A stretch of DNA of 64,000 nucleotides, taken from the NCBI GenBank assembly GCA_947649205.1, contig CANSQM010000003.1:62001-126000 (forward strand). Direction: 5' to 3'. This DNA is from an uncultured Enterorhabdus sp. (lineage in GTDB: Bacteria; Actinomycetota; Coriobacteriia; Coriobacteriales; Eggerthellaceae). The first letter of the stretch is position 1; every line of letters begins with the position of its first letter. The position numbers were made by a program, and so were the translations under genes. Of this stretch, positions 1 through 64,000 are shown piece after piece. The notes beneath the pieces were generated by a model, which was not told the DNA's origin, did no database searches, and was given only the letters and a program-made list of their open reading frames with translations.

Positions 1-1171
1 CATTACCGTCCCGAAATGGGTGCACGACAGTAAGGCCATGATGGATATCCAAGACGCGCTCAAGGTACTCGCTCGGTAGCAAAGAATCGCTATTAGCCAC
101 AAATGCGTCAATCTCCTTGCCCTTGAAATACATCTCTTGAACCACGCGACGATAGTCCACTGTCTCGAACTTGCCCCCAAGAACGAAAGTGTTTGCCTGC
201 CGAAATGCGCCACCAAATTCCGGATGCCTCGCTGCCGAGAATAGGAGCTTGTTGATCTCTGTTGCATCATAGATTACCAACGGGCCGGCCGACATCGCCT
301 TCCTAAAGACCCAGTCGTAAGCCGATGCCAAGCCCGCCACCTCAACAATGTTTTGGTTTTCTTCACTGTAAAACTTACTACGGCTGCCGTTCAATCTCAA
401 GTCAACGACTATTTCCGCAGCAAGCTCCCTCTCGACGACCACGCCTTCCATTCGACTATCGTGAAATACATACTCTGTTTCAAATATCTGCTTCGTTTGG
501 GGCGAGGGCTCCACTCTCAGAAACAGCTCTGAGGCGTCGTACAATTGACGATACAGGGGAACGTCGCTCAGGCCCAATTCAGCTCGATGGGCCATAGGAC
601 CAAACTCGCTGCGCCTCTGCCTCAGCGCAGCCCCAGTGACATCGCCATCAATGACATGGAAATCGAAGGCAAGTCGATTCAGACACGCCGCGAAACTAAC
701 ACCGAAATAATCGGCTATCTTCAAGGCGCTCTCGAAGCTTACAAAACCGTTGACCTTATATTCGTCCACCTGCTCACGAAAGAGCGATGATGGCATGAGC
801 AGCGCCGCAGCGAATGCCTCGGCATAGCGCTCGATGTCATTGTCCAATGCAGTCGAGCACATATAACCTGTATCAGCATCTTTTATGTGATGACACAGTT
901 CGTGAGAGGCAGTGTATCGCTGGCGCGTTACAGGACGATTCGCGTTAATGCCTACCACGGGCGCATCGTCATCGCCCTCGGCAGGAATATATACACCCTC
1001 GTAATTCGAAAAGTTCCGAAAAGAGAACACTATGCCCATATCCCGGAGAATCTCAAAAGGATTCACCGGGATAGAAGGCTCTTGTCCAGAATAATAGTCA
1101 GAAATAAAAGCCTCGGCCAGCTGTTCCGGAGAGGCTCCATCCCGCGCCATGCGCGCATAATCAACAGTCAA
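1..1171 (-). CDS. ImmA/IrrE metallopeptidase fused to a Fic domain (partial, runs off the left edge)
   Basis: An uninterrupted minus-strand frame of 390 codons reaches the window edge. Residues 90-94 read HELCH, the HExxH zinc motif of M78/ImmA-IrrE peptidases. It is followed by ERYAEAFAAALLMP (about 114-127), where E118 is the likely third zinc ligand. After about residue 200 the frame becomes Fic-like: FHDSRMEG (near 242) resembles the S-x-IEG inhibitory helix, GGAFR lies at 320-324, and HPFRDGN at 384-390 is the Fic catalytic motif, cut before its final G/K-R. ImmA peptidases cleave XRE repressors; Fic enzymes usually AMPylate targets. I place the start at TTG 1171, with GAGG a few bases upstream inside the end of the XRE gene; ATG 1150 is the alternative. 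The only in-frame stop is upstream, at 1187-1189. Base composition is AT-richer than the neighbours, which suggests transfer. Both domain calls rest on motifs; function is inference. Confidence 0.85.
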   Translation of the reverse strand, partial: MTVDYARMARDGASPEQLAEAFISDYYSGQEPSIPVNPFEILRDMGIVFSFRNFSNYEGVYIPAEGDDDAPVVGINANRPVTRQRYTASHELCHHIKDADTGYMCSTALDNDIERYAEAFAAALLMPSSLFREQVDEYKVNGFVSFESALKIADYFGVSFAACLNRLAFDFHVIDGDVTGAALRQRRSEFGPMAHRAELGLSDVPLYRQLYDASELFLRVEPSPQTKQIFETEYVFHDSRMEGVVVERELAAEIVVDLRLNGSRSKFYSEENQNIVEVAGLASAYDWVFRKAMSAGPLVIYDATEINKLLFSAARHPEFGGAFRQANTFVLGGKFETVDYRRVVQEMYFKGKEIDAFVANSDSLLPSEYLERVLDIHHGLTVVHPFRDGN

Positions 1172-1172
1172 C

Positions 1173-1487
1173 TTAGCCTCGAGCTTTCACCGCACGCTTG
1201 AACTCCATCAAATTGAGAATCTCTCTTTGGTCCTCTTCATCAAGCTGGTCAAAGCATCGCGCAAAAACTTGGCTGGGAGCTGCAGCCGCCCTGCCATGCA
1301 AAAGTTCGTCAACCGAAACAAGAAACAGCTTACTCAGGTCATCGAGCTCTTTGGCAGAAACCTTCCGACGTCCCGCCTCGATATCTGCAACTGCAGAACG
1401 ACCGATGCCAAGGTAGTCCGCAACATATTGTTGAGAGAGATGGAGCTTCGTTCTCGCAGCTTTTATACGTACGCACAACTCAGACAT
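1173..1487 (-). CDS. XRE-family helix-turn-helix regulator
   Basis: A 104-residue protein. Residues 5-60 form a Cro/C1-type HTH (RIKAARTKLHLSQQYVADYL, then GRSAVADIEAGRRKVSAKEL). A short C-terminal part is rich in acidic residues (DQLDEEDQREILNLMEF). The start is the ATG at 1487, preceded by AAGGAGG at good spacing; an upstream ATG ten codons earlier has no such site. The stop falls directly before the likely TTG start of the ImmA-Fic gene, so the two are probably co-transcribed and translationally coupled. In XRE/ImmA pairs the HTH protein is the repressor and peptidase substrate; here it would control its own operon, probably through the palindrome at 1562-1578. The exact role with a Fic partner is unknown. 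Confidence 0.9.
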   Translation of the reverse strand: MSELCVRIKAARTKLHLSQQYVADYLGIGRSAVADIEAGRRKVSAKELDDLSKLFLVSVDELLHGRAAAAPSQVFARCFDQLDEEDQREILNLMEFKRAVKARG

Positions 1488-1561
1488 ACTTCCTCCTTCA
1501 CTCTGTCTGACGATCATCTCATACTATGCTGAATTTAACAACACTTCTTGTCTGAATTTCC

Positions 1562-1578
1562 GACAATAGGAGATTGTC
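1562..1578. promoter_or_regulatory. Palindrome upstream of the XRE gene, candidate operator
   Basis: GACAAT-AGGAG-ATTGTC is a perfect 6-bp inverted repeat about 75 bp upstream of the XRE start codon, in an AT-rich region of 198 bp (1488-1685) that holds no gene. A further GACAA half-like sequence lies nearer the gene on the minus strand. Autorepression by the XRE protein is inference. Confidence 0.45.
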
Positions 1579-1685
1579 ATCAATTCGCATAGAACAGATG
1601 TCCATCACGCAATGAGGGGCATTCTAAATGAGAGAGTTACCTTAAATGGTGCATTTTCGGTACACAATAGCATATAAGACACCTG

Positions 1686-3584
1686 CTACACCGACCTTGT
1701 GCAAGTTGCCTCCACTTCCCCATTGAACAGATCGGCGAAGTCCAGGAGGCTCTTTTCGGGCATGGGGCTGTAGGTGGCGAAGTCGTCGGTGGGCGCGATG
1801 ATCTTCTTGGCAGCGCAGAAGAGCATCTTGTGGCGCCGGGAGCCGAAGCTTACGACCTTGCCGTGTTTTCCGGCGTGCGGAGCCTTCTGGCCGGGACGCA
1901 CAGCATAGTAGCGCATCACGCCATCGTCTCGCTGGCTATCGTGCTCGAACCGGGATCGCACCTCTTCCGAGCCGTCGGGCCCATCCGCATACACCCAGAT
2001 ATCCGCGCCTTCGGCAAGACGACGGATCAAGCGGCGGTCGAGGCGCGTCTTCCAGCGGGGCACGCGGCCGTCGAGCTGCCTCAGAGCAGCGTCGCGGGAC
2101 TTCCCCTCCACGCGATCCACCGTTATCCGGGCCTTTCCCACGTCGAGCCGCACCCGCCAAGGACCGACGATGCGCATATGGCGCAGGGCATAGGCCGACC
2201 GGGCAAGCTCCTTGACCGACCACGCCAAGGGAATGCTCGTTCCATTCAAGCGCAGATCGAGCCAGACATTCTCGCTCCCGCCCAAGCCACAAGCGAAGGA
2301 GAAGAAAAAGGAGCGACCCAATCTTACAGCGGCCGTCGGGCAGCCCTCCACCGATTCCTCCAACGCTAGGGCATCGGCGGTGCCGCCGCGATCATCCTTG
2401 CGGAGACGCCGGCACAGCAGCAGCTCCACCGACCCGTCCCACCCGGCGAAGAACGGGGACGTCAGCACACCGGACACGTGCAGCGCCCCATCGCGCACCG
2501 CGACCCGCGTCAGCGCCACGTTTGCGCAATCGGCAGCGAACACAGGGGCGCCCTCCCGCGTAACCGCCAGCACACTGGGCGCGGCATGCCACACCAAGGA
2601 TTCGCGGCGCTTCAAGCTCAGCACGAACAGCCGATGGCCATCCCGCAGGTTGGGGTGACGCAAAATCAGATCGTCATCCACCCGATCGAGCAGCCGCGCC
2701 AGGCGACCCAGGGCCTCGTCGTAGGCCGTCCCTTCCCGGTGCGTCGGCAGGGCGATGCCCGCCTTCAGCTTCCACGACAGATCGTTCACGAGCAGACCCT
2801 GGATATAGGGAGGCACCCCCTCGCCATAGCGCCCGAAGAAATCCTCGAACAGGGCCATGTTGTTGTCGTAGAGGTTCTCCGGCTGGCGCAATGCCGTAGA
2901 CGCTCCCTCGTCGCTGCGCATCCACCGATACTCGGCCTCGGCACAGAAGCCGAGTTGCATGGTGCGAGCGAGCACGTCGGTGCAGTACTTCTCGTCCTCG
3001 TGCACGATAACGCCGTTCGCGGGCGCGAAATCGAAAAGGACGTTCTCGGCAAAGCGGTTGCGCACGGCTACGTTCATGGTAGCCTGGGCGATGGCGGCGT
3101 TCTCGGGCAACGCCAGATCGTACACCCCCGTCTCGCGCAGCACGTCATAGCGATGGTGCAGGCGCTGACGCTTCCCGTCGCGAATGGAGACGATGGGGTA
3201 GGTGACGAGTTCCACCTCGTCACCGCACTGATCGAAGAAATCCGCAACATTTTCCAGAGTTTCGGAGCTCAGTGTGTCATCTGGGTCGAGAAAGAACAAG
3301 TAGCGCCCCTGGGCCGCCCCAATGCCCGCATTGCGCGCCGACGACACGCCGCCGTTGGGCTGGACAATGACCCGCACCCAAGGACGATTCTCAGCGAAGG
3401 CGCGACACAGCGATGCCGATTCGTCGGTGGAGCCGTCGTCCACAAACAGCACCTCGAGACGATCTTTATCGATGGTCTGGCCATCGAGGCACATAAAACA
3501 GCCCTCCAGATAAGGGGCTTTGTTGTACACGGGAACGATCACCGATGCCGTGGGGCGCATCTCCGCCATTGCCTCCGAAGCCAC
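1686..3584 (-). CDS. GT2-family glycosyltransferase with long C-terminal region
   Basis: 632 residues. The N-terminal GT-A domain (about 12-230) begins SVIVPVYNKAPYLEGC, carries VDDGSTDES for nucleotide-sugar binding near residue 48, and the DxD-type DPDD at 100-103. The remaining ~400 residues include PLVWHA/VLAV-like segments typical of teichoic-acid-type glycosyltransferases but no domain I can name. It should act at the cytoplasmic face on a lipid-linked wall polymer. It lies 8 bp downstream of a CDP-glycerol-type phosphotransferase and is the last gene of the minus-strand cluster from tarI. The start is uncertain: GTG 3584 has GGGGGAG very close, while ATG 3569 and ATG 3560 are in-frame alternatives, the latter with GGAGG about 11 bp upstream. 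Confidence 0.85.
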   Translation of the reverse strand: MASEAMAEMRPTASVIVPVYNKAPYLEGCFMCLDGQTIDKDRLEVLFVDDGSTDESASLCRAFAENRPWVRVIVQPNGGVSSARNAGIGAAQGRYLFFLDPDDTLSSETLENVADFFDQCGDEVELVTYPIVSIRDGKRQRLHHRYDVLRETGVYDLALPENAAIAQATMNVAVRNRFAENVLFDFAPANGVIVHEDEKYCTDVLARTMQLGFCAEAEYRWMRSDEGASTALRQPENLYDNNMALFEDFFGRYGEGVPPYIQGLLVNDLSWKLKAGIALPTHREGTAYDEALGRLARLLDRVDDDLILRHPNLRDGHRLFVLSLKRRESLVWHAAPSVLAVTREGAPVFAADCANVALTRVAVRDGALHVSGVLTSPFFAGWDGSVELLLCRRLRKDDRGGTADALALEESVEGCPTAAVRLGRSFFFSFACGLGGSENVWLDLRLNGTSIPLAWSVKELARSAYALRHMRIVGPWRVRLDVGKARITVDRVEGKSRDAALRQLDGRVPRWKTRLDRRLIRRLAEGADIWVYADGPDGSEEVRSRFEHDSQRDDGVMRYYAVRPGQKAPHAGKHGKVVSFGSRRHKMLFCAAKKIIAPTDDFATYSPMPEKSLLDFADLFNGEVEATCTRSV

Positions 3585-3592
3585 CGCTCCCC

Positions 3593-4840
3593 CTAACTGC
3601 GCGTCGCTGCGCGCCGAATATCCTCGCCGAACACCTCTTCAATGATGCGGTCGGTCGCATGGCCGTCGCAGGCACTCATGAACCGCTCGCGGAAGGCTTG
3701 CACTTCCCTTGGGTCGAAATCCGCGAAGGCTTCCTCGAGCGCAGAGACCACCCCTTCGGTCGTCGTGCACACGGGGCCCGGGGTCAGCGCGTCGTAATCG
3801 TAGTAGAAGCCGCGCCAATCGGTGTACTCGTCTTGGTCGTAGGCGAAGAACACCATAGGGCGCCCGAAGAGGGAATATTCAAAGACGAGCGAGGAATAGT
3901 CGGAGATGACCGCATCGGCACTGCACAGCAACTCGTTAATGGGCAGCTCGCATGTCACATCGAAGGCGAAATCGCGGCAATCTGCGGGAATGGGCGGCAA
4001 CTCGCGCACGAACGGGTGGTGTTTGATAACCAGCACCGAATCGGCTCCGAAGGCATCTCTCATGGCCGCAATATCCAGCTCGGCAGGCCCCTCCGCCTGG
4101 GCCACACGGCCTCGGAACGTGGGGGCGTACACGATAACGCGCTTGCCCGCCGCAGCCGGCACCGCCTCCAGCAGCTTGCGACGGCTTTCAGCGAGGTAAT
4201 CATCGTCGAAGAACACATCGGTGCGGCTCACACCCACAGGGCGCACGATGCCGGGCCTGTCCTGCAGCACCATGGCCTCTTCGTAGGCCCATACCACTTC
4301 AGGGCTGCTCACCGTCACCAGGGACAGATTCTCGTAAAAGGGGTGGCGCAGAATCTCATCCCGCGACCCGCCGAAGATGAGATCGGCTGTGGACATGCCC
4401 CACTTCTTGAAGGCACCGCAACCGTGCCACAGCTGGACGGCAGTCGTCTCCGATCGCAGGGGCACGCAGCTCACCACGTTCGACGCATCGCTCAGAAACA
4501 CATACTGGGCCGTGGCCAAATCCTCTACGAAGGCGATGCAGTTCTTGTAGTATTGGCGCAGACGCACCCGCGTCTCCCCCAACGACACGAATTCCAACTT
4601 CAATGAGGGAACCCGGGAAAGGCGCTCGTAGAGCACCTCGAAGCTCTCGGGCAGCGTCGCCTCTTTGTTCTCGAGGAAGATGACCTTGCCCTCCTCCACG
4701 GGCCCACGGGCCGCGCGGCGATAGGCCCGGGGCAGCACTTGGAACAGCAGCATGTCCTTGGCAAGCATTCGAGCCCGATGGAGCAGAGCGCCCTTCGCGC
4801 GCCGGGGCAGCGACTTCGCTTCCTTCTCTTCCGCACTCAC
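3593..4840 (-). CDS. CDP-glycerol:polyol-phosphate transferase family protein (TagB/TagF-like)
   Basis: 415 residues with the Glyphos_transf signature set: QLWHGCGAFKKWG (WHG at 138-140), VIVYAPTFRG, VIKHHPF and AVISDYSSLVFEYSLFGRP. These residues form the nucleotide-donor and catalytic sites of TagB/TagF/TarL enzymes, which move glycerol- or ribitol-phosphate from the CDP donor to a growing teichoic acid on the inner membrane face. The N-terminal ~40 residues are basic, as in peripheral membrane members. It stands 10 bp downstream of tarJ and 8 bp before the GT2 gene. Since tarI/tarJ make CDP-ribitol, the substrate could be ribitol phosphate, but sequence alone does not separate ribitol from glycerol enzymes. 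Confidence 0.88.
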   Translation of the reverse strand: MSAEEKEAKSLPRRAKGALLHRARMLAKDMLLFQVLPRAYRRAARGPVEEGKVIFLENKEATLPESFEVLYERLSRVPSLKLEFVSLGETRVRLRQYYKNCIAFVEDLATAQYVFLSDASNVVSCVPLRSETTAVQLWHGCGAFKKWGMSTADLIFGGSRDEILRHPFYENLSLVTVSSPEVVWAYEEAMVLQDRPGIVRPVGVSRTDVFFDDDYLAESRRKLLEAVPAAAGKRVIVYAPTFRGRVAQAEGPAELDIAAMRDAFGADSVLVIKHHPFVRELPPIPADCRDFAFDVTCELPINELLCSADAVISDYSSLVFEYSLFGRPMVFFAYDQDEYTDWRGFYYDYDALTPGPVCTTTEGVVSALEEAFADFDPREVQAFRERFMSACDGHATDRIIEEVFGEDIRRAATRS

Positions 4841-4850
4841 AAGATGCCCC

Positions 4851-5873
4851 CTACAAATTCCATTGGATGACGGTCTTGCCCATGGGCTTGCGGATATCTG
4901 ACTCGAAAGCCGCGGCGATGTCGGCGATCTGCGTGGCCTCGCTCACGCTGCACACGAGCGCCGCCAGGTATTCCAGCACCTCGGGGTGATCGCGGTACAG
5001 CTGCACCGTAGCCTCGAAGTCATCCCGACCGCTGCGGCTGCTGCCGAACAGGCGCAGGCCCTTCTCCAGCACCATGCGCGTGTTGATGGGCACATTGTTC
5101 TCGGACACACCGAGAAGCGATACGGTGCCCTCGGGGTTGATACGGTCGATGATCTGCTCGATGGCTGCCACCGACCCCTCGCCGCCGGCGCACTCGAAGG
5201 CGTGATCCACCAGGGCAACGCCGCTCACGTCATCCACGAGATGGGTCTCATCGGCAAAGGTGAAATCGTGCAGCTTGGAGGCGTTGCGACCGAACACCAC
5301 GATCTTCGCATCGGGGTAGCGCAGATGCAGCAGCAGCGACACGATGAAGCCCATATTGCCGTCACCCCACACGCCCAGGCGCTCACGGCGCCCGTGGGCC
5401 ATGGCATCGAAGCGGGAGATGGCATGGGTGGCCACGCTCACGAGTTCCGTAAAGGCCGCCACCTCTCGGTTCACGTCCTGGGGCAGACCCACCACGCGCT
5501 CGGGGGGAAGCACCACGGTCTCCTGCATGAAACCGTCGAAGCCGCTGCCGCAAAACCGGCTCGATCGCAGGTAGTTCTCGGCAATGAACTCGTCGGTTTC
5601 CACGGGGGCGTTCGGCAGCATAACCACGGCATCGCCCGGTTGGAACGTGCCGGTATCATCGCTGACCACGCGGCCGATTCCCTCGTGGATGAGGGCCATG
5701 GGCAGCTTCTTGGCAAGCACTTCCTTGCTGCGCGTGCCCTGGTAGTAGCGCTGGTCGGCATTGCAGATGGACAAGTGCGTGGGCCGCACGACTACCTTCC
5801 CCGCCGTGTCTTGAGACACCACGACGGGCTCGAAGGTGCGCGGGGCGACCAGGCGGTAGACCGTATTCAGCAT
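4851..5873 (-). CDS. tarJ: Zinc-type alcohol dehydrogenase, ribulose-5-phosphate reductase (TarJ-like)
   Basis: 340 residues of the medium-chain dehydrogenase fold. The N-terminus MLNTVYRLVAPRTFEPVVVS and the segments LSICNADQRYYQGTR and ALIHEGIGRV match TarJ proteins, which reduce ribulose 5-phosphate to ribitol 5-phosphate with NADPH. The Rossmann part contains LGVWGDGNMGFIVSLLL and VVFGRN. The start is ATG 5873, four bases after the tarI stop; the frame stays open upstream inside tarI but that part is not protein-like. Pairing with tarI supports the ribitol assignment over a generic alcohol dehydrogenase. It is co-transcribed with tarI and the phosphotransferase downstream. Confidence 0.87.
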   Translation of the reverse strand: MLNTVYRLVAPRTFEPVVVSQDTAGKVVVRPTHLSICNADQRYYQGTRSKEVLAKKLPMALIHEGIGRVVSDDTGTFQPGDAVVMLPNAPVETDEFIAENYLRSSRFCGSGFDGFMQETVVLPPERVVGLPQDVNREVAAFTELVSVATHAISRFDAMAHGRRERLGVWGDGNMGFIVSLLLHLRYPDAKIVVFGRNASKLHDFTFADETHLVDDVSGVALVDHAFECAGGEGSVAAIEQIIDRINPEGTVSLLGVSENNVPINTRMVLEKGLRLFGSSRSGRDDFEATVQLYRDHPEVLEYLAALVCSVSEATQIADIAAAFESDIRKPMGKTVIQWNL

Positions 5874-5877
5874 GGCC

Positions 5878-6582
5878 CTACGCCTCCAGCATGGCTTCGG
5901 CCACGCGCAGGTCCTGCGGGTACGTGATCTTGATGTTCGACACATCGCCGCGCACCAGGGCCACGGGCCGGCCGCGCAGCACGAAGGCCTTGCAGGCATC
6001 GGTGAGGATATCGCGTTCCTCGGCCGTAAGCGATGCCAGCATCTCCTTCAGGGCGCCCATGTTGAAGCTCTGGGGCGTCTGGCCCTGGTAGAGCACGCTG
6101 CGATTCGGAATGGCGGAGATCGTCTCCCCGTTCATGCTCTCGACGATGGTGTCGGTAGCCGGCACCACCGTATCGCAGGCACCGCAGCGCTCGGCGGCCT
6201 CGATGTTCTCCTCGATCATGCGCAACGACACGAAGGGGCGCACCGCGTCGTGGGTGACGATGATGTCGCCGACCCCTCCCCCGCACTCGTCTTCGAAGTA
6301 GCGGATGGCGTTCTCGATGGTATCGTTGCGGGCCGCACCCCCCGCCGTGACGGCCACGGCGCCGGCATACTGCGGGCAGTGGCGCTCGATAATGTCCCGC
6401 GTCTGCTGAACCCACGTTGCCGGACAGAGCACGAGCACCTTATCGAAGCACCCCGAGGCGCAGAACTTCTCCAGCGTATGCACCAAAATGGGCTTCTCCC
6501 CCAGGAAGAAGAACTGCTTCGGCTTATCCGGATTTCCCATGCGCACCCCGGATCCCCCAGCAAGAATAGCGGCGAAATACAT
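5878..6582 (-). CDS. tarI: D-ribitol-5-phosphate cytidylyltransferase (IspD/TarI family)
   Basis: 234 residues. The N-terminus FAAILAGGSGVRMGNPDKPKQF is the CTP-binding loop of IspD/TarI enzymes; VTHDAVRPFVSLRMIEE and VPATDTIVES follow. TarI makes CDP-ribitol from ribitol 5-phosphate and CTP; IspD makes the MEP-pathway intermediate from the same fold. The adjacent tarJ and polymer phosphotransferases favour TarI. A separate ispD elsewhere is expected, since dxs is present in this window, but I cannot exclude a bifunctional role. The start ATG 6582 has an AAAGGAG site. It is the first gene of the minus-strand unit and diverges from the gene at 6772 across a 189-bp gap with an AT-rich stretch near 6613-6635. 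Confidence 0.87.
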   Translation of the reverse strand: MYFAAILAGGSGVRMGNPDKPKQFFFLGEKPILVHTLEKFCASGCFDKVLVLCPATWVQQTRDIIERHCPQYAGAVAVTAGGAARNDTIENAIRYFEDECGGGVGDIIVTHDAVRPFVSLRMIEENIEAAERCGACDTVVPATDTIVESMNGETISAIPNRSVLYQGQTPQSFNMGALKEMLASLTAEERDILTDACKAFVLRGRPVALVRGDVSNIKITYPQDLRVAEAMLEA

Positions 6583-6771
6583 GCATGCTCCTTTGAGAGG
6601 CTCGCGATCATTGGTTTTATCGTATCATTTTAGCACCGCGCCGTCGCACGTCGCTGACGCCCCGGCCAGATGCACAATGTGCACAGGGGCTGCCCGACAC
6701 CGCGCTTGCGGAGGGCAACGCTGCGGCCTCGTGTTACCATAGCGTTACTGGTTCTTCTGAAAGGATTGCAG

Positions 6772-7899
6772 GTGAACGGAATTGTTGCAACCATAGGACC
6801 GCCCATCCTCAGCCTGCTCTACGGGCTCTTCTCGCTATTGCCCGTACGGCAGCGCATCGTCTGTATCAGCCGGCAAAGCGATAGCACGCCGGTCGACTTT
6901 CAACTCATCCGCGGCTACTGCGAGCAGCGCACGCCCCCGTGGGAGGTTGTCGTACTCGCTAAGCAGCTGCGCAACCTTCTCGCCTATCTGCCCGAAATGG
7001 TGCGTCAGACCTACTATATCGCCACGAGCCAAGTAGTGGTGCTCGATTCCTACTGCATCGTCGTGGGGCTTCTGCACGACCGCATCCGCGTGCCCGTTGT
7101 GCAGATCTGGCACTCTCTCGGCAATATGAAGCGCTTCGGTTACACCGCCTTCGGCACCGACGAGGGGCACTCCGAGGCAACGGCGCTCCTCATGCACATG
7201 CACGAGGGCTACGATGCCATCGCCATCTCGTCCCTCGGCTTCGCCGAGCCCTTCGCCGCAGCCTTCAACGTCGACCCCTCGGTTCTCTTCGAGGCACCCC
7301 TCCCCCATGTCGATCTCCTGCTCAGCGCCAACCACCGCGCCCAGCAACGCGAGGCGATCCTCGCCGCCTACCCGCAACTGCGTGGTCGCGAGACCATCGT
7401 CTACTGTCCCACCTTCCGCAAGCAACCGGCCGCCAATGAAGACGCTGCCACCCGGACCCTCCTGGATGCCGTCGATTTCTCACGCTACAACTTCGTCTAC
7501 AAGCCCCATCCCGTCAGTCGGCAGATCATCGACGATCCTCGCGTCGTCACCATACCCGGAGGCGCCTTCGATGCCCTGTTCGTGGCCGACTACATCATCA
7601 GCGACTACTCCACGGTTATCTACGAGGCGGGGCTGCTCGATCTCCCCATCTACCTGTACGCCTACGATTGGGACAGCTACCGCGAGAAGCGCGGCCTCAC
7701 CATCGATTTTGAACACGACGTGCCCGCTCTCTTCACCGACGACCCCCACGCCATCATGGACGCCATCGAAGCCGGCTCCTTCGACCATGCGACCTATGCC
7801 GCTTTCACCGCCGCCAACGTGGCGATCCCCGTTGAGGGCTTGTGCACCGAGCGCATCTGCGAGGCGATCATCGGGATGGAGAAACGGCGCAACAACTGA
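6772..7899 (+). CDS. Second CDP-polyol phosphotransferase (TagF/TagB-like)
   Basis: 375 residues from GTG 6772, chosen because AAAGGA lies 7 bp upstream; the frame is open further 5' but that stretch is not protein-like. Family motifs are present: QIWHSLGNMKRFGYT, TIVYCPTFRK, FVYKPHPV and YIISDYSTVIYEAGLLDLP. Residues 5-20 are hydrophobic and may anchor it to the membrane. It is the only plus-strand gene of the cluster, divergent from tarI and convergent with tagH. The family transfers polyol phosphate from CDP donors to lipid-linked acceptors. Two members plus a GT2 suggest primer addition and polymerisation by separate enzymes; which does which is not readable. Confidence 0.87.
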   Translation: MNGIVATIGPPILSLLYGLFSLLPVRQRIVCISRQSDSTPVDFQLIRGYCEQRTPPWEVVVLAKQLRNLLAYLPEMVRQTYYIATSQVVVLDSYCIVVGLLHDRIRVPVVQIWHSLGNMKRFGYTAFGTDEGHSEATALLMHMHEGYDAIAISSLGFAEPFAAAFNVDPSVLFEAPLPHVDLLLSANHRAQQREAILAAYPQLRGRETIVYCPTFRKQPAANEDAATRTLLDAVDFSRYNFVYKPHPVSRQIIDDPRVVTIPGGAFDALFVADYIISDYSTVIYEAGLLDLPIYLYAYDWDSYREKRGLTIDFEHDVPALFTDDPHAIMDAIEAGSFDHATYAAFTAANVAIPVEGLCTERICEAIIGMEKRRNN

Positions 7900-8010
7900 G
7901 CTCAGCGGCTGCGAGACGGCACACATCCGGGCTCGGCGGAACTGCAAGCGCAGGCCCCGGGGGCAAGGACACGGCGGCGCCTCTCGGCACGTTTGCCAAA
8001 ATCGAGGCCC

Positions 8011-8766
8011 CTATTCGTGCCCCTCGTAGTAAGCGATGGCATCCTGAATACTGCCGTCGAACTTCATGGTGCCGGCATCGAGCACGATGCCGCGGGTGCA
8101 GAACTCCTGCGCGGCCCCCGACGAATGGGTGACGAAGAGCACCGTCACGTTCTCATCTTCCATGATCTCGCGCACCCGGGCGAAGCACTTCTGCTGGAAG
8201 CGCTTGTCGCCCACGGAGAGAGCCTCGTCCACGACAAGGATCTCCGGGTCGCTCGACACGGCGAAGGCGAAGCCCAGGCGCGACTTCATACCCGACGAGT
8301 AGGTGCGCACCGGCTGATCGATGTACACGCCCAGCTCAGCGAATTCCACCACCTTCGGCTCCAAAGCCGCAATTTGGTCGCTATCGAGCCCAAGGGCATG
8401 GCCGCGCAGGTGGATGTTCTCGCGCCCCGTGAGCGCCATATCGAATCCAGCGGTCAATTCCAAAAGCGCGCTCACACTGCCGTTCACCGTCACCGTTCCC
8501 GACGTGGGGAACGTCACGCCCGTGATCATCTTCAGCGCCGTCGACTTCCCTGCCCCGTTATGGCCGAGGAACGCCACGGCCTCGCCCTTGCGAATCTTGA
8601 AGGACAGGTCGTTGCTGGCATTCACCTTGGTAATGCCCTTGCGCTTCTCAGGAGCCCAGAACACGCTAAGGAACCGCTGGCGATCGTTCTCGAAGAGCTT
8701 GTAGGTCTTGGTGACGTGATCGAACTCGATGACCACTGGCGCCTGCTCGATGTTGCTAGAGGACAT
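8011..8766 (-). CDS. tagH: Teichoic acid export ABC transporter, ATP-binding subunit
   Basis: 251 residues with Walker A GHNGAGKST, signature YSSGMKSRL, Walker B EILVVDEALSVGD and switch histidine in FVTHSSG. The sequence matches the TagH/Wzt/RfbE group that powers export of undecaprenyl-linked polymers; the short C-terminus lacks the extra substrate-binding domain of Wzt. It overlaps the end of tagG by 11 bp, so the two are translationally coupled. It is the last gene of the minus-strand run tagO-tagG-tagH and converges with the phosphotransferase at 6772-7899; the 111-bp gap holds no clear terminator. Confidence 0.93.
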   Translation of the reverse strand: MSSSNIEQAPVVIEFDHVTKTYKLFENDRQRFLSVFWAPEKRKGITKVNASNDLSFKIRKGEAVAFLGHNGAGKSTALKMITGVTFPTSGTVTVNGSVSALLELTAGFDMALTGRENIHLRGHALGLDSDQIAALEPKVVEFAELGVYIDQPVRTYSSGMKSRLGFAFAVSSDPEILVVDEALSVGDKRFQQKCFARVREIMEDENVTVLFVTHSSGAAQEFCTRGIVLDAGTMKFDGSIQDAIAYYEGHE

Positions 8767-9574
8767 CAGCCACCTCCTCGTGGGTGCGGCGGTAAATCAC
8801 CAGCGTGACGATGAGCGTGAGCGCAAAGACAATGGCGAACCCGACGACTGCCTCGGGCTTGTCCCAAATCCACATCTTATCGTACACCGCGCATCGGTAC
8901 ATCGTCACAATGAAAGTGATCGGGTTGAACATGAGGATGAACTCGACGATGGGCAGGTGCAGGTTGTACACGTTGAAGATAACGCCCGACAGCCAAAACA
9001 GCGGCGTGGAGAGCGTCTTCATGAGGTTCATGAAGTCCTTGCTGATGGCCGACAGCAAGCTCGTCACCAGCGAGAACATGTTGAAGAACAAGAACATGAG
9101 CATGAGCGCCACGGGCAACTGCAGCAGATAAAGGTCGAGCGGCTGCCCGCAGAGGAGGTACACCACCAACAATGCCAACACGAGGCCCAACTGGATGACG
9201 AAGGTGGAAATGCTGAAAATGGTGGGAATGCCCGAAAGGGGGAACTTGATCTTCGTCACCAAATAGGAATAGCGCTTGAAGATATTGATGCCCGTGCCAA
9301 GGATCTCCTGAATATAGAACCAGGGAACCAGACCGCCCATAAGCCAAAGGATATAGGGCACATCCGAACCGGTCTGATCCCCGCTGCGCAGGCCCACTTC
9401 CAAGGCGAACCAGAACACCAGGATGTACACAGCCGGCTTCGCGAAGAACCAAAGCGGCCCGAGCACCGCGCCTGCCGACACCTTCTTCAGGTCGAACAGG
9501 CCCAGGCTCATGATTTGCTTGCGCCAATCCCACTGTTCTTTGAGTATCTTTGAGAGAGTGCTCACGATCCTCAT
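8756..9574 (-). CDS. tagG: Teichoic acid export ABC transporter, permease subunit
   Basis: 272 residues from ATG 9574 (an upstream in-frame TTG at 9595 and a GTG four codons downstream are alternatives). It has the ABC-2/TagG pattern: a basic N-terminus with WDWRKQIMSLGLFDLKK, six hydrophobic segments, and ALEVGLRSGDQTGSDVPYILWLMGGLVPWFYIQE near the first loop. With TagH it flips the finished lipid-linked polymer to the outer face of the membrane. The gap of 179 bp to tagO upstream contains no gene and may hold a promoter, though none is clear. Confidence 0.92.
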   Translation of the reverse strand: MRIVSTLSKILKEQWDWRKQIMSLGLFDLKKVSAGAVLGPLWFFAKPAVYILVFWFALEVGLRSGDQTGSDVPYILWLMGGLVPWFYIQEILGTGINIFKRYSYLVTKIKFPLSGIPTIFSISTFVIQLGLVLALLVVYLLCGQPLDLYLLQLPVALMLMFLFFNMFSLVTSLLSAISKDFMNLMKTLSTPLFWLSGVIFNVYNLHLPIVEFILMFNPITFIVTMYRCAVYDKMWIWDKPEAVVGFAIVFALTLIVTLVIYRRTHEEVADVL

Positions 9575-9753
9575 TTCTCGCGACTTGCAACGCAAGGCTT
9601 TATTTTACCATTGCTTCGCCCCCGCGACCGCGACCCTCCACGATTCTCCAACGGTACCGAGAAACAGCATCGGCGCCCCATACTCTTGTTCAGCGAAAAG
9701 CGCGGAAAATGCCCACGTCGGGCTAGGTGACTCCGATTAAAGCGTCCGCTCCC

Positions 9754-10899
9754 CTACCGCCCGTGCTTGCCGTACCAGCGGGGCTTGTCCTCCTGACGGG
9801 TGTGGCGGCCGTGGTAGTGGTGGCGCAGGACCTGGTCGAAGATGCCGATCTTCCAGAGGATGAAGAACGATCCCGCGAGCATGATCATCATCATGGCCCA
9901 CACCGCCACACCGTGGGTAGTGGACATGACCCAGGCGCCGATGCCGAGCAGGGCCGTCCAGGCGTACACGATGACCACGGACTTGCGCACGCCGTAGCCC
10001 TTGCGCAGGAGCATGTGGTGCAGGTGCTTGCGGTCGGCCTGCTGGATGGGCTTGTGGTGGTACACGCGCCGCACGATGGCCGCCGCGGTATCAGCGATGG
10101 GGATGGCGGCGATCACCACGGGCACCGCCAGCACGATGAGGGTCGGCGAGCGCATGACGCCCATGAGCGAGATGACGCCGATCATGGCCCCCAGCATGAG
10201 CGAGCCGGAATCACCCATGAAGATGCTCGCGGGAGCGAAGTTGTAGCGCAGGAAGGCCAACGTGGCCCCCAAGAGCACGATGGACAGCATGGCAGTCTCC
10301 TCGAGCCCCCGCCCGAAGGCAATGAGGAACAGGAAGAAGGACGCGATGGCTGCAATGCCCGCCGCCAGGCCGTCCAGGCCGTCGATGAGGTTGATAACGT
10401 TCATGAAGCACACGAGGTAGAGCACCGTGAGCGGGTAGGCGAACCAGCCGAACTGAATGAAGCCCGCCCCCAGGGGGTTGGCAATGCTCGACAGCAGAAG
10501 CCCCGAGGCCGCGATGACCGACGCGCCGATCACCTGGCCCAGCAGCTTTATCTTGGGAGGCAGCGAGTACACGTCGTCCAGAGCACCCACCAGCACCACC
10601 ACTAAAAGGCCGGCCATGACGCCGGCGTGGTTGATGGTGCCGTGGGTAGGATGCACGTAGAAGCCGGCCCAGCCGAAGAGGAACTCGCCGGCCACCTCCA
10701 CCAAAAGCGCCGCGGCAATACCGCAGGCCATGGCGATGCCGCCCATCCGCGGCACCGGGCGCTTGTTCACCCGGCGCGCATTCGGATAGTCAACGGCATC
10801 CAGACGTAGTGCGAGCCTTCTTGCCAACGGGACGCAGATGTACGTCACGGCGAAGGCAATCAGGCCCAGCACCAGAAAATGTCGCAGTGTTACTCCCAC
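9754..10899 (-). CDS. tagO: Undecaprenyl-phosphate GlcNAc-1-phosphate transferase (TagO/WecA/MraY family)
   Basis: 381 residues with about ten membrane segments. Diagnostic stretches are LDAVDYPNARRVNKRPVPRMGG at the N-terminal cytoplasmic loop, GALDDVYSLPPK (DD motif), NVINLIDGLDGLAAG, IFMGDSGSLMLG and the histidine-rich loop ADRKHLHHMLLRKG. The enzyme links GlcNAc-1-phosphate to undecaprenyl phosphate, the first step of teichoic acid and related glycan synthesis. It begins 14 bp after the secreted hydrolase gene at 10913-13381, so the two probably share a transcript. The C-terminus is basic and cytosolic. The position ahead of tagGH supports TagO over MraY. Confidence 0.92.
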   Translation of the reverse strand: MGVTLRHFLVLGLIAFAVTYICVPLARRLALRLDAVDYPNARRVNKRPVPRMGGIAMACGIAAALLVEVAGEFLFGWAGFYVHPTHGTINHAGVMAGLLVVVLVGALDDVYSLPPKIKLLGQVIGASVIAASGLLLSSIANPLGAGFIQFGWFAYPLTVLYLVCFMNVINLIDGLDGLAAGIAAIASFFLFLIAFGRGLEETAMLSIVLLGATLAFLRYNFAPASIFMGDSGSLMLGAMIGVISLMGVMRSPTLIVLAVPVVIAAIPIADTAAAIVRRVYHHKPIQQADRKHLHHMLLRKGYGVRKSVVIVYAWTALLGIGAWVMSTTHGVAVWAMMMIMLAGSFFILWKIGIFDQVLRHHYHGRHTRQEDKPRWYGKHGR

Positions 10900-10912
10900 G
10901 CAGGCCGAGAGG

Positions 10913-13381
10913 TTAGAACTCGAGGCCCTGCAGCCACGTTGTCAGCTCCTCGAGAGCCTCGTCGGAGACACCCATGCGCTGCTCGCGCTCCTGGAGGTAC
11001 TTCTCACGCTCCACGAACATGGCCAGCTGCGCGTCGCTGTACTCGGACAGCTCCACATCGCGCACCTCGACCACGCGCTTGGCGAAGTCGGGCAGCTTGT
11101 CGTTCATGGCGGTGATCTTCACCACATCGCCCGTATGGGGCGCCTCCACATAGTAGCCGTCGCCCAGGTACATGGCTACATGGTGCACATCGCCGTCGTC
11201 GGCGAAGAACAGCAGGTCGCCGGGGAGCAGCTCGGAGAAGGGCACCTCCACGCCCACCTCGCACTGGTAGTAGGTGGTGCGGGGCAGCTCGATGTTGAAC
11301 ACCTCGCGGTAGCAGTACTGCACGAGGCCCGAGCAGTCGAAGCCGGCCGGCGTGGTGCCGCCCCACAGGTAGGGCACCCCGAGGAAGGAGTTCGCCAGGG
11401 ACGTGAGGTCGTTCAGGGTGCGGGCCTCGCGCACCGGCAGCGGGGCGCCGGCAGCAATGAGCTTATCGAAGCCGTCGAAGCGCTCGGCGTCGATGGCGTT
11501 CTGATGCTGCTGCATGGCCGTGTCCGCCGCGGGCACCGAGGGCTTCTCCAGGTACACGGGCACGTGGTAGAGCTCCTCGGCCCGGGCCATCTGCTGCTCC
11601 CAGGTGGCCAACGCCTGCTGGTACTCACTCGTGGCGTCCACGTAGGCCTCGTACTCGGCCACCAGGGCGTCGTAGGCCTCCTTGTCGGCCACGGGATCCA
11701 GGTACAGATCCAGACCGGTCACCTCGTCCTTGGCCGGCAGCACGAAGGTCTCGGTGAGCTCGTAGGTCAGCGGCACGTCGAAGCGGGTGAGGTCGTAGGT
11801 CTCGATGAGATCCTGCAGCTTCTCGGAATAGAAGATATCGGTGGCGTAGCGGCCCACGAGGAAGTCGCAGGCATCCACGAAGGTGTCGGTGTTCGACTTG
11901 CGGGCGCCGGCATAGAAGTCCCCCATGGAGTTGGACAGCAGGTCGGCGTAGTCGGACAGCGACTCGTCCACGGTGTCGTACTGGCGGAAGTCGGCCATGA
12001 TGGTGTAGGTGGCGCCGGAGCCGTCGTCCTCGCGGGTGGCCAGCGACACCGAGCTGCCCTTGTAGGTGCCCTTGATGCCGAAGAGGTTGTTGTTGGGGGC
12101 CTGGGCCAGCTGGGAGTTGCCCGAGGCGGACTCCAGGATGGCCTGGGCGATCATCACCGAGGCGTACAGGTCGTTGTCGGCGGCGATGGTGCGGGCCGAC
12201 TCGCCCACCAGCGAGATGAACTTCTCGGTGGTCAGGTCCTCGCTGTAGTGGCGGGCCACATAGGAGGAGTTGTCCATGTGGGTGAACGAGATGGAAGGCA
12301 CCGTGACGGCCACCTGCTTGAGGGGCGTCTGGGCCTGGCCCTTGTTCACGGCGGCGGTGTGGCTGGAATCGGTGGTGCCGCCGGCCCCATCGGGCTTGGG
12401 CTTCTGCACGCCGGAATCCACCGGATTGCTCGGATCGACCGCGGGGGGCTCCGGCGTCTCAGGCTGGGAGGGCTTCTCGCCCTCGTCTCCGCCCGGCTTC
12501 TCGCCCTCATCGGGCTTCTGGTCGGGATCGGCGCCCTTGGAGATGGTGAACTGCACGGCCGCACCGTTGTCTACCACGGTGCCGGCGGCCGGCGAGGTGG
12601 CGATGACACGCCCGGCCTCCACCGTGTCGCTGAACTCGTAGACGGGCTTCTCGCTGGACAGGGTCAGGCAGGACGGGTCGAGGGCCGCCATGGCCTCTTC
12701 CAGCGTCATGTTCTTGAAATCGGGAACGGCCACCTTCTCGGTGCCCTTGGAGACGACGAGCTGCACCGTGTCCCCGGCGTTCACCGGGGTGCCCGCCGCG
12801 GGGTTGGTGGAGAGCACCGTGCCCTTGGGGGCCGTGCTGAACTCGTACTGGATATCATCGGAGAGGTTCAGGTGGGCCTCGGCGAGGATGCTCTTGGCCG
12901 CCTCTAGTGACTTGTCCACCAGGTTAGGCATCTCGAACTTCGTGGTGCCCTCTCCCTCGCCTTCGCCCTCGACGGGCTTGTTCTGGTCGGCCGGGGGCAG
13001 CGTGCCCTCGGGAGTGCCCTCCGGGGTCTCCGGGGCGGCCTCATCCGTGTCCTCGCCCTCGGTGGTGCCATTGCCGGTACCGTCGGACTCGGCGTCCTTT
13101 TCCGGAGCCGGCGGCTCCTCGGATGCGGCCTCGTTGCCGAGCGCCTCCTGGACGTCCTTGGCGTAGTCGGCCTCGCTGCTGTACTCGCCGTTGGCCTTGG
13201 CGTACTCCACGTCGGCGAGGGTCTTGCCCTCCTGGGTTGTGTCAGCCTCGCGAACGTGGCCGTCGTCGCCCTCGCCCTCGTCGGCGTGAGCGGTCTTATA
13301 ATTAGCGGCCACGCCGCCCACCGGGGCAACGACGAGGGCGGCTGCCGTCAATAGCGAGACTGCGTTTTTCGATGAGGTCAT
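10913..13381 (-). CDS. Secreted PASTA / glucosaminidase / NlpC-P60 cell-wall hydrolase
   Basis: 822 residues from ATG 13381, chosen because AGGAGG lies 7 bp upstream (an upstream ATG pair has none). A signal peptide (SLLTAAALVVAPVGG) is followed by a low-complexity acidic/proline region (to ~150), two PASTA repeats (FEMPNLVDKSLEAAKSILAE and VAVPDFKNMTLEEAMAALD), a second Pro-rich linker, a GH73-type glucosaminidase domain (ASVMIAQAILESASGNSQLA, NNNLFGIKG), a coiled stretch, and a C-terminal NlpC/P60 domain with GGTTPAGFDCSGLVQYCY (Cys), GDLLFFADDGDVHHVAMYLG (His) and VEAPHTG. It should cleave both glycan and peptide bonds of peptidoglycan outside the cell; PASTA domains bind muropeptide. Expression is from the promoter at 13478-13506. 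Confidence 0.9.
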   Translation of the reverse strand: MTSSKNAVSLLTAAALVVAPVGGVAANYKTAHADEGEGDDGHVREADTTQEGKTLADVEYAKANGEYSSEADYAKDVQEALGNEAASEEPPAPEKDAESDGTGNGTTEGEDTDEAAPETPEGTPEGTLPPADQNKPVEGEGEGEGTTKFEMPNLVDKSLEAAKSILAEAHLNLSDDIQYEFSTAPKGTVLSTNPAAGTPVNAGDTVQLVVSKGTEKVAVPDFKNMTLEEAMAALDPSCLTLSSEKPVYEFSDTVEAGRVIATSPAAGTVVDNGAAVQFTISKGADPDQKPDEGEKPGGDEGEKPSQPETPEPPAVDPSNPVDSGVQKPKPDGAGGTTDSSHTAAVNKGQAQTPLKQVAVTVPSISFTHMDNSSYVARHYSEDLTTEKFISLVGESARTIAADNDLYASVMIAQAILESASGNSQLAQAPNNNLFGIKGTYKGSSVSLATREDDGSGATYTIMADFRQYDTVDESLSDYADLLSNSMGDFYAGARKSNTDTFVDACDFLVGRYATDIFYSEKLQDLIETYDLTRFDVPLTYELTETFVLPAKDEVTGLDLYLDPVADKEAYDALVAEYEAYVDATSEYQQALATWEQQMARAEELYHVPVYLEKPSVPAADTAMQQHQNAIDAERFDGFDKLIAAGAPLPVREARTLNDLTSLANSFLGVPYLWGGTTPAGFDCSGLVQYCYREVFNIELPRTTYYQCEVGVEVPFSELLPGDLLFFADDGDVHHVAMYLGDGYYVEAPHTGDVVKITAMNDKLPDFAKRVVEVRDVELSEYSDAQLAMFVEREKYLQEREQRMGVSDEALEELTTWLQGLEF

Positions 13382-13477
13382 CAATGCCTCCTCTTGTGTC
13401 ATCATCTCTCACGGGCTTCGCAGACCCCAACTGTCCGGGTATACGAATCCAAGGCAAGCAGGTGCCTTGAAGTAGGC

Positions 13478-13506
13478 ATTATAGCGCGACTTCTTGCGCT
13501 GTCCAA
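13478..13506 (-). promoter_or_regulatory. Sigma-70-type promoter for the cell-wall hydrolase/tagO unit
   Basis: On the minus strand TTGGAC and TATAAT are separated by exactly 17 bp, a near-consensus housekeeping promoter. Transcription would start near 13470 and leave a leader of about 90 nt before the ATG at 13381. The rest of the 380-bp gap (13382-13761) holds an AACGGT/ACCGTT inverted repeat near 13570 and no recognised gene. Confidence 0.8.
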
Positions 13507-13741
13507 CCTGCGAAAACATCTCGTTGGGGCGATGTTTCGGTGATGGCATCGATGAGCAATGGGGCAAAACGGTAACAAAACCGTTACTGATCTGGCATTT
13601 TACCTGGAACCTCCGGGACAGGCCGCCCCTGTTTCCCCTCTTCATCCCGCCGATAATATTTTCCGTGGATGACTTTTTTCACTGATGAGCGGGCTCAGGA
13701 TTGGGAAGACAGGGCCACAAGCGAAGATTGGCCGGGCTCGC

Positions 13742-13759
13742 GGCCCTCGCTCGAGGGCC
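13742..13759 (-). terminator. Hairpin after the small NlpC/P60 gene
   Basis: GGCCCTCG-CT-CGAGGGCC forms an 8-bp perfect stem 3 bp beyond the stop of the gene at 13762. On the plus strand it is followed by CTTT only; no T-run follows on the minus strand, so termination is plausible but weak. Confidence 0.4.
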
Positions 13760-13761
13760 CT

Positions 13762-14343
13762 TTAGGCCACGAGGCGCTTGGCGAAAGAGGGGGCGAAGTA
13801 GTCGAAGGTGGCCCGCATAATGCGGCCGCCGCCTGTGGAGGCGTGGATGTACTCGCCGTCGCCGGCGTAGATGCCCACGTGGTACACGCCGCTGCCGCTA
13901 CCCCAGAACAGCAAGTCGCCGGGGAGCACCTCGTCGAGCGAGACCGCCTCCCCCAGGGCGCTCTGCTCCGCGGCGGTGCGGGGCAGCGCCATGCCGAGGG
14001 CGTGCTCGAAGACCCACCGGGTGAACCCGGAGCAGTCGAAGCCGGCCGGCGTGGTGCCTCCGTAGACGTAGGGCACGCCGAGGTGGCTCGCGGCCTCGTC
14101 CACGACCGACTGGCGCCGGGCCGAGCGCTCCTCCTCGGCGGCGCGCTCGGCCGCGGCGTCGGCCACGGTGCCCACGTAGTCCTTGATCTCGTTGGCGAAG
14201 GACTCGATGTGGGCGAAGGGGTTGTCCTGCGCGACCTCGTTGGCCTGGGCCTCCGGGGCGCTCATCGCGATCATCGTCGCGGAAAGGGCGCAGGCGAGCA
14301 GAAGGGTGCGCGCCCGCTGGGTGAGAAATCTGTAACTAAGCAT
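13762..14343 (-). CDS. Small secreted NlpC/P60 peptidoglycan endopeptidase
   Basis: 193 residues from ATG 14343. An N-terminal signal sequence (TLLLACALSATMIAMSAPEAQA) is followed by a short helical part (about 40-75) and a NlpC/P60 domain to the end: YVYGGTTPAGFDCSGFTRWVF (catalytic Cys), PGDLLFWGSGSGVYHVGIYAG (catalytic His) and YIHASTGGG. Such enzymes cut stem peptides of peptidoglycan outside the membrane. No substrate-binding repeats are present, unlike the large hydrolase 380 bp downstream on the same strand, which has the same catalytic domain. No strong Shine-Dalgarno sequence is visible at this start. Confidence 0.9.
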   Translation of the reverse strand: MLSYRFLTQRARTLLLACALSATMIAMSAPEAQANEVAQDNPFAHIESFANEIKDYVGTVADAAAERAAEEERSARRQSVVDEAASHLGVPYVYGGTTPAGFDCSGFTRWVFEHALGMALPRTAAEQSALGEAVSLDEVLPGDLLFWGSGSGVYHVGIYAGDGEYIHASTGGGRIMRATFDYFAPSFAKRLVA

Positions 14344-14583
14344 GGCGGCGAGTCTAAGGGGTGCGCGCCGCCCCGCCAAGGCCCTCCACAAGGCGCCCGC
14401 GATATGGCGACAAGGCGCCCACGTTCAGTTCACAGCCCCTTCCCGAGAACTCAACGGGAAGTTCACGTCCCCTCCGCACGCCCTCCATCACCTACCAGCG
14501 AGATCAGGAAATAGAAGGCGAAGAAACCGCAGGTGATGGCACGTGCTCTCTCACGGTAGGGCCCGGAGGGATAGGAGCAGATT

Positions 14584-16854
<2,271 letters not shown>

Positions 16855-16917
16855 CTATGATACCACCGCTCGGGCGACGGGCGAAGCCGCAGGGCCGAGC
16901 CCGTCGCCGCCGTGCGC

Positions 16918-17457
16918 CTAGTGGTTGTGGGCGAAGCGCGTCGGCGCCTGGGGCAGGGTCACGCCGTAGACGGCCATCTGCACGCCGCGGGCCATGAGGA
17001 ACAGCCCGAGGAACAGGGCGAAGGAGCCCGGGGCGATGATGAAGGCGAAGCCGCACAGCACGCTCACGATGCCGGAGAACAGCACCCAGCCCCAGCCGGG
17101 CAGCACCTCCCGCAGCCGCACCGAGGCCACGATCCCGAACACGCCGTAGGCGATGACGAAGATGCCCATGACCCAGGGGATCACCACGGCCGACACCACG
17201 GGGTGGGCGATGAAGAGCACGCCCAAGATGAGGTCGCAGGCGGCGTAGGCGAGCGCCCAGGCCGACAGGCCCTCGCTCTTGCGGTACCGGAAGAAGGCCC
17301 AGCCGTCCACGATGCCGGCGGCCACGAACATGCAGCCGGCCAAGATGGCGATGGTCACGAGGGTGAGGCCCGGCACCATGAGCAGGATGAAGCCGATGAT
17401 GATGAGCGCGATGCCGGCGGCGAACAGCGCCCAGTTGCGTCCTGGTTTGGTATCCAT
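16918..17457 (-). CDS. HdeD-like membrane protein (DUF308 family)
   Basis: 179 residues from ATG 17457, which has AAGGAG about 10 bp upstream. Six hydrophobic helices occur as three similar pairs (IALIIIGFILLMVPG, AILAGCMFVAAGIVDG, ACDLILGVLFIAHP, MGIFVIAYGVFGIVAS, GIVSVLCGFAFIIAPG, LFLGLFLMARGVQMAVYG), the usual HdeD repeat pattern with G-x-x-L-x-x-x-P-G ends. HdeD of enterobacteria is linked to acid tolerance; the role here is unknown. It diverges from nnrD. Confidence 0.82.
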   Translation of the reverse strand: MDTKPGRNWALFAAGIALIIIGFILLMVPGLTLVTIAILAGCMFVAAGIVDGWAFFRYRKSEGLSAWALAYAACDLILGVLFIAHPVVSAVVIPWVMGIFVIAYGVFGIVASVRLREVLPGWGWVLFSGIVSVLCGFAFIIAPGSFALFLGLFLMARGVQMAVYGVTLPQAPTRFAHNH

Positions 17458-17461
17458 GGTT

Positions 17462-17490
17462 TCCACACTCCTTAAGCGAGGTTGTATACT
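17462..17490 (+). promoter_or_regulatory. Candidate promoter for nnrD
   Basis: TCCACA and TATACT are 17 bp apart on the plus strand, with the -10 a perfect or near match and the -35 four of six. It lies between divergent genes, about 120 bp before nnrD; a CGCCGCG-TTGG-CGCGGCG hairpin falls in that leader. On the other strand the same AT-rich patch could serve the HdeD-like gene. Confidence 0.4.
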
Positions 17491-17612
17491 AGGTAGACTC
17501 CCATTGTAGAGGGCCGTGTCAGGCGGAGCACCGCTCCCGGCGCGGCCGTTGCCCAGGAGATTGCGCCGCGTTGGCGCGGCGTTGGAATGACCGCTGCCGG
17601 GAAAGGACCCCC

Positions 17613-18497
17613 ATGACCTGCACCGTCGCACCCCCTCGCACCGATGCCGCCCTGGCGGCCCTGCTCCCCTGGCCCGCCCCCGACGCTCACAAGTACAGCC
17701 GCGGGCACCTCGCCGTCGTGGCGGGCTCGGCGGCCTACCCCGGGGCGGCCTGCCTGGCGGCCACGGCCTCCCAGCGGGCCGGCGCCGGCTACACCGAGGT
17801 GTTCTGCGCGGGGAAGTCGCTGCTCGCCGTGCGGGCCGCGAGCCCCTCCCTCGTCGTGCGCGATTGGCGCCATTGGCGGCCGGGCCGCATGGCGTCCCCG
17901 AGCCCCGACCGCCCCGGCGCCTGCATCATCGGCTGCGGGTTCGCCGGCGAGGAAAAGACCGAGGGGCCGCTCGTCATGGAGACCCTGCGCGCCTTCGCCG
18001 GCCCGCTCCTCGTCGACGGGGGCGCCCTGACCCTCCTGGCGAGCGCGACGGGGCTGCGCCTGGCCGCGGAGCGGGCCGCGGCGGGGCTGCCCCTCGTGCT
18101 GACGCCCCACGGCGGCGAGGCGGCTCGGCTCGCCCGGGCGGCGCAGCTGGAAGAGGGGCTTGGCGAAGCAGATTTGGCCCGCGAGCTCGCCCGGGCCTTC
18201 GGGGCCGTCGTGGCCCTCAAGGGCCCATGCACCTACATAGCCGACAGCGCGGGGGTTGAGGTGATGGATCGCGGCACGGCGGCCCTGGCCAAGGCCGGCA
18301 CGGGCGATGTGCTCGCCGGCATCATCGGGGCGCTTCTGGCCCAGGGGCTCAGGGCGCGGGACAGCGCGGCTGTCGGCTGCGCCCTCCACGCCGAAGCAGG
18401 CCGGGCAGCCGAGGTGGCGCTCACGGCCATCTGCACGGTGGCCGAGGACGTCGTCGCCTCTCTGCCGGCCGCCGTGCGGGCCATCGCGGGCCGGTAA
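17613..18497 (+). CDS. nnrD: ADP/ATP-dependent NAD(P)H-hydrate dehydratase
   Basis: 294 residues from ATG 17613 with GAAAGGA upstream. Ribokinase-like YjeF C-terminal domain: HKYSRGHLAVVAGSAAYPGAACLAATA (substrate loop), LVLTPHGGEAARL, VVALKGPCTYIA and KAGTGDVLAGIIGALLAQG, the nucleotide/catalytic motif with Asp. It repairs damaged NAD(P)HX hydrates. In many bacteria it is fused to the epimerase NnrE; here the protein contains only the dehydratase half and no NnrE gene is visible in the window. It converges with the histidine kinase at 18507, only 9 bp away. Confidence 0.93.
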   Translation: MTCTVAPPRTDAALAALLPWPAPDAHKYSRGHLAVVAGSAAYPGAACLAATASQRAGAGYTEVFCAGKSLLAVRAASPSLVVRDWRHWRPGRMASPSPDRPGACIIGCGFAGEEKTEGPLVMETLRAFAGPLLVDGGALTLLASATGLRLAAERAAAGLPLVLTPHGGEAARLARAAQLEEGLGEADLARELARAFGAVVALKGPCTYIADSAGVEVMDRGTAALAKAGTGDVLAGIIGALLAQGLRARDSAAVGCALHAEAGRAAEVALTAICTVAEDVVASLPAAVRAIAGR

Positions 18498-18506
18498 GCG
18501 ATCCGC

Positions 18507-20357
18507 TTAAGCCCAAGAGGCCTCGGAGCGGGACAGCGCCGCCACGGTCTTGGCAAGGACGGCCACGTCGATGGGCTTGGCCACATGGGCGTCCATGCCG
18601 GCCGCCAGAGCCTCCCGCTTATCCTCGGCGAAGGCGTTGGCCGTCATGGCGATAATGGGGATGGTGCGGGCGTCCGGCCGATCGAGGGCCCGGATGGCCC
18701 GGGCGGCCTCATGGCCGTTCATGACCGGCATCTGCACGTCCATGAAGATCATGGCGTAGGTGCCCGCAGGCGCGGCGGAGAACATCTCCACGGCCTCCCG
18801 GCCGTTCTCGGCCACATCGCAGGTTCCGTGATGGATGCCCAGCACCGCGGCGATGATCTCGGCGTTCAGGTCGTTGTCCTCCGCCACAAGGAAATGGCGG
18901 CCGCCGAGGGCCTCGTCGATGTCCACCGGGGCCTCGGGGGCCGGAACGTCCCCGCCGGCCGCATCCCCGATCGCCGGCGGGAAGTCCAGATCGATGGTGA
19001 AGGTGGAGCCGCGGCCGAGGGCGCTCTCCACGGCGATGGTGCCGCCCATGAGATCCACGAGGTTCTTGGTGATGGCCATGCCGAGACCGGTGCCCTGGAT
19101 CTTGTTGGTCAGGCTCGACTCCTCCCGGGAGAACGAGTCGAAGATGGTGGCCAGGTACTCCGGTGCCATGCCGATGCCGTCGTCGGCCACCACGATGCGC
19201 AGGTGCTGCAAGGTGCCGTGGCGCTTGAGGGACCCATCGATGGCAAAGCGGATGGAACCGCCCTCGGGGGTGTACTTCATGGCATTGGACAGCACGTTCA
19301 TGAGAATCTGCCGCAGGCGCCCCTCATCGCCCACGAGGGCCTCGTGGGTTACACCGGTCACTTCCACGGTGAAGACCTGGTCCCGGGCGCTGGTCTGGGG
19401 CCGCATCATGGCCTCCACCGCCGCCACGGTCTCGCTCAGGCGGAACTCCACGGCCGCCAAGGTGGTCTTGCCCGACTCGATCTTCGACATATCGAGCACG
19501 TCGTTGATGAGCCCGAGCAGGTGCTGGCCGGACGTGGCGATCTTGCGGTTGTACTCGCGCACGGTCTCAGGGTGGTCGGCATCGCGTTCGATGAGGGCCG
19601 AGAAGCCCAGGATGGCGTTCATGGGGGTGCGGATGTCATGGCTCATGGCCGAGAGGAAATTGCTCTTGGCCCGGTTGGCCTCCTCGGCGGCGGCCACCGT
19701 GTCCATGAGTTTCTGGCGGATATCGTGCTCGTGGGTCACATCGGTGAGCGAATAGATGATCTTCTCGCTGCCGCCGAGCACGACCGGGCGGCTCGTGATG
19801 CGCAGCCACATATTCCGGCCGAAGGCCCCGTTGAAGCACTGGAACTCCCAGGTGCGACGCTCGCCCGGGACGCCGGAGTGCACGATGGCGGCCACCTTCG
19901 CGTAGGCCTCGTTGGCCGACAGGCCGTCCACGGCGAAGAACGCGGCGGCCGGCACCCCCAGAATGTCCTGGATGTTCTCGAATACCGCCTCCACGACCCG
20001 GTCCTTGCTGTCCACAATGAAGATGGCCGTATCGATGTTGGCGCCAATAGCCTGGTAGATGCTCTGCACGTAGCGCTCGCCCCGCCGCTCGCGGCGGTTG
20101 CGGTACACGAGCAGGGCGGCGATGGCGGCCACAGCCAAAAGCACCGAGCCCACGAGCACGGCCACGAGCCGCGCCGTCACGGTCACGATGGCGGTGCCCT
20201 CGGCCTCATCCGTGGGCATGATGGCATCGGCCTGCACCACGAGCTCGTGGATGGTGGCGTAGTAGTGCAGGCCGGCGGCGGTGATGACCACGGCCAGGGC
20301 GATGACCACGGCCGCGACGGCCACGAAGATGGCCCGGGAATCGAGTCTCTGCCTCAT
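18507..20357 (-). CDS. Hybrid membrane histidine kinase with receiver domain
   Basis: 616 residues. Two membrane helices (about 10-30 and 64-86) flank a short periplasmic loop (31-63). A PAS-like domain (about 95-210, ending SLTDVTHEHDIR) is followed by HisKA with the phospho-accepting H240 in FLSAMSHDIRTPMNAI, the ATPase domain (NVLSNAMKYTPEGG, DDGIGM, GTGLGMAI) and a C-terminal receiver domain with HFLVAEDNDLNAEII, phospho-Asp in MIFMDVQMPVMNG and the lysine in HVAKPID. The architecture resembles BarA/ArcB-like phosphorelay sensors, though no Hpt domain or output regulator is adjacent. The signal sensed is unknown. It stands alone between nnrD (convergent) and glmS, 21 bp downstream of glmS. 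Confidence 0.9.
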   Translation of the reverse strand: MRQRLDSRAIFVAVAAVVIALAVVITAAGLHYYATIHELVVQADAIMPTDEAEGTAIVTVTARLVAVLVGSVLLAVAAIAALLVYRNRRERRGERYVQSIYQAIGANIDTAIFIVDSKDRVVEAVFENIQDILGVPAAAFFAVDGLSANEAYAKVAAIVHSGVPGERRTWEFQCFNGAFGRNMWLRITSRPVVLGGSEKIIYSLTDVTHEHDIRQKLMDTVAAAEEANRAKSNFLSAMSHDIRTPMNAILGFSALIERDADHPETVREYNRKIATSGQHLLGLINDVLDMSKIESGKTTLAAVEFRLSETVAAVEAMMRPQTSARDQVFTVEVTGVTHEALVGDEGRLRQILMNVLSNAMKYTPEGGSIRFAIDGSLKRHGTLQHLRIVVADDGIGMAPEYLATIFDSFSREESSLTNKIQGTGLGMAITKNLVDLMGGTIAVESALGRGSTFTIDLDFPPAIGDAAGGDVPAPEAPVDIDEALGGRHFLVAEDNDLNAEIIAAVLGIHHGTCDVAENGREAVEMFSAAPAGTYAMIFMDVQMPVMNGHEAARAIRALDRPDARTIPIIAMTANAFAEDKREALAAGMDAHVAKPIDVAVLAKTVAALSRSEASWA

Positions 20358-20378
20358 GGTCGCCGGCCGCCCGAGGGG

Positions 20379-22226
<1,848 letters not shown>

Positions 22227-22245
22227 AGGTTGCTCCTTCGGAAAC

Positions 22246-22265
22246 GGGGCGCGACCAAGCGCCCC
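22246..22265 (-). other. Hairpin in the glmS leader
   Basis: GGGGCGC-TTGGTC-GCGCCCC (minus strand) forms a perfect 7-bp stem ending about 20 bp before the glmS start, just before its ribosome binding site. There is no T-run. It could affect translation or mRNA stability; whether it is regulatory is unknown. Confidence 0.35.
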
Positions 22266-22436
22266 TCGTTCTTGTTCTGTGATTCGTCCCATTGTACCGT
22301 CGCGGGCAGAATGCCGCGCCCCGTTTCACGAAACGTGCGCACGGGGCGCATCTGGTAGAATGGCGGGCGACACGGAGGCGGCGCGACCGGCGAGCCGGCC
22401 CCTTCCTCCCCGGCATTCCCATTGAAAGGCGGCATT

Positions 22437-22991
22437 GTGGCCCGATCCAAGAAATCCCAGGCTATCGTCGACGGCGCCCTGTCCATGACCGTGGCGAGCG
22501 ATTCGGTGGGCCTCGGCGTCGATATCGTGGAGATCGAGCGCATGGCCCGCATCATCGAGCGCTCCCCCGCCTTCACCGAGAAGGTCTACTCCGCCGCCGA
22601 GCGGGCCTACTGCGACGGTCACGCCCACCCGGAAGTGCACTACGCCACCCGCTTCGCCGCCAAGGAGGCGGTGCTCAAGGCCCTGGGAACGGGGTTCTCC
22701 GAAGGCATCAGCTGGCTCGACGTGGAGGTGCGCCGCACGAGTAAGGGGCGCCCCTACGTGGTGCTCACGGGCCGGGCCCGGGAGGTGGCCCGGGAGATGG
22801 GGGTGCGCGAGATTCCCATCTCGCTGTCCTACACCCACACCGACGCCGTGGCCTGCGCCATGGCCATCACCGACGAGTCCGTGGCCGCCCAGGAGCGGCG
22901 GCGCGATCCCATGGAGGAGCTGACCCGTCAGTTCAAGGAGGCCCGCTCGTTCCTCGACGAGCTCCCCGCAAGCGAGGGCGGCCGGGAGTAG
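22437..22991 (+). CDS. acpS: Holo-[acyl-carrier-protein] synthase
   Basis: 184 residues from GTG 22437, with GAAAGG 7 bp upstream; TTG 22422 is an in-frame alternative. Core motifs are GLGVDIVEIERMARIIER (metal-binding Asp), FAAKEAVLKALGTGF and ISLSYTHTDAVACAMA. AcpS transfers 4'-phosphopantetheine from CoA to acyl carrier protein. Family members are usually about 120-130 residues; this one has a basic/serine N-terminal extension and a 45-residue charged C-terminal tail (RRRDPMEELTRQFKEARSFL). It diverges from glmS and converges with pheT. Confidence 0.93.
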   Translation: MARSKKSQAIVDGALSMTVASDSVGLGVDIVEIERMARIIERSPAFTEKVYSAAERAYCDGHAHPEVHYATRFAAKEAVLKALGTGFSEGISWLDVEVRRTSKGRPYVVLTGRAREVAREMGVREIPISLSYTHTDAVACAMAITDESVAAQERRRDPMEELTRQFKEARSFLDELPASEGGRE

Positions 22992-23004
22992 CCCCGGCCG
23001 CCTC
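22974..23004 (+). terminator. Hairpin at the acpS end
   Basis: A GAGG-CGGCCGGG / CCCGGCCG-CCTC stem with one bulged G overlaps the last codons and stop of acpS and is followed by TTG. It sits between convergent acpS and pheT and could act for both. The absence of a T-run limits confidence. Confidence 0.4.
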
Positions 23005-23013
23005 TTGCAACTA

Positions 23014-25464
23014 CTAGCCGCGCACCTCGGCACCGCAGGCCTTCTCCACCTTGGCCACCAGCTTGCCGTGGGCCCGCTCCACTTCCTCGCCCGTGAGGGT
23101 GCGATCGGCGGCGCGGTAGGTGAGGGTGTAGGCCATGGACTTCTTGCCCGCCCCCACGCGCTCCTCGTCGCGGTACACGTCGAACAGGGCCACCGATTCC
23201 AGCAGCTTGCCGCCGGCCGAGGCCATGACCTGCATGAGCTTCTCGTGGGTCACGTCCTCCCCCACCACGAAGGCCTGGTCCATCACCACGGCCGGGAAGG
23301 TGGGCACGGCCACGTAGTCGCGGGCGGGGCGGGCCGCCTTCACGAGGGCCGCCACGTCCAGCTCGAAGGCCACCACCGGCGCCGCCGCGTCGAAGGCGTC
23401 GCAGACGAGCGGGTGCACCTCGCCGACCCAGCCGATGACGGCGCCGTTGGCCATCATCTCGGCGGCCCGGCCGGGCTGCAACTGGGGCGCCTCGTCGGCG
23501 GTCAGGGCCCGGAAGCGCACCTTGGGGAGCGCCAGCTCGCGGGCCAGGTTCTCCAGGACGCCCTTGCCGTCGAAGAAGTCGAAGGGCACCGCCGGCGCGT
23601 TCCAGGCCGCATCCCCCATGGAGCCGGCCATGACGGCAGCGAGCTTCTTGCGCTCCTTGGCCTTCTTGCGCCCCTCGGCGGCCGAGAACACCGTGCCGAT
23701 CTCGTAGAGCTGGATGTTTTTCACGCCGCGGGCCTGGTTGTAGGCCACCGACCGCAGCAGGTTCGGCACGATGGACTGGCGCATGACCGACTGGTCGGCG
23801 TTGAGGGGATTCAGCAGTTCCACAGCCAGGCCGAGGCCGTCGGCGGGCAGGCGCAGCCGCTCGATGTCGCCGGGCTCGGCGAAGGAGTAGGTCATGGTCT
23901 CGTTGAGCCCCGAGGCCCGCAGCACGGCATTCACCAGCCGCAGGGTCTCCTGCTCGGGGGTGCGGGCGCCCACGCGCTCGCGGCCGCCGGGCAGCGTCGG
24001 CTCGATGCGGTCCATGCCCCACAGGCGCAGCACTTCCTCATACAGGTCGATCTCGCGCTCCAGGTCGGGACGGAAGGTGGGGGCCAGCACCGAGAGCACT
24101 GCGGCCTCGTCGGTGGCCTCCACGGCGCAGCCGAGGCGCACGAGGATGTCCCGAATGAAATCGGCGGGAATGGCGGCGCCCATCATGGCGTTGAAGCGGT
24201 CGATGCGGAAGGTGAGGGGGCGCGCCTCGGCCGGCCGGCCGTACACGTCCACCACGCCCGGGCGCACGGTGCCCCCGGACACCTCGGCGAGCAGGGCCGC
24301 CGCGGCCTGAGAGACGAGCTCGGTCAGGTTCTCGTCCACCCCGCGCTCGTAGCGCATGGAGGACTCGGAGATAAGGCCCAGGTTGCGGCTCGTGCGGGAG
24401 GTGCGGCCGTTGCAGAAGTCCGCCGACTCCAGCAGCACCGTCGTGGTGGCCTCGGTCACCTCGGTGTCCAGGCCGCCCATGACGCCGGCCAGGGCCACGG
24501 CCCGATCGGGGGTGGCGATGACGGTCATATCCTCGGTGAGCACGCGCTCCTCCCCGTCGAGGGTCGTGAGATGCTCCCCCTCGGCCGCGCCGCGCACGAT
24601 GATGCGCACGCGCCCGTCGCCGTCGCACAGGGTGTCGAAGTCGAAGGCGTGCAGGGGCTGGCCGTAGAGGTAGAGGATGTAGTTGGTCACATCCACCACG
24701 TTGTTGATGGGACGGCCGCCGGCGGCGCTCACGCGCTCGGCGAGCCAGTCGGGCGAGGGGCCCACCTTCACGTTGTCGATGACCCGGGCGGTGTAGCGGC
24801 AGCAGCGCTCGCTGTCAGGCACCTCCACGGTGACGGCGGCGGCCACGTCCTCGCCGGCCGTGACGGCGGCGAGCTTCGCCACGTCGTCGGCCAGAGGGTA
24901 GGTCACCGGCTGCTGGTACATGGCCCCCACTTCCCGGGCCATGCCCACCACCGACAGGCAGTCGGGTCGGTTGGGGGTGATTTCCAGGTCGAGCACCGTG
25001 TCGCCCGAGCCGATCACCTCGGCCATGGCCGTGCCCACGGGGGTCTCCTCCGGCAGAATCCAGATGCCCGAATGGTCGGAACCGAGGCCCAGCTCCCGCT
25101 GGGAGCAGCACATGCCGCAGCTGACCACACCGCGCAGCTTCGACTTCTTGATCTTGAAATCGCCGGGCAGCACCGCGCCGACGCAGGCCACGGGCACCTT
25201 GATGCCCGCGGCGATGTTCGGGGCGCCGCAGACGATCTGCACCGGCTCGCCAGCCCCCACGTCCACGGTCACCACGGACATGTGGTCGGAATCGGGATGG
25301 GGCTCGCAGGTGAGCACCGAGCCCACGACGACGCCCTCGAAGGCCTCGCCGAGGGTCTCAATGCCCTCCACCCCCGTGCCCGTCAGATCGAGCCGGTCGC
25401 AGAACGCCTTCAAATCACTCGGCACCTGCGTATATTCCGAAAGCCACTTCAAAGATACTTTCAT
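23014..25464 (-). CDS. pheT: Phenylalanine-tRNA ligase beta subunit
   Basis: 816 residues, normal for bacterial PheT. Domains in order are the N-terminal MKVSLKWLSEYTQVP, tRNA-binding (OB) domain (VVGSVLTCEPHPDSDHMSVVTVDVG), the B1 core with EITPNRPDCLSVVGMARE, B3/4 editing domain, B5, catalytic-like core and C-terminal FDX-ACB anticodon-binding domain (YVAVPTFPAVVMDQAFVV, LTYRAADRTLTGEEV). It pairs with PheS as an alpha2-beta2 enzyme. pheS is 198 bp upstream on the same strand, an unusually long spacer that is filled by a large hairpin element, so pheT is probably still under the T-box. Confidence 0.97.
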   Translation of the reverse strand: MKVSLKWLSEYTQVPSDLKAFCDRLDLTGTGVEGIETLGEAFEGVVVGSVLTCEPHPDSDHMSVVTVDVGAGEPVQIVCGAPNIAAGIKVPVACVGAVLPGDFKIKKSKLRGVVSCGMCCSQRELGLGSDHSGIWILPEETPVGTAMAEVIGSGDTVLDLEITPNRPDCLSVVGMAREVGAMYQQPVTYPLADDVAKLAAVTAGEDVAAAVTVEVPDSERCCRYTARVIDNVKVGPSPDWLAERVSAAGGRPINNVVDVTNYILYLYGQPLHAFDFDTLCDGDGRVRIIVRGAAEGEHLTTLDGEERVLTEDMTVIATPDRAVALAGVMGGLDTEVTEATTTVLLESADFCNGRTSRTSRNLGLISESSMRYERGVDENLTELVSQAAAALLAEVSGGTVRPGVVDVYGRPAEARPLTFRIDRFNAMMGAAIPADFIRDILVRLGCAVEATDEAAVLSVLAPTFRPDLEREIDLYEEVLRLWGMDRIEPTLPGGRERVGARTPEQETLRLVNAVLRASGLNETMTYSFAEPGDIERLRLPADGLGLAVELLNPLNADQSVMRQSIVPNLLRSVAYNQARGVKNIQLYEIGTVFSAAEGRKKAKERKKLAAVMAGSMGDAAWNAPAVPFDFFDGKGVLENLARELALPKVRFRALTADEAPQLQPGRAAEMMANGAVIGWVGEVHPLVCDAFDAAAPVVAFELDVAALVKAARPARDYVAVPTFPAVVMDQAFVVGEDVTHEKLMQVMASAGGKLLESVALFDVYRDEERVGAGKKSMAYTLTYRAADRTLTGEEVERAHGKLVAKVEKACGAEVRG

Positions 25465-25511
25465 AGCTTCATTCTTTCTCTTAAATCCTCTACACGTTTG
25501 CTTTTGTCAGA

Positions 25512-25650
25512 GGGATTCGCCCAAGGAAGTCAGCGAGGACCTCTGTGGCGGCCCGCATCGGGGTGTCGTGCGGCTGAGCGTACTTCGTTACGCGAAGGCA
25601 AGCACGAAAGCCCCGAGGCGGGATGCCACGGAGGGCCGCAGCGTCGACAG
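25512..25650. repeat. Branched hairpin element, copy 1 (between pheS and pheT)
   Basis: CCTCTGTGGC at 25540 pairs with GCCACGGAGG at 25625 (one G-U). Inside, CCCG/CGGG, CGGGG/CCCCG, CGTGC/GCACG and a top hairpin GCGTA-CTTCGT-TACGC extend the fold. The outer flanks, TTCGCCCAAGG-A-AGTCAGCGAGG on the left and GCCGCAGCGTCG on the right, recur at 36551 and 58941. The element fills most of the pheS-pheT gap. It is not an insertion sequence and has no ORF. What it does is unknown. Confidence 0.7.
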
Positions 25651-25662
25651 CCAATTCTATAA

Positions 25663-26724
25663 TTAGAACTGCCGCAAAAATCTCATGTCGCCTTCCAATA
25701 GCATTCTGAGGTCAGGCACGTCGTACTTGAGGCAGGCGATGCGCTCCACCCCCATGCCGAAGGCGAAGCCGGAGTACTCCTCCGGGTCGATGCCGCTCAT
25801 GGACAGCACGTTGGGGTCCACCATGCCGCAGCCGAGGATCTCGATCCAACCGGTGCCCTTGCACATGCGGCAACCCTCGCCGTGGCAGATGCCGCAGCTC
25901 ACGTCCGCTTCGGCCGAGGGCTCGGTGAAGGGGAAGTAGTGGGCGCGGAAGCGGGTCTTGCGCTCGGGGCCGAAGATCTGCTTGCACAGGTAGTCGAGGG
26001 TGCCCTTCAAGTCGCCGAAGGTGATGCCCCGATCGACCACGAGGCCCTCGATCTGGTGGAACTGGGGCAAATGCGACGGGTCGGCCACGTCGCGACGGTA
26101 CACCTTGCCCGGGGCGACCATGTAGATGGGCAGGTCCCAGTCCTCCATGGTGTGCACCTGCACGCCGGAGGTCTGGGTGCGCAGCAGCACGTCGGACTCG
26201 CCGCGCACCCGGGCCGCATCGCCGGACAGGTCGCGCACGTAGAAGGTGTCCTGCATGGAGCGGCTCGGATGGTCGGCCGGGGCGTTCAGGGCCGTGAAGT
26301 TGTAGTAGTCGGTCTCGACCTCGGTGCCCTCGACCACCTTGTAGCCCAGGCCCAGGAAGATGTCGGATATCTCGTCGATGATGCCGTTGATGAGGTGGCG
26401 CGTGCCCATCTGCTGGGCACGGCCGGGCAGCGTCACGTCCACGGCCGCCGCATCGATGGCGGCGGAGAGCTCCGCGGCGTCGAGCACGGCCTTGCGGGCC
26501 GCCAGGGCCTCCTCCACTTCCACGCGGGCCTCGTTCACGGCCTTGCCCACGCTCGCCCGCTCCTCGGGGGGAACCGACCCCATGGAGCGGAGATAGCCGG
26601 TCAGGCTGCCGGACTTGCCCAGCACCGCCACGCGCACCCCGTCAAGGGCTGTCGAGTCGGCCGCCGCCTCGATGGCGGCCAGGGTGCTCTCGCGCAGCGC
26701 CGCGAGCTCCTCTGCGATTGCCAT
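25663..26724 (-). CDS. pheS: Phenylalanine-tRNA ligase alpha subunit
   Basis: 353 residues from ATG 26724, preceded by GGAAGG. The frame is open upstream into the leader but that part is the T-box, not protein. Class II synthetase motifs are present: HPSRSMQDTFYV, LLRTQTSGVQVHTM, FHQIEGLVVDRGITFGDLKG, FRAHYFPFTEPSAEADVSC, EILGCGMVDPNVL and GFAFGMGVERIACLKY. The segment CGICHGEGCRMCKG gives a Cys-rich loop that is seen in part of the family. The enzyme charges tRNA-Phe; expression is controlled by the T-box at 26759-27073. Confidence 0.97.
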   Translation of the reverse strand: MAIAEELAALRESTLAAIEAAADSTALDGVRVAVLGKSGSLTGYLRSMGSVPPEERASVGKAVNEARVEVEEALAARKAVLDAAELSAAIDAAAVDVTLPGRAQQMGTRHLINGIIDEISDIFLGLGYKVVEGTEVETDYYNFTALNAPADHPSRSMQDTFYVRDLSGDAARVRGESDVLLRTQTSGVQVHTMEDWDLPIYMVAPGKVYRRDVADPSHLPQFHQIEGLVVDRGITFGDLKGTLDYLCKQIFGPERKTRFRAHYFPFTEPSAEADVSCGICHGEGCRMCKGTGWIEILGCGMVDPNVLSMSGIDPEEYSGFAFGMGVERIACLKYDVPDLRMLLEGDMRFLRQF

Positions 26725-26758
26725 ATATGCCTTCCCTTTCTCGTACATCGAACCTATA

Positions 26759-27073
26759 GAAAAGAGCCCTCTCCCGCCTTGGCCGGAGACACGTCTCCGA
26801 AACCCAAGGACGAGAGAGGGCTCTCGCGGTACCACCTCGGTTGGCCATGGCTCCGTCCGGCCTGAGGGCCGGGGCGCCATCGCCCGCTCGTTGCGCTCGG
26901 TCACGGGAGCGAGCCGTCGCCCCCTACTGGCCGGCTGCCGCAACGGGCTGCCGGGTTCAAGGGCGCTGCTCGGAAGGGAACGGGTCTCGCGCCTCCGATC
27001 GGACCCTTTCAGCCGGGGGGGCCCTTCTCTGGTGATCTCAGCCTGCGAGCCTTATCTTCGTCATCGCATGTAG
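26759..27073 (-). ncRNA. T-box leader of pheST
   Basis: On the minus strand the conserved T-box sequence GAGGTGGTACCGCG lies at 26825-26838. It is followed at once by a terminator: AGAGCCCTCTC (26814-26824) pairs with GAGAGGGCTCT (26763-26773), with an inner CGGAGAC-GT-GTCTCCG hairpin, then TTTT. About 230 nt of structured leader upstream would form Stem I. T-box leaders read uncharged tRNA; a Phe (UUC) specifier is expected, and UUC occurs in a likely region near 26972, but I could not assign it firmly. The start of the RNA is placed from the -10 box at 27080. Confidence 0.9.
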
Positions 27074-27079
27074 CAGTGC

Positions 27080-27085
27080 AGTATA
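27080..27085 (-). promoter_or_regulatory. -10 box for the pheST T-box transcript
   Basis: TATACT on the minus strand, about 10 bp before the start of the T-box RNA. No good -35 lies 17 bp away; TTGCAG is 23 bp upstream. Confidence 0.5.
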
Positions 27086-27147
27086 GCGCACATCTCGCGG
27101 CGCGACCACTGCAATCCCCACAGAGGGTGCGGAAGGCAGCCGCAACG

Positions 27148-28320
27148 CTACAGGAAGCGGTACTTCACCGTGCGCAGGCCCCAGTCGCGGCAGCTGGAGA
27201 AGCCGAAGGCCTTCCACACGCCGGGCTGCAGGTCGAGCACGCGGCTGCCGCCGCCCATGGAGCCGCAGTCGTTCACCGTGGCGTACACGGTCATGCCGCC
27301 GTAGCGGATCTCCACGGTGCGGCCGAAGTAGCTGCGGTAGTTGGGCATCGACTTGGGAACGGCCACGCCCATGGAGTTGTCGTCGCAGATGGCACCCGTG
27401 GCCGTGGTGCCCGGGTTGGGCGTGGACGGATCGGTGCTGCCGCCGTAAGCCGATGCAGTGCCCGAGAGCCACCCCTCGTTGGACGACCCCGAGCCCGAGG
27501 AACCGGAATCGGAGCCCGAGCCGGAATTAGAATCCCCGGAACCCTCGTCGGGATCGGATGTCACCGGCTCGTCGTCGGAGACGACCGGCTCGCGGTCGCC
27601 GGTGTTGGCATCGGGGCTCTCTTCCACATTGTCAGCCGCCGCGGCTTCGGCCTGGGCCTGCTGCTGGCGCAGGGCCTCGGCCTGGGCGGCCAGCTCGGCC
27701 AGGCGGGCCGCCTGGTCCTCCTTGGCGCCGGCCAGGCGCTCGGTGGCGCCTTGGACGACGGCCTCGGCCTGGGCCCGCTTCTCTTCCTGGGCGGCCAGAG
27801 CCTGCTCCTGCTCGTTCTTCTGGGCGTTCAGCTCGTCGGAGACCTCGTCGAAGGCGCGCTTGCGCTCCTTCTGCTCGGCGATCTCCTCGGCCTGGTAGGC
27901 CATGATCTGGTTGACGTACTCCATATTGCGCAGCAGGTCATCGAAGTTCTTCGAGTCGAGTACCAGACCGAGCAGTCCCAGGGAGCTGCCGTCCCGGTAC
28001 TCCCCCACGGCCACCGATTCCAAGACGGAGCGCCCCTCCAGCATCGCCTGCTGGGCCTCGAGGGCGGAGGCGGCGGTGTCGTCGATCTGCTGCTGCAGAC
28101 GCTCCACCTCGGCCGTGAGCTGCTCGTATTCCTCGTTTATCTCGGCCATGCGCGACTCGGCCGCGTCAAGCGTGGCTTGGGCATCGTCAACGGCGGCCTG
28201 GGCGTCGTCGGCCGGATCCGCCAAAGCGGATACGGGCGCGAGCCCTGCCAGGGAGCAGGCGAGCAGGATCGCCATGAAGCCCGCGATCAAGCGCCGTCCT
28301 TGTCGTTGCAGGTATACCAA
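27148..28320 (-). CDS. Secreted coiled-coil protein with RlpA-like double-psi beta-barrel domain
   Basis: 390 residues from TTG 28320, preferred because GAAAGGGA lies just upstream and a signal peptide (LIAGFMAILLACSLAGLAPVSALA) then begins properly; GTG/ATG positions further 5' have neither. Residues ~40-240 form a long Ala/Glu/Gln coiled coil in two halves (like EnvC/PcsB/CwlO N-termini). A Ser/Gly/Asp linker (~265-300) follows, and a C-terminal domain has GTASAYGG, GAICDDNSMGVAVPKS and VYATVNDCGSMGGGSRVLDLQPGVWKAFG. That pattern is the RlpA/3D-type double-psi barrel, which often cuts glycan or binds peptidoglycan. The coiled coil suggests a regulated wall hydrolase. Substrate not readable. 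Confidence 0.82.
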   Translation of the reverse strand: MVYLQRQGRRLIAGFMAILLACSLAGLAPVSALADPADDAQAAVDDAQATLDAAESRMAEINEEYEQLTAEVERLQQQIDDTAASALEAQQAMLEGRSVLESVAVGEYRDGSSLGLLGLVLDSKNFDDLLRNMEYVNQIMAYQAEEIAEQKERKRAFDEVSDELNAQKNEQEQALAAQEEKRAQAEAVVQGATERLAGAKEDQAARLAELAAQAEALRQQQAQAEAAAADNVEESPDANTGDREPVVSDDEPVTSDPDEGSGDSNSGSGSDSGSSGSGSSNEGWLSGTASAYGGSTDPSTPNPGTTATGAICDDNSMGVAVPKSMPNYRSYFGRTVEIRYGGMTVYATVNDCGSMGGGSRVLDLQPGVWKAFGFSSCRDWGLRTVKYRFL

Positions 28321-28573
28321 GGCATCCCTTTCGTTGCGCTGACATTCTCCGGACCGGTTCCCCCGTTCCGGGGAGGAGGCCCGCGACATATCGCTTTATC
28401 TTCCCGAATAATACGGTTGCTGACAAGCGTCTTGCCGAAAAAGACATGACCGAGCGTCCCGCTCTTCGCTGCACGATACCAGAACCTTCCGTGTAATGCA
28501 AATGTTTGTTCGTATTACTATTGCTTTTTTTGCTCCTTTCCCCTACACTGCGCCCATACGGAAAGGAGGCGCC

Positions 28574-28879
28574 ATGCACGCCATGGTCACCGCCCGAGTC
28601 CCCGTGGAGATTCGGGATCAAGTCAACGCGCAACTGCGCTCCATCGGGTCGTCCCCCACTGAGTTGGTGAACGCCGCCTACGATTACGTGCTGCGCACCG
28701 GGCATCTGCCCGACCCGCAGCCGAGCGAGCAGCCCCTGCGCATCACGCTCACCGACGCGCAAGTCAACGAGTTGCGCTTCCGCCTGCGCCACGCCACCCG
28801 CAGCGTTCCCGCCACGTTCTGGGGCCCCGAGGGGCCGGCCCTGGCGACCCTCGTGCCCGACGGCCCCGAGGAGGTGTAG
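28574..28879 (+). CDS. RelB/DinJ-like antitoxin
   Basis: 101 residues from ATG 28574, with AAAGGAGG upstream. Residues 3-45 (MVTARVPVEIRDQVNAQLRS, SSPTELVNAAYDYVLRTGHLP) match the ribbon-helix-helix N-terminus of RelB/DinJ antitoxins, which bind their own operator and hold the toxin inactive. The C-terminal half is rich in Leu/Arg. The next gene, two bases after the stop, is a PIN-domain protein rather than the usual RelE/YafQ. The AT-rich 253-bp gap upstream (28321-28573) contains a short GTAAT/ATTAC inverted repeat around 28492-28519, a possible operator. Confidence 0.75.
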   Translation: MHAMVTARVPVEIRDQVNAQLRSIGSSPTELVNAAYDYVLRTGHLPDPQPSEQPLRITLTDAQVNELRFRLRHATRSVPATFWGPEGPALATLVPDGPEEV

Positions 28880-28881
28880 CC

Positions 28882-37510: not shown

Positions 37511-38728
37511 TTACTCCTCGACGGTCTCCACGGCCTCGACCTCAGCCTCGGCGGGCTCGGCGTCCTTCTTGCGCTTGGCCGGCTTCTCCTCGGCCTGCAC
37601 GGACTCGTCCACCTCGATCTCGAAGCCCAGCTCCTCGGCAGCGGCCTTCATGGACAGGCTGATGCGGCGACGGTCGGGGTTGATCTCCATGACCTTCACC
37701 TTCACATCGTCGCCCGCGTGCACGACCTGCGCCGGGGTGTCGATGTGGCGGCCGGCCATCTCGGAGATGTGCACCAGGCCCTCGATGGAATCGCCCAGCT
37801 CGACGAAGGCGCCGAAGGGAACGATCTTGGTGACCTTACCGTCGACGATGGTGCCCACGGGGTAGTTCTCCACGAGCTGGATCCACGGATCGGGCGTGGT
37901 CTGCTTGAGGCCGAGGGAGATGCGCTCACGCTGCAGATCGACGTCGAGCACCTCGACCTCCACCTCGTCGCCCACCTTGACGACCTCGGAGGGATGGTTG
38001 ACGTGGTTCCAGGACAGCTCGGAGATGTGCACCAGGCCGTCGATGCCGCCCAGGTCCACGAAGGCGCCGAAGTCCACGATGGAGGACACGTTGCCCTTGA
38101 GACGCATGCCCTTGGAGAGCTTGGAGAGGATCTCGGCGCGCTCGTTCTTGCGGCCCTCCTCCAGCAGCACGCGGCGGGACAGCACGACGTTGTTGCGGTT
38201 GCGGTCCATCTCGATGACGCGGGCCTCGATCTCGGTGCCCAGGTACATGTCCAGATCCTTCACGCGGCGCAGGTCCACGAGAGAGGCCGGAAGGAAGCCG
38301 CGCAGGCCGATGTCGAGGATGAGGCCGCCCTTGACGACTTCGATGACCTCGCCGGTGACCACTTCGCCGGCCTTGAACTTCTCTTCGACGGAAATCCAGG
38401 CACGCTCGTACTCGGCGCGCTTCTTGGAGAGGATCAGGCGGCCGTCCTTGTCCTCCTTCTGGAGAACCAGAGCCTCGATCTTGTCGCCCAGGCTCACGAT
38501 GTCGGACGGATCGGCATCCTTGCGGATGGACAGCTCGCGGGAGGGAATGACGCCCTCGCTCTTGAAGCCGATGTCCACGAGCACCTCGTCATGCTCCAGC
38601 TTGACGACGGTGCCGTCGACGAGATCGCCCTCGTCGAACTCGGTCAGCGTGCCGTCGATCATCTCGTTCATCTGCTCGTCGGAGATGTCGGAGAAGTCGA
38701 TCACGGAGGTGTTCTTGATTTCGGTCAA
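37511..38728 (-). CDS. rpsA: 30S ribosomal protein S1
   Basis: 405 residues with four S1 OB-fold repeats: about 35-105 ([21 protein letters not shown]), 120-190 ([25 protein letters not shown]), 207-275 ([21 protein letters not shown]) and 292-362 ([32 protein letters not shown]). The C-terminus is charged. Actinobacterial S1 proteins commonly have four repeats against six in E. coli. S1 helps mRNA bind the ribosome. Its leader is long (about 145 nt from the promoter at 38881), as is common for autoregulated ribosomal genes, though no structure is identified. Confidence 0.95.
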
Positions 38729-38880
38729 AACGGACCCCTTTCAAAAACTAAATCGGGGACCCTTCGTCATGATGGTTGATACTTACCATGTTCGCTTGCG
38801 CAAGCAAGGGATCGCGGTGCAACAAACATGTCTCGGGGGCCAGCAGTTACTTTCACTTGTCCGTTTGGGCAAGCCCGCCC

Positions 38881-38889
38881 AGTATAGCA
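38881..38889 (-). promoter_or_regulatory. Extended -10 promoter of rpsA
   Basis: Minus-strand TG-C-TATACT, the same extended -10 as at 35342. A weak -35 (AATGTT) stands 17 bp upstream. The intergenic stretch 38729-39165 (437 bp) holds this promoter, the rpsA leader and the flavoprotein terminator and no gene. Confidence 0.6.
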
Positions 38890-39082
38890 CTGGGCACGGG
38901 CAAAACATTGTGGATTTTCCCCGAGTGCCGACATTTTCCGCACCGCCGCCAAACGCTTGCCGCCCGAGAGATTCCGAGAGCCGCGAAGTGGGGCCGGCCC
39001 TCCCCGAGCCCGACACTGCCCTGGAGCCGAAGGGGGACACCCCTACCGGGTAAGGGCGTCTCACGCAAGGGCGGTCGACGAC

Positions 39083-39120
39083 ACCGCCCCGGCGCAGGGA
39101 GGGAGGGGCGCCGGGGCGGT
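39083..39120 (-). terminator. Hairpin terminator after the flavoprotein gene
   Basis: ACCGCCCCGGCGC and GCGCCGGGGCGGT form a perfect 13-bp stem around a 12-base AGGGAGGGAGGG loop, 46 bp after the stop. No T-run follows. Confidence 0.65.
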
Positions 39121-39165
39121 GGATGGCGGCGCCTTCAGGCGCCCGGAAAAAGCAGGGGAAGCGGC

Positions 39166-40905
39166 TTAGGCCAGCAACTTCACCACATGGATGGCCTCGG
39201 TCATGGTGCGACCGCAGGCGAAGCCGTGGAGCTGGTCGGGATAGCAGCCGGAGAACACGGAGCCGGAGCAGTCGCCGGCGGCGTAGAGCCCCTCGATGGG
39301 GTTGCCCTCGGCATCGAGCGCCTGGCACTCGTGGTTGATGCGGATGCCGTCGATGGTGGTGAGCAGCGTGCCGCCGAGGGTCGCACCGAAGAAGGGCGGG
39401 GTGCGCAGCGCGGAGAGGCGGTAGGCCTCCTTGCCGAAGTCCGGATCATCCTGGGCGTCGAACAGCTCGTTGTAGCGCTCGCACGCGGCCAGGAAGTTCT
39501 CCTTGGCCTCGGCGGCAAAGCCGAGCTTGTCGGCGAGCTCCTCCAGGGTGTCGGCCTTCTGCAGGCGCCCGTCCCCGAGCTCCTTCTCGAAGAACTTGTC
39601 CAGGTCGTAGGAACCGTCCTCCCCCTTGAACATCTGCACCATGTTGCGGGTCATGGCCGAGCAGCCCAGGGTATGGAAACGCTGCACGTCCTCGCCGAAG
39701 TTGCCGTCCCACACCGATACGTAGGTGCCGCCGGGCAGCTGGGCCGCCGCATGGGGCAGGTAATCGTAGTCGGCCGACTCGTTGGCGAAGCGCTCGCCGT
39801 TCATGTTCACCTTCAGGAAGGGCTGGGTGCCGGGGTTGAACTGGCCGTTACCGGGGAACTGGGGCTCGCCGGCCTCGACGGATTCCTCGGTGTAGCCGGC
39901 CTTCGTGCCCGGGGCCACCAGGCCGCGGTCGAAGATCATCGTGGCCGAGGTGAGGTCCTTGGCGGCGCCGGCCCACAGCGCCGCCTTGATGCCGCCGCCA
40001 GTGTTGTTCTGGTTGTAGCCGAGGGCCGTGACCGACTGGGTCGTCACCGGGGACAGGGCCGTCAGCATGGCGGGGTTGGCCGCATAGCCGCCCGTGGTGA
40101 GCAGCACGCCCTTGGCGGCGTTCACCTGCACGTAGCCCTCGGGCGTGTTGAAGATGGCACCGGTCACCCGGCCGTCCTCCTCGCGCACGAGCTTGGCAAG
40201 CTCGTGGCCGAAGGTCACTTCCCTGCCGGCCTCGTTGATATGCTTCTCGAACAGCACGTTACGCTCGTCGAACTCGCGGCCGCCGTTCTCGTCCACGTAG
40301 TGGTGTTCGAAGGGCGGGGTGTAGAAGGGCGTGCCGCCCATGCCGCCGGGCATATCGAACTCGTCGGCGATGACCACGGCGCCCGAGGCGGTCATGATGC
40401 CGTCCACGAACTCGAACATGTCGTTGGACTCGTCCATCCACATGCGAATGAGGCGCTGGTCGCAGTTGCCCTGGGAGTAGCGCACGATCTCACCCATGAG
40501 CCGCTGGCGGTCCACTTCCACACCCAGTTCCTTGAACGGGCGGGTGCCCAGGGCCGCGAACCAATGGCGCGTGGCGCCCACGGTCTCGCCCTTCTCGCAG
40601 AGGATGAAGTCCACGCCGGCATCGGCCGCATAGGCGGCCGCGGCCATGCCGCCGTTGCCCGCGCCCACGATGAGCAGGTCGCAGTCCTTGGTGGCCGCAA
40701 TGTCGCCCTCGGCGATATCCGGGGCGGTGCCCAGCCAGTCGGCCGCGGCGGGGGCCGCCTCGCCGGCGGCGCCGGTCTCGGCCATGGCCTCGGTCTCGGC
40801 GGCCGCCTTGGGGGCGCAGCCGGCCAGGCCGAGCGCCGCCAGGGCGCCGACCCCGGCCACGCTGCCGATGAACCCGCGACGGGAGATGTCAGTGATGTGC
40901 TCCAT
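39166..40905 (-). CDS. Tat-exported FAD-binding reductase (fumarate-reductase flavoprotein family)
   Basis: 579 residues from ATG 40905, with AGGAGG upstream. The N-terminus SRRGFIGSVAGVGALAALGLAGC is a twin-arginine signal that ends in a lipobox-like LAGC. The FAD Rossmann motif is DLLIVGAGNGGMAAAAYAADAG, and the C-terminus keeps NPIEGLYAAGDCSGSVFSGC and GFACGRTMTEA, the second FAD site. Such enzymes reduce unsaturated or oxidised organic substrates outside the membrane, usually with a cytochrome partner; none is adjacent here. The substrate is not readable. It is divergent from the membrane-LuxR gene at 41195, its likely regulator. Confidence 0.9.
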   Translation of the reverse strand: MEHITDISRRGFIGSVAGVGALAALGLAGCAPKAAAETEAMAETGAAGEAAPAAADWLGTAPDIAEGDIAATKDCDLLIVGAGNGGMAAAAYAADAGVDFILCEKGETVGATRHWFAALGTRPFKELGVEVDRQRLMGEIVRYSQGNCDQRLIRMWMDESNDMFEFVDGIMTASGAVVIADEFDMPGGMGGTPFYTPPFEHHYVDENGGREFDERNVLFEKHINEAGREVTFGHELAKLVREEDGRVTGAIFNTPEGYVQVNAAKGVLLTTGGYAANPAMLTALSPVTTQSVTALGYNQNNTGGGIKAALWAGAAKDLTSATMIFDRGLVAPGTKAGYTEESVEAGEPQFPGNGQFNPGTQPFLKVNMNGERFANESADYDYLPHAAAQLPGGTYVSVWDGNFGEDVQRFHTLGCSAMTRNMVQMFKGEDGSYDLDKFFEKELGDGRLQKADTLEELADKLGFAAEAKENFLAACERYNELFDAQDDPDFGKEAYRLSALRTPPFFGATLGGTLLTTIDGIRINHECQALDAEGNPIEGLYAAGDCSGSVFSGCYPDQLHGFACGRTMTEAIHVVKLLA

Positions 40906-41036
40906 GGATTTCCCTCCTGTTGGGAGCGCCCCGCGGGGCGCTTGACCTTGCAGCGCCCGGCCCGCGTTTCCCGCGGCCCTCGGTAAGGCGCTGCCCATCG
41001 AAGAGCCATCCTAGCGACACCGCCCCGGCCCATCAC

Positions 41037-41051
41037 CACCCCCGGCGGGTG
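41037..41051. promoter_or_regulatory. Candidate operator between flavoprotein and luxR-type gene
   Basis: CACCC-CCGGC-GGGTG, a perfect 5-bp inverted repeat in the 289-bp divergent gap 40906-41194. It recalls the TTACCCC-AGC-GGGGTAA palindrome at 57692. Further right, TACAAT at 41161 is a possible -10 for the regulator gene with only a poor -35. Confidence 0.35.
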
Positions 41052-41194
41052 TTTCGCCCCACGGCGCCGCGCTCCCCCTCCTGGGGTGATTTTGAGGCGT
41101 TTTCCCAGGTAAAGAATGGAGCAGTGTAACTTTCTCCTGGAAGGGCCGCGCGCCAGGGCCTACAATGGCCCGAAGAGACGAGGGAGGATGCGGC

Positions 41195-42763
41195 ATGATC
41201 TCATTGAGGCCATCGGAAGACAGCGGAGCGAAGGGGGCGGGAGCCACGGCGCTCTGCGTCGCGGGCTTCATGATGCTCGGCGTGGCGGGCTACGCGCTCA
41301 ACGCCAGCGTCTACGCCCACGTGTCCACCTACTGCGGCATCGCCCGGGAGATCGCCACCCTCGTGAACGCCGCGGCTTTCCTGGCGCTGTTCCTCGCCGC
41401 GACGTTGAGGCCCCGCCTCATCGACCAGCGACAGCTGACCACCATAGCCGCCGGCTGCGCGCTCACCGCCGCCCTCGTCCTCGAATTCGGGCTCGCGGGT
41501 GCGGTGCCCTGGGCCACCATCGCGGGGCTCGCCTGCGCGAGCGTCGCCTCGGCCTGGGCGGCCACCACGCTCGTCTGCGCCATCCTAGGGCTGCGCTCCC
41601 TGCGCAGGGCCACCGTGGCCATCGCCATCGGCACCGCCATGGGGGAGGCGGCCGCCGTGGCCCACCCGCCCATCCCCTTCAATATCGGGGCCGTCGAGAC
41701 CCTCGCCTGCTACGCCGTCGTGATGCTGGGGCTCTACCGCCTGGCCTCCCCCGTCTTCGCCCGCATTGCCGCAGGAGACGCCCCCATCGATCTGGAAGTC
41801 GCCAACCCCGAGTCGTTCTTGAGCCCCAGCAATGGCCTGTTTCTCTGTGCGCTGCTGTTCAGCATCGCCACCGGCTACGGCCTCACCTTCGGCGAGGTGG
41901 ACCGGGCGCCGGCGAGCATCGGCACGAGCGTCATCGTCATCGCCGGCGCGGCCCTATGGCTTTTATTCTCCCGCAGCCGCGACAAGGAGGACACCCTGTT
42001 CTCCTTCTGCGTGCTCATGGTCATCGGCGGCTTCATCGTGACTCCCTTCATGTTCCTGTCCGATCTCGCCTCGGCCAATGCCCTGCTGCGCATCGGCGTG
42101 CGCTGCTTCGATATGCTCGTCTGGCTCGTCGTGGTAGCCGTGGGCTCGCGCAATCCCCTCGCCCTGCTGCCCACCTTCGCGCTCATTCGCTCGCTGAACG
42201 CCTTCGGCACCGATCTCGGCGCCGTGGCGGGGCACACCACCAACGAGCTCATCGGCGTGGACGGCACCATGGCGGCGCTCATTGCCGAGGGGGTGCTGTT
42301 CCTGTTCGTAGCGCTGCTCTGGACGCGCTTTCGCTCCTTCAGCTTCACCGACGCCATCCGCGGCGTCGTGGCCGTGGGCCGCGACGGCCAGGCCCGGGGC
42401 CCGCGCGCCAGCGGAACCGACTACGCCGTCGTCGCCCTGGCGGATCCCGAGGGCGGCACGCCCGCAGCCGCGACATTGGAGGACGAGGCGGCCGGGCCGT
42501 CCGGTACCGCGGCAGAGCCGCCGACCGCGCCGCCCGAGCCCAGCATCGAGGAGCGCTGCGCCGCCATCGGGGCCACCTGCGGCCTCACCGAGCGCGAGGT
42601 GGAGATATTCGCCCTCCTGGCCCGCGGCCGCAACGGCCAGTTCCTCATGGACTACTACGTGGTGTCGCGCAACACCGTCAAGAGCCATATCAAGCACATC
42701 TACGCGAAGCTGGGCGTCCACTCCCAGCAAGAGCTCATCGACCGCGTGGAATACGGCTCGTAG
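41195..42763 (+). CDS. LuxR-family regulator with N-terminal multi-helix membrane domain
   Basis: 522 residues from ATG 41195, with GGGAGG upstream. About twelve hydrophobic helices fill residues 15-395, an MFS-like domain of unknown ligand. An Ala/Pro linker follows, and residues 460-520 are a LuxR/GerE HTH (TEREVEIFALLARGRNGQFLMD, VSRNTVKSHIKHIYAKLGVHSQQELID). This domain order is characteristic of the Eggerthellaceae, where copies lie beside reductase genes. It probably senses the reductase substrate and controls the divergent flavoprotein gene; direct evidence is not present in the sequence. Confidence 0.9.
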   Translation: MISLRPSEDSGAKGAGATALCVAGFMMLGVAGYALNASVYAHVSTYCGIAREIATLVNAAAFLALFLAATLRPRLIDQRQLTTIAAGCALTAALVLEFGLAGAVPWATIAGLACASVASAWAATTLVCAILGLRSLRRATVAIAIGTAMGEAAAVAHPPIPFNIGAVETLACYAVVMLGLYRLASPVFARIAAGDAPIDLEVANPESFLSPSNGLFLCALLFSIATGYGLTFGEVDRAPASIGTSVIVIAGAALWLLFSRSRDKEDTLFSFCVLMVIGGFIVTPFMFLSDLASANALLRIGVRCFDMLVWLVVVAVGSRNPLALLPTFALIRSLNAFGTDLGAVAGHTTNELIGVDGTMAALIAEGVLFLFVALLWTRFRSFSFTDAIRGVVAVGRDGQARGPRASGTDYAVVALADPEGGTPAAATLEDEAAGPSGTAAEPPTAPPEPSIEERCAAIGATCGLTEREVEIFALLARGRNGQFLMDYYVVSRNTVKSHIKHIYAKLGVHSQQELIDRVEYGS

Positions 42764-42892
42764 GCGCCGCGACCGCTGATCCCGGCGCGGGGCGGCCTCT
42801 GGCGGCATCATCTCGGCCCCGGGCTCCCCCGTTGCGCTAGAATAGGAAGGCACGTTTCATCGGTTCGGCTTCGTCGAGATAAGGCTCTCGTC

Positions 42893-43939
42893 ATGGAATT
42901 GACGCTCGCGATGTTTCTCTCCCAGGCAGGGGATCACCCCGTCCTGCTCGGTATTCTGGCCCTGGTCATCGGCGTGACCGTCATCTCGGGCGCCACCGAC
43001 GCCCCCAACGCCATCGCCTCGGCGGTCTCCACCCGCTGCCTCTCGCCGACGGCGGCCCTCATCTTGGCGGCCGTCTTCAACTTCGTGGGGCTCGTGGGCA
43101 TGACCTATATCTCCACCGCCGTGGCCCACACCATGTTCAACATGGTGGACTTCTCCGGCAACACCCACCAAGCGCTCCTCGCCCTCATCGCCGCCATGAT
43201 AGGATCCATCGGCTGGGGCGTGTTCTGCTGGTTCTGGGGCATTCCCGCCAGCAAGTCCCATTCGCTCATCGCCGGCGTCACCGGCGGGGCCATCGCGCTG
43301 AACGGGCTGGGCGGCGTGGTGCTCTCCGAGTGGATGCTCGTCATCTACGGCATGGTGTTCTCGCTCGTGGGCGGCTTTCTCCTGGGCATCGCCACGACGC
43401 GCCTCATCGAGCGATGCTTCTCCAACGCCCCGCGGGGGCGGGCCAACAAGGTGTGCGTGATGTTCCAGGACATCTGCGCCTGCGCCCTGTCGTTTCTGCA
43501 CGGCGCCCAAGACGGCCAGAAGTTCATGTCCATCGGGCTGTTGGGCATCGCGCTCGCCTTCGATATGGAGACGAGCGGTGCCACCGATTTCCCCCTGTGG
43601 CTCATGGTCATCTGCTCGCTGGCCATGTCCATCGGCACCCTGCTCGGCGGCAAGCGCATCATCAAGTCAGTGGCCATGGACATGGTCTCCATGGAGAAAT
43701 ACCAGGGCGTGGCCGCTTCGGTGTCCACGGTCATCACCCTGTTCGTGGCCTCCATGACCGGCATGCCCGTCTCCACCTCGCACTGTTCCACCGCCTCCAT
43801 CATGGGCGTGGGCGCCGCGCGCAGCTTCAAGCGCGTGAACTGGGGCGTGGCCCGGCGCATGGTATCGGCGTGGCTGCTCACCTTCCCCTGCTGCGGGCTG
43901 ATCGGCTGGGGCCTCGCCAAGCTGTTCATGATGTTCTAG
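42893..43939 (+). CDS. Inorganic phosphate transporter, PiT family
   Basis: 348 residues, about ten membrane helices. The two PiT signatures are seen: GATDAPNAIASAVSTRCLSP in the first half and the mirror sequence ASMTGMPVSTSHCSTASIMG in the second, plus WGIPASKSHSLIAGVTGGAIA. PiT proteins import metal-phosphate with protons or sodium. The start ATG 42893 has a weak ribosome binding site (GATAAGG). No PhoU-like partner gene is adjacent. The 129-bp gap before it has TAGAAT near 42837 as a candidate -10. Confidence 0.92.
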   Translation: MELTLAMFLSQAGDHPVLLGILALVIGVTVISGATDAPNAIASAVSTRCLSPTAALILAAVFNFVGLVGMTYISTAVAHTMFNMVDFSGNTHQALLALIAAMIGSIGWGVFCWFWGIPASKSHSLIAGVTGGAIALNGLGGVVLSEWMLVIYGMVFSLVGGFLLGIATTRLIERCFSNAPRGRANKVCVMFQDICACALSFLHGAQDGQKFMSIGLLGIALAFDMETSGATDFPLWLMVICSLAMSIGTLLGGKRIIKSVAMDMVSMEKYQGVAASVSTVITLFVASMTGMPVSTSHCSTASIMGVGAARSFKRVNWGVARRMVSAWLLTFPCCGLIGWGLAKLFMMF

Positions 43940-43978
43940 GGATGCTCTTCTTTTATCGTCAATATGATGTCTTATAGA

Positions 43979-44028
43979 ATTTCCTACTGAAATAATGATA
44001 TGATCAAACCAGTTAACTCGTAGGAAAT
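43979..44028 (+). promoter_or_regulatory. Operator/promoter region of the toxin-antitoxin pair
   Basis: ATTTCCTAC (43979) and GTAGGAAAT (44020) are perfect 9-bp inverted arms 32 bp apart and flank a TATGAT -10-like box (43999). Antitoxins of this type bind inverted repeats to repress their operon. The region is AT-rich compared with its surroundings. Confidence 0.6.
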
Positions 44029-44038
44029 GAGGTGTGCC

Positions 44039-44335
44039 ATGGTTGCCCCCAAAGGTTCCATCTATTCATCTACCGCCCTCGCCTCTCGCCAGCGCGAGGT
44101 AAAGGACGTGGCCGATCGCCAAATCGTCTACATCACCGAGAACGGCAATGGAGCCTATGTGTTCTGCTCCGAGGAAATATTCGACCGTGAGCTCAAGCAA
44201 GCCCGCGAAGATGCCCGCTACGAGGCGGAGATGGAATTCGTCCTCCGGCGCGGCAAACGCGATATCGAAGAGGGGCGTTTCACCACCGATGTCGACGGCT
44301 TCGTCGCCCGCGTTCGCGAGAAACGGGGACTGTAG
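44039..44335 (+). CDS. Antitoxin, Phd/RelB type
   Basis: 98 residues from ATG 44039 (ATG 44027 is an alternative). The N-terminus has VADRQIVYITENGNGAYVFCSEEIFDRELKQARED, the fold start of YefM/Phd-like antitoxins with a central helix; the C-terminus (MEFVLRRGKRDIEEGRFTTDVDGFVARV) would wrap the toxin. It overlaps the toxin gene start by one base. Together they form a typical type II pair. No phage or plasmid gene is adjacent. Confidence 0.78.
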   Translation: MVAPKGSIYSSTALASRQREVKDVADRQIVYITENGNGAYVFCSEEIFDRELKQAREDARYEAEMEFVLRRGKRDIEEGRFTTDVDGFVARVREKRGL

Positions 44336-44604
44336 TGACCGAAGTGCGCATCTCCGAAGGCTTTGAAGAGGATCTGGCCATTGTGCTGTCGAGCAGGGTT
44401 CTTGATGACATCCTCAAGGTGATCGAGATACTGCCCACGATACCCAGCATGGGGTCGACCGACGTGGCGGCCGCCCTCGCTTACAAATTTGGCGAAGGCG
44501 TGCGCAAAATCCCCGTCGGCCCTTTCGATATCGTTACGTTCTACGAGGATGAGGCCGATCGCGTCACCGTGCTCGGCCTCATCCATCAGCGCGCGGCTTG
44601 GTGA
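44335..44604 (+). CDS. RelE/ParE-family toxin
   Basis: 89 residues from GTG 44335, which overlaps the antitoxin stop (TAGTG). Its sequence (VLDDILKVIEILPTIPSMGS, EGVRKIPVGPFDIVTFYEDEADRVTVLGLIHQRAAW) has the ParE/RelE beta-sheet end VxVLGLIHQR. Members of this fold cut mRNA on the ribosome or poison gyrase. The catalytic residues of RelE are not all readable, so activity is uncertain. Confidence 0.78.
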   Translation: MTEVRISEGFEEDLAIVLSSRVLDDILKVIEILPTIPSMGSTDVAAALAYKFGEGVRKIPVGPFDIVTFYEDEADRVTVLGLIHQRAAW

Positions 44605-44667
44605 AAACACGTCTCCGCAAGAAAAGCCTCTTGCAGCTCCAACCCAAAGCCCGCTTCACGGCGCAAA

Positions 44668-44694
44668 AGGGCCCGGACATCTCATCCGGGCCCT
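44668..44694. terminator. Bidirectional terminator, toxin gene / TSCPD gene
   Basis: AGGGCCCGGA-CATCTCA-TCCGGGCCCT: perfect 10-bp stem between convergent genes; TTTTG follows on the minus strand. Confidence 0.75.
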
Positions 44695-44739
44695 GAAACT
44701 TGTCGCGGCCGAGCGGCCAGGTCTACCCTCGGGATCGCT

Positions 44740-45000
44740 TTACACCTGCTCAGCGGCTTTTGCCTGGGCCTCGCGCAGGGCGCGGACCATCTGGTCGGCG
44801 CAGGAGGTGGAGCGCCGTCCGCAGGTGTTGCCCTCCAGAAGCGCGGCCACCTCGTCCACCTTCATACCGGCTACCAGCTTGGAGATAGCCTTCAAGTTGC
44901 CGTCGCAGCCGCCGGTGAACTGGACGCTCTCCACCGTGTCGTCGCTCACGGCCACATCGATCTGGCGCGAGCACACGCCCCGGGGGATATAGGTATGCAT
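44740..45000 (-). CDS. TSCPD-domain protein (TIGR03905 family)
   Basis: 86 residues. The start MHTYIPRGVCSRQIDVAVSDDTVESVQFTGGCDGNLKAISKLV and cysteines in GCDG, NTCGRRSTSCADQ match the small TSCPD proteins related to the C-terminal domain of ribonucleotide reductases. The conserved cysteines may bind metal. Function is not established. AAAGGAAC-type ribosome binding site precedes the ATG. It is the last gene of the minus-strand run from amtB. Confidence 0.87.
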   Translation of the reverse strand: MHTYIPRGVCSRQIDVAVSDDTVESVQFTGGCDGNLKAISKLVAGMKVDEVAALLEGNTCGRRSTSCADQMVRALREAQAKAAEQV

Positions 45001-45049
45001 AGGGGTTCCTTTCTCTCGTTTCTCGCGAGAGATTGTAGCACGGGCGCCC

Positions 45050-45388
45050 CTACACCGCCGCCGGGCCCCGCTCGCCGGTGCGAATGCGCACCACCTCTTC
45101 GACCGGCGTCACGAAGATCTTCCCGTCGCCCACCTCCCCGGTGCGAGCGGCGCCCACGATAGCGTCTACGAGGGCGTCCACTTCCCCATCGTCCACGACG
45201 ATCTCGAACTTCACCTTGGGCACCATGTTCAGCAGCACCTCGGTGCCGCGCACGTACTCGCTCCAGCCGTGCTGGGCGCCGCAGCCGTGCACCTGGGAAA
45301 TGGTCATTCCCGTCACATCGGCCGCGAACAGCACGTCCTTCAGCGCCTCCATCTTCTCGGGCCGCACGATGGCCGTTACTCGCTTCAT
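45050..45388 (-). CDS. Nitrogen regulatory PII protein (GlnB/GlnK family)
   Basis: 112 residues of normal length. The B-loop TGEVGDGKIFV and RIRTGE ending are intact, so ATP/2-oxoglutarate binding should be kept. The T-loop reads GCGAQHGWSEYVRGTEVLLNMVPKVK; compared with E. coli GlnB, positions 46 and 51, both Tyr there, are Val here, and a Tyr stands at 45. The usual uridylylation/adenylylation residue is therefore missing. PII binds and blocks AmtB when nitrogen is high. The gene follows amtB by 45 bp, as glnK usually does. Confidence 0.93.
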   Translation of the reverse strand: MKRVTAIVRPEKMEALKDVLFAADVTGMTISQVHGCGAQHGWSEYVRGTEVLLNMVPKVKFEIVVDDGEVDALVDAIVGAARTGEVGDGKIFVTPVEEVVRIRTGERGPAAV

Positions 45389-45433
45389 AGGTCTTCAACT
45401 CCTTACTTGTCGCCTGTCGTGTGTCCCACGCCG

Positions 45434-46759
45434 CTAGTCCAGGCCCAGGTACGCCGGATAGGCCGACTCGCCGTGAACGGCCACATCAAGACCTGCGGCC
45501 TCATCGGCGGCGCTCACCCGCAGGCTGCCGCCGAAGCAGGCCCGCACAATGAGCGCGAGCACTCCATCGGCAACGACCACGAACGCGATGGTCACCAGAA
45601 TGCCCAGCACCTGGGCGCCCAACAGGCCCCAGTCTCCCGTGTACAGCAGGCCGCCCTGATCGGTCCAGGACAACTCCGGCACACAGAACAGGCCCGTGAG
45701 GATGCCGCCCACAATACCGCCGACACAGTGGCAACCGAACGCATCCAGGGCATCATCGTAGCCGAGACGGCGCTTGGCCTGGGAGATGGCCCCGTACACA
45801 ATCGGGCTCACGACAAGCCCCATAACGAGCGCGGCCCACGGCTCCACGAACCCGGCCGCCGGGGTGATAGCCACCAGTCCCGCCACGAGCCCCGTGGCCG
45901 CACCCACCAGCGTGCACTTCCCCACCGTGACACGCTCGGTAATCATCCACGACAGCACACCGGCCGCACTGGCCGCCACGGTGTTCAGCAAGGCAAGTCC
46001 CGCTACGCCATCGGCCGCGAACGCGCTGCCGGCATTGAATCCGAACCAGCCGAACCACAGAAGCGCCGCGCCCAGGGCCACGAAGGGCACGTTGTGGGGA
46101 CGGTAGGACATGACGGCGAATCCCTTGCGACGACCGAGCATGACGCACAGAATAAGCCCGGTGAGCCCCGAGGAGATATGCACCACATCGCCCCCGGCGA
46201 AGTCCAGGGCGCCGATCATCTCGCCGATGAGCGAGCCCTCGCCGCCCCACACCATGTGCGCGAGCGGCGCGTACACCACCACGACCCATGCGGCCACAAA
46301 GGCGCATACGGCCCCAAACTTCATGCGCCCGGCCACCGCACCCGTGATGATGGCGCAGGTGATCATCGCAAAGGCCATTTGGAACACGATGTCGGTGACG
46401 GCCGGATAGGCCGCCCCCAGGGCGGGATCGCCCGCAAGCGCTCCCTGGCTCAGCAGCACCGCTGCCGCCGTCGGCTCGCCTTCGGCCTCTGCGACCATAT
46501 CGCGCGCGACGCTCAAGCACCCGATCTGGTCGAAGCCGCCGAAGAAGGGCAGCGATCCGTCGCCGCCGTAGGCAAAGCTCCAACCGCACACCACCCACGC
46601 AACCCCGGCGATGCCGAGGGCCGCGAACACCATCACCATGGTGTTCACCACGTTCTTGCGCCGCGAAAGCCCGCCATAGAAGAACGCGAGACCCGGCGTC
46701 ATGAGCAGCACCAGCATGGCGCACACGAGCATGAAGCCGGTCGAGCCGGTATCAATCAT
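45434..46759 (-). CDS. amtB: Ammonium transporter AmtB
   Basis: 441 residues from ATG 46759, preceded by AAGGAGG. Eleven membrane helices. Motifs: MLVLLMTPGLAFFYGGLSRRKNVVNTMVM, SSGLTGLILCVMLGRRKG, GWFGFNAGSA and DDALDAFGCHCVGGIVGGILTG with the conserved pore histidine. It admits ammonium; PII downstream gates it. TGTTAAC repeats upstream suggest nitrogen control. Confidence 0.95.
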   Translation of the reverse strand: MIDTGSTGFMLVCAMLVLLMTPGLAFFYGGLSRRKNVVNTMVMVFAALGIAGVAWVVCGWSFAYGGDGSLPFFGGFDQIGCLSVARDMVAEAEGEPTAAAVLLSQGALAGDPALGAAYPAVTDIVFQMAFAMITCAIITGAVAGRMKFGAVCAFVAAWVVVVYAPLAHMVWGGEGSLIGEMIGALDFAGGDVVHISSGLTGLILCVMLGRRKGFAVMSYRPHNVPFVALGAALLWFGWFGFNAGSAFAADGVAGLALLNTVAASAAGVLSWMITERVTVGKCTLVGAATGLVAGLVAITPAAGFVEPWAALVMGLVVSPIVYGAISQAKRRLGYDDALDAFGCHCVGGIVGGILTGLFCVPELSWTDQGGLLYTGDWGLLGAQVLGILVTIAFVVVADGVLALIVRACFGGSLRVSAADEAAGLDVAVHGESAYPAYLGLD

Positions 46760-46858
46760 AGGAATCGACCTCCTTGCATCGGCGCGGGCCGCCCGCGCCC
46801 ATCGGGAACGCTTTCGATTCTTCCACGGCGAAAGCACACCCCCAAGGTCATCGATGAT

Positions 46859-46887
46859 TGTTAACCCCCTCTCAAAGAAGTGTTAAC
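46859..46887. promoter_or_regulatory. TGTTAAC direct repeat, likely nitrogen-control site for amtB
   Basis: TGTTAAC occurs at 46859-46865 and 46881-46887, 22 bp apart start to start, two helical turns. It lies about 100 bp before amtB, in the 436-bp gap 46760-47195. Actinobacterial GlnR boxes contain GTnAC-type half-sites at such spacing; assignment to GlnR is inference. The gap also holds TACAAT near 46958 and has no gene I can support. Confidence 0.5.
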
Positions 46888-47195
46888 GCAGGCGACCTTT
46901 CCTTGCCACGGAGCGGAAACAATTCGCGACACCGCCATCGAAGGCCCGAAAAATGTCTACAATGGGATCGATCGACGAGCACATTGCGCAATCCTGGACA
47001 AACATGCGTCGAGTGAGCTCCCGCAAGGAGAAAACGGTCCCTTTTCAGGCTCGAATGACCCCGAAAAGGGATCGGAAACCGCTTATTTCGACCCCGAGCA
47101 GCCAACGGAGCCTTCGAGACAGCGCACTCGAAGCCCTTTTGTCCAAAAACGCGAGAAGTGCTCGCACCATTGGCGCCAATCGGAAAGGAAACCCC

Positions 47196-47861
47196 ATGAG
47201 CGTGTCATTCCGCCAGGTCGAGCGTGACGAGGAAGTAGAGGCCCTCGCACATATGGCCCATCACATTTGGAACGAGTACTGGCCGGCGCTCATCGGCCAA
47301 GAGCAGACCGACTACATGGTCGAGAAGTTCCAGAGCCTGAACGCCTTCCGCACCGACATCGCCGACAACGGCTACGAGTACTTCTTCATCATGGACCGCG
47401 AGAACGCCACACCGCGCGAGCTCGATCAGGCAGCCCACGGCGCCGACATTCACGATAAGGGCGGCAGCGCGCCGGCCGATGCCAACGATGCCGTGGAGTC
47501 CGAGCGCGACGGGGAGCTGGCCCGGGAGGCGGAGGGCTTCGCCCGCGAGGCCGCCAAGCCCCGCATCATCGGGTACACCGGCGGTCACGTCGAACCCGAG
47601 ACGAACCGCTACTTCATCTCGAAGATCTACCTGCTGAAGGAACACCGCGGCCGCGGCTTGGCTACCGCCATCGATCGCCTCTACGAGAATCTGGCCCGCA
47701 AGCGCGGCCTGGATGCCCTGTATCTTACCGTGAACAAGAAGAACGCCATGGCCATCCGCGCCTATGAGAAGCTCGGCTTCGAGACCATCGAGTCCGTGGA
47801 AACCGACATCGGCGAGGGCTTCATCATGGACGACTACATCATGGAGAAGAAGCTGCGCTAG
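47196..47861 (+). CDS. GNAT-family N-acetyltransferase
   Basis: 221 residues from ATG 47196, with GGAAAGGAAA upstream. The acetyl-CoA-binding motif A is IYLLKEHRGRGLATAIDRLYENLARKRG (R-x-x-G-R-G-L), and the C-terminal LYLTVNKKNAMAIRAYEKLGFETIES is typical. An acidic insertion of about 50 residues (about 68-122) separates the early strands, unlike most members. The substrate is not readable. A strong terminator follows. Confidence 0.88.
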   Translation: MSVSFRQVERDEEVEALAHMAHHIWNEYWPALIGQEQTDYMVEKFQSLNAFRTDIADNGYEYFFIMDRENATPRELDQAAHGADIHDKGGSAPADANDAVESERDGELAREAEGFAREAAKPRIIGYTGGHVEPETNRYFISKIYLLKEHRGRGLATAIDRLYENLARKRGLDALYLTVNKKNAMAIRAYEKLGFETIESVETDIGEGFIMDDYIMEKKLR

Positions 47862-47883
47862 CCCCGCCGGCCCCGAAACGTTC

Positions 47884-47911
47884 AAAGGCCCGCGGTGACG
47901 CGGGCCTTTTT
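47884..47911 (+). terminator. Intrinsic terminator after the GNAT gene
   Basis: GGCCCGCG-GTGA-CGCGGGCC followed by TTTTT, 23 bp after the stop; the upstream AAA makes it partly usable for dxs as well. Confidence 0.9.
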
Positions 47912-47937
47912 CATGGCGGAAAACCAGTTCGCAGCCG

Positions 47938-49815
47938 CTACTTCAGGGCCGCGCGGACGGAGGCGGCGATGCCGGGGGCGTCGAGGCCCAAGTCAGCGAA
48001 GAGCTGCCCCACAGGGCCCTGGCCCACGAACTGGTCGGGAATGCCGAGGGTGAGGGCGGCCGCCGCGGCCCCCTGGCGCGCGAGCACCTCCAGCACGCCC
48101 TGACCGGCACCGCCGGCAATGACGCCCTCCTCCACGGTGACCACCAGCTGCGTTGCCGCCGCGGCCGCGATGGCCTCCTCGTCCAGGGGCTTCACCCAGC
48201 GCATGTCCACCACACGGCACTCGATGCCCTCGGCGGCCAGAAGCTCGGCGGCGCCGCGGGCACATCCCACCATGCGCCCGAAGGCGAGCAGGGCCACATC
48301 ATCGCCCTCGCGCACCGTGCGGGACTTCCCCACTTCCAACATCTGCGGCGCATCGGGCAGGCACGCCCCCTCTGCCTCACCACGCGGGTAGCGCAGCGAC
48401 ACAGGGCCGGGAAGCGCCAGGGCCGTATGCAGCCCATGGACCAGCTCGGCCTCATCCGACGGCGCCAGCACCCGCATATGCGGCACCATGCGCATATACA
48501 CCATATCGAACACGCCGTGGTGCGTGGGGCCGTCATCGCCTACGAGCCCCGCGCGATCCAGGGCGAACACGACGTTTTCCGCCGGCAGGGCGCAGTCGAT
48601 GATCATCTGATCCACGGCCCGCTGCATGAAGGTGGAGTACAGGGCCACCACGGGCTTCTTCCCGCCGCAAGAGAGCCCTGCGGCCAGCCCCACGGCCTGC
48701 TCCTCGGCAATGCCCACATCGACGAAACGCTCGGGGAACTCGGCGGCGAAGCCTTTGAGGCCGGTACCGCCCCCCATGGCCGCCGTGATGGCCACCACAT
48801 CCTCGTCCCGGGCCGCCTCGGCGCTGATCGCCCGGCCGAACACCTCGGTGTAGGTGGGGGCGACCGCGGCCTTCTTCACCGCCTCACCAGAGGCGATATC
48901 GTAGGGGCCGGTGCCATGGAAGCGCTCCGGGTCGCGGCGGGCCGGCTCGTAGCCCTCTCCCTTACGGGTGACCACGTGCACGAGGGCCGGGCCGTCCATC
49001 TCCAGCACGAGCGACAGGATGCTGCGCAACTCGGCGATGTTGTGGCCGTCCACGGGATGGGTGCACACGATGCCCAGGGCCTCGAAGATCATGGTGTCGG
49101 GAATCACCATCTGCTTGAAGGATTCCTTCATCTTCTTGCCGAGGCTCAGCAGACTGCGGGCCACCGGGCCGCCGGATTCCATGGCCTCCTGAAGCCCCTC
49201 GCGGGCCTCGCGGTAGTGGCCGTTGGCACGGATGTTCCCCAGATGCTTCATGAGGGCACCCACATTGCGCGAGATGGACATCTCGTTGTCGTTCAGGATG
49301 ATGACGAGGGGCAGCTGCTCGTTGCCCATGTAGTTCAGAGCCTCGAAGGCCATGCCGCCCGACAGCGAGGCATCGCCGATGAGGGCCACCACCTTCTCGC
49401 CCGTGCCCTTGAGCTGGCGGGCCTTGGCCAGGCCCGTGGCGATGGAGAGCGAGTCGGAGGCGTGGCCGGAGAAGTGCACGTCGTAGGGGCTCTCCGTGGG
49501 CTTGGTGAAGCCGGAGATGCCCCCGTAGCAGCGCAGGGTCTTGAACGCCTCGCGGCGTCCCGTGAGCAGCTTATGGGCATAGGCCTGGTGGCCCACGTCG
49601 AAGACCACGCGGTCCCGGGGCATGGTCAGCAGGCTCTCTAGGGCCACGATGATGTCCACCGCGCCCAAAGACGAGGCCACATGGCCCCCGGTCACCGAGG
49701 TGGTGGCGACGATCTCCTGGCGGATCTCGGCGGCCAGGATGGCCAGCTCCTCGTTGGTGAGGACCTTGAGGTCGTCGGGGGAACTGATGGCATCGAGTAT
49801 GCGCGGCACGTCCAT
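47938..49815 (-). CDS. dxs: 1-deoxy-D-xylulose-5-phosphate synthase
   Basis: 625 residues. ThDP-binding VALIGDASLSGGMAFEALNYMGNEQLPLVIILNDNEMSIS, catalytic HPVDGHN, the transketolase-C region SLRYPRGEAEG, and DRAGLVGDDGPTHHGVFD. It makes the first MEP-pathway intermediate from pyruvate and glyceraldehyde 3-phosphate. It is the last gene of the operon from pycB; xseB ends 11 bp upstream. No ispA lies next to it, unlike many bacteria with xseB-ispA-dxs. Confidence 0.97.
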   Translation of the reverse strand: MDVPRILDAISSPDDLKVLTNEELAILAAEIRQEIVATTSVTGGHVASSLGAVDIIVALESLLTMPRDRVVFDVGHQAYAHKLLTGRREAFKTLRCYGGISGFTKPTESPYDVHFSGHASDSLSIATGLAKARQLKGTGEKVVALIGDASLSGGMAFEALNYMGNEQLPLVIILNDNEMSISRNVGALMKHLGNIRANGHYREAREGLQEAMESGGPVARSLLSLGKKMKESFKQMVIPDTMIFEALGIVCTHPVDGHNIAELRSILSLVLEMDGPALVHVVTRKGEGYEPARRDPERFHGTGPYDIASGEAVKKAAVAPTYTEVFGRAISAEAARDEDVVAITAAMGGGTGLKGFAAEFPERFVDVGIAEEQAVGLAAGLSCGGKKPVVALYSTFMQRAVDQMIIDCALPAENVVFALDRAGLVGDDGPTHHGVFDMVYMRMVPHMRVLAPSDEAELVHGLHTALALPGPVSLRYPRGEAEGACLPDAPQMLEVGKSRTVREGDDVALLAFGRMVGCARGAAELLAAEGIECRVVDMRWVKPLDEEAIAAAAATQLVVTVEEGVIAGGAGQGVLEVLARQGAAAAALTLGIPDQFVGQGPVGQLFADLGLDAPGIAASVRAALK

Positions 49816-49826
49816 GGCACTCTCCT

Positions 49827-50153
49827 CTATACGGCGGCGCTCTCGTCCGCGGCGATTTCGGAGGCGCTCTCGGCGGCCTCGGCGGCCTCGCCGTCGGCGG
49901 CATCGGCCCCATCCCCGTCGGAAGCGGCGGCCCCGTCGGCAACCTCGGCACCTTCAGCTCCGTCGCCCTCGGCAGCGAGGTGCGCCTCGATATCCTGCTC
50001 GGACAGATCGCAGGCGGACAGGCCCAGCTTCACGGCCTCCTCGTAGAGTTTGAGGGCGTCGTCGAGGGAGATGTCCTCGGCGGACACCTCGTCCACGATC
50101 TGGGTCAGGCGCTCGTGCACCTGGCCGAAGCCCGACGGCTGCGCGGCATCCAT
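49827..50153 (-). CDS. xseB: Exodeoxyribonuclease VII small subunit
   Basis: 108 residues from ATG 50153. The N-terminal ~65 residues match XseB (GFGQVHERLTQIVDEVSAEDISLDDALKLYEEAVKLG), followed by an Ala/Asp/Glu tail of about 45 residues that is low-complexity and not found in the usual ~80-residue family members. The large subunit gene xseA is not adjacent; in most genomes it directly precedes xseB. It must be elsewhere for a working nuclease. Confidence 0.85.
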   Translation of the reverse strand: MDAAQPSGFGQVHERLTQIVDEVSAEDISLDDALKLYEEAVKLGLSACDLSEQDIEAHLAAEGDGAEGAEVADGAAASDGDGADAADGEAAEAAESASEIAADESAAV

Positions 50154-50157
50154 GGGG

Positions 50158-50823
50158 CTACACCCCCGCCTGCACGCAGGCCGCGGCGCCCGAGGCGCCC
50201 CGCACGGCATCGGCCATCAGGGCGTCGCCGGCAGCCATGGCGCCCTCGGCGGCCGGCTCGTCGCCGCACGCCGGCACGGCGCCGTCAACCCCGGGGGCCT
50301 CCTCGGCAACTGGCGCCTCCGCCGCGCCGTCGGCTGCGCAAGCGGCCTCGTCGCCCATGGAGCGGGCGATGCGGCCGAGCACGCCGTTGACGAAGCGAGG
50401 GGAATCGTCCTCGCCGCCGAAGCCCTTGGCCAGCTCCACGGCCTCGTTGATGGAGACCGAGACCGGCACGTCGTCGCAGTGGTACATCTCATAGGTGGCC
50501 AGGCGCAGGATGGAGCGGTCCACGATGGGCATGCGGGACAGCGTCCAGTTCTCGGACGCCCCCTCGAGTCGTTCGTCGATCTCGGCTTGGCAGCCCTCGA
50601 CGCCGCGGATGAGCGCCAGGGCGTAATCGCTCAGGGAGCCCTCGCAGATGCGGCCGAATTCCGTGGCCGCCTCCTCCTCGGTGGCCGGGGCCTGCTCGGT
50701 GGCCACCAGGCAGAGCCCCTCGTCCAGCAGCTTGGAGGGGGACTCCCCCTTCAGCTCGCTCGTATAGAGGACCTGCACCGCGCAGGCGCGGTCGCGGGTC
50801 CTCTCGTGTTTTCTCAAAGCCAT
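50158..50823 (-). CDS. nusB: Transcription antitermination protein NusB
   Basis: 221 residues from ATG 50823. NusB segments are RDRACAVQVLYTSEL, DRSILRLATYEMYHCDDVPVSVSINEAVELAKGFGGEDDSPRFVNGVLGRIAR. After ~150, a 65-residue Ala/Gly-rich tail, with no assigned function, extends past the usual C-terminus. NusB helps rRNA antitermination by joining S10 at boxA. It is four bases before xseB and 13 bp after asp23. Confidence 0.93.
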   Translation of the reverse strand: MALRKHERTRDRACAVQVLYTSELKGESPSKLLDEGLCLVATEQAPATEEEAATEFGRICEGSLSDYALALIRGVEGCQAEIDERLEGASENWTLSRMPIVDRSILRLATYEMYHCDDVPVSVSINEAVELAKGFGGEDDSPRFVNGVLGRIARSMGDEAACAADGAAEAPVAEEAPGVDGAVPACGDEPAAEGAMAAGDALMADAVRGASGAAACVQAGV

Positions 50824-50836
50824 AGGAGCGCGCCGC

Positions 50837-51187
50837 CTAGGACTGGAACTGGATGCCGTCGATGTACACGTCCACGGCCGACACCTCGACGCCGGCCTGG
50901 GTGGCCAGCGACTCGGCAACGGCGGAGCGCAGGGCGGCCGCCAGCTCGGGCAGCACGTGCCCGTAGTACACCTCCACGTGCACGGCCACGTAGAGCTTGC
51001 CGTCCTCGGTCATCTTCGTCTCGATGCCGGAGGTAGAGGGCTTGCTCGCCAGCATGGAGCGGATGCCGCTCGTGGCGAAGTTGCCGAGCGAGGCCACGCC
51101 GTCCACCTCGCTGGCGGCCACGGAGATAATGGTCTCCATGACGCCCGGGGCGATCGACAGTCCCTCGACGTTCATTTCATTGGTCAT
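50837..51187 (-). CDS. Asp23/Gls24 family protein
   Basis: 116 residues with [58 protein letters not shown] and [11 protein letters not shown], the family pattern. Gls24/Asp23 proteins are linked to envelope stress and often lie before nusB, as here. The ATG overlaps the accC stop by four bases. Confidence 0.9.
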
Positions 51188-52536
51188 AGCACATCTCCCA
51201 TCTGGGTTTCGATGAAGTCCGTGGTGGCGTCGCCGGCCAGGAACACCTCGTTGTCCAGCACGCGCTGGTGGAACGGGATGGTGGTGGCGATGCCCTCGAT
51301 GACGAACTCGTCCAGGGCACGGCGGGCGCGGGCCACGGCTTCTTCGCGATCCTGTCCATGTACGATAACCTTTGCGACGAGGGAATCGTAGTGCGGAGAG
51401 ATTTTAGAACCAGTTCGTAAATAGGTTTCCACGCGCACGCCGGGACCCGCCGGGGGCTCGAAGCGCGTGACGGTGCCCGGGCAGGGGCGGAAGCCGTGGG
51501 CCGGGTCCTCGGCGTTGATGCGCAGCTCGATGGCGTGGCCGGCCGGGGTGAACGGCGCCCGGGGGGCGCAGCTCATGGGCTCGCCGGCGGCGATGCGCAG
51601 CTGCTCCTTGATGATGTCGGTGCCGGTGACCTCCTCGGTCACGGGGTGCTCCACCTGCACGCGGGTGTTCATCTCCATGAAGTAGAACTCGCCGCGCTCG
51701 TCGAGCAGAAACTCGATGGTGCCGGCGTTCTTGTAGTCCACGGCGCGGACGGCCTTCAGGGCCGCCACCCCCATGGCGCGCCGCAGCTCGTCGGTAAGTG
51801 CCGGCGAGGGGGCCTCTTCCAGGAGCTTCTGGTGGCGGCGCTGGATGGAGCAGTCGCGCTCGCACAAGGCCACGGCGTTGCCGTGGTCGTCGGCGAGCAC
51901 CTGCACCTCCACGTGGCGGGGGCGCAGCACGAGCTTCTCCAGGTACACGCCGTCGTTGCCGAAGGCGGCGCCGGCCTCGGTGCGGGCGGCCTTGTACTGG
52001 GCTGCCAGGTCAGCCGGGTCGTGCACCTCGCGCATGCCCTTGCCGCCACCGCCGGCCGTGGCCTTGATGAGCACCGGATAGCCCACCTGCTCGGCGAAGG
52101 CGGCGGCCTCCTCCACGGTATCCAGGCAGCCGTCGGAACCGGGCACCGTGGGCACGCCGCAGCCCTTCATGGTCTCCCGGGCGCTGGACTTGTCGCCCAT
52201 GCGCTCGATGCACTCGGCGGCCGGGCCGATGAACACGATGTCGTTGTCGGCGCAGGCGCGGGCGAAGTCGGCGTTCTCGGCCAAAAAGCCGTAGCCGGGG
52301 TGAATGGCCTCGGCGCCGGTGTTCTTGGCCGCCGCGATGATGGAGGCCATGACCAGGTAGCTCTTGGCCGACTGGGCAGGGCCGATGCACACGGCCTCGT
52401 CGGCGTACTGCACCGGGTAGGTGTTCGCGTCCTCGGTGGAGTACACGGCCACGGTCTTCACGCCCAGCTCGCGGGCGGCGCGCATGATGCGCAGGGCCAC
52501 TTCGCCGCGGTTCGCGACGAGAATTTTCTCGAACAT
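51184..52536 (-). CDS. accC: Biotin carboxylase subunit
   Basis: 450 residues from ATG 52536. ATP-grasp biotin carboxylase: [49 protein letters not shown] (glycine-rich loop), [42 protein letters not shown]. It carboxylates biotin on the carrier domain, here the C-terminal domain of the preceding gene product, 11 bp upstream. It could serve pyruvate carboxylation or, by name, acetyl-CoA carboxylase; accA/accD are not in the window. Confidence 0.95.
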
Positions 52537-52547
52537 GGCAGGGTCTC

Positions 52548-54419
52548 CTACACGCCCGGGGTGGGATCGTGGGGCTCCACGTAGAAGAGCACGGTACCGT
52601 ACTCCACGGGCGTGGCGTCGGACAGGCAGACCTCGCGCACGGTGCCCATCTCCTCGGCCGCGATCTCGTTCATGAGCTTCATGGCCTCCACGATGCACAA
52701 CGTCTCGCCGGCGGCCACCTCGTCGCCCACCTTCACGAAGGGCGGCTCACCGGGGGCCGGGGCCTCGTAGTAGGTGCCCACCATGGGGGCGACGACCGGC
52801 TTCCAGGTGGCCGGACGCGTGGGGGCCTCCTCGGCCGGCGCGGCGGCCGCGGGGGCAGCCGGGGCCGCCTGGGCCACGGGAGCAGCCGGCGCGGGGGCCG
52901 CTACGGGCGCGCCCTGGCCGGGCATGCGCACGGCGATGCGGACGCCCTCCTCCTCGACGACGATCTCGCCGACGCCGCTCTCCTCGGCAACGCGAACCAG
53001 CTCGCGAATCTGATTGATGTCCACGTAATCATCCTCCTTGGTGCCGCTGGATTCCTGCTCCAGCATGAAGTCGACCTTCTCGGATACTCGGTGCTTGGAA
53101 AGGTAGGTGCGGGCCTCGTTGGGGAACAGGGCGTACATGAGCACGTCCTCCTCGCTGTGGGCCAAATCCCCGATCTCGTTGGCCACCTCGTCGTAGGTGG
53201 TGGTCACGAGCGTGCCGGGGGCGACGGCCGGATCCAGGATCTCGGTATCGCCGGCCACCTTCGCCACGATCTCCTTGTCCATATGGCCCGGGGCCTTACC
53301 GTAGTAGCCGCAGACGTAGTCCTTCATCTCCTTGGAGATGACGCTCCAGCGCTTGCCGGTGAGCACGTTGAACACGGCCTGGGTGCCCACGATCTGGGAC
53401 ATGGGGGTCACGAGCGGCGGATAGCCCACCTCGGCGCGGACCTTCGGAATCTCCGCCATGACCTCGGGCAGGCGGTCGACGGCCTTCTGCACCTCCAGCT
53501 GGCTGATGAGGTTGCTCATCATGCCGCCGGGCACCTGATGGGAGTACACCTGCATGTGGATGAGCGAGGACACGCCGCGCTTATAGTGGCCGCGCTTGCG
53601 CATCTCCTCCCAGTACTCGGAGATCTCGAACAACAGGTCGAGGTCCAGGTCGGTGTCGTAGCGGCTCTCCTTGAGGGCGGCCACAATCATCTCCACGGCC
53701 GGGTGCGAGTTGCCGAAGGCGAGCGGCGCATGGGCGGTGTCGGCCACGGCCACGCCGGCCTCGGCGGCCTTCAGGATGTTGGCCGGGGCCATGCCGCCGA
53801 CGTAGTGGCAGTGGATGTGCACCGGCAGGCCGATTTCCTCGTTGAAGGCCTTCACCATGCGCTCGGCGCGGTAGGGGGTGAGCATGCCGGCCATGTCCTT
53901 GATGGCGATGGTGTCGGCGCCCAGGTCCTTCAGCTGCTGGCCGTACTCGAGGAACGAGTCCAGCGTGTGCACCGGCGAGATGGTGTAGGAGATGGCGCCC
54001 TCGAACAGGCCGCCGTGCTCCTTGATGGCCTCGGCGTTGTCCACCACGTTGCGGATGTCGTTCAGCGCGTCGAACACGCGGAAGACCTCGATGCCGTTGC
54101 GATGGGCGGCGCCGATGAAGCGATTGACGATCTCGCGCGAGTAATGCTTGTAGCCCACCAGGTTCTGGCCGCGCGACAGCATAGCGAGGGGGGTGTTGGG
54201 CGTCTTGTCCTTGATGGCGCGCAGGCGCTCCCAAGGGTTCTCGTCCAGAAAGCGCAGGCAGGAATCGAACGTCGCCCCGCCCCACGCCTCGATGGCCCAA
54301 TAGCCGACGCGGTCCATCTTCGGCAGGATCGGCAACATGTCGCCGATCTGCATGCGGGTGGCCCACAGGCTCTGCTGACCGTCGCGGATGGTCGTATCCA
54401 TGATCTGAAGCCGTGGCAT
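52548..54419 (-). CDS. Pyruvate/oxaloacetate carboxyltransferase fused to an AccB-like biotin carrier
   Basis: 623 residues. 1-460 is the PycB/OadA carboxyltransferase: [34 protein letters not shown] (reactive Lys), [16 protein letters not shown] (zinc His pair). From ~464 the sequence turns to an AccB N-terminus ([19 protein letters not shown]), an Ala/Pro linker (505-540) and a biotinyl domain with EAMKLMNEI, biotin Lys ~581. AccB carriers have EAMKLMNE; PycB/OadA usually have EAMKM. So pycB and accB have been joined. Normal PycB ends about 600. It likely works with AccC to carboxylate pyruvate or acetyl-CoA; which is not readable. A TATAAT box is at 54462. Confidence 0.9.
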
Positions 54420-54461
54420 GAACTCACACCTCCTTATAGTTAGTCAAAGATCAAGGGCTGA

Positions 54462-54467
54462 ATTATA
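54462..54467 (-). promoter_or_regulatory. -10 box of the pycB-accC-asp23-nusB-xseB-dxs operon
   Basis: Minus-strand TATAAT about 43 bp before the ATG at 54419. No good -35 at 17 bp. Six genes follow with short gaps or overlaps, so they probably form one transcript. Confidence 0.55.
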
Positions 54468-54570
54468 AGGGAAGCCTACCACGGTCCTGAGGGGCAGCGC
54501 CTGATTTGCCGACAAGAAACATCAACGAAGCGGCGGGAGGGGCCCCACGACGACCGCATGGAACAGCGCG

Positions 54571-57000
54571 TCATCGCTGCGCGCCCTCCCCCATGGCGGC
54601 TCTTCCCCAGCAAGGGGCAGGGCGGCGGCCTTCGAGGGCTAGCGCTCCACGAGATCGAGCAGCTCTTGGTGGGAGTGGATGCCGAGCTTCGCGTAGACGT
54701 GCTTCACGTGGGCCTTCACGGTGTTGCGCGACACCACGAGCGCCTCCTCGATATAGGCGCGGTCGCGGCCGCGGGCGAGCATGGCGAACACTTCGGCCTC
54801 GCGCGGCGTGAGGGAGAACTCCTCGGCGATGGTCGCGCAGCGGGCGGCAAAGGCCTCCTCGGCCGTCCGGGCCGCGGGCATCGGGGTCGTCGCCGGTCCG
54901 GTCCCGACTCCATCTCCCGAGGCCGCCGACGCTCCCACGGGCACCGGATCGATGCCGTCGATGACCCCGGCGAAGGTGAAGCGCTTCAGGCCGATGGTCA
55001 CGTAGGCGGCGAAAACCAGCAGCAGCACGGCGGGGATGGCCACTCCCAAGACCGGAGTGCTCGCTGCGGCGCCATTGACCAGCATGCCGGCAGCGGCGCC
55101 CGAGAGCGAGCCCAGAGACGAGATACCGTTGCCCCAGGCCACCGTTGTAATGGCGCCCAAGGGGTTGCGGGCGGCGATGGTGATGAGCGCCATCTGGGCA
55201 GCCATGACGAACAGCCCGTTGCCCGCGTTCAGAAGCGCTACGTCGGCCGCCCTCCCATCGACGACGAGCAGAGGTTGGGCAGCCAGAAGGAATCCGGCCA
55301 TCACCACAAGAGCCGACAGCTGCACCAGGCCATCGGCGGGAAAACGCCGCCGCGAGAAGACGACATAGAGTGCTACGGCTGCCGCCGGAGTCGTTGCCGG
55401 TGAGGTACAGGCCCTCGATGGGGTCGCCATCCTCGTTGCACGGGTGCATGTTCGTGTCGATGGTCACGCCGTCGAGCGTCGCCAGGAACCACGCGCCGGT
55501 GCGCACGCCGTAGAAGGGCGGCGTATCGATGGCCATAAGGCGGTGCTTCTCCTTGTAGTAGTCGGTGTCCTCGCCTGCCGCAGCCATCTCGTTGTAGTGC
55601 TTCCACGAGGCCACAGTGGTCTCCACGGGCAGGTTCAGCTTCTCGGCCAGCTCCTCCATGGTGTCGGCCTTTTGCACGTAGCCGTCCTCGATGAGCTTCT
55701 CGATCATGCCGTCCACCACGGCCATGGGGATGTTGTTCTTCGCCCCGTTGGGGAAGGGGAACAGGCGGCAGCAGCCCACCTCGTCCATGGCCTCGGCCTG
55801 CGCGGCGTGGTTCGCGTCCCAGATGTCCACGTAGGTCTGGTGCGGCTGCATGATGGTGGAGTGCAGCATGTAGTCGTAGGGGCCGCTCTCGTTGCAGAAG
55901 CGCTCGCCCTTCAAGCTCAGCTTCAGGAAGGGCTGCTCGCCGAACCAGAACCAGCGGCCGAGCACGCCGTCGCCGGCGTACTGGTCGGGGCGCACGCAGG
56001 CGCGGTTGAAGGTGCAGGCGGCGCCGAGCGGATCCATGGTGGCGCCGAGCCACAGGGCCGCCTTGATGCCGGAGCCGGTGGGGTTGCCGCCGCTTCCGGG
56101 GGCCGCGATGCGAATCTTCTGATTCCAGGCCTGACGGTCCTCCATCATCTCCAGGTTGTTGCCGTAGCCGCCGGTGGAGAGAATGACGCCGCGACTCGCG
56201 TTAATGCGCACGTAGCGGCGATCGCCTTGCACATCGCGGGCGATGACGCCGGTCACGCGGCCGGCCTCGTCGGTCTCGCACTTGACGAACTCGGTGTACC
56301 AGCGGGTCTCGGCGCCCTGCTCGGCGGCATAGGCCAAGATGGACTCGGCGAAGCCCCACTCCTCGTCCTCGGCCACCGCACTGGTCTTCTGGGGGCTGTG
56401 GCCCGTGGCGAAGGCCTTGTCGCGGCCCGGGTCGGAGGTGTCGCCCACGCCGCCCTCGAACTCCATGACCATCTTTCCGTCGCGCTGGATGATGTCGGTG
56501 AGCCAATCTACCATGGCGCCGGACTCATCGGCCCACAGCTTCACGAGGTCGTAGCTCACAAATCCGTTGGCGTAGCGGACGATATCCTCGACGGCCTCTT
56601 TCTTCTCGATGCGGAACTCGGGGAACTCGTCGAAGGAGGCCTGCTGCAGACGCGAGTCGATGGCACCGATGTCCTCGCGGACGTTGTGGGGCTCTCCCTG
56701 GCGGTCAATGCCGAGCACGCGCGCGCCGTTTTCCGCTGCCGATATCATGGCCGGGATGCCGCCGGTGCCCATACCCACGACGAGCACCTCGGTATCAATG
56801 GTCTCGGCGATCTCGGACTCTTCGATGACGGGCGGCGCGCCCAGCCAGGAGGGGCCGCCGAAGTCTCCGGCACTCGGGTTGGCCGGTGCTTCGGCCGCGT
56901 ACCCATGGCCGCATCCGGACAGCGCCGCGGCGGACAGGCCGCCCAAGGCCGCCAGGCCCGCGCCTTTGAAGAAGCTGCGGCGGGAAACGTTACTGGACAT
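54571..57000 (-). CDS. Tat-exported FAD reductase, C-terminus replaced by an out-of-frame tail after a deletion
   Basis: The frame is open for 809 codons but only residues 1 to about 540 are a flavoprotein: Tat signal (VSRRSFFKGAGLAALGGLSAAALSGC), FAD motif EVLVVGMGTGGIPAMISAAENGARV, and DPIEGLYLTGNDSGG. The intact homologue at 39166 continues with about 35 residues that end in the FAD-binding GFACGRT motif; here they are missing. The last ~270 residues are Arg/Gly-rich nonsense produced by reading the LuxR remnant in the wrong frame. Function is probably lost or altered. It overlaps the upstream cytochrome gene by 11 bp. Confidence 0.75.
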   Translation of the reverse strand: MSSNVSRRSFFKGAGLAALGGLSAAALSGCGHGYAAEAPANPSAGDFGGPSWLGAPPVIEESEIAETIDTEVLVVGMGTGGIPAMISAAENGARVLGIDRQGEPHNVREDIGAIDSRLQQASFDEFPEFRIEKKEAVEDIVRYANGFVSYDLVKLWADESGAMVDWLTDIIQRDGKMVMEFEGGVGDTSDPGRDKAFATGHSPQKTSAVAEDEEWGFAESILAYAAEQGAETRWYTEFVKCETDEAGRVTGVIARDVQGDRRYVRINASRGVILSTGGYGNNLEMMEDRQAWNQKIRIAAPGSGGNPTGSGIKAALWLGATMDPLGAACTFNRACVRPDQYAGDGVLGRWFWFGEQPFLKLSLKGERFCNESGPYDYMLHSTIMQPHQTYVDIWDANHAAQAEAMDEVGCCRLFPFPNGAKNNIPMAVVDGMIEKLIEDGYVQKADTMEELAEKLNLPVETTVASWKHYNEMAAAGEDTDYYKEKHRLMAIDTPPFYGVRTGAWFLATLDGVTIDTNMHPCNEDGDPIEGLYLTGNDSGGSRSTLCRLLAAAFSRRWPGAAVGSCGDGRIPSGCPTSARRRWEGGRRSASERGQRAVRHGCPDGAHHHRRPQPLGRHYNGGLGQRYLVSGLALGRRCRHAGQWRRSEHSGLGSGHPRRAAAGFRRLRDHRPEALHLRRGHRRHRSGARGSVGGLGRWSRDRTGDDPDARGPDGRGGLCRPLRDHRRGVLPHAARGRSVRHARPRPRPRLYRGGARGVAQHREGPREARLREARHPLPPRAARSRGALALEGRRPAPCWGRAAMGEGAQR
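54639..55430 (-). pseudogene. LuxR-family membrane regulator missing its N-terminal half
   Basis: From ~55385 the minus strand encodes VALYVVFSRRRFPADG, several membrane helices and a LuxR HTH (LTPREAEVFAMLARGRDRAYIEE, VSRNTVKAHVKHVYAKLGIHSHQELLD). The full-length homologue at 41195 has about 260 further residues before the matching AALWLLFSRSR. The nearest ATG (55430) lies inside the flavoprotein gene and gives an unrelated 18-residue start with no clear ribosome binding site. The HTH itself is intact, so a DNA-binding fragment might still be made, but the ligand-sensing part is lost. Confidence 0.75.
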
Positions 57001-57619
57001 TGGGGGCCTCCCATCCTTCGGGCAGCGTCAGGTCGTGGCACTCGTTGCACACGAGCACCTGGCTCTCGTGAATCTTATGGCAGTCGCCGCATTCCAGGGC
57101 CATGTCCTGATGGCTCGCATGGGGGTTGTACTTCTCGTCGTTGCCGGCAAATCCCCACAGGTTCGCGGTGATCTCGTCGAAGCTCATGCCGGCCGCGTGG
57201 TGGCACTCGGGCCGCGCGCAGAACTCCTCGTCAGCGAACTGCTTGCCGGTAGCCAGCATAGTGCCGTCTTCGGTCATGGGATAGTTGTCGGATACCCAGG
57301 CCATCGCCTCAGACACCTGGGTCGTCAGCTCCGCGGTGTGGCAGGCCAGGCAGTTCTCGCCGGCCTCGGCGTGGGCCGTCACGCCGTAGCGCGAATCACC
57401 CGAGTCGTAGGTTTCCACATAGTAGTCCATAGGACTGTGACAGATGGCGTTGCAGAAACTCGGCTGCTCGTGCCACACCCAGAACCCCGCACCGGCCACT
57501 ACGATGACGGCCGCCACCACGCCGGCGGCGATCCACCCGCGCCGGGAGCGCTTCTTGGGAGCGGGCGCGGCCCCATGCCCCGACGGGCCGGGCACCCCCT
57601 TTTCCTCGTCGATGCTCAT
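56990..57619 (-). CDS. Membrane-anchored multiheme cytochrome c (NapC/NirT/NrfH-like)
   Basis: 209 residues. Basic cytosolic start, one membrane helix (WIAAGVVAAVIVVAGAGFWVW, about 29-49), then five potential heme sites: CNAICH (56, CX3CH), CLACH (90), CARPECHH (134, CX4CH), CGDCH (177) and CNECH (191). Such proteins take electrons from menaquinol to a periplasmic reductase, here the flavoprotein whose gene starts 11 bp inside its end. The pair resembles cgr-type operons. The flavoprotein partner is damaged, so this cytochrome may be orphaned. Confidence 0.9.
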   Translation of the reverse strand: MSIDEEKGVPGPSGHGAAPAPKKRSRRGWIAAGVVAAVIVVAGAGFWVWHEQPSFCNAICHSPMDYYVETYDSGDSRYGVTAHAEAGENCLACHTAELTTQVSEAMAWVSDNYPMTEDGTMLATGKQFADEEFCARPECHHAAGMSFDEITANLWGFAGNDEKYNPHASHQDMALECGDCHKIHESQVLVCNECHDLTLPEGWEAPNVQ

Positions 57620-57691
57620 GCTCGCTTCCTCCCTTCCTTGTTTTGATAGAAACGGCAGACCCAGTGTGCGCCCAACGGAGGCGAAAAGCCA

Positions 57692-57708
57692 TTACCCCAG
57701 CGGGGTAA
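57692..57708. promoter_or_regulatory. Palindrome upstream of the cytochrome/flavoprotein operon
   Basis: TTACCCC-AGC-GGGGTAA is a perfect palindrome with 7-bp arms, 73 bp before the ATG, in the 381-bp divergent gap 57620-58000. A likely operator of the LuxR-type regulator now truncated at 54639. The remaining gap holds no gene I can support. Confidence 0.55.
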
Positions 57709-58000
57709 ACTTCGCGTTTAGCCTGGTGACGAAGGAACTCCCCCTGCAACGAATCACCCGAAACACTCCGCTTCCCCGATTGTTTCCAAATCGCCCTCCG
57801 ACCCCGCGCCCTCCTCGCCCACCAGATGCAGCGCCGCTGAAGGCGGCAAGAGTTCCCAGCGGCCACTTTCGCGGCCCGCTGTCAACGGAAGAAGCCGTAG
57901 CTTAATTATGAACAATTACTCGCCATTTGGAGGATTGCCGGGCGAGCGCGAGCACCCGCCATTAGAATACGGGGAAAACGACTTCGATTCGGGAGGCACC

Positions 58001-58873
58001 ATGGCCATTCGCATCATCGTGGACTCGTCGGCAGACATGGAAGAGGACTACGCCGCCGCCCATGGCATCACCATCATCCCCATGACCATCACCTTCGGCA
58101 CCGAGGAGTTCGCCGAGGGCGTCGACATCAGCCGCACCGAGTTCTTCGAGCGCCTCATCGAGAGCGACGAGCTGCCGCGCACGAGCCAGATTCCCCCCAT
58201 GGTGTTCCAGGACCTGTTCCAGGAGGCCGTGGCCGCCGGCGATACCGTGGTATGCGTCACGCTGTCGAGCCACATCTCGGGCACCTACCAGAGTGCGTGT
58301 ATCGCCGCGGCCCCCTTCAAGGAGTCGGTCTTCGTGGTGGATTCCGAGAACGCCACCGTGGGCGAGCGCATCTTGGTGGAGCGGGCCTGGGCCCTGCGCG
58401 ACGAGGGGCTTTCCGCCGCCGATATCGCCTACTGCCTCGATCAGGAGAAGAAGGACATCCGCCTCGTGGCGGCCCTCGACGGCCTGGAGTATCTGCGCCG
58501 TGGCGGCCGTATCTCCGGCGCGGCGGCGGCCATCGGCGGGCTTTTGTCCATCAAGCCCGTGGTGGGCGTGGTGGACGGCAAGGTGGTCGTGCTGGGGAAG
58601 GCCCGCGGGTCGAAGGCCTCGCGCTCCATGGTGTTCGAGGAGATCGAGAAGGCCGGCGGCATCGACTTCACGCGCCCGGTGTGGGTGGCCTACTCGGGCC
58701 TGTCCGATAAGATCGGCCGCAAGTACATCGCCGATTCCCTGGCCATCGCCGCGGAACAGGGCCTGATCGAGAGCCCCGACGCCCTGGAACTGCCGCTCAC
58801 CCTCGTCGGCGCCGTCATCGGCACCCACGTGGGCCCCGACGGCGTCGCCTTCGCCTTCTTCGCCCGAGAATAG
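58001..58873 (+). CDS. DegV family fatty-acid-binding protein
   Basis: 290 residues from ATG 58001, with GGGAGG upstream. Family features: IRIIVDSSADMEEDY, RTSQIPPMVFQDLF (SxxPS-like), VCVTLSSHISGTYQSA, VFVVDSENATVGERI, GLEYLRRGGRISGAAAAIGGLLSIKPV and VGAVIGTHVGPDGVAFAFF. DegV/FakB proteins bind fatty acids; FakB delivers them to FakA kinase. No fakA is adjacent. An intrinsic terminator follows. Confidence 0.92.
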   Translation: MAIRIIVDSSADMEEDYAAAHGITIIPMTITFGTEEFAEGVDISRTEFFERLIESDELPRTSQIPPMVFQDLFQEAVAAGDTVVCVTLSSHISGTYQSACIAAAPFKESVFVVDSENATVGERILVERAWALRDEGLSAADIAYCLDQEKKDIRLVAALDGLEYLRRGGRISGAAAAIGGLLSIKPVVGVVDGKVVVLGKARGSKASRSMVFEEIEKAGGIDFTRPVWVAYSGLSDKIGRKYIADSLAIAAEQGLIESPDALELPLTLVGAVIGTHVGPDGVAFAFFARE

Positions 58874-58899
58874 TGGGGGAACCTGCTCTTATCTAATAA

Positions 58900-58924
58900 A
58901 AGAAGCCCCGATAAGGGGCTTCTT
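58900..58924 (+). terminator. Intrinsic terminator after degV gene
   Basis: AAGAAGCCCC-GATAA-GGGGCTTCTT, 10-bp stem with A- and T-rich ends, 27 bp after the stop. Confidence 0.9.
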
Positions 58925-58940
58925 ACGTTTCACTGGTCGT

Positions 58941-59066
58941 TCGTAACGTCAGCGAGGGTCCGACAGGTGCCTGGAATTGCCCCGCCTTGGGGCCAAGTTG
59001 GCTTTGGCCAACGCCGTGCCCCAAACAAGGGGCAAGGCCAGGTGCCTGTCGGAGCCGCAGCGTCGG
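58941..59066. repeat. Branched hairpin element, copy 3 (between degV and efp)
   Basis: TCCGACAGGTGCCTGG (58959) pairs with CCAGGTGCCTGTCGGA (59038) through 16 bp with two G-U. Inside are GCCCC-GCCTT-GGGGC, TTGGC-TTTG-GCCAA and TGCCCC-AAACAA-GGGGCA. Left flank ACGTCAGCGAGGG and right flank GCCGCAGCGTCGGC match copy 1. The stems differ in sequence but not in design from copies 1 and 2. Confidence 0.75.
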
Positions 59067-59101
59067 CCGGTCCGTTCGTCCCGTCAGGGCGAACGGAACA
59101 C

Positions 59102-59665
59102 CTAGACGCGCTTGATGACGCGGCCGTCGCGGGTGTCGATCTGCAGGACGTCACCGATCTCGATGAAGGTGGGAACCTGCACCTCTTTGCCCGTCTCCAG
59201 GGTGGCCGGCTTCAGCGTGTTGGTGGCGGTGTCGCCCTTGAAGCCCGGCTCGGTGTGGGTCACTTCCAGCTCCACGAACATCTGGGGCTCCAGGCTGATG
59301 AGCTCGTCGCCGGCGTACAGCAGCGTGGCCTCGTCGTTCTCCTTTAGCCAGTCGGAGGCGCCCCCCACCATGTCGGCGGCGATGGGCATCTGCTCGAAGG
59401 TGTCGTTGTCCATGAACCAGTAGTCGGCCCCGTCGTTGTACAGGTACTGCATCTTCTTGGACTCCAGGCGCACGGAATCGAACTTCGTGCCGGCGTTGAA
59501 GGTGTAGTCCACCACGCGGCCGGTCTTGATGTCCTTGAGCTTGGTGCGCACAAACGCGCCGCCCTTGCCCGGCTTCACGTGCTGGAACTCGACGATGGTG
59601 CACATCTTGCCGTTGTTGATGATGCACATGCCGTTCTTGAAATCGGCGGTAGAAATGCTTGCCAC
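59102..59665 (-). CDS. efp: Translation elongation factor P
   Basis: 187 residues from GTG 59665, with GAAAGGAAA upstream. The start MASISTADFKNGMCIINNGKMCTIVEFQHVKPGKGGAFVRTKLK holds the site normally modified: K32 of E. coli corresponds to the loop VKPGKGGAF. The central and third OB domains (YNDGADYWFMDNDTFEQM, VELEVTHTEPGFKGDTATN, DVLQIDTRDGRVIKRV) are complete. EF-P relieves stalling at polyproline. Promoter at 59739. Confidence 0.97.
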   Translation of the reverse strand: MASISTADFKNGMCIINNGKMCTIVEFQHVKPGKGGAFVRTKLKDIKTGRVVDYTFNAGTKFDSVRLESKKMQYLYNDGADYWFMDNDTFEQMPIAADMVGGASDWLKENDEATLLYAGDELISLEPQMFVELEVTHTEPGFKGDTATNTLKPATLETGKEVQVPTFIEIGDVLQIDTRDGRVIKRV

Positions 59666-59738
59666 GGATGTTTCCTTTCATGCTCACGCGCCGCGGAAAC
59701 CCTTACGCTCGCACGTCGCGCCTGATTCAAACCGTTAC

Positions 59739-59767
59739 ATTATAGCCATCTTGCGGGCATTCCGCAA
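59739..59767 (-). promoter_or_regulatory. Sigma-70-type promoter of efp
   Basis: Minus-strand TTGCGG and TATAAT with exactly 17 bp between; start about 70 bp before the efp GTG. Confidence 0.75.
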
Positions 59768-59779
59768 AGAAAATATGGC

Positions 59780-60598
59780 TCAGCCCTGCTCCGCCAGGGA
59801 CGTCGCCGCCTCGTCAGCGCGCGAGCCAGCTCCGGCTCGCCACCGACGCGCCCCCTGGCGCACGCGGCCATAGAGGGCCATGTAGCCGTTCACCATCACC
59901 CCGGTCAGCGCCGCGCAGACCACCGTGCCCTCCCGCACGCCAGCGAGATGCCCCACGAAAGCCAGAGCGCACAGGACCGCCAGGGCCGCGCAGGACAGGT
60001 CGAAGCCCACCTTCACCGTGCCGAACCGGGCGCCGGTCTTGCGCACCACCGCCTGCACCACGGCCTCGCCGCAGTTCATCACCGTGCCCGACACCACCGT
60101 CATCACGATGCCCGCGGCGAGCACCGCCATGCCGACGGCCAGCCACAGCCACGAGGCAAGGTAGGTAGTCGGCGCAGACGCACCCAGCCGTTCCATGAAC
60201 CAGTCGATGCACAGCCCGAAGAACACCGAGATGGGAATCTGCCACAGGTCCACCAGCCGGAACTCCCGGCGCAGCAGGGCCACCTGCACCAACACGAGGA
60301 AGCACTGCCAGCCCAGCATGAAGGTGCCGAAGCTCACGGCGGGAAAGCCGAGGGCGAGCACGTTGGGCGTGGCGGAGATGGGAGAGTTGCCCAAATCGGC
60401 CTTCACGACCACGTCGATGCCCAGGGCCATGACCGCGATGCCCGCCAGCATGAGCGCGATGCGGCCGGCCAGAAATAGGGCAGCCCGGGGCGAGGGTCTG
60501 TCAGACGGATCGGTCGCGCAACCGGAGCGCTCGCGTCCCATGGATTTCCCCTTGGTCCGAATCTCGCTCCCCCGATTGATCTTCCGTTCCGTCATCAT
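59780..60598 (-). CDS. YczE/YitT-like membrane protein
   Basis: 272 residues. A basic cytosolic start and five or six helices: ALMLAGIAVMALGIDVVVKADLGNSPISATPNVLA, VSFGTFMLGWQCFLVLVQVALL, IPISVFFGLCIDWF, VLAAGIVMTVVSGTVMNCGEAVVQAVVRKTGARFG and VKVGFDLSCAALAVLC match the YczE group of small permease-like proteins. Function unknown; some lie near efflux operons, as here. It may read through into efp. Confidence 0.82.
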   Translation of the reverse strand: MMTERKINRGSEIRTKGKSMGRERSGCATDPSDRPSPRAALFLAGRIALMLAGIAVMALGIDVVVKADLGNSPISATPNVLALGFPAVSFGTFMLGWQCFLVLVQVALLRREFRLVDLWQIPISVFFGLCIDWFMERLGASAPTTYLASWLWLAVGMAVLAAGIVMTVVSGTVMNCGEAVVQAVVRKTGARFGTVKVGFDLSCAALAVLCALAFVGHLAGVREGTVVCAALTGVMVNGYMALYGRVRQGARRWRAGAGSRADEAATSLAEQG

Positions 60599-60647
60599 GT
60601 CCTCACCGTCCTTTCCGGCATCGCTTTCACTACGTTGACCTTTTCAG

Positions 60648-60656
60648 TTATAGCAC
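60648..60656 (-). promoter_or_regulatory. Extended -10 box of the yczE-like gene
   Basis: Minus-strand TG-C-TATAAC, the third TGCTATA extended -10 in this window; the -35 is not clear. Confidence 0.45.
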
Positions 60657-60676
60657 TGCACCCCCGCTGACACCCG

Positions 60677-60799
60677 TCAATTCCGGGAGCGGGAGGTACC
60701 GTCGCCAATTCCGAAAAGAGGCAGCCGCCGAGGTCGCCAGAACCGCCGCCCAGCCCCAAACGATCCGGAAGAGGCAACGCCGCGGACACCCGGAATTGA
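60677..60799. repeat. Perfect 11-bp inverted repeat enclosing 101 bp
   Basis: TCAATTCCGGG at 60677 and CCCGGAATTGA at 60789 face each other, in the 247-bp gap between the histidine kinase and yczE-like gene. A third AATTCCG lies between. No ORF inside. It might be a structured element or a trace of a mobile unit. Confidence 0.4.
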
Positions 60800-60845
60800 A
60801 GCGATACTGACGCGAAAGTTCGATGGCGCGGAGCAGCTTGAACGG

Positions 60846-61730
60846 CTAGTCGCGCAGGGTGATGGTGAAGCGGCTGTCGGCGAGAGAGGCCGTAAGGGTC
60901 ATGCCCTGGGCCCGCGCGAGGGCATCGGCGATGGCCAGGCCCAGGCCGCTGCCGCCCGTCCGACGCGAGGGGTCGCCGCGATAGAAGCGCTCGAAGAGGC
61001 GGCTCGCATCCAGGGCTTCCAAACCCTCGGCCTCGTTGGCGATGGTGAGCGTGAAACCGTCGGCCGTCGCCTCCTTGCGCAACGCGATCACCGGTGCCGC
61101 GGTGCCGTGGCGCAGGCAGTTCACGAGCGCGTTCTCCACGATACGGGCAAGGGCCTCGGGGTCGGCCGGAGCCACCACGTTCTCGTCCAGCTGCACGGTC
61201 GGCTCCCACTGCCGCTCGACGAAGGCCGGGTACAGGTCGGCCACGCAAGCGGCCACGGTCTCGCCCACATTCACGGGCACCACGACCAACTCACGGGCCC
61301 CATCATCGGCCTTGGCGTACTCGAACAGGGCATCCACGAGCCCGCGCATGGCCGTCAGGCGCTCGGCCGCTGCCGCGACGCACTCGTCGCGCTCCTTGTC
61401 GGTGGCGGCCATCCCGTACAGCTGCAAGTACCCCTGGGCGCCCGCGAGGGGCGTGCGCACGTCGTGGGAGAACGAGGCCAGGTTCTTCTGGAGCTGCCGC
61501 TTCTCCTCAGCCGCCCTGATGCGCACCGTCTCGATCTCATCGAGCAGCCCGTTGGCCTCCCGGGCCAGCTCCCGCGCCGCAGACGTAGGAAAGCGCAGGG
61601 TCAGCCGCTCCGCCGCCCGGGCCCGATAGGCCAGCACACGGGTCATCTCCCGCATCTGGCGCTCCGTCGCGACAACCCAACCCACGAACGCCACCGCCAG
61701 CGCCGCGCACAGCACACCCAACCAGATCAT
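60846..61730 (-). CDS. Membrane sensor histidine kinase
   Basis: 294 residues with one N-terminal membrane helix (MIWLGVLCAALAVAFVGWVV), HisKA with H89 in FSHDVRTPLAG, N-box ENALVNCLRHG and G-box GGSGLGLAIADAL. There is no extracellular sensor domain, as in intramembrane-sensing kinases that monitor an ABC exporter. It follows two ABC-2 permeases and an ATPase; the cognate response regulator is not in the window and probably lies beyond the right edge. Confidence 0.88.
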   Translation of the reverse strand: MIWLGVLCAALAVAFVGWVVATERQMREMTRVLAYRARAAERLTLRFPTSAARELAREANGLLDEIETVRIRAAEEKRQLQKNLASFSHDVRTPLAGAQGYLQLYGMAATDKERDECVAAAAERLTAMRGLVDALFEYAKADDGARELVVVPVNVGETVAACVADLYPAFVERQWEPTVQLDENVVAPADPEALARIVENALVNCLRHGTAAPVIALRKEATADGFTLTIANEAEGLEALDASRLFERFYRGDPSRRTGGSGLGLAIADALARAQGMTLTASLADSRFTITLRD

Positions 61731-61758
61731 CGTGCACCTCCCTCGGCGCTTCGTCCTC

Positions 61759-62553
61759 TCATAGCCGCTTCCTCCTCATCGCGAGCCAGCACGCCCCCAG
61801 CATCACCGCGAGCCACGGCAGCAGCGACAACACCTCGGCAATGGTGGGCGTGAAATCCCCGTAGCACAGGTGCATCAGTTGCAGCGGGGGCATCGATCCT
61901 ACCAGGGCGCCGGCAAGCTCTTCTCCGCCCCACATCCAGACAACGCCCATCAACCACTCGGGAACGGCGCCGGCTACCAAGACGGCCACCACGCCCCACC
62001 CGATGCGCCCCGTGGCCGCCACAGCCACCACGGCCACCAAAGCGCCTGTCACCGATGCCAGAATGAGCTGGAGGCCCCAGCGAGCGAAACGACCGGGACC
62101 GTCGAAGAGTTCGATGGATAGCGCCCCGTTCGGCAGAAGCGCCAACCACGCCGCCAGGACCGCAGCCATGAGGAACAACGCCGAGACAAAGGCCATGAGC
62201 AGCGCGGCACTTCCCACGTAGGCCCTGCGGAAGGAGGGGACCACGTCCAGCAAGCGGACGCCGCCGTACTTGAAATCATCGGCGAAGAACGCCGCTGCCA
62301 ACAGCGCCGTGAACATCGACAGTATCTGCGGCACCCAGAACTCCCCCAGCACCACCTCGGCGCCCACGCTCATGCTCGATCCCTCCGAAGCACCGCGCCA
62401 CGAAGGCAGGTTCCGATAGGCCCCCTGGCGCACGGCCTCCTCGCCCACCTGCGAGACGAACAGGAACACCAGGACGGAGAACACCATCAACAACCCCCAG
62501 AATGCCCGGTTGCGCACGAGCCGATAGAGCTGGGCTCGGAACAGGTTCACCAT
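61759..62553 (-). CDS. ABC-2 type permease (LanG/MutG-like)
   Basis: 264 residues, six helices: VNLFRAQLYRLVRNRAFWGLLMVFSVLVFLFV, EFWVPQILSMFTALLAAAFFADDFKYGGVRLLD, AALLMAFVSALFLMAAVLAAWLALLP and others. The start pattern matches the other permease 62555 (VNLFRAQLYRL versus ANLFRAQWYRL), as in lantibiotic-immunity or bacitracin-type pairs. Single-base spacing separates it from the upstream permease gene. It should form the channel with it. Confidence 0.82.
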   Translation of the reverse strand: MVNLFRAQLYRLVRNRAFWGLLMVFSVLVFLFVSQVGEEAVRQGAYRNLPSWRGASEGSSMSVGAEVVLGEFWVPQILSMFTALLAAAFFADDFKYGGVRLLDVVPSFRRAYVGSAALLMAFVSALFLMAAVLAAWLALLPNGALSIELFDGPGRFARWGLQLILASVTGALVAVVAVAATGRIGWGVVAVLVAGAVPEWLMGVVWMWGGEELAGALVGSMPPLQLMHLCYGDFTPTIAEVLSLLPWLAVMLGACWLAMRRKRL

Positions 62554-62554
62554 G

Positions 62555-63307
62555 TCACCTCAGCTCCTTTCGGGCCATGGCGGCCATAATGGCCACCGTG
62601 GCCACAACGATGACCAAAGCCGCGTCGGCAAGCCACCAGGGCTCGATGGGAAGGCCGTTGAGGAGGTTGAGGCGAATCTGGGTGAGCGAGAGCGGGAGCA
62701 CCTCCTGCTCCACGAAGACGCCCACCGGCGACGGCAACGACAGCGCCGCCGCCTGGCAGAACCAGAAACCCAGGCCCGAGGTGAGCAGCGTGGCCGCGAT
62801 GATGGCCGCCGTTAAGGGGTTCGCCGGCACGAGGATCGCAGCCAACGTGGCCAGCATCGTGAAGGCGGTAATGATCAGCGTCGCCATCAGCCACCACAGC
62901 GCCAGCTCGCCTCCATCGAAGGCCACGGGCGCGCCGCCCATGGCGCCATAGACGGCCCCGGTCACCACGGCCTCCATCAGCAGAGCACCCGCCGCAAGCA
63001 GCATCGTGAGCGCCAGGGTCGCGCCACCCCACGCTCGCCGCGACCCCTTCCCTGCCATGAGACCGCGCACCGTGCCCTGCTGGAAGTCGTCGGCAAAGAA
63101 TGCCGCCAGGAACAGCCCCAGGAAGGGACCGCACACCTCCACTACCGAAGCGCGGCCGAGCACGGCACGGAAGGTGCGGCAATCGGTCCAGCTCGCCGTG
63201 AACTGCACGGCCACCAGACCGGCAAGGGCCGCCATAACCAACAGGAGGATGGCGGTAGAGGGCCGGCAGAACAGCCGATACCACTGGGCTCGGAACAGGT
63301 TAGCCAC
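62555..63307 (-). CDS. ABC-2 type permease (LanE/MutE-like)
   Basis: 250 residues, six helices, with AAFFADDFQQGTVRGLMAGKGSRRAWGG after the second. It overlaps the ATPase gene end by 8 bp. Two short permeases plus one ATPase is the LanFEG-type layout. Substrate is unknown; peptide antibiotics are the usual group. Confidence 0.82.
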   Translation of the reverse strand: MANLFRAQWYRLFCRPSTAILLLVMAALAGLVAVQFTASWTDCRTFRAVLGRASVVEVCGPFLGLFLAAFFADDFQQGTVRGLMAGKGSRRAWGGATLALTMLLAAGALLMEAVVTGAVYGAMGGAPVAFDGGELALWWLMATLIITAFTMLATLAAILVPANPLTAAIIAATLLTSGLGFWFCQAAALSLPSPVGVFVEQEVLPLSLTQIRLNLLNGLPIEPWWLADAALVIVVATVAIMAAMARKELR

Positions 63308-64000
63308 GGCTCTCGCCCCCTTCCGCCGCCTCGGCGGGTGTCGGCGCCTGGCGCACGGCGCCGGTGCCGCCCATGAGTTCCACGAAGTAGTCCTCGATAT
63401 CGCGCGTATGGGTATAGAGCCCGCGCACGGGCACGGCGGCCGCCAGGAGGGCCTGACCCACCGCGTCGCCGTCCACGGGCCCGGTCACGCGGATGGCATC
63501 GTCGGGCATCACCGTGAAGGAGGCCTCGGCAAAGGCGCGCTCCAGCACCGCCAGGGCTCGCGGTCCGTCGGCCGTTTCCACGCACAGGTAGTCGGTACAG
63601 GCCTCTTCCACCTCTTCCGCGGTCATCTCGGCCACCAGACGGCCCGCGCGGATGACGCCGTAGCGGGTGACCATGCGCTCCAGCTGATCGAGCACATGGG
63701 AGCTGACCACGATGGCCGTGCCGCGCTGCTCGGCCAGGCGCACCAACAGCGAGCGCACGAGCCGCACCCCCTCGGGATCGAGACCGTTGAAGGGCTCGTC
63801 CAACAACAGCACGTCGGGCCGGCCCACCAACGCCAGGGCCAGGCCGAGCCGCTGCTTCATGCCGAGGGAGTAGCCCTTGGCTCGGTCACGGGCAGCCTCG
63901 CCCAGCCCCACGGCGGCCACGGCCGCAGCCGCCGCCTCCTTCGGGTCGGGCAGCCCCTGAGCGATCGCCCGCACGGTCACGTTCTGCACCGCCGTCAGCG
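63300..64000 (-). CDS. ABC transporter ATP-binding subunit (partial, runs off the right edge)
   Basis: The frame is open to the edge (233 codons seen). Present are the signature YSLGMKQRLGLALAL, Walker B VLLLDEPFNGLDPEG and switch VVSSHVLDQLERM. Walker A and the true start lie outside. The C-terminal domain (63300-63560) resembles the LanF/BcrA tail. The permeases downstream overlap or abut it, so it is the ATPase of this exporter. Confidence 0.9.
   Translation of the reverse strand, partial: LTAVQNVTVRAIAQGLPDPKEAAAAAVAAVGLGEAARDRAKGYSLGMKQRLGLALALVGRPDVLLLDEPFNGLDPEGVRLVRSLLVRLAEQRGTAIVVSSHVLDQLERMVTRYGVIRAGRLVAEMTAEEVEEACTDYLCVETADGPRALAVLERAFAEASFTVMPDDAIRVTGPVDGDAVGQALLAAAVPVRGLYTHTRDIEDYFVELMGGTGAVRQAPTPAEAAEGGESRG

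What the first reader, a model, noticed from the sequence alone, without database searches (positions are those of the whole stretch)
1..1578. ImmA/IrrE peptidase fused to a Fic domain and paired with an XRE regulator in an AT-rich island
One continuous frame joins HELCH (residues 90-94), E118 in AEAFAAALLMP, a possible inhibitory DSRMEG (near 242), GGAFR (320-324) and HPFRDGN (384-390). XRE-ImmA pairs act as protease-controlled switches in mobile elements and stress; Fic domains AMPylate or otherwise modify targets. Joining them would let cleavage of the XRE repressor and a modifying activity share one trigger. A palindrome upstream could be the operator. The island is AT-richer than its neighbours. 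I see no phage gene next to it. Function (defence, toxin-antitoxin or stress) is inference.
Basis: partly seen in the sequence, partly recalled or inferred. Interest (0 to 1): 0.85.

Follow-up and report, generated by a model that had tools for sequence, protein, structure and literature searches.

The report
Protease-Fic fusion beside its repressor
A bacterium carries a mobile two-gene switch in which one protein joins a repressor-cutting type of protease to a Fic protein-modifying enzyme; the same pair, often with the same DNA control site, recurs in several bacterial phyla and looks like a self-triggering shut-down or anti-virus device.

Summary
The gene runs 200 bases past the window's left edge and encodes one 456-residue protein: an ImmA/IrrE (M78) protease and a complete Fic domain. 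An XRE gene lies 1 bp upstream.

It is not a one-off. I collected 42 uninterrupted fusions, mostly Bacillota, also Chloroflexota, Spirochaetota, Actinomycetota, a phage-like plasmid and viral contigs; 28 groups at 70% identity. The 41 with upstream sequence all have the XRE gene directly before them; no third gene is shared. A 17-bp dyad precedes the XRE gene in 29 of 41 loci (shuffles 0.66); its exact form occurs once in this genome, at 1549-1565. Catalytic residues are conserved, bar one Fic D/E position.

Closest known: the CapH-CapP switch and class II Fic toxins such as Sofic. Fic takes the place of the sensor domain of PprI-type proteases. Likely mechanism, inferred: a trigger activates the protease, the XRE repressor is cut, the operon is derepressed, and Fic modifies a target and stops growth. 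I found no paper on the fusion. Verdict: new variant of a known kind.

The parts
1..1171 (-). M78(ImmA/IrrE)-Fic fusion gene, TTG start at 1171; cut by the window edge, ends 200 bases to the left at G000:C3:61801 (456 aa in full)
671..1042 (-). M78 peptidase domain, residues 44-167; HELCH 90-94, third-ligand candidate E114
   Evidence: Pfam PF06114 E 6.9e-16; H90, E91, H94, E114 in 42 of 42; CapP 7t5t fold match Z 16.6, rmsd 2.9, 165 aligned, model 9-193
443..460 (-). inhibitory-helix motif DSRMEG, residues 238-243
   Evidence: helix 224-241 in the model; E242 aligns with the FICD Glu; R240 and E242 42 of 42, residue 238 acidic 42 of 42
2..268 (-). part of the Fic domain inside the window (residues 302-390 of 302-401), with HPFRDGN; GRSLR follows, nearly all outside
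   Evidence: Pfam PF02661 E 2e-9 on the full protein; FICD fold match Z 26.6, rmsd 2.7-2.8, 238 aligned
1173..1487 (-). XRE (HTH_3) repressor gene, 104 aa, 1 bp upstream of the fusion
   Evidence: PADLOC capH E 1.6e-12 over residues 7-96
1549..1565 (.). 17-bp dyad TGTCTGA-ATT-TCCGACA, the operator-like site shared by most members

Best explanation
A mobile two-gene stress or anti-phage switch. The XRE protein binds the 17-bp dyad and holds down its own operon (inferred from the shared site and family knowledge). A signal, most likely DNA damage or single-stranded DNA made during phage infection, activates the M78 domain, which cuts the XRE protein; the operon is then derepressed and more fusion protein is made, a positive feedback. 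The Fic domain of the same protein, class II-like and held by its own N-terminal inhibitory helix, transfers AMP (or another group) to a cell target and stops growth. Shown here by sequence: architecture, constant pairing, conserved catalytic residues, a shared control-site-like dyad unique in this genome, spread among unrelated hosts and elements, predicted fold. Inferred: DNA binding, cleavage, trigger, AMPylation, growth arrest, defence.
For: Fusion uninterrupted in 42 loci (36 groups at 90% identity, 28 at 70%), XRE directly upstream in 41 of 41 with upstream sequence, at -23 to +19 bp (the profile was built from three of these XREs). HExxH and E114 42 of 42; Fic H384, F386, G389, N390, G391, R392, R395 42 of 42; inhibitory E242 42 of 42. 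PADLOC capP matches 42 of 42 fusions and capH 37 of 41 XREs. Dyad in 29 of 41 upstream regions (<=2 mismatches; shuffles 0.66), 22 (<=1; 0.02), 10 exact (0), 0 of 41 downstream controls; grouped at 70% identity, 19 of 27 groups have a member with it; exact pattern once in the 2.7 Mb assembly; one locus not used to derive the pattern has it exactly (L115). Model pLDDT 89.5, pTM 0.89, both folds recognised. Patchy spread: 2 of 396 genomes of the class, own included; 5 of 299 in the family of L020's genome, itself included. Context: DRT2-like gene in the same island, Qat genes directly downstream (L012), nested between brxC and a pglX-type gene (L013; L015), a phage-like plasmid between lysis genes and integrase (L005), viral contigs. 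Literature: CapP is ssDNA-activated and cuts CapH (PMC13373217, passages); Sofic, a class II Fic, is reported to act by abortive infection (PMC12249575, passages).
Against: No experiment. In PprI the GAF-like C-terminal domain supplies two of the three arginines whose joint loss abolishes ssDNA binding, and is needed for ssDNA activation (PMC10904395, passages); the fusion has Fic in that place, so ssDNA sensing may be lost or changed, although the Arg at H-7 and an aromatic at H-4 are kept in 42 of 42. 12 of 41 upstream regions lack the dyad at <=2 mismatches (L005, L018, L031, L033, L036, L039, L040, L041, L042, L068, L070, L072), among them most of the divergent rows. The pattern was derived from the same regions. 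No sigma-70-type promoter was found at the window site. Defence neighbours were traced in only four loci, without an enrichment test, and two of them are close relatives; eight of ten neighbour proteins matched no PADLOC model. capH is not the only fitting model for the XREs (HTH_VI 39 of 41), and PDC-S04, RmrA and PDC-M69B models also match all 42 fusions. The Fic target is unknown; the motif does not guarantee AMPylation.
Confidence: 0.5

Rival explanations
1. Toxin-antitoxin pair with direct neutralisation: the XRE protein is an antitoxin that binds the fusion and blocks its Fic domain; the M78 domain removes that antitoxin (or itself restrains Fic in cis, as ImmA-domain antitoxins neutralise toxins in RosmerTA). 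Transcriptional control is secondary.
For: Two-gene, mobile, patchy, constant pairing; Xre + COG2856 + toxin was predicted as a three-component TA system (PMC2701414, passages); ImmA-domain RmrA proteins are paired with varied RmrT toxins (PMC10440598, passages); RmrA models of PADLOC also match the M78 half.
Against: The Fic domain already carries its own inhibitory Glu (42 of 42), so an outside inhibitor is less needed; in RosmerTA the ImmA domain belongs to the antitoxin, often with the HTH, not to the toxin; the shared dyad points to transcription.
Confidence: 0.22
2. The Fic domain is the input, not the output: it replaces the GAF-like sensor domain of PprI, and nucleotide or AMPylation state of Fic gates the protease; the only output is transcription of the operon and, in some loci, of co-transcribed defence genes.
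For: Fic follows M78 where PprI has an HTH and a GAF-like domain; in L012 the Qat genes follow 61 bp downstream on the same strand, like regulators placed before immune operons (PMC13373217, passages).
Against: No downstream gene is shared by more than a few loci, so output by transcription alone would mostly regulate the pair itself; the exact dyad occurs once in this genome; the full catalytic Fic motif is kept.
Confidence: 0.15
3. A regulator of a mobile element (an ImmR/ImmA-type induction switch) whose Fic domain modifies host proteins to help the element.
For: PDB matches of the XRE profile include the ICEBs1 regulator 7t8i; some copies lie in phage-like elements.
Against: The exact dyad is unique in the genome, so no element genes with it are controlled; integrase-family matches in only 3 of 139 neighbour proteins; the window copy sits among polysaccharide genes.
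Confidence: 0.08

Closest known systems
CapH-CapP (HTH repressor + M78 protease controlling CBASS and other immune operons)
   Same: XRE gene followed by M78 protease gene; capH and capP are the best PADLOC matches of the two window proteins and match 37 of 41 and 42 of 42 members; M78 fold match to CapP 7t5t
   Different: capP matches only over profile positions 4-151 of 242 in the window protein; the rest of the chain is a class II-like Fic domain; no CBASS operon recognised beside it
Sofic and other class II Fic proteins (FICD-type fold)
   Same: N-terminal inhibitory helix with Glu, HxFx(D/E)GNGRxxR core; FICD Z 26.6, SoFic 3eqx Z 21.6; Sofic reported as abortive-infection defence (PMC12249575, passages)
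   Different: carries an M78 protease in front, has no room for the Sofic C-terminal domain; S/T of the inhibitory motif is D/E in 42 of 42
RosmerTA (RmrA ImmA-domain antitoxin, often with HTH, with varied RmrT toxins)
   Same: ImmA-type domain, HTH and a toxin-like domain in one small mobile module; RmrA models match the M78 half
   Different: here the HTH is separate and the ImmA domain is fused to the toxin-like domain instead of being the antitoxin
PprI(IrrE)-DdrO and ImmA-ImmR
   Same: M78 protease with XRE partner; the residues at H-7 (Arg) and H-4 (aromatic) that touch ssDNA in PprI are kept
   Different: no GAF-like domain recognised; effector-like enzyme in the same chain; exact dyad unique in the genome, so no wide regulon is apparent

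Membership tests
Peptidase M78 (ImmA/IrrE) | HExxH plus downstream Glu in an M78 profile match | tested here: met
Fic (PF02661) | HxFx(D/E)GN(G/K)R motif and profile match above cut-off | tested here: met
   Window protein 38.6 bits against 24. Across 42 members H, F, G, N, G, R are invariant; the D/E position is N in one, L039
class II Fic | inhibitory helix N-terminal to the core with conserved Glu | tested here: met
   predicted helix 224-241 followed by E242, aligned to FICD; E242 42 of 42
class II Fic | canonical (S/T)xxxE(G/N) inhibitory motif (motif recalled) | tested here: not met
   position E-4 is D in 31, E in 11 of 42
Sofic | NCBIfam equivalog score; C-terminal domain after the AMPylase domain | tested here: not met
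   NF046030 15.5 bits against 550; the protein ends about 55 residues after the Pfam Fic match
CapH-CapP | HTH repressor of CapH type directly before the protease | tested here: met
   capH profile 37 of 41 XREs at E <= 0.001, though HTH_VI matches 39; gene order in 41 of 41
CapH-CapP | full-length CapP including its C-terminal region | tested here: not met
   profile match 4-151 of 242, followed by Fic
CapH-CapP | adjacent immune operon under its control | tested here: inconclusive
   no CBASS model among the 25 of 28 families shown; Qat downstream in L012, BREX genes around L013 and L015, no shared third gene
CapH-CapP | protease activated by ssDNA, cuts the HTH protein | not testable with these tools
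   needs biochemistry
RosmerTA | ImmA-domain protein is the antitoxin, separate toxin gene | tested here: not met
   toxin-like Fic domain and ImmA-type domain are one chain in 42 loci; whether the ImmA domain neutralises Fic in cis is untested

The most novel reading that the evidence does not exclude
A stand-alone two-gene immune system in which one polypeptide does everything after the repressor: the protease half senses infection and cuts the repressor, the Fic half kills or arrests the cell, and derepression amplifies both. Because Fic sits where related proteases hold their ssDNA-sensing domain, triggering may run through the Fic domain itself, coupling effector state to protease activity.
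Probability: 0.3. Interest if true: 0.8.

Novelty: new variant of a known kind. Interest (0 to 1): 0.62.

Why it matters
How the toxicity of the Fic protein Sofic is regulated during infection is called elusive (PMC12249575, passages), and a three-component Xre + COG2856 + toxin system was predicted in 2009 (PMC2701414, passages). A natural fusion of a repressor-cutting type of protease to a Fic enzyme, with a dyad that is unique in the genome, makes both questions testable with two genes and one 17-bp site. It also suggests that the M78 module is used with other partners: a Halobacillus locus joins M78 to a chagasin-type inhibitor next to a papain-family gene.

Tried and rejected
Single-sequence scans of genome contigs and viral contigs found no relatives; the three-sequence alignment did. 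A conserved third gene: none; among 204 neighbour proteins (up to three on each side) the largest cluster had 4 members. Sigma-70 promoter and terminator at the site: none. Rfam in L002:5000-12000 at gathering thresholds: none. Repeats of 18 bp or more in L002:4800-12100: none. tRNA in L002: none. Matches in phage records: 20, none covering 80% of the query. Split versions as separate genes: none convincing; L076 has the two domains in different frames, but L072 and L075, which have the same XRE and M78 sequence types, read on in one frame, so a frameshift is likelier. The mirror-tree correlation of XRE and fusion (r 0.87, permutation maximum 0.34) is not used as evidence of contact, because genes inherited together correlate anyway. 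The tree does not show direction of transfer; the window and Adlercreutzia rows group with five Bacillota rows (97/82), and L072, L042, L030, L037 are long branches. PDB matches of the XRE profile are those of HTH repressors at large (the best is a designed protein, then 7t8i of ICEBs1, P22 C2; DdrO and 7t5u lower) and do not single out CapH (that 7t5u is CapH is recalled).

Rows dropped: of 48 loci with a fusion frame, L001, L003, L004, L006, L071, L073 repeat others letter for letter and L053 is cut by the contig start; L039 was added after (its motif reads HPFENGNGR, which the first filter missed). Not counted as fusions: L034 (stops in frame, HPYSDGNGR), L043 and L076 (frame changes), L047 (internal deletion), L038 and L046 (match ends within the protein), and loci with only one domain. 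The dyad pattern was read off the same upstream regions that were then counted, and some loci are close relatives. Of four loci brought besides the centre, L113 and L114 repeat known sequences, L116 repeats L053 and has no upstream part, so only L115 is new. Neighbour scans: one search shows 25 of 115 families and 25 of 28; matches such as mad3 (2 proteins) and PDC-S01, -S03, -S45, -M51A (1 each) were not traced to loci; eight of ten proteins had no match and one (L032) matched a subtilase model.

Papers: for PMC10904395, PMC10440598, PMC2701414, PMC13373217, PMC12249575, PMC8649781, PMC5720513, PMC6929052 and PMC10538038 I saw passages only. The other papers listed (PMC8790059 among them) I saw as listings only; the 'irre' hits came up by word beginnings such as irreversible, so that call tests little.

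Full report
WHAT IS THERE. In the host assembly (G000, contig C3; window = 62001-126000) the frame runs on to 61801 and encodes 456 residues without a stop. Pfam finds Peptidase_M78 at 44-167 (E 6.9e-16) and Fic at 302-401 (E 2e-9), both over their cut-offs. The part outside the window completes the Fic motif: HPFRDGNGRSLR. The XRE gene (1173-1487) ends 1 bp before the TTG start of the fusion. It is the only M78 match at E 1e-5 in this genome.

CONSERVATION. A search of 396 genomes of the same class found two with a match at E 1e-20, the window's own and G199, 52% identical; G199's contig carries the same protein as L007, Adlercreutzia sp. ZJ141. A phylum sample of 396 found only the own genome. 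For comparison, 104 of 396 class genomes have some M78 match. A plasmid search gave 134 records, of which one covers at least 80% of the query, on a Bacillus pumilus plasmid; there the pair lies between lysis genes and an integrase beside tail genes. With these three aligned, scans returned 61 loci from bacterial genomes and 39 from viral contigs, many with only one of the two domains. After removal of duplicates and of broken or partial copies, 42 uninterrupted fusions remain: on the tree's labels Bacillota 31, Chloroflexota 2, Spirochaetota 2, Actinomycetota 1, and 6 unlabelled; 36 groups at 90% and 28 at 70% identity. In the family of L020's genome (titled Lachnospiraceae), 5 of 299 genomes match at E 1e-60, the centre itself included; one match is cut at its start (L116) and one has a stop counted.

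THE UNIT IS TWO GENES. In 41 of 41 loci with upstream sequence an XRE gene precedes the fusion on the same strand: 26 overlap, 4 abut, 11 lie 1-19 bp apart. Clustering of 204 neighbour proteins found no shared third gene; the largest cluster had 4.

ACTIVE SITES. Over 42 members H90, E91, H94 and E114 of the protease, and H384, F386, G389, N390, G391, R392 and R395 of Fic, never vary; D388 is D 32, E 9, N 1, and P385 is A in 5. E114, not E118, lines up with the IrrE and CapP glutamate. The inhibitory region reads [D/E]xRxE: R240 and E242 in 42 of 42, residue 238 acidic in 42 of 42. So the inhibitory Glu and its presumed arginine partner R395 (partner role recalled) are kept, but the canonical S/T is not.

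FOLD. The model built with 40 fusions has pLDDT 89.5 and pTM 0.89. The Fic half matches FICD (Z 26.6, rmsd 2.7-2.8, 238 aligned), 3cuc (Z 24.2) and SoFic 3eqx (Z 21.6); residues 9-193 match CapP 7t5t (Z 16.6, rmsd 2.9, 165 aligned). Profile searches of PDB sequences agree for the fusion: FICD 1e-22, CapP 1e-10, IrrE 3e-8. For the XRE they give HTH repressors at large. PADLOC's capP model matches 42 of 42 fusions and capH 37 of 41 XREs at E 0.001; SoFic, PDC-S04, PDC-M69B and RmrA models also match 42 of 42 fusions, and HTH_VI 39 of 41 XREs. In the window protein capP is covered only to position 151 of 242.

OPERATOR-LIKE SITE. Inverted repeats upstream of the XRE genes suggested a 17-bp dyad, TGTYNGA-NNN-TCNRACA. 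Counted over 41 upstream regions it is present in 29 with at most 2 mismatches, 22 with at most 1, 10 exactly; dinucleotide shuffles give 0.66, 0.02 and 0, and stretches downstream give 0 of 41. With close relatives grouped at 70% identity, 19 of 27 groups have a member with it. The pattern came from the same regions, so the test is partly circular; one new locus, L115, has it exactly. Twelve regions lack it, most of the divergent rows among them. In the G000 assembly the exact pattern occurs once, at window 1549-1565. This points to a repressor dedicated to its own operon; binding is not shown.

CONTEXT. The window copy sits in a stretch of 47-54% GC between polysaccharide genes of higher GC. 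To its left follow a 250-residue protein without family, a DRT2-like reverse transcriptase (PADLOC Drt2 E 1e-122; NCBIfam Drt2 319 bits, under its cut-off of 390) and an AAA ATPase. Elsewhere the pair stands 61 bp before qatA, followed by qatB, qatC and qatD (L012), and between brxC and a pglX-type gene (L013; L015, whose neighbours cluster with those of L013). These are four loci of 42 with a traced defence neighbour, the two BREX ones close relatives; no enrichment test was made, and further PADLOC matches were not traced. Among 139 neighbour proteins the commonest Pfam families are HTH (up to 7 proteins), phage integrase (3) and flavin reductase (3), the rest 1-3 each (25 of 115 families shown).

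HOW IT PROBABLY WORKS. By family knowledge, XRE binds the dyad and represses; M78 proteases of the ImmA/PprI/CapP kind cut such repressors, and PprI and CapP are activated by ssDNA (PMC10904395 passages; PMC13373217 passages). The fusion keeps the arginine (H-7) and aromatic (H-4) that touch ssDNA in PprI in 42 of 42, but has Fic where PprI has the GAF-like domain that supplies the other two arginines. So the trigger may still be ssDNA, or may have changed. Cutting of XRE would free the operon and raise the amount of fusion, whose Fic half, class II-like, would modify a target; Sofic, a class II Fic protein, is reported to cause abortive infection (PMC12249575 passages). Binding, cutting and every later step are inferred.

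KNOWN OR NEW. Xre + COG2856 + toxin was predicted as a three-component system (PMC2701414 passages), ImmA-type antitoxins with varied toxins are known as RosmerTA (PMC10440598 passages), and CapH-CapP controls immune operons (PMC13373217 passages). I found no paper that describes an M78-Fic fusion: the searches were in an open-licence library, which lacks most subscription papers; PMC8649781, PMC5720513, PMC6929052 and PMC10538038 were checked by passages and list the two families apart, and other listed papers were not opened. The CapH-CapP paper itself is not held. The pair fails full membership in CapH-CapP (C-terminal part), Sofic (score, C-terminal domain) and RosmerTA (arrangement), so I file it as a new variant of the XRE-M78 switch with a Fic domain built in.

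VERDICT. Real, conserved and unusual; the parts are known, the joining and the shared dyad are not described in what I searched. Mechanism confidence 0.5, interest 0.62.

Noticed in passing
L002:6908-8365 (-), G000:C3:58908-60365, left of the window: DRT2-like antiviral reverse transcriptase (PADLOC Drt2 E 1e-122; NCBIfam Drt2 319 bits, below its 390 cut-off) with about 450 bases before the next gene upstream; no Rfam match.
   Followed up: partly
L002:5318-6787 (+), left of the window: AAA ATPase, best PADLOC match ATPase-Toprim_I-B (E 3e-35), in the same AT-richer island.
   Followed up: partly
L002:8817-9569 (-), left of the window: 250-residue protein between the fusion and DRT2 genes, with hydrophobic stretches by eye, no match in Pfam, PADLOC, NCBIfam or PHROGs at the limits used.
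   Followed up: no
L051:7590-9574 (Halobacillus salinus): XRE gene, then an M78-chagasin (inhibitor I42) fusion, then a papain-family protease gene: the same kind of module with a protease inhibitor in place of Fic.
   Followed up: partly
L013:3240-11923 and L015 (Chloroflexota): The XRE-fusion pair is nested in BREX genes between brxC and a pglX-type gene (for L013; L015).
   Followed up: partly
L012:7685-14062: The pair is followed directly by qatA, qatB, qatC, qatD on the same strand.
   Followed up: partly
fusion residues C93 and C105 (window about 857-895, minus strand): Two cysteines near the metal site are conserved, 41 and 39 of 42; role unknown, perhaps redox or metal.
   Followed up: no
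L034, L047, L048, L049, L076: Damaged or shortened copies: in-frame stops, an internal deletion, shortened M78 frames after an XRE frame (in L048 followed by a helicase-like frame, by eye), and a frame change.
   Followed up: partly
L007:9517-10041 (-) (Adlercreutzia): CdiA_C-family toxin-like gene directly downstream of the fusion on the other strand; transposase-like frames lie nearby, by eye.
   Followed up: no
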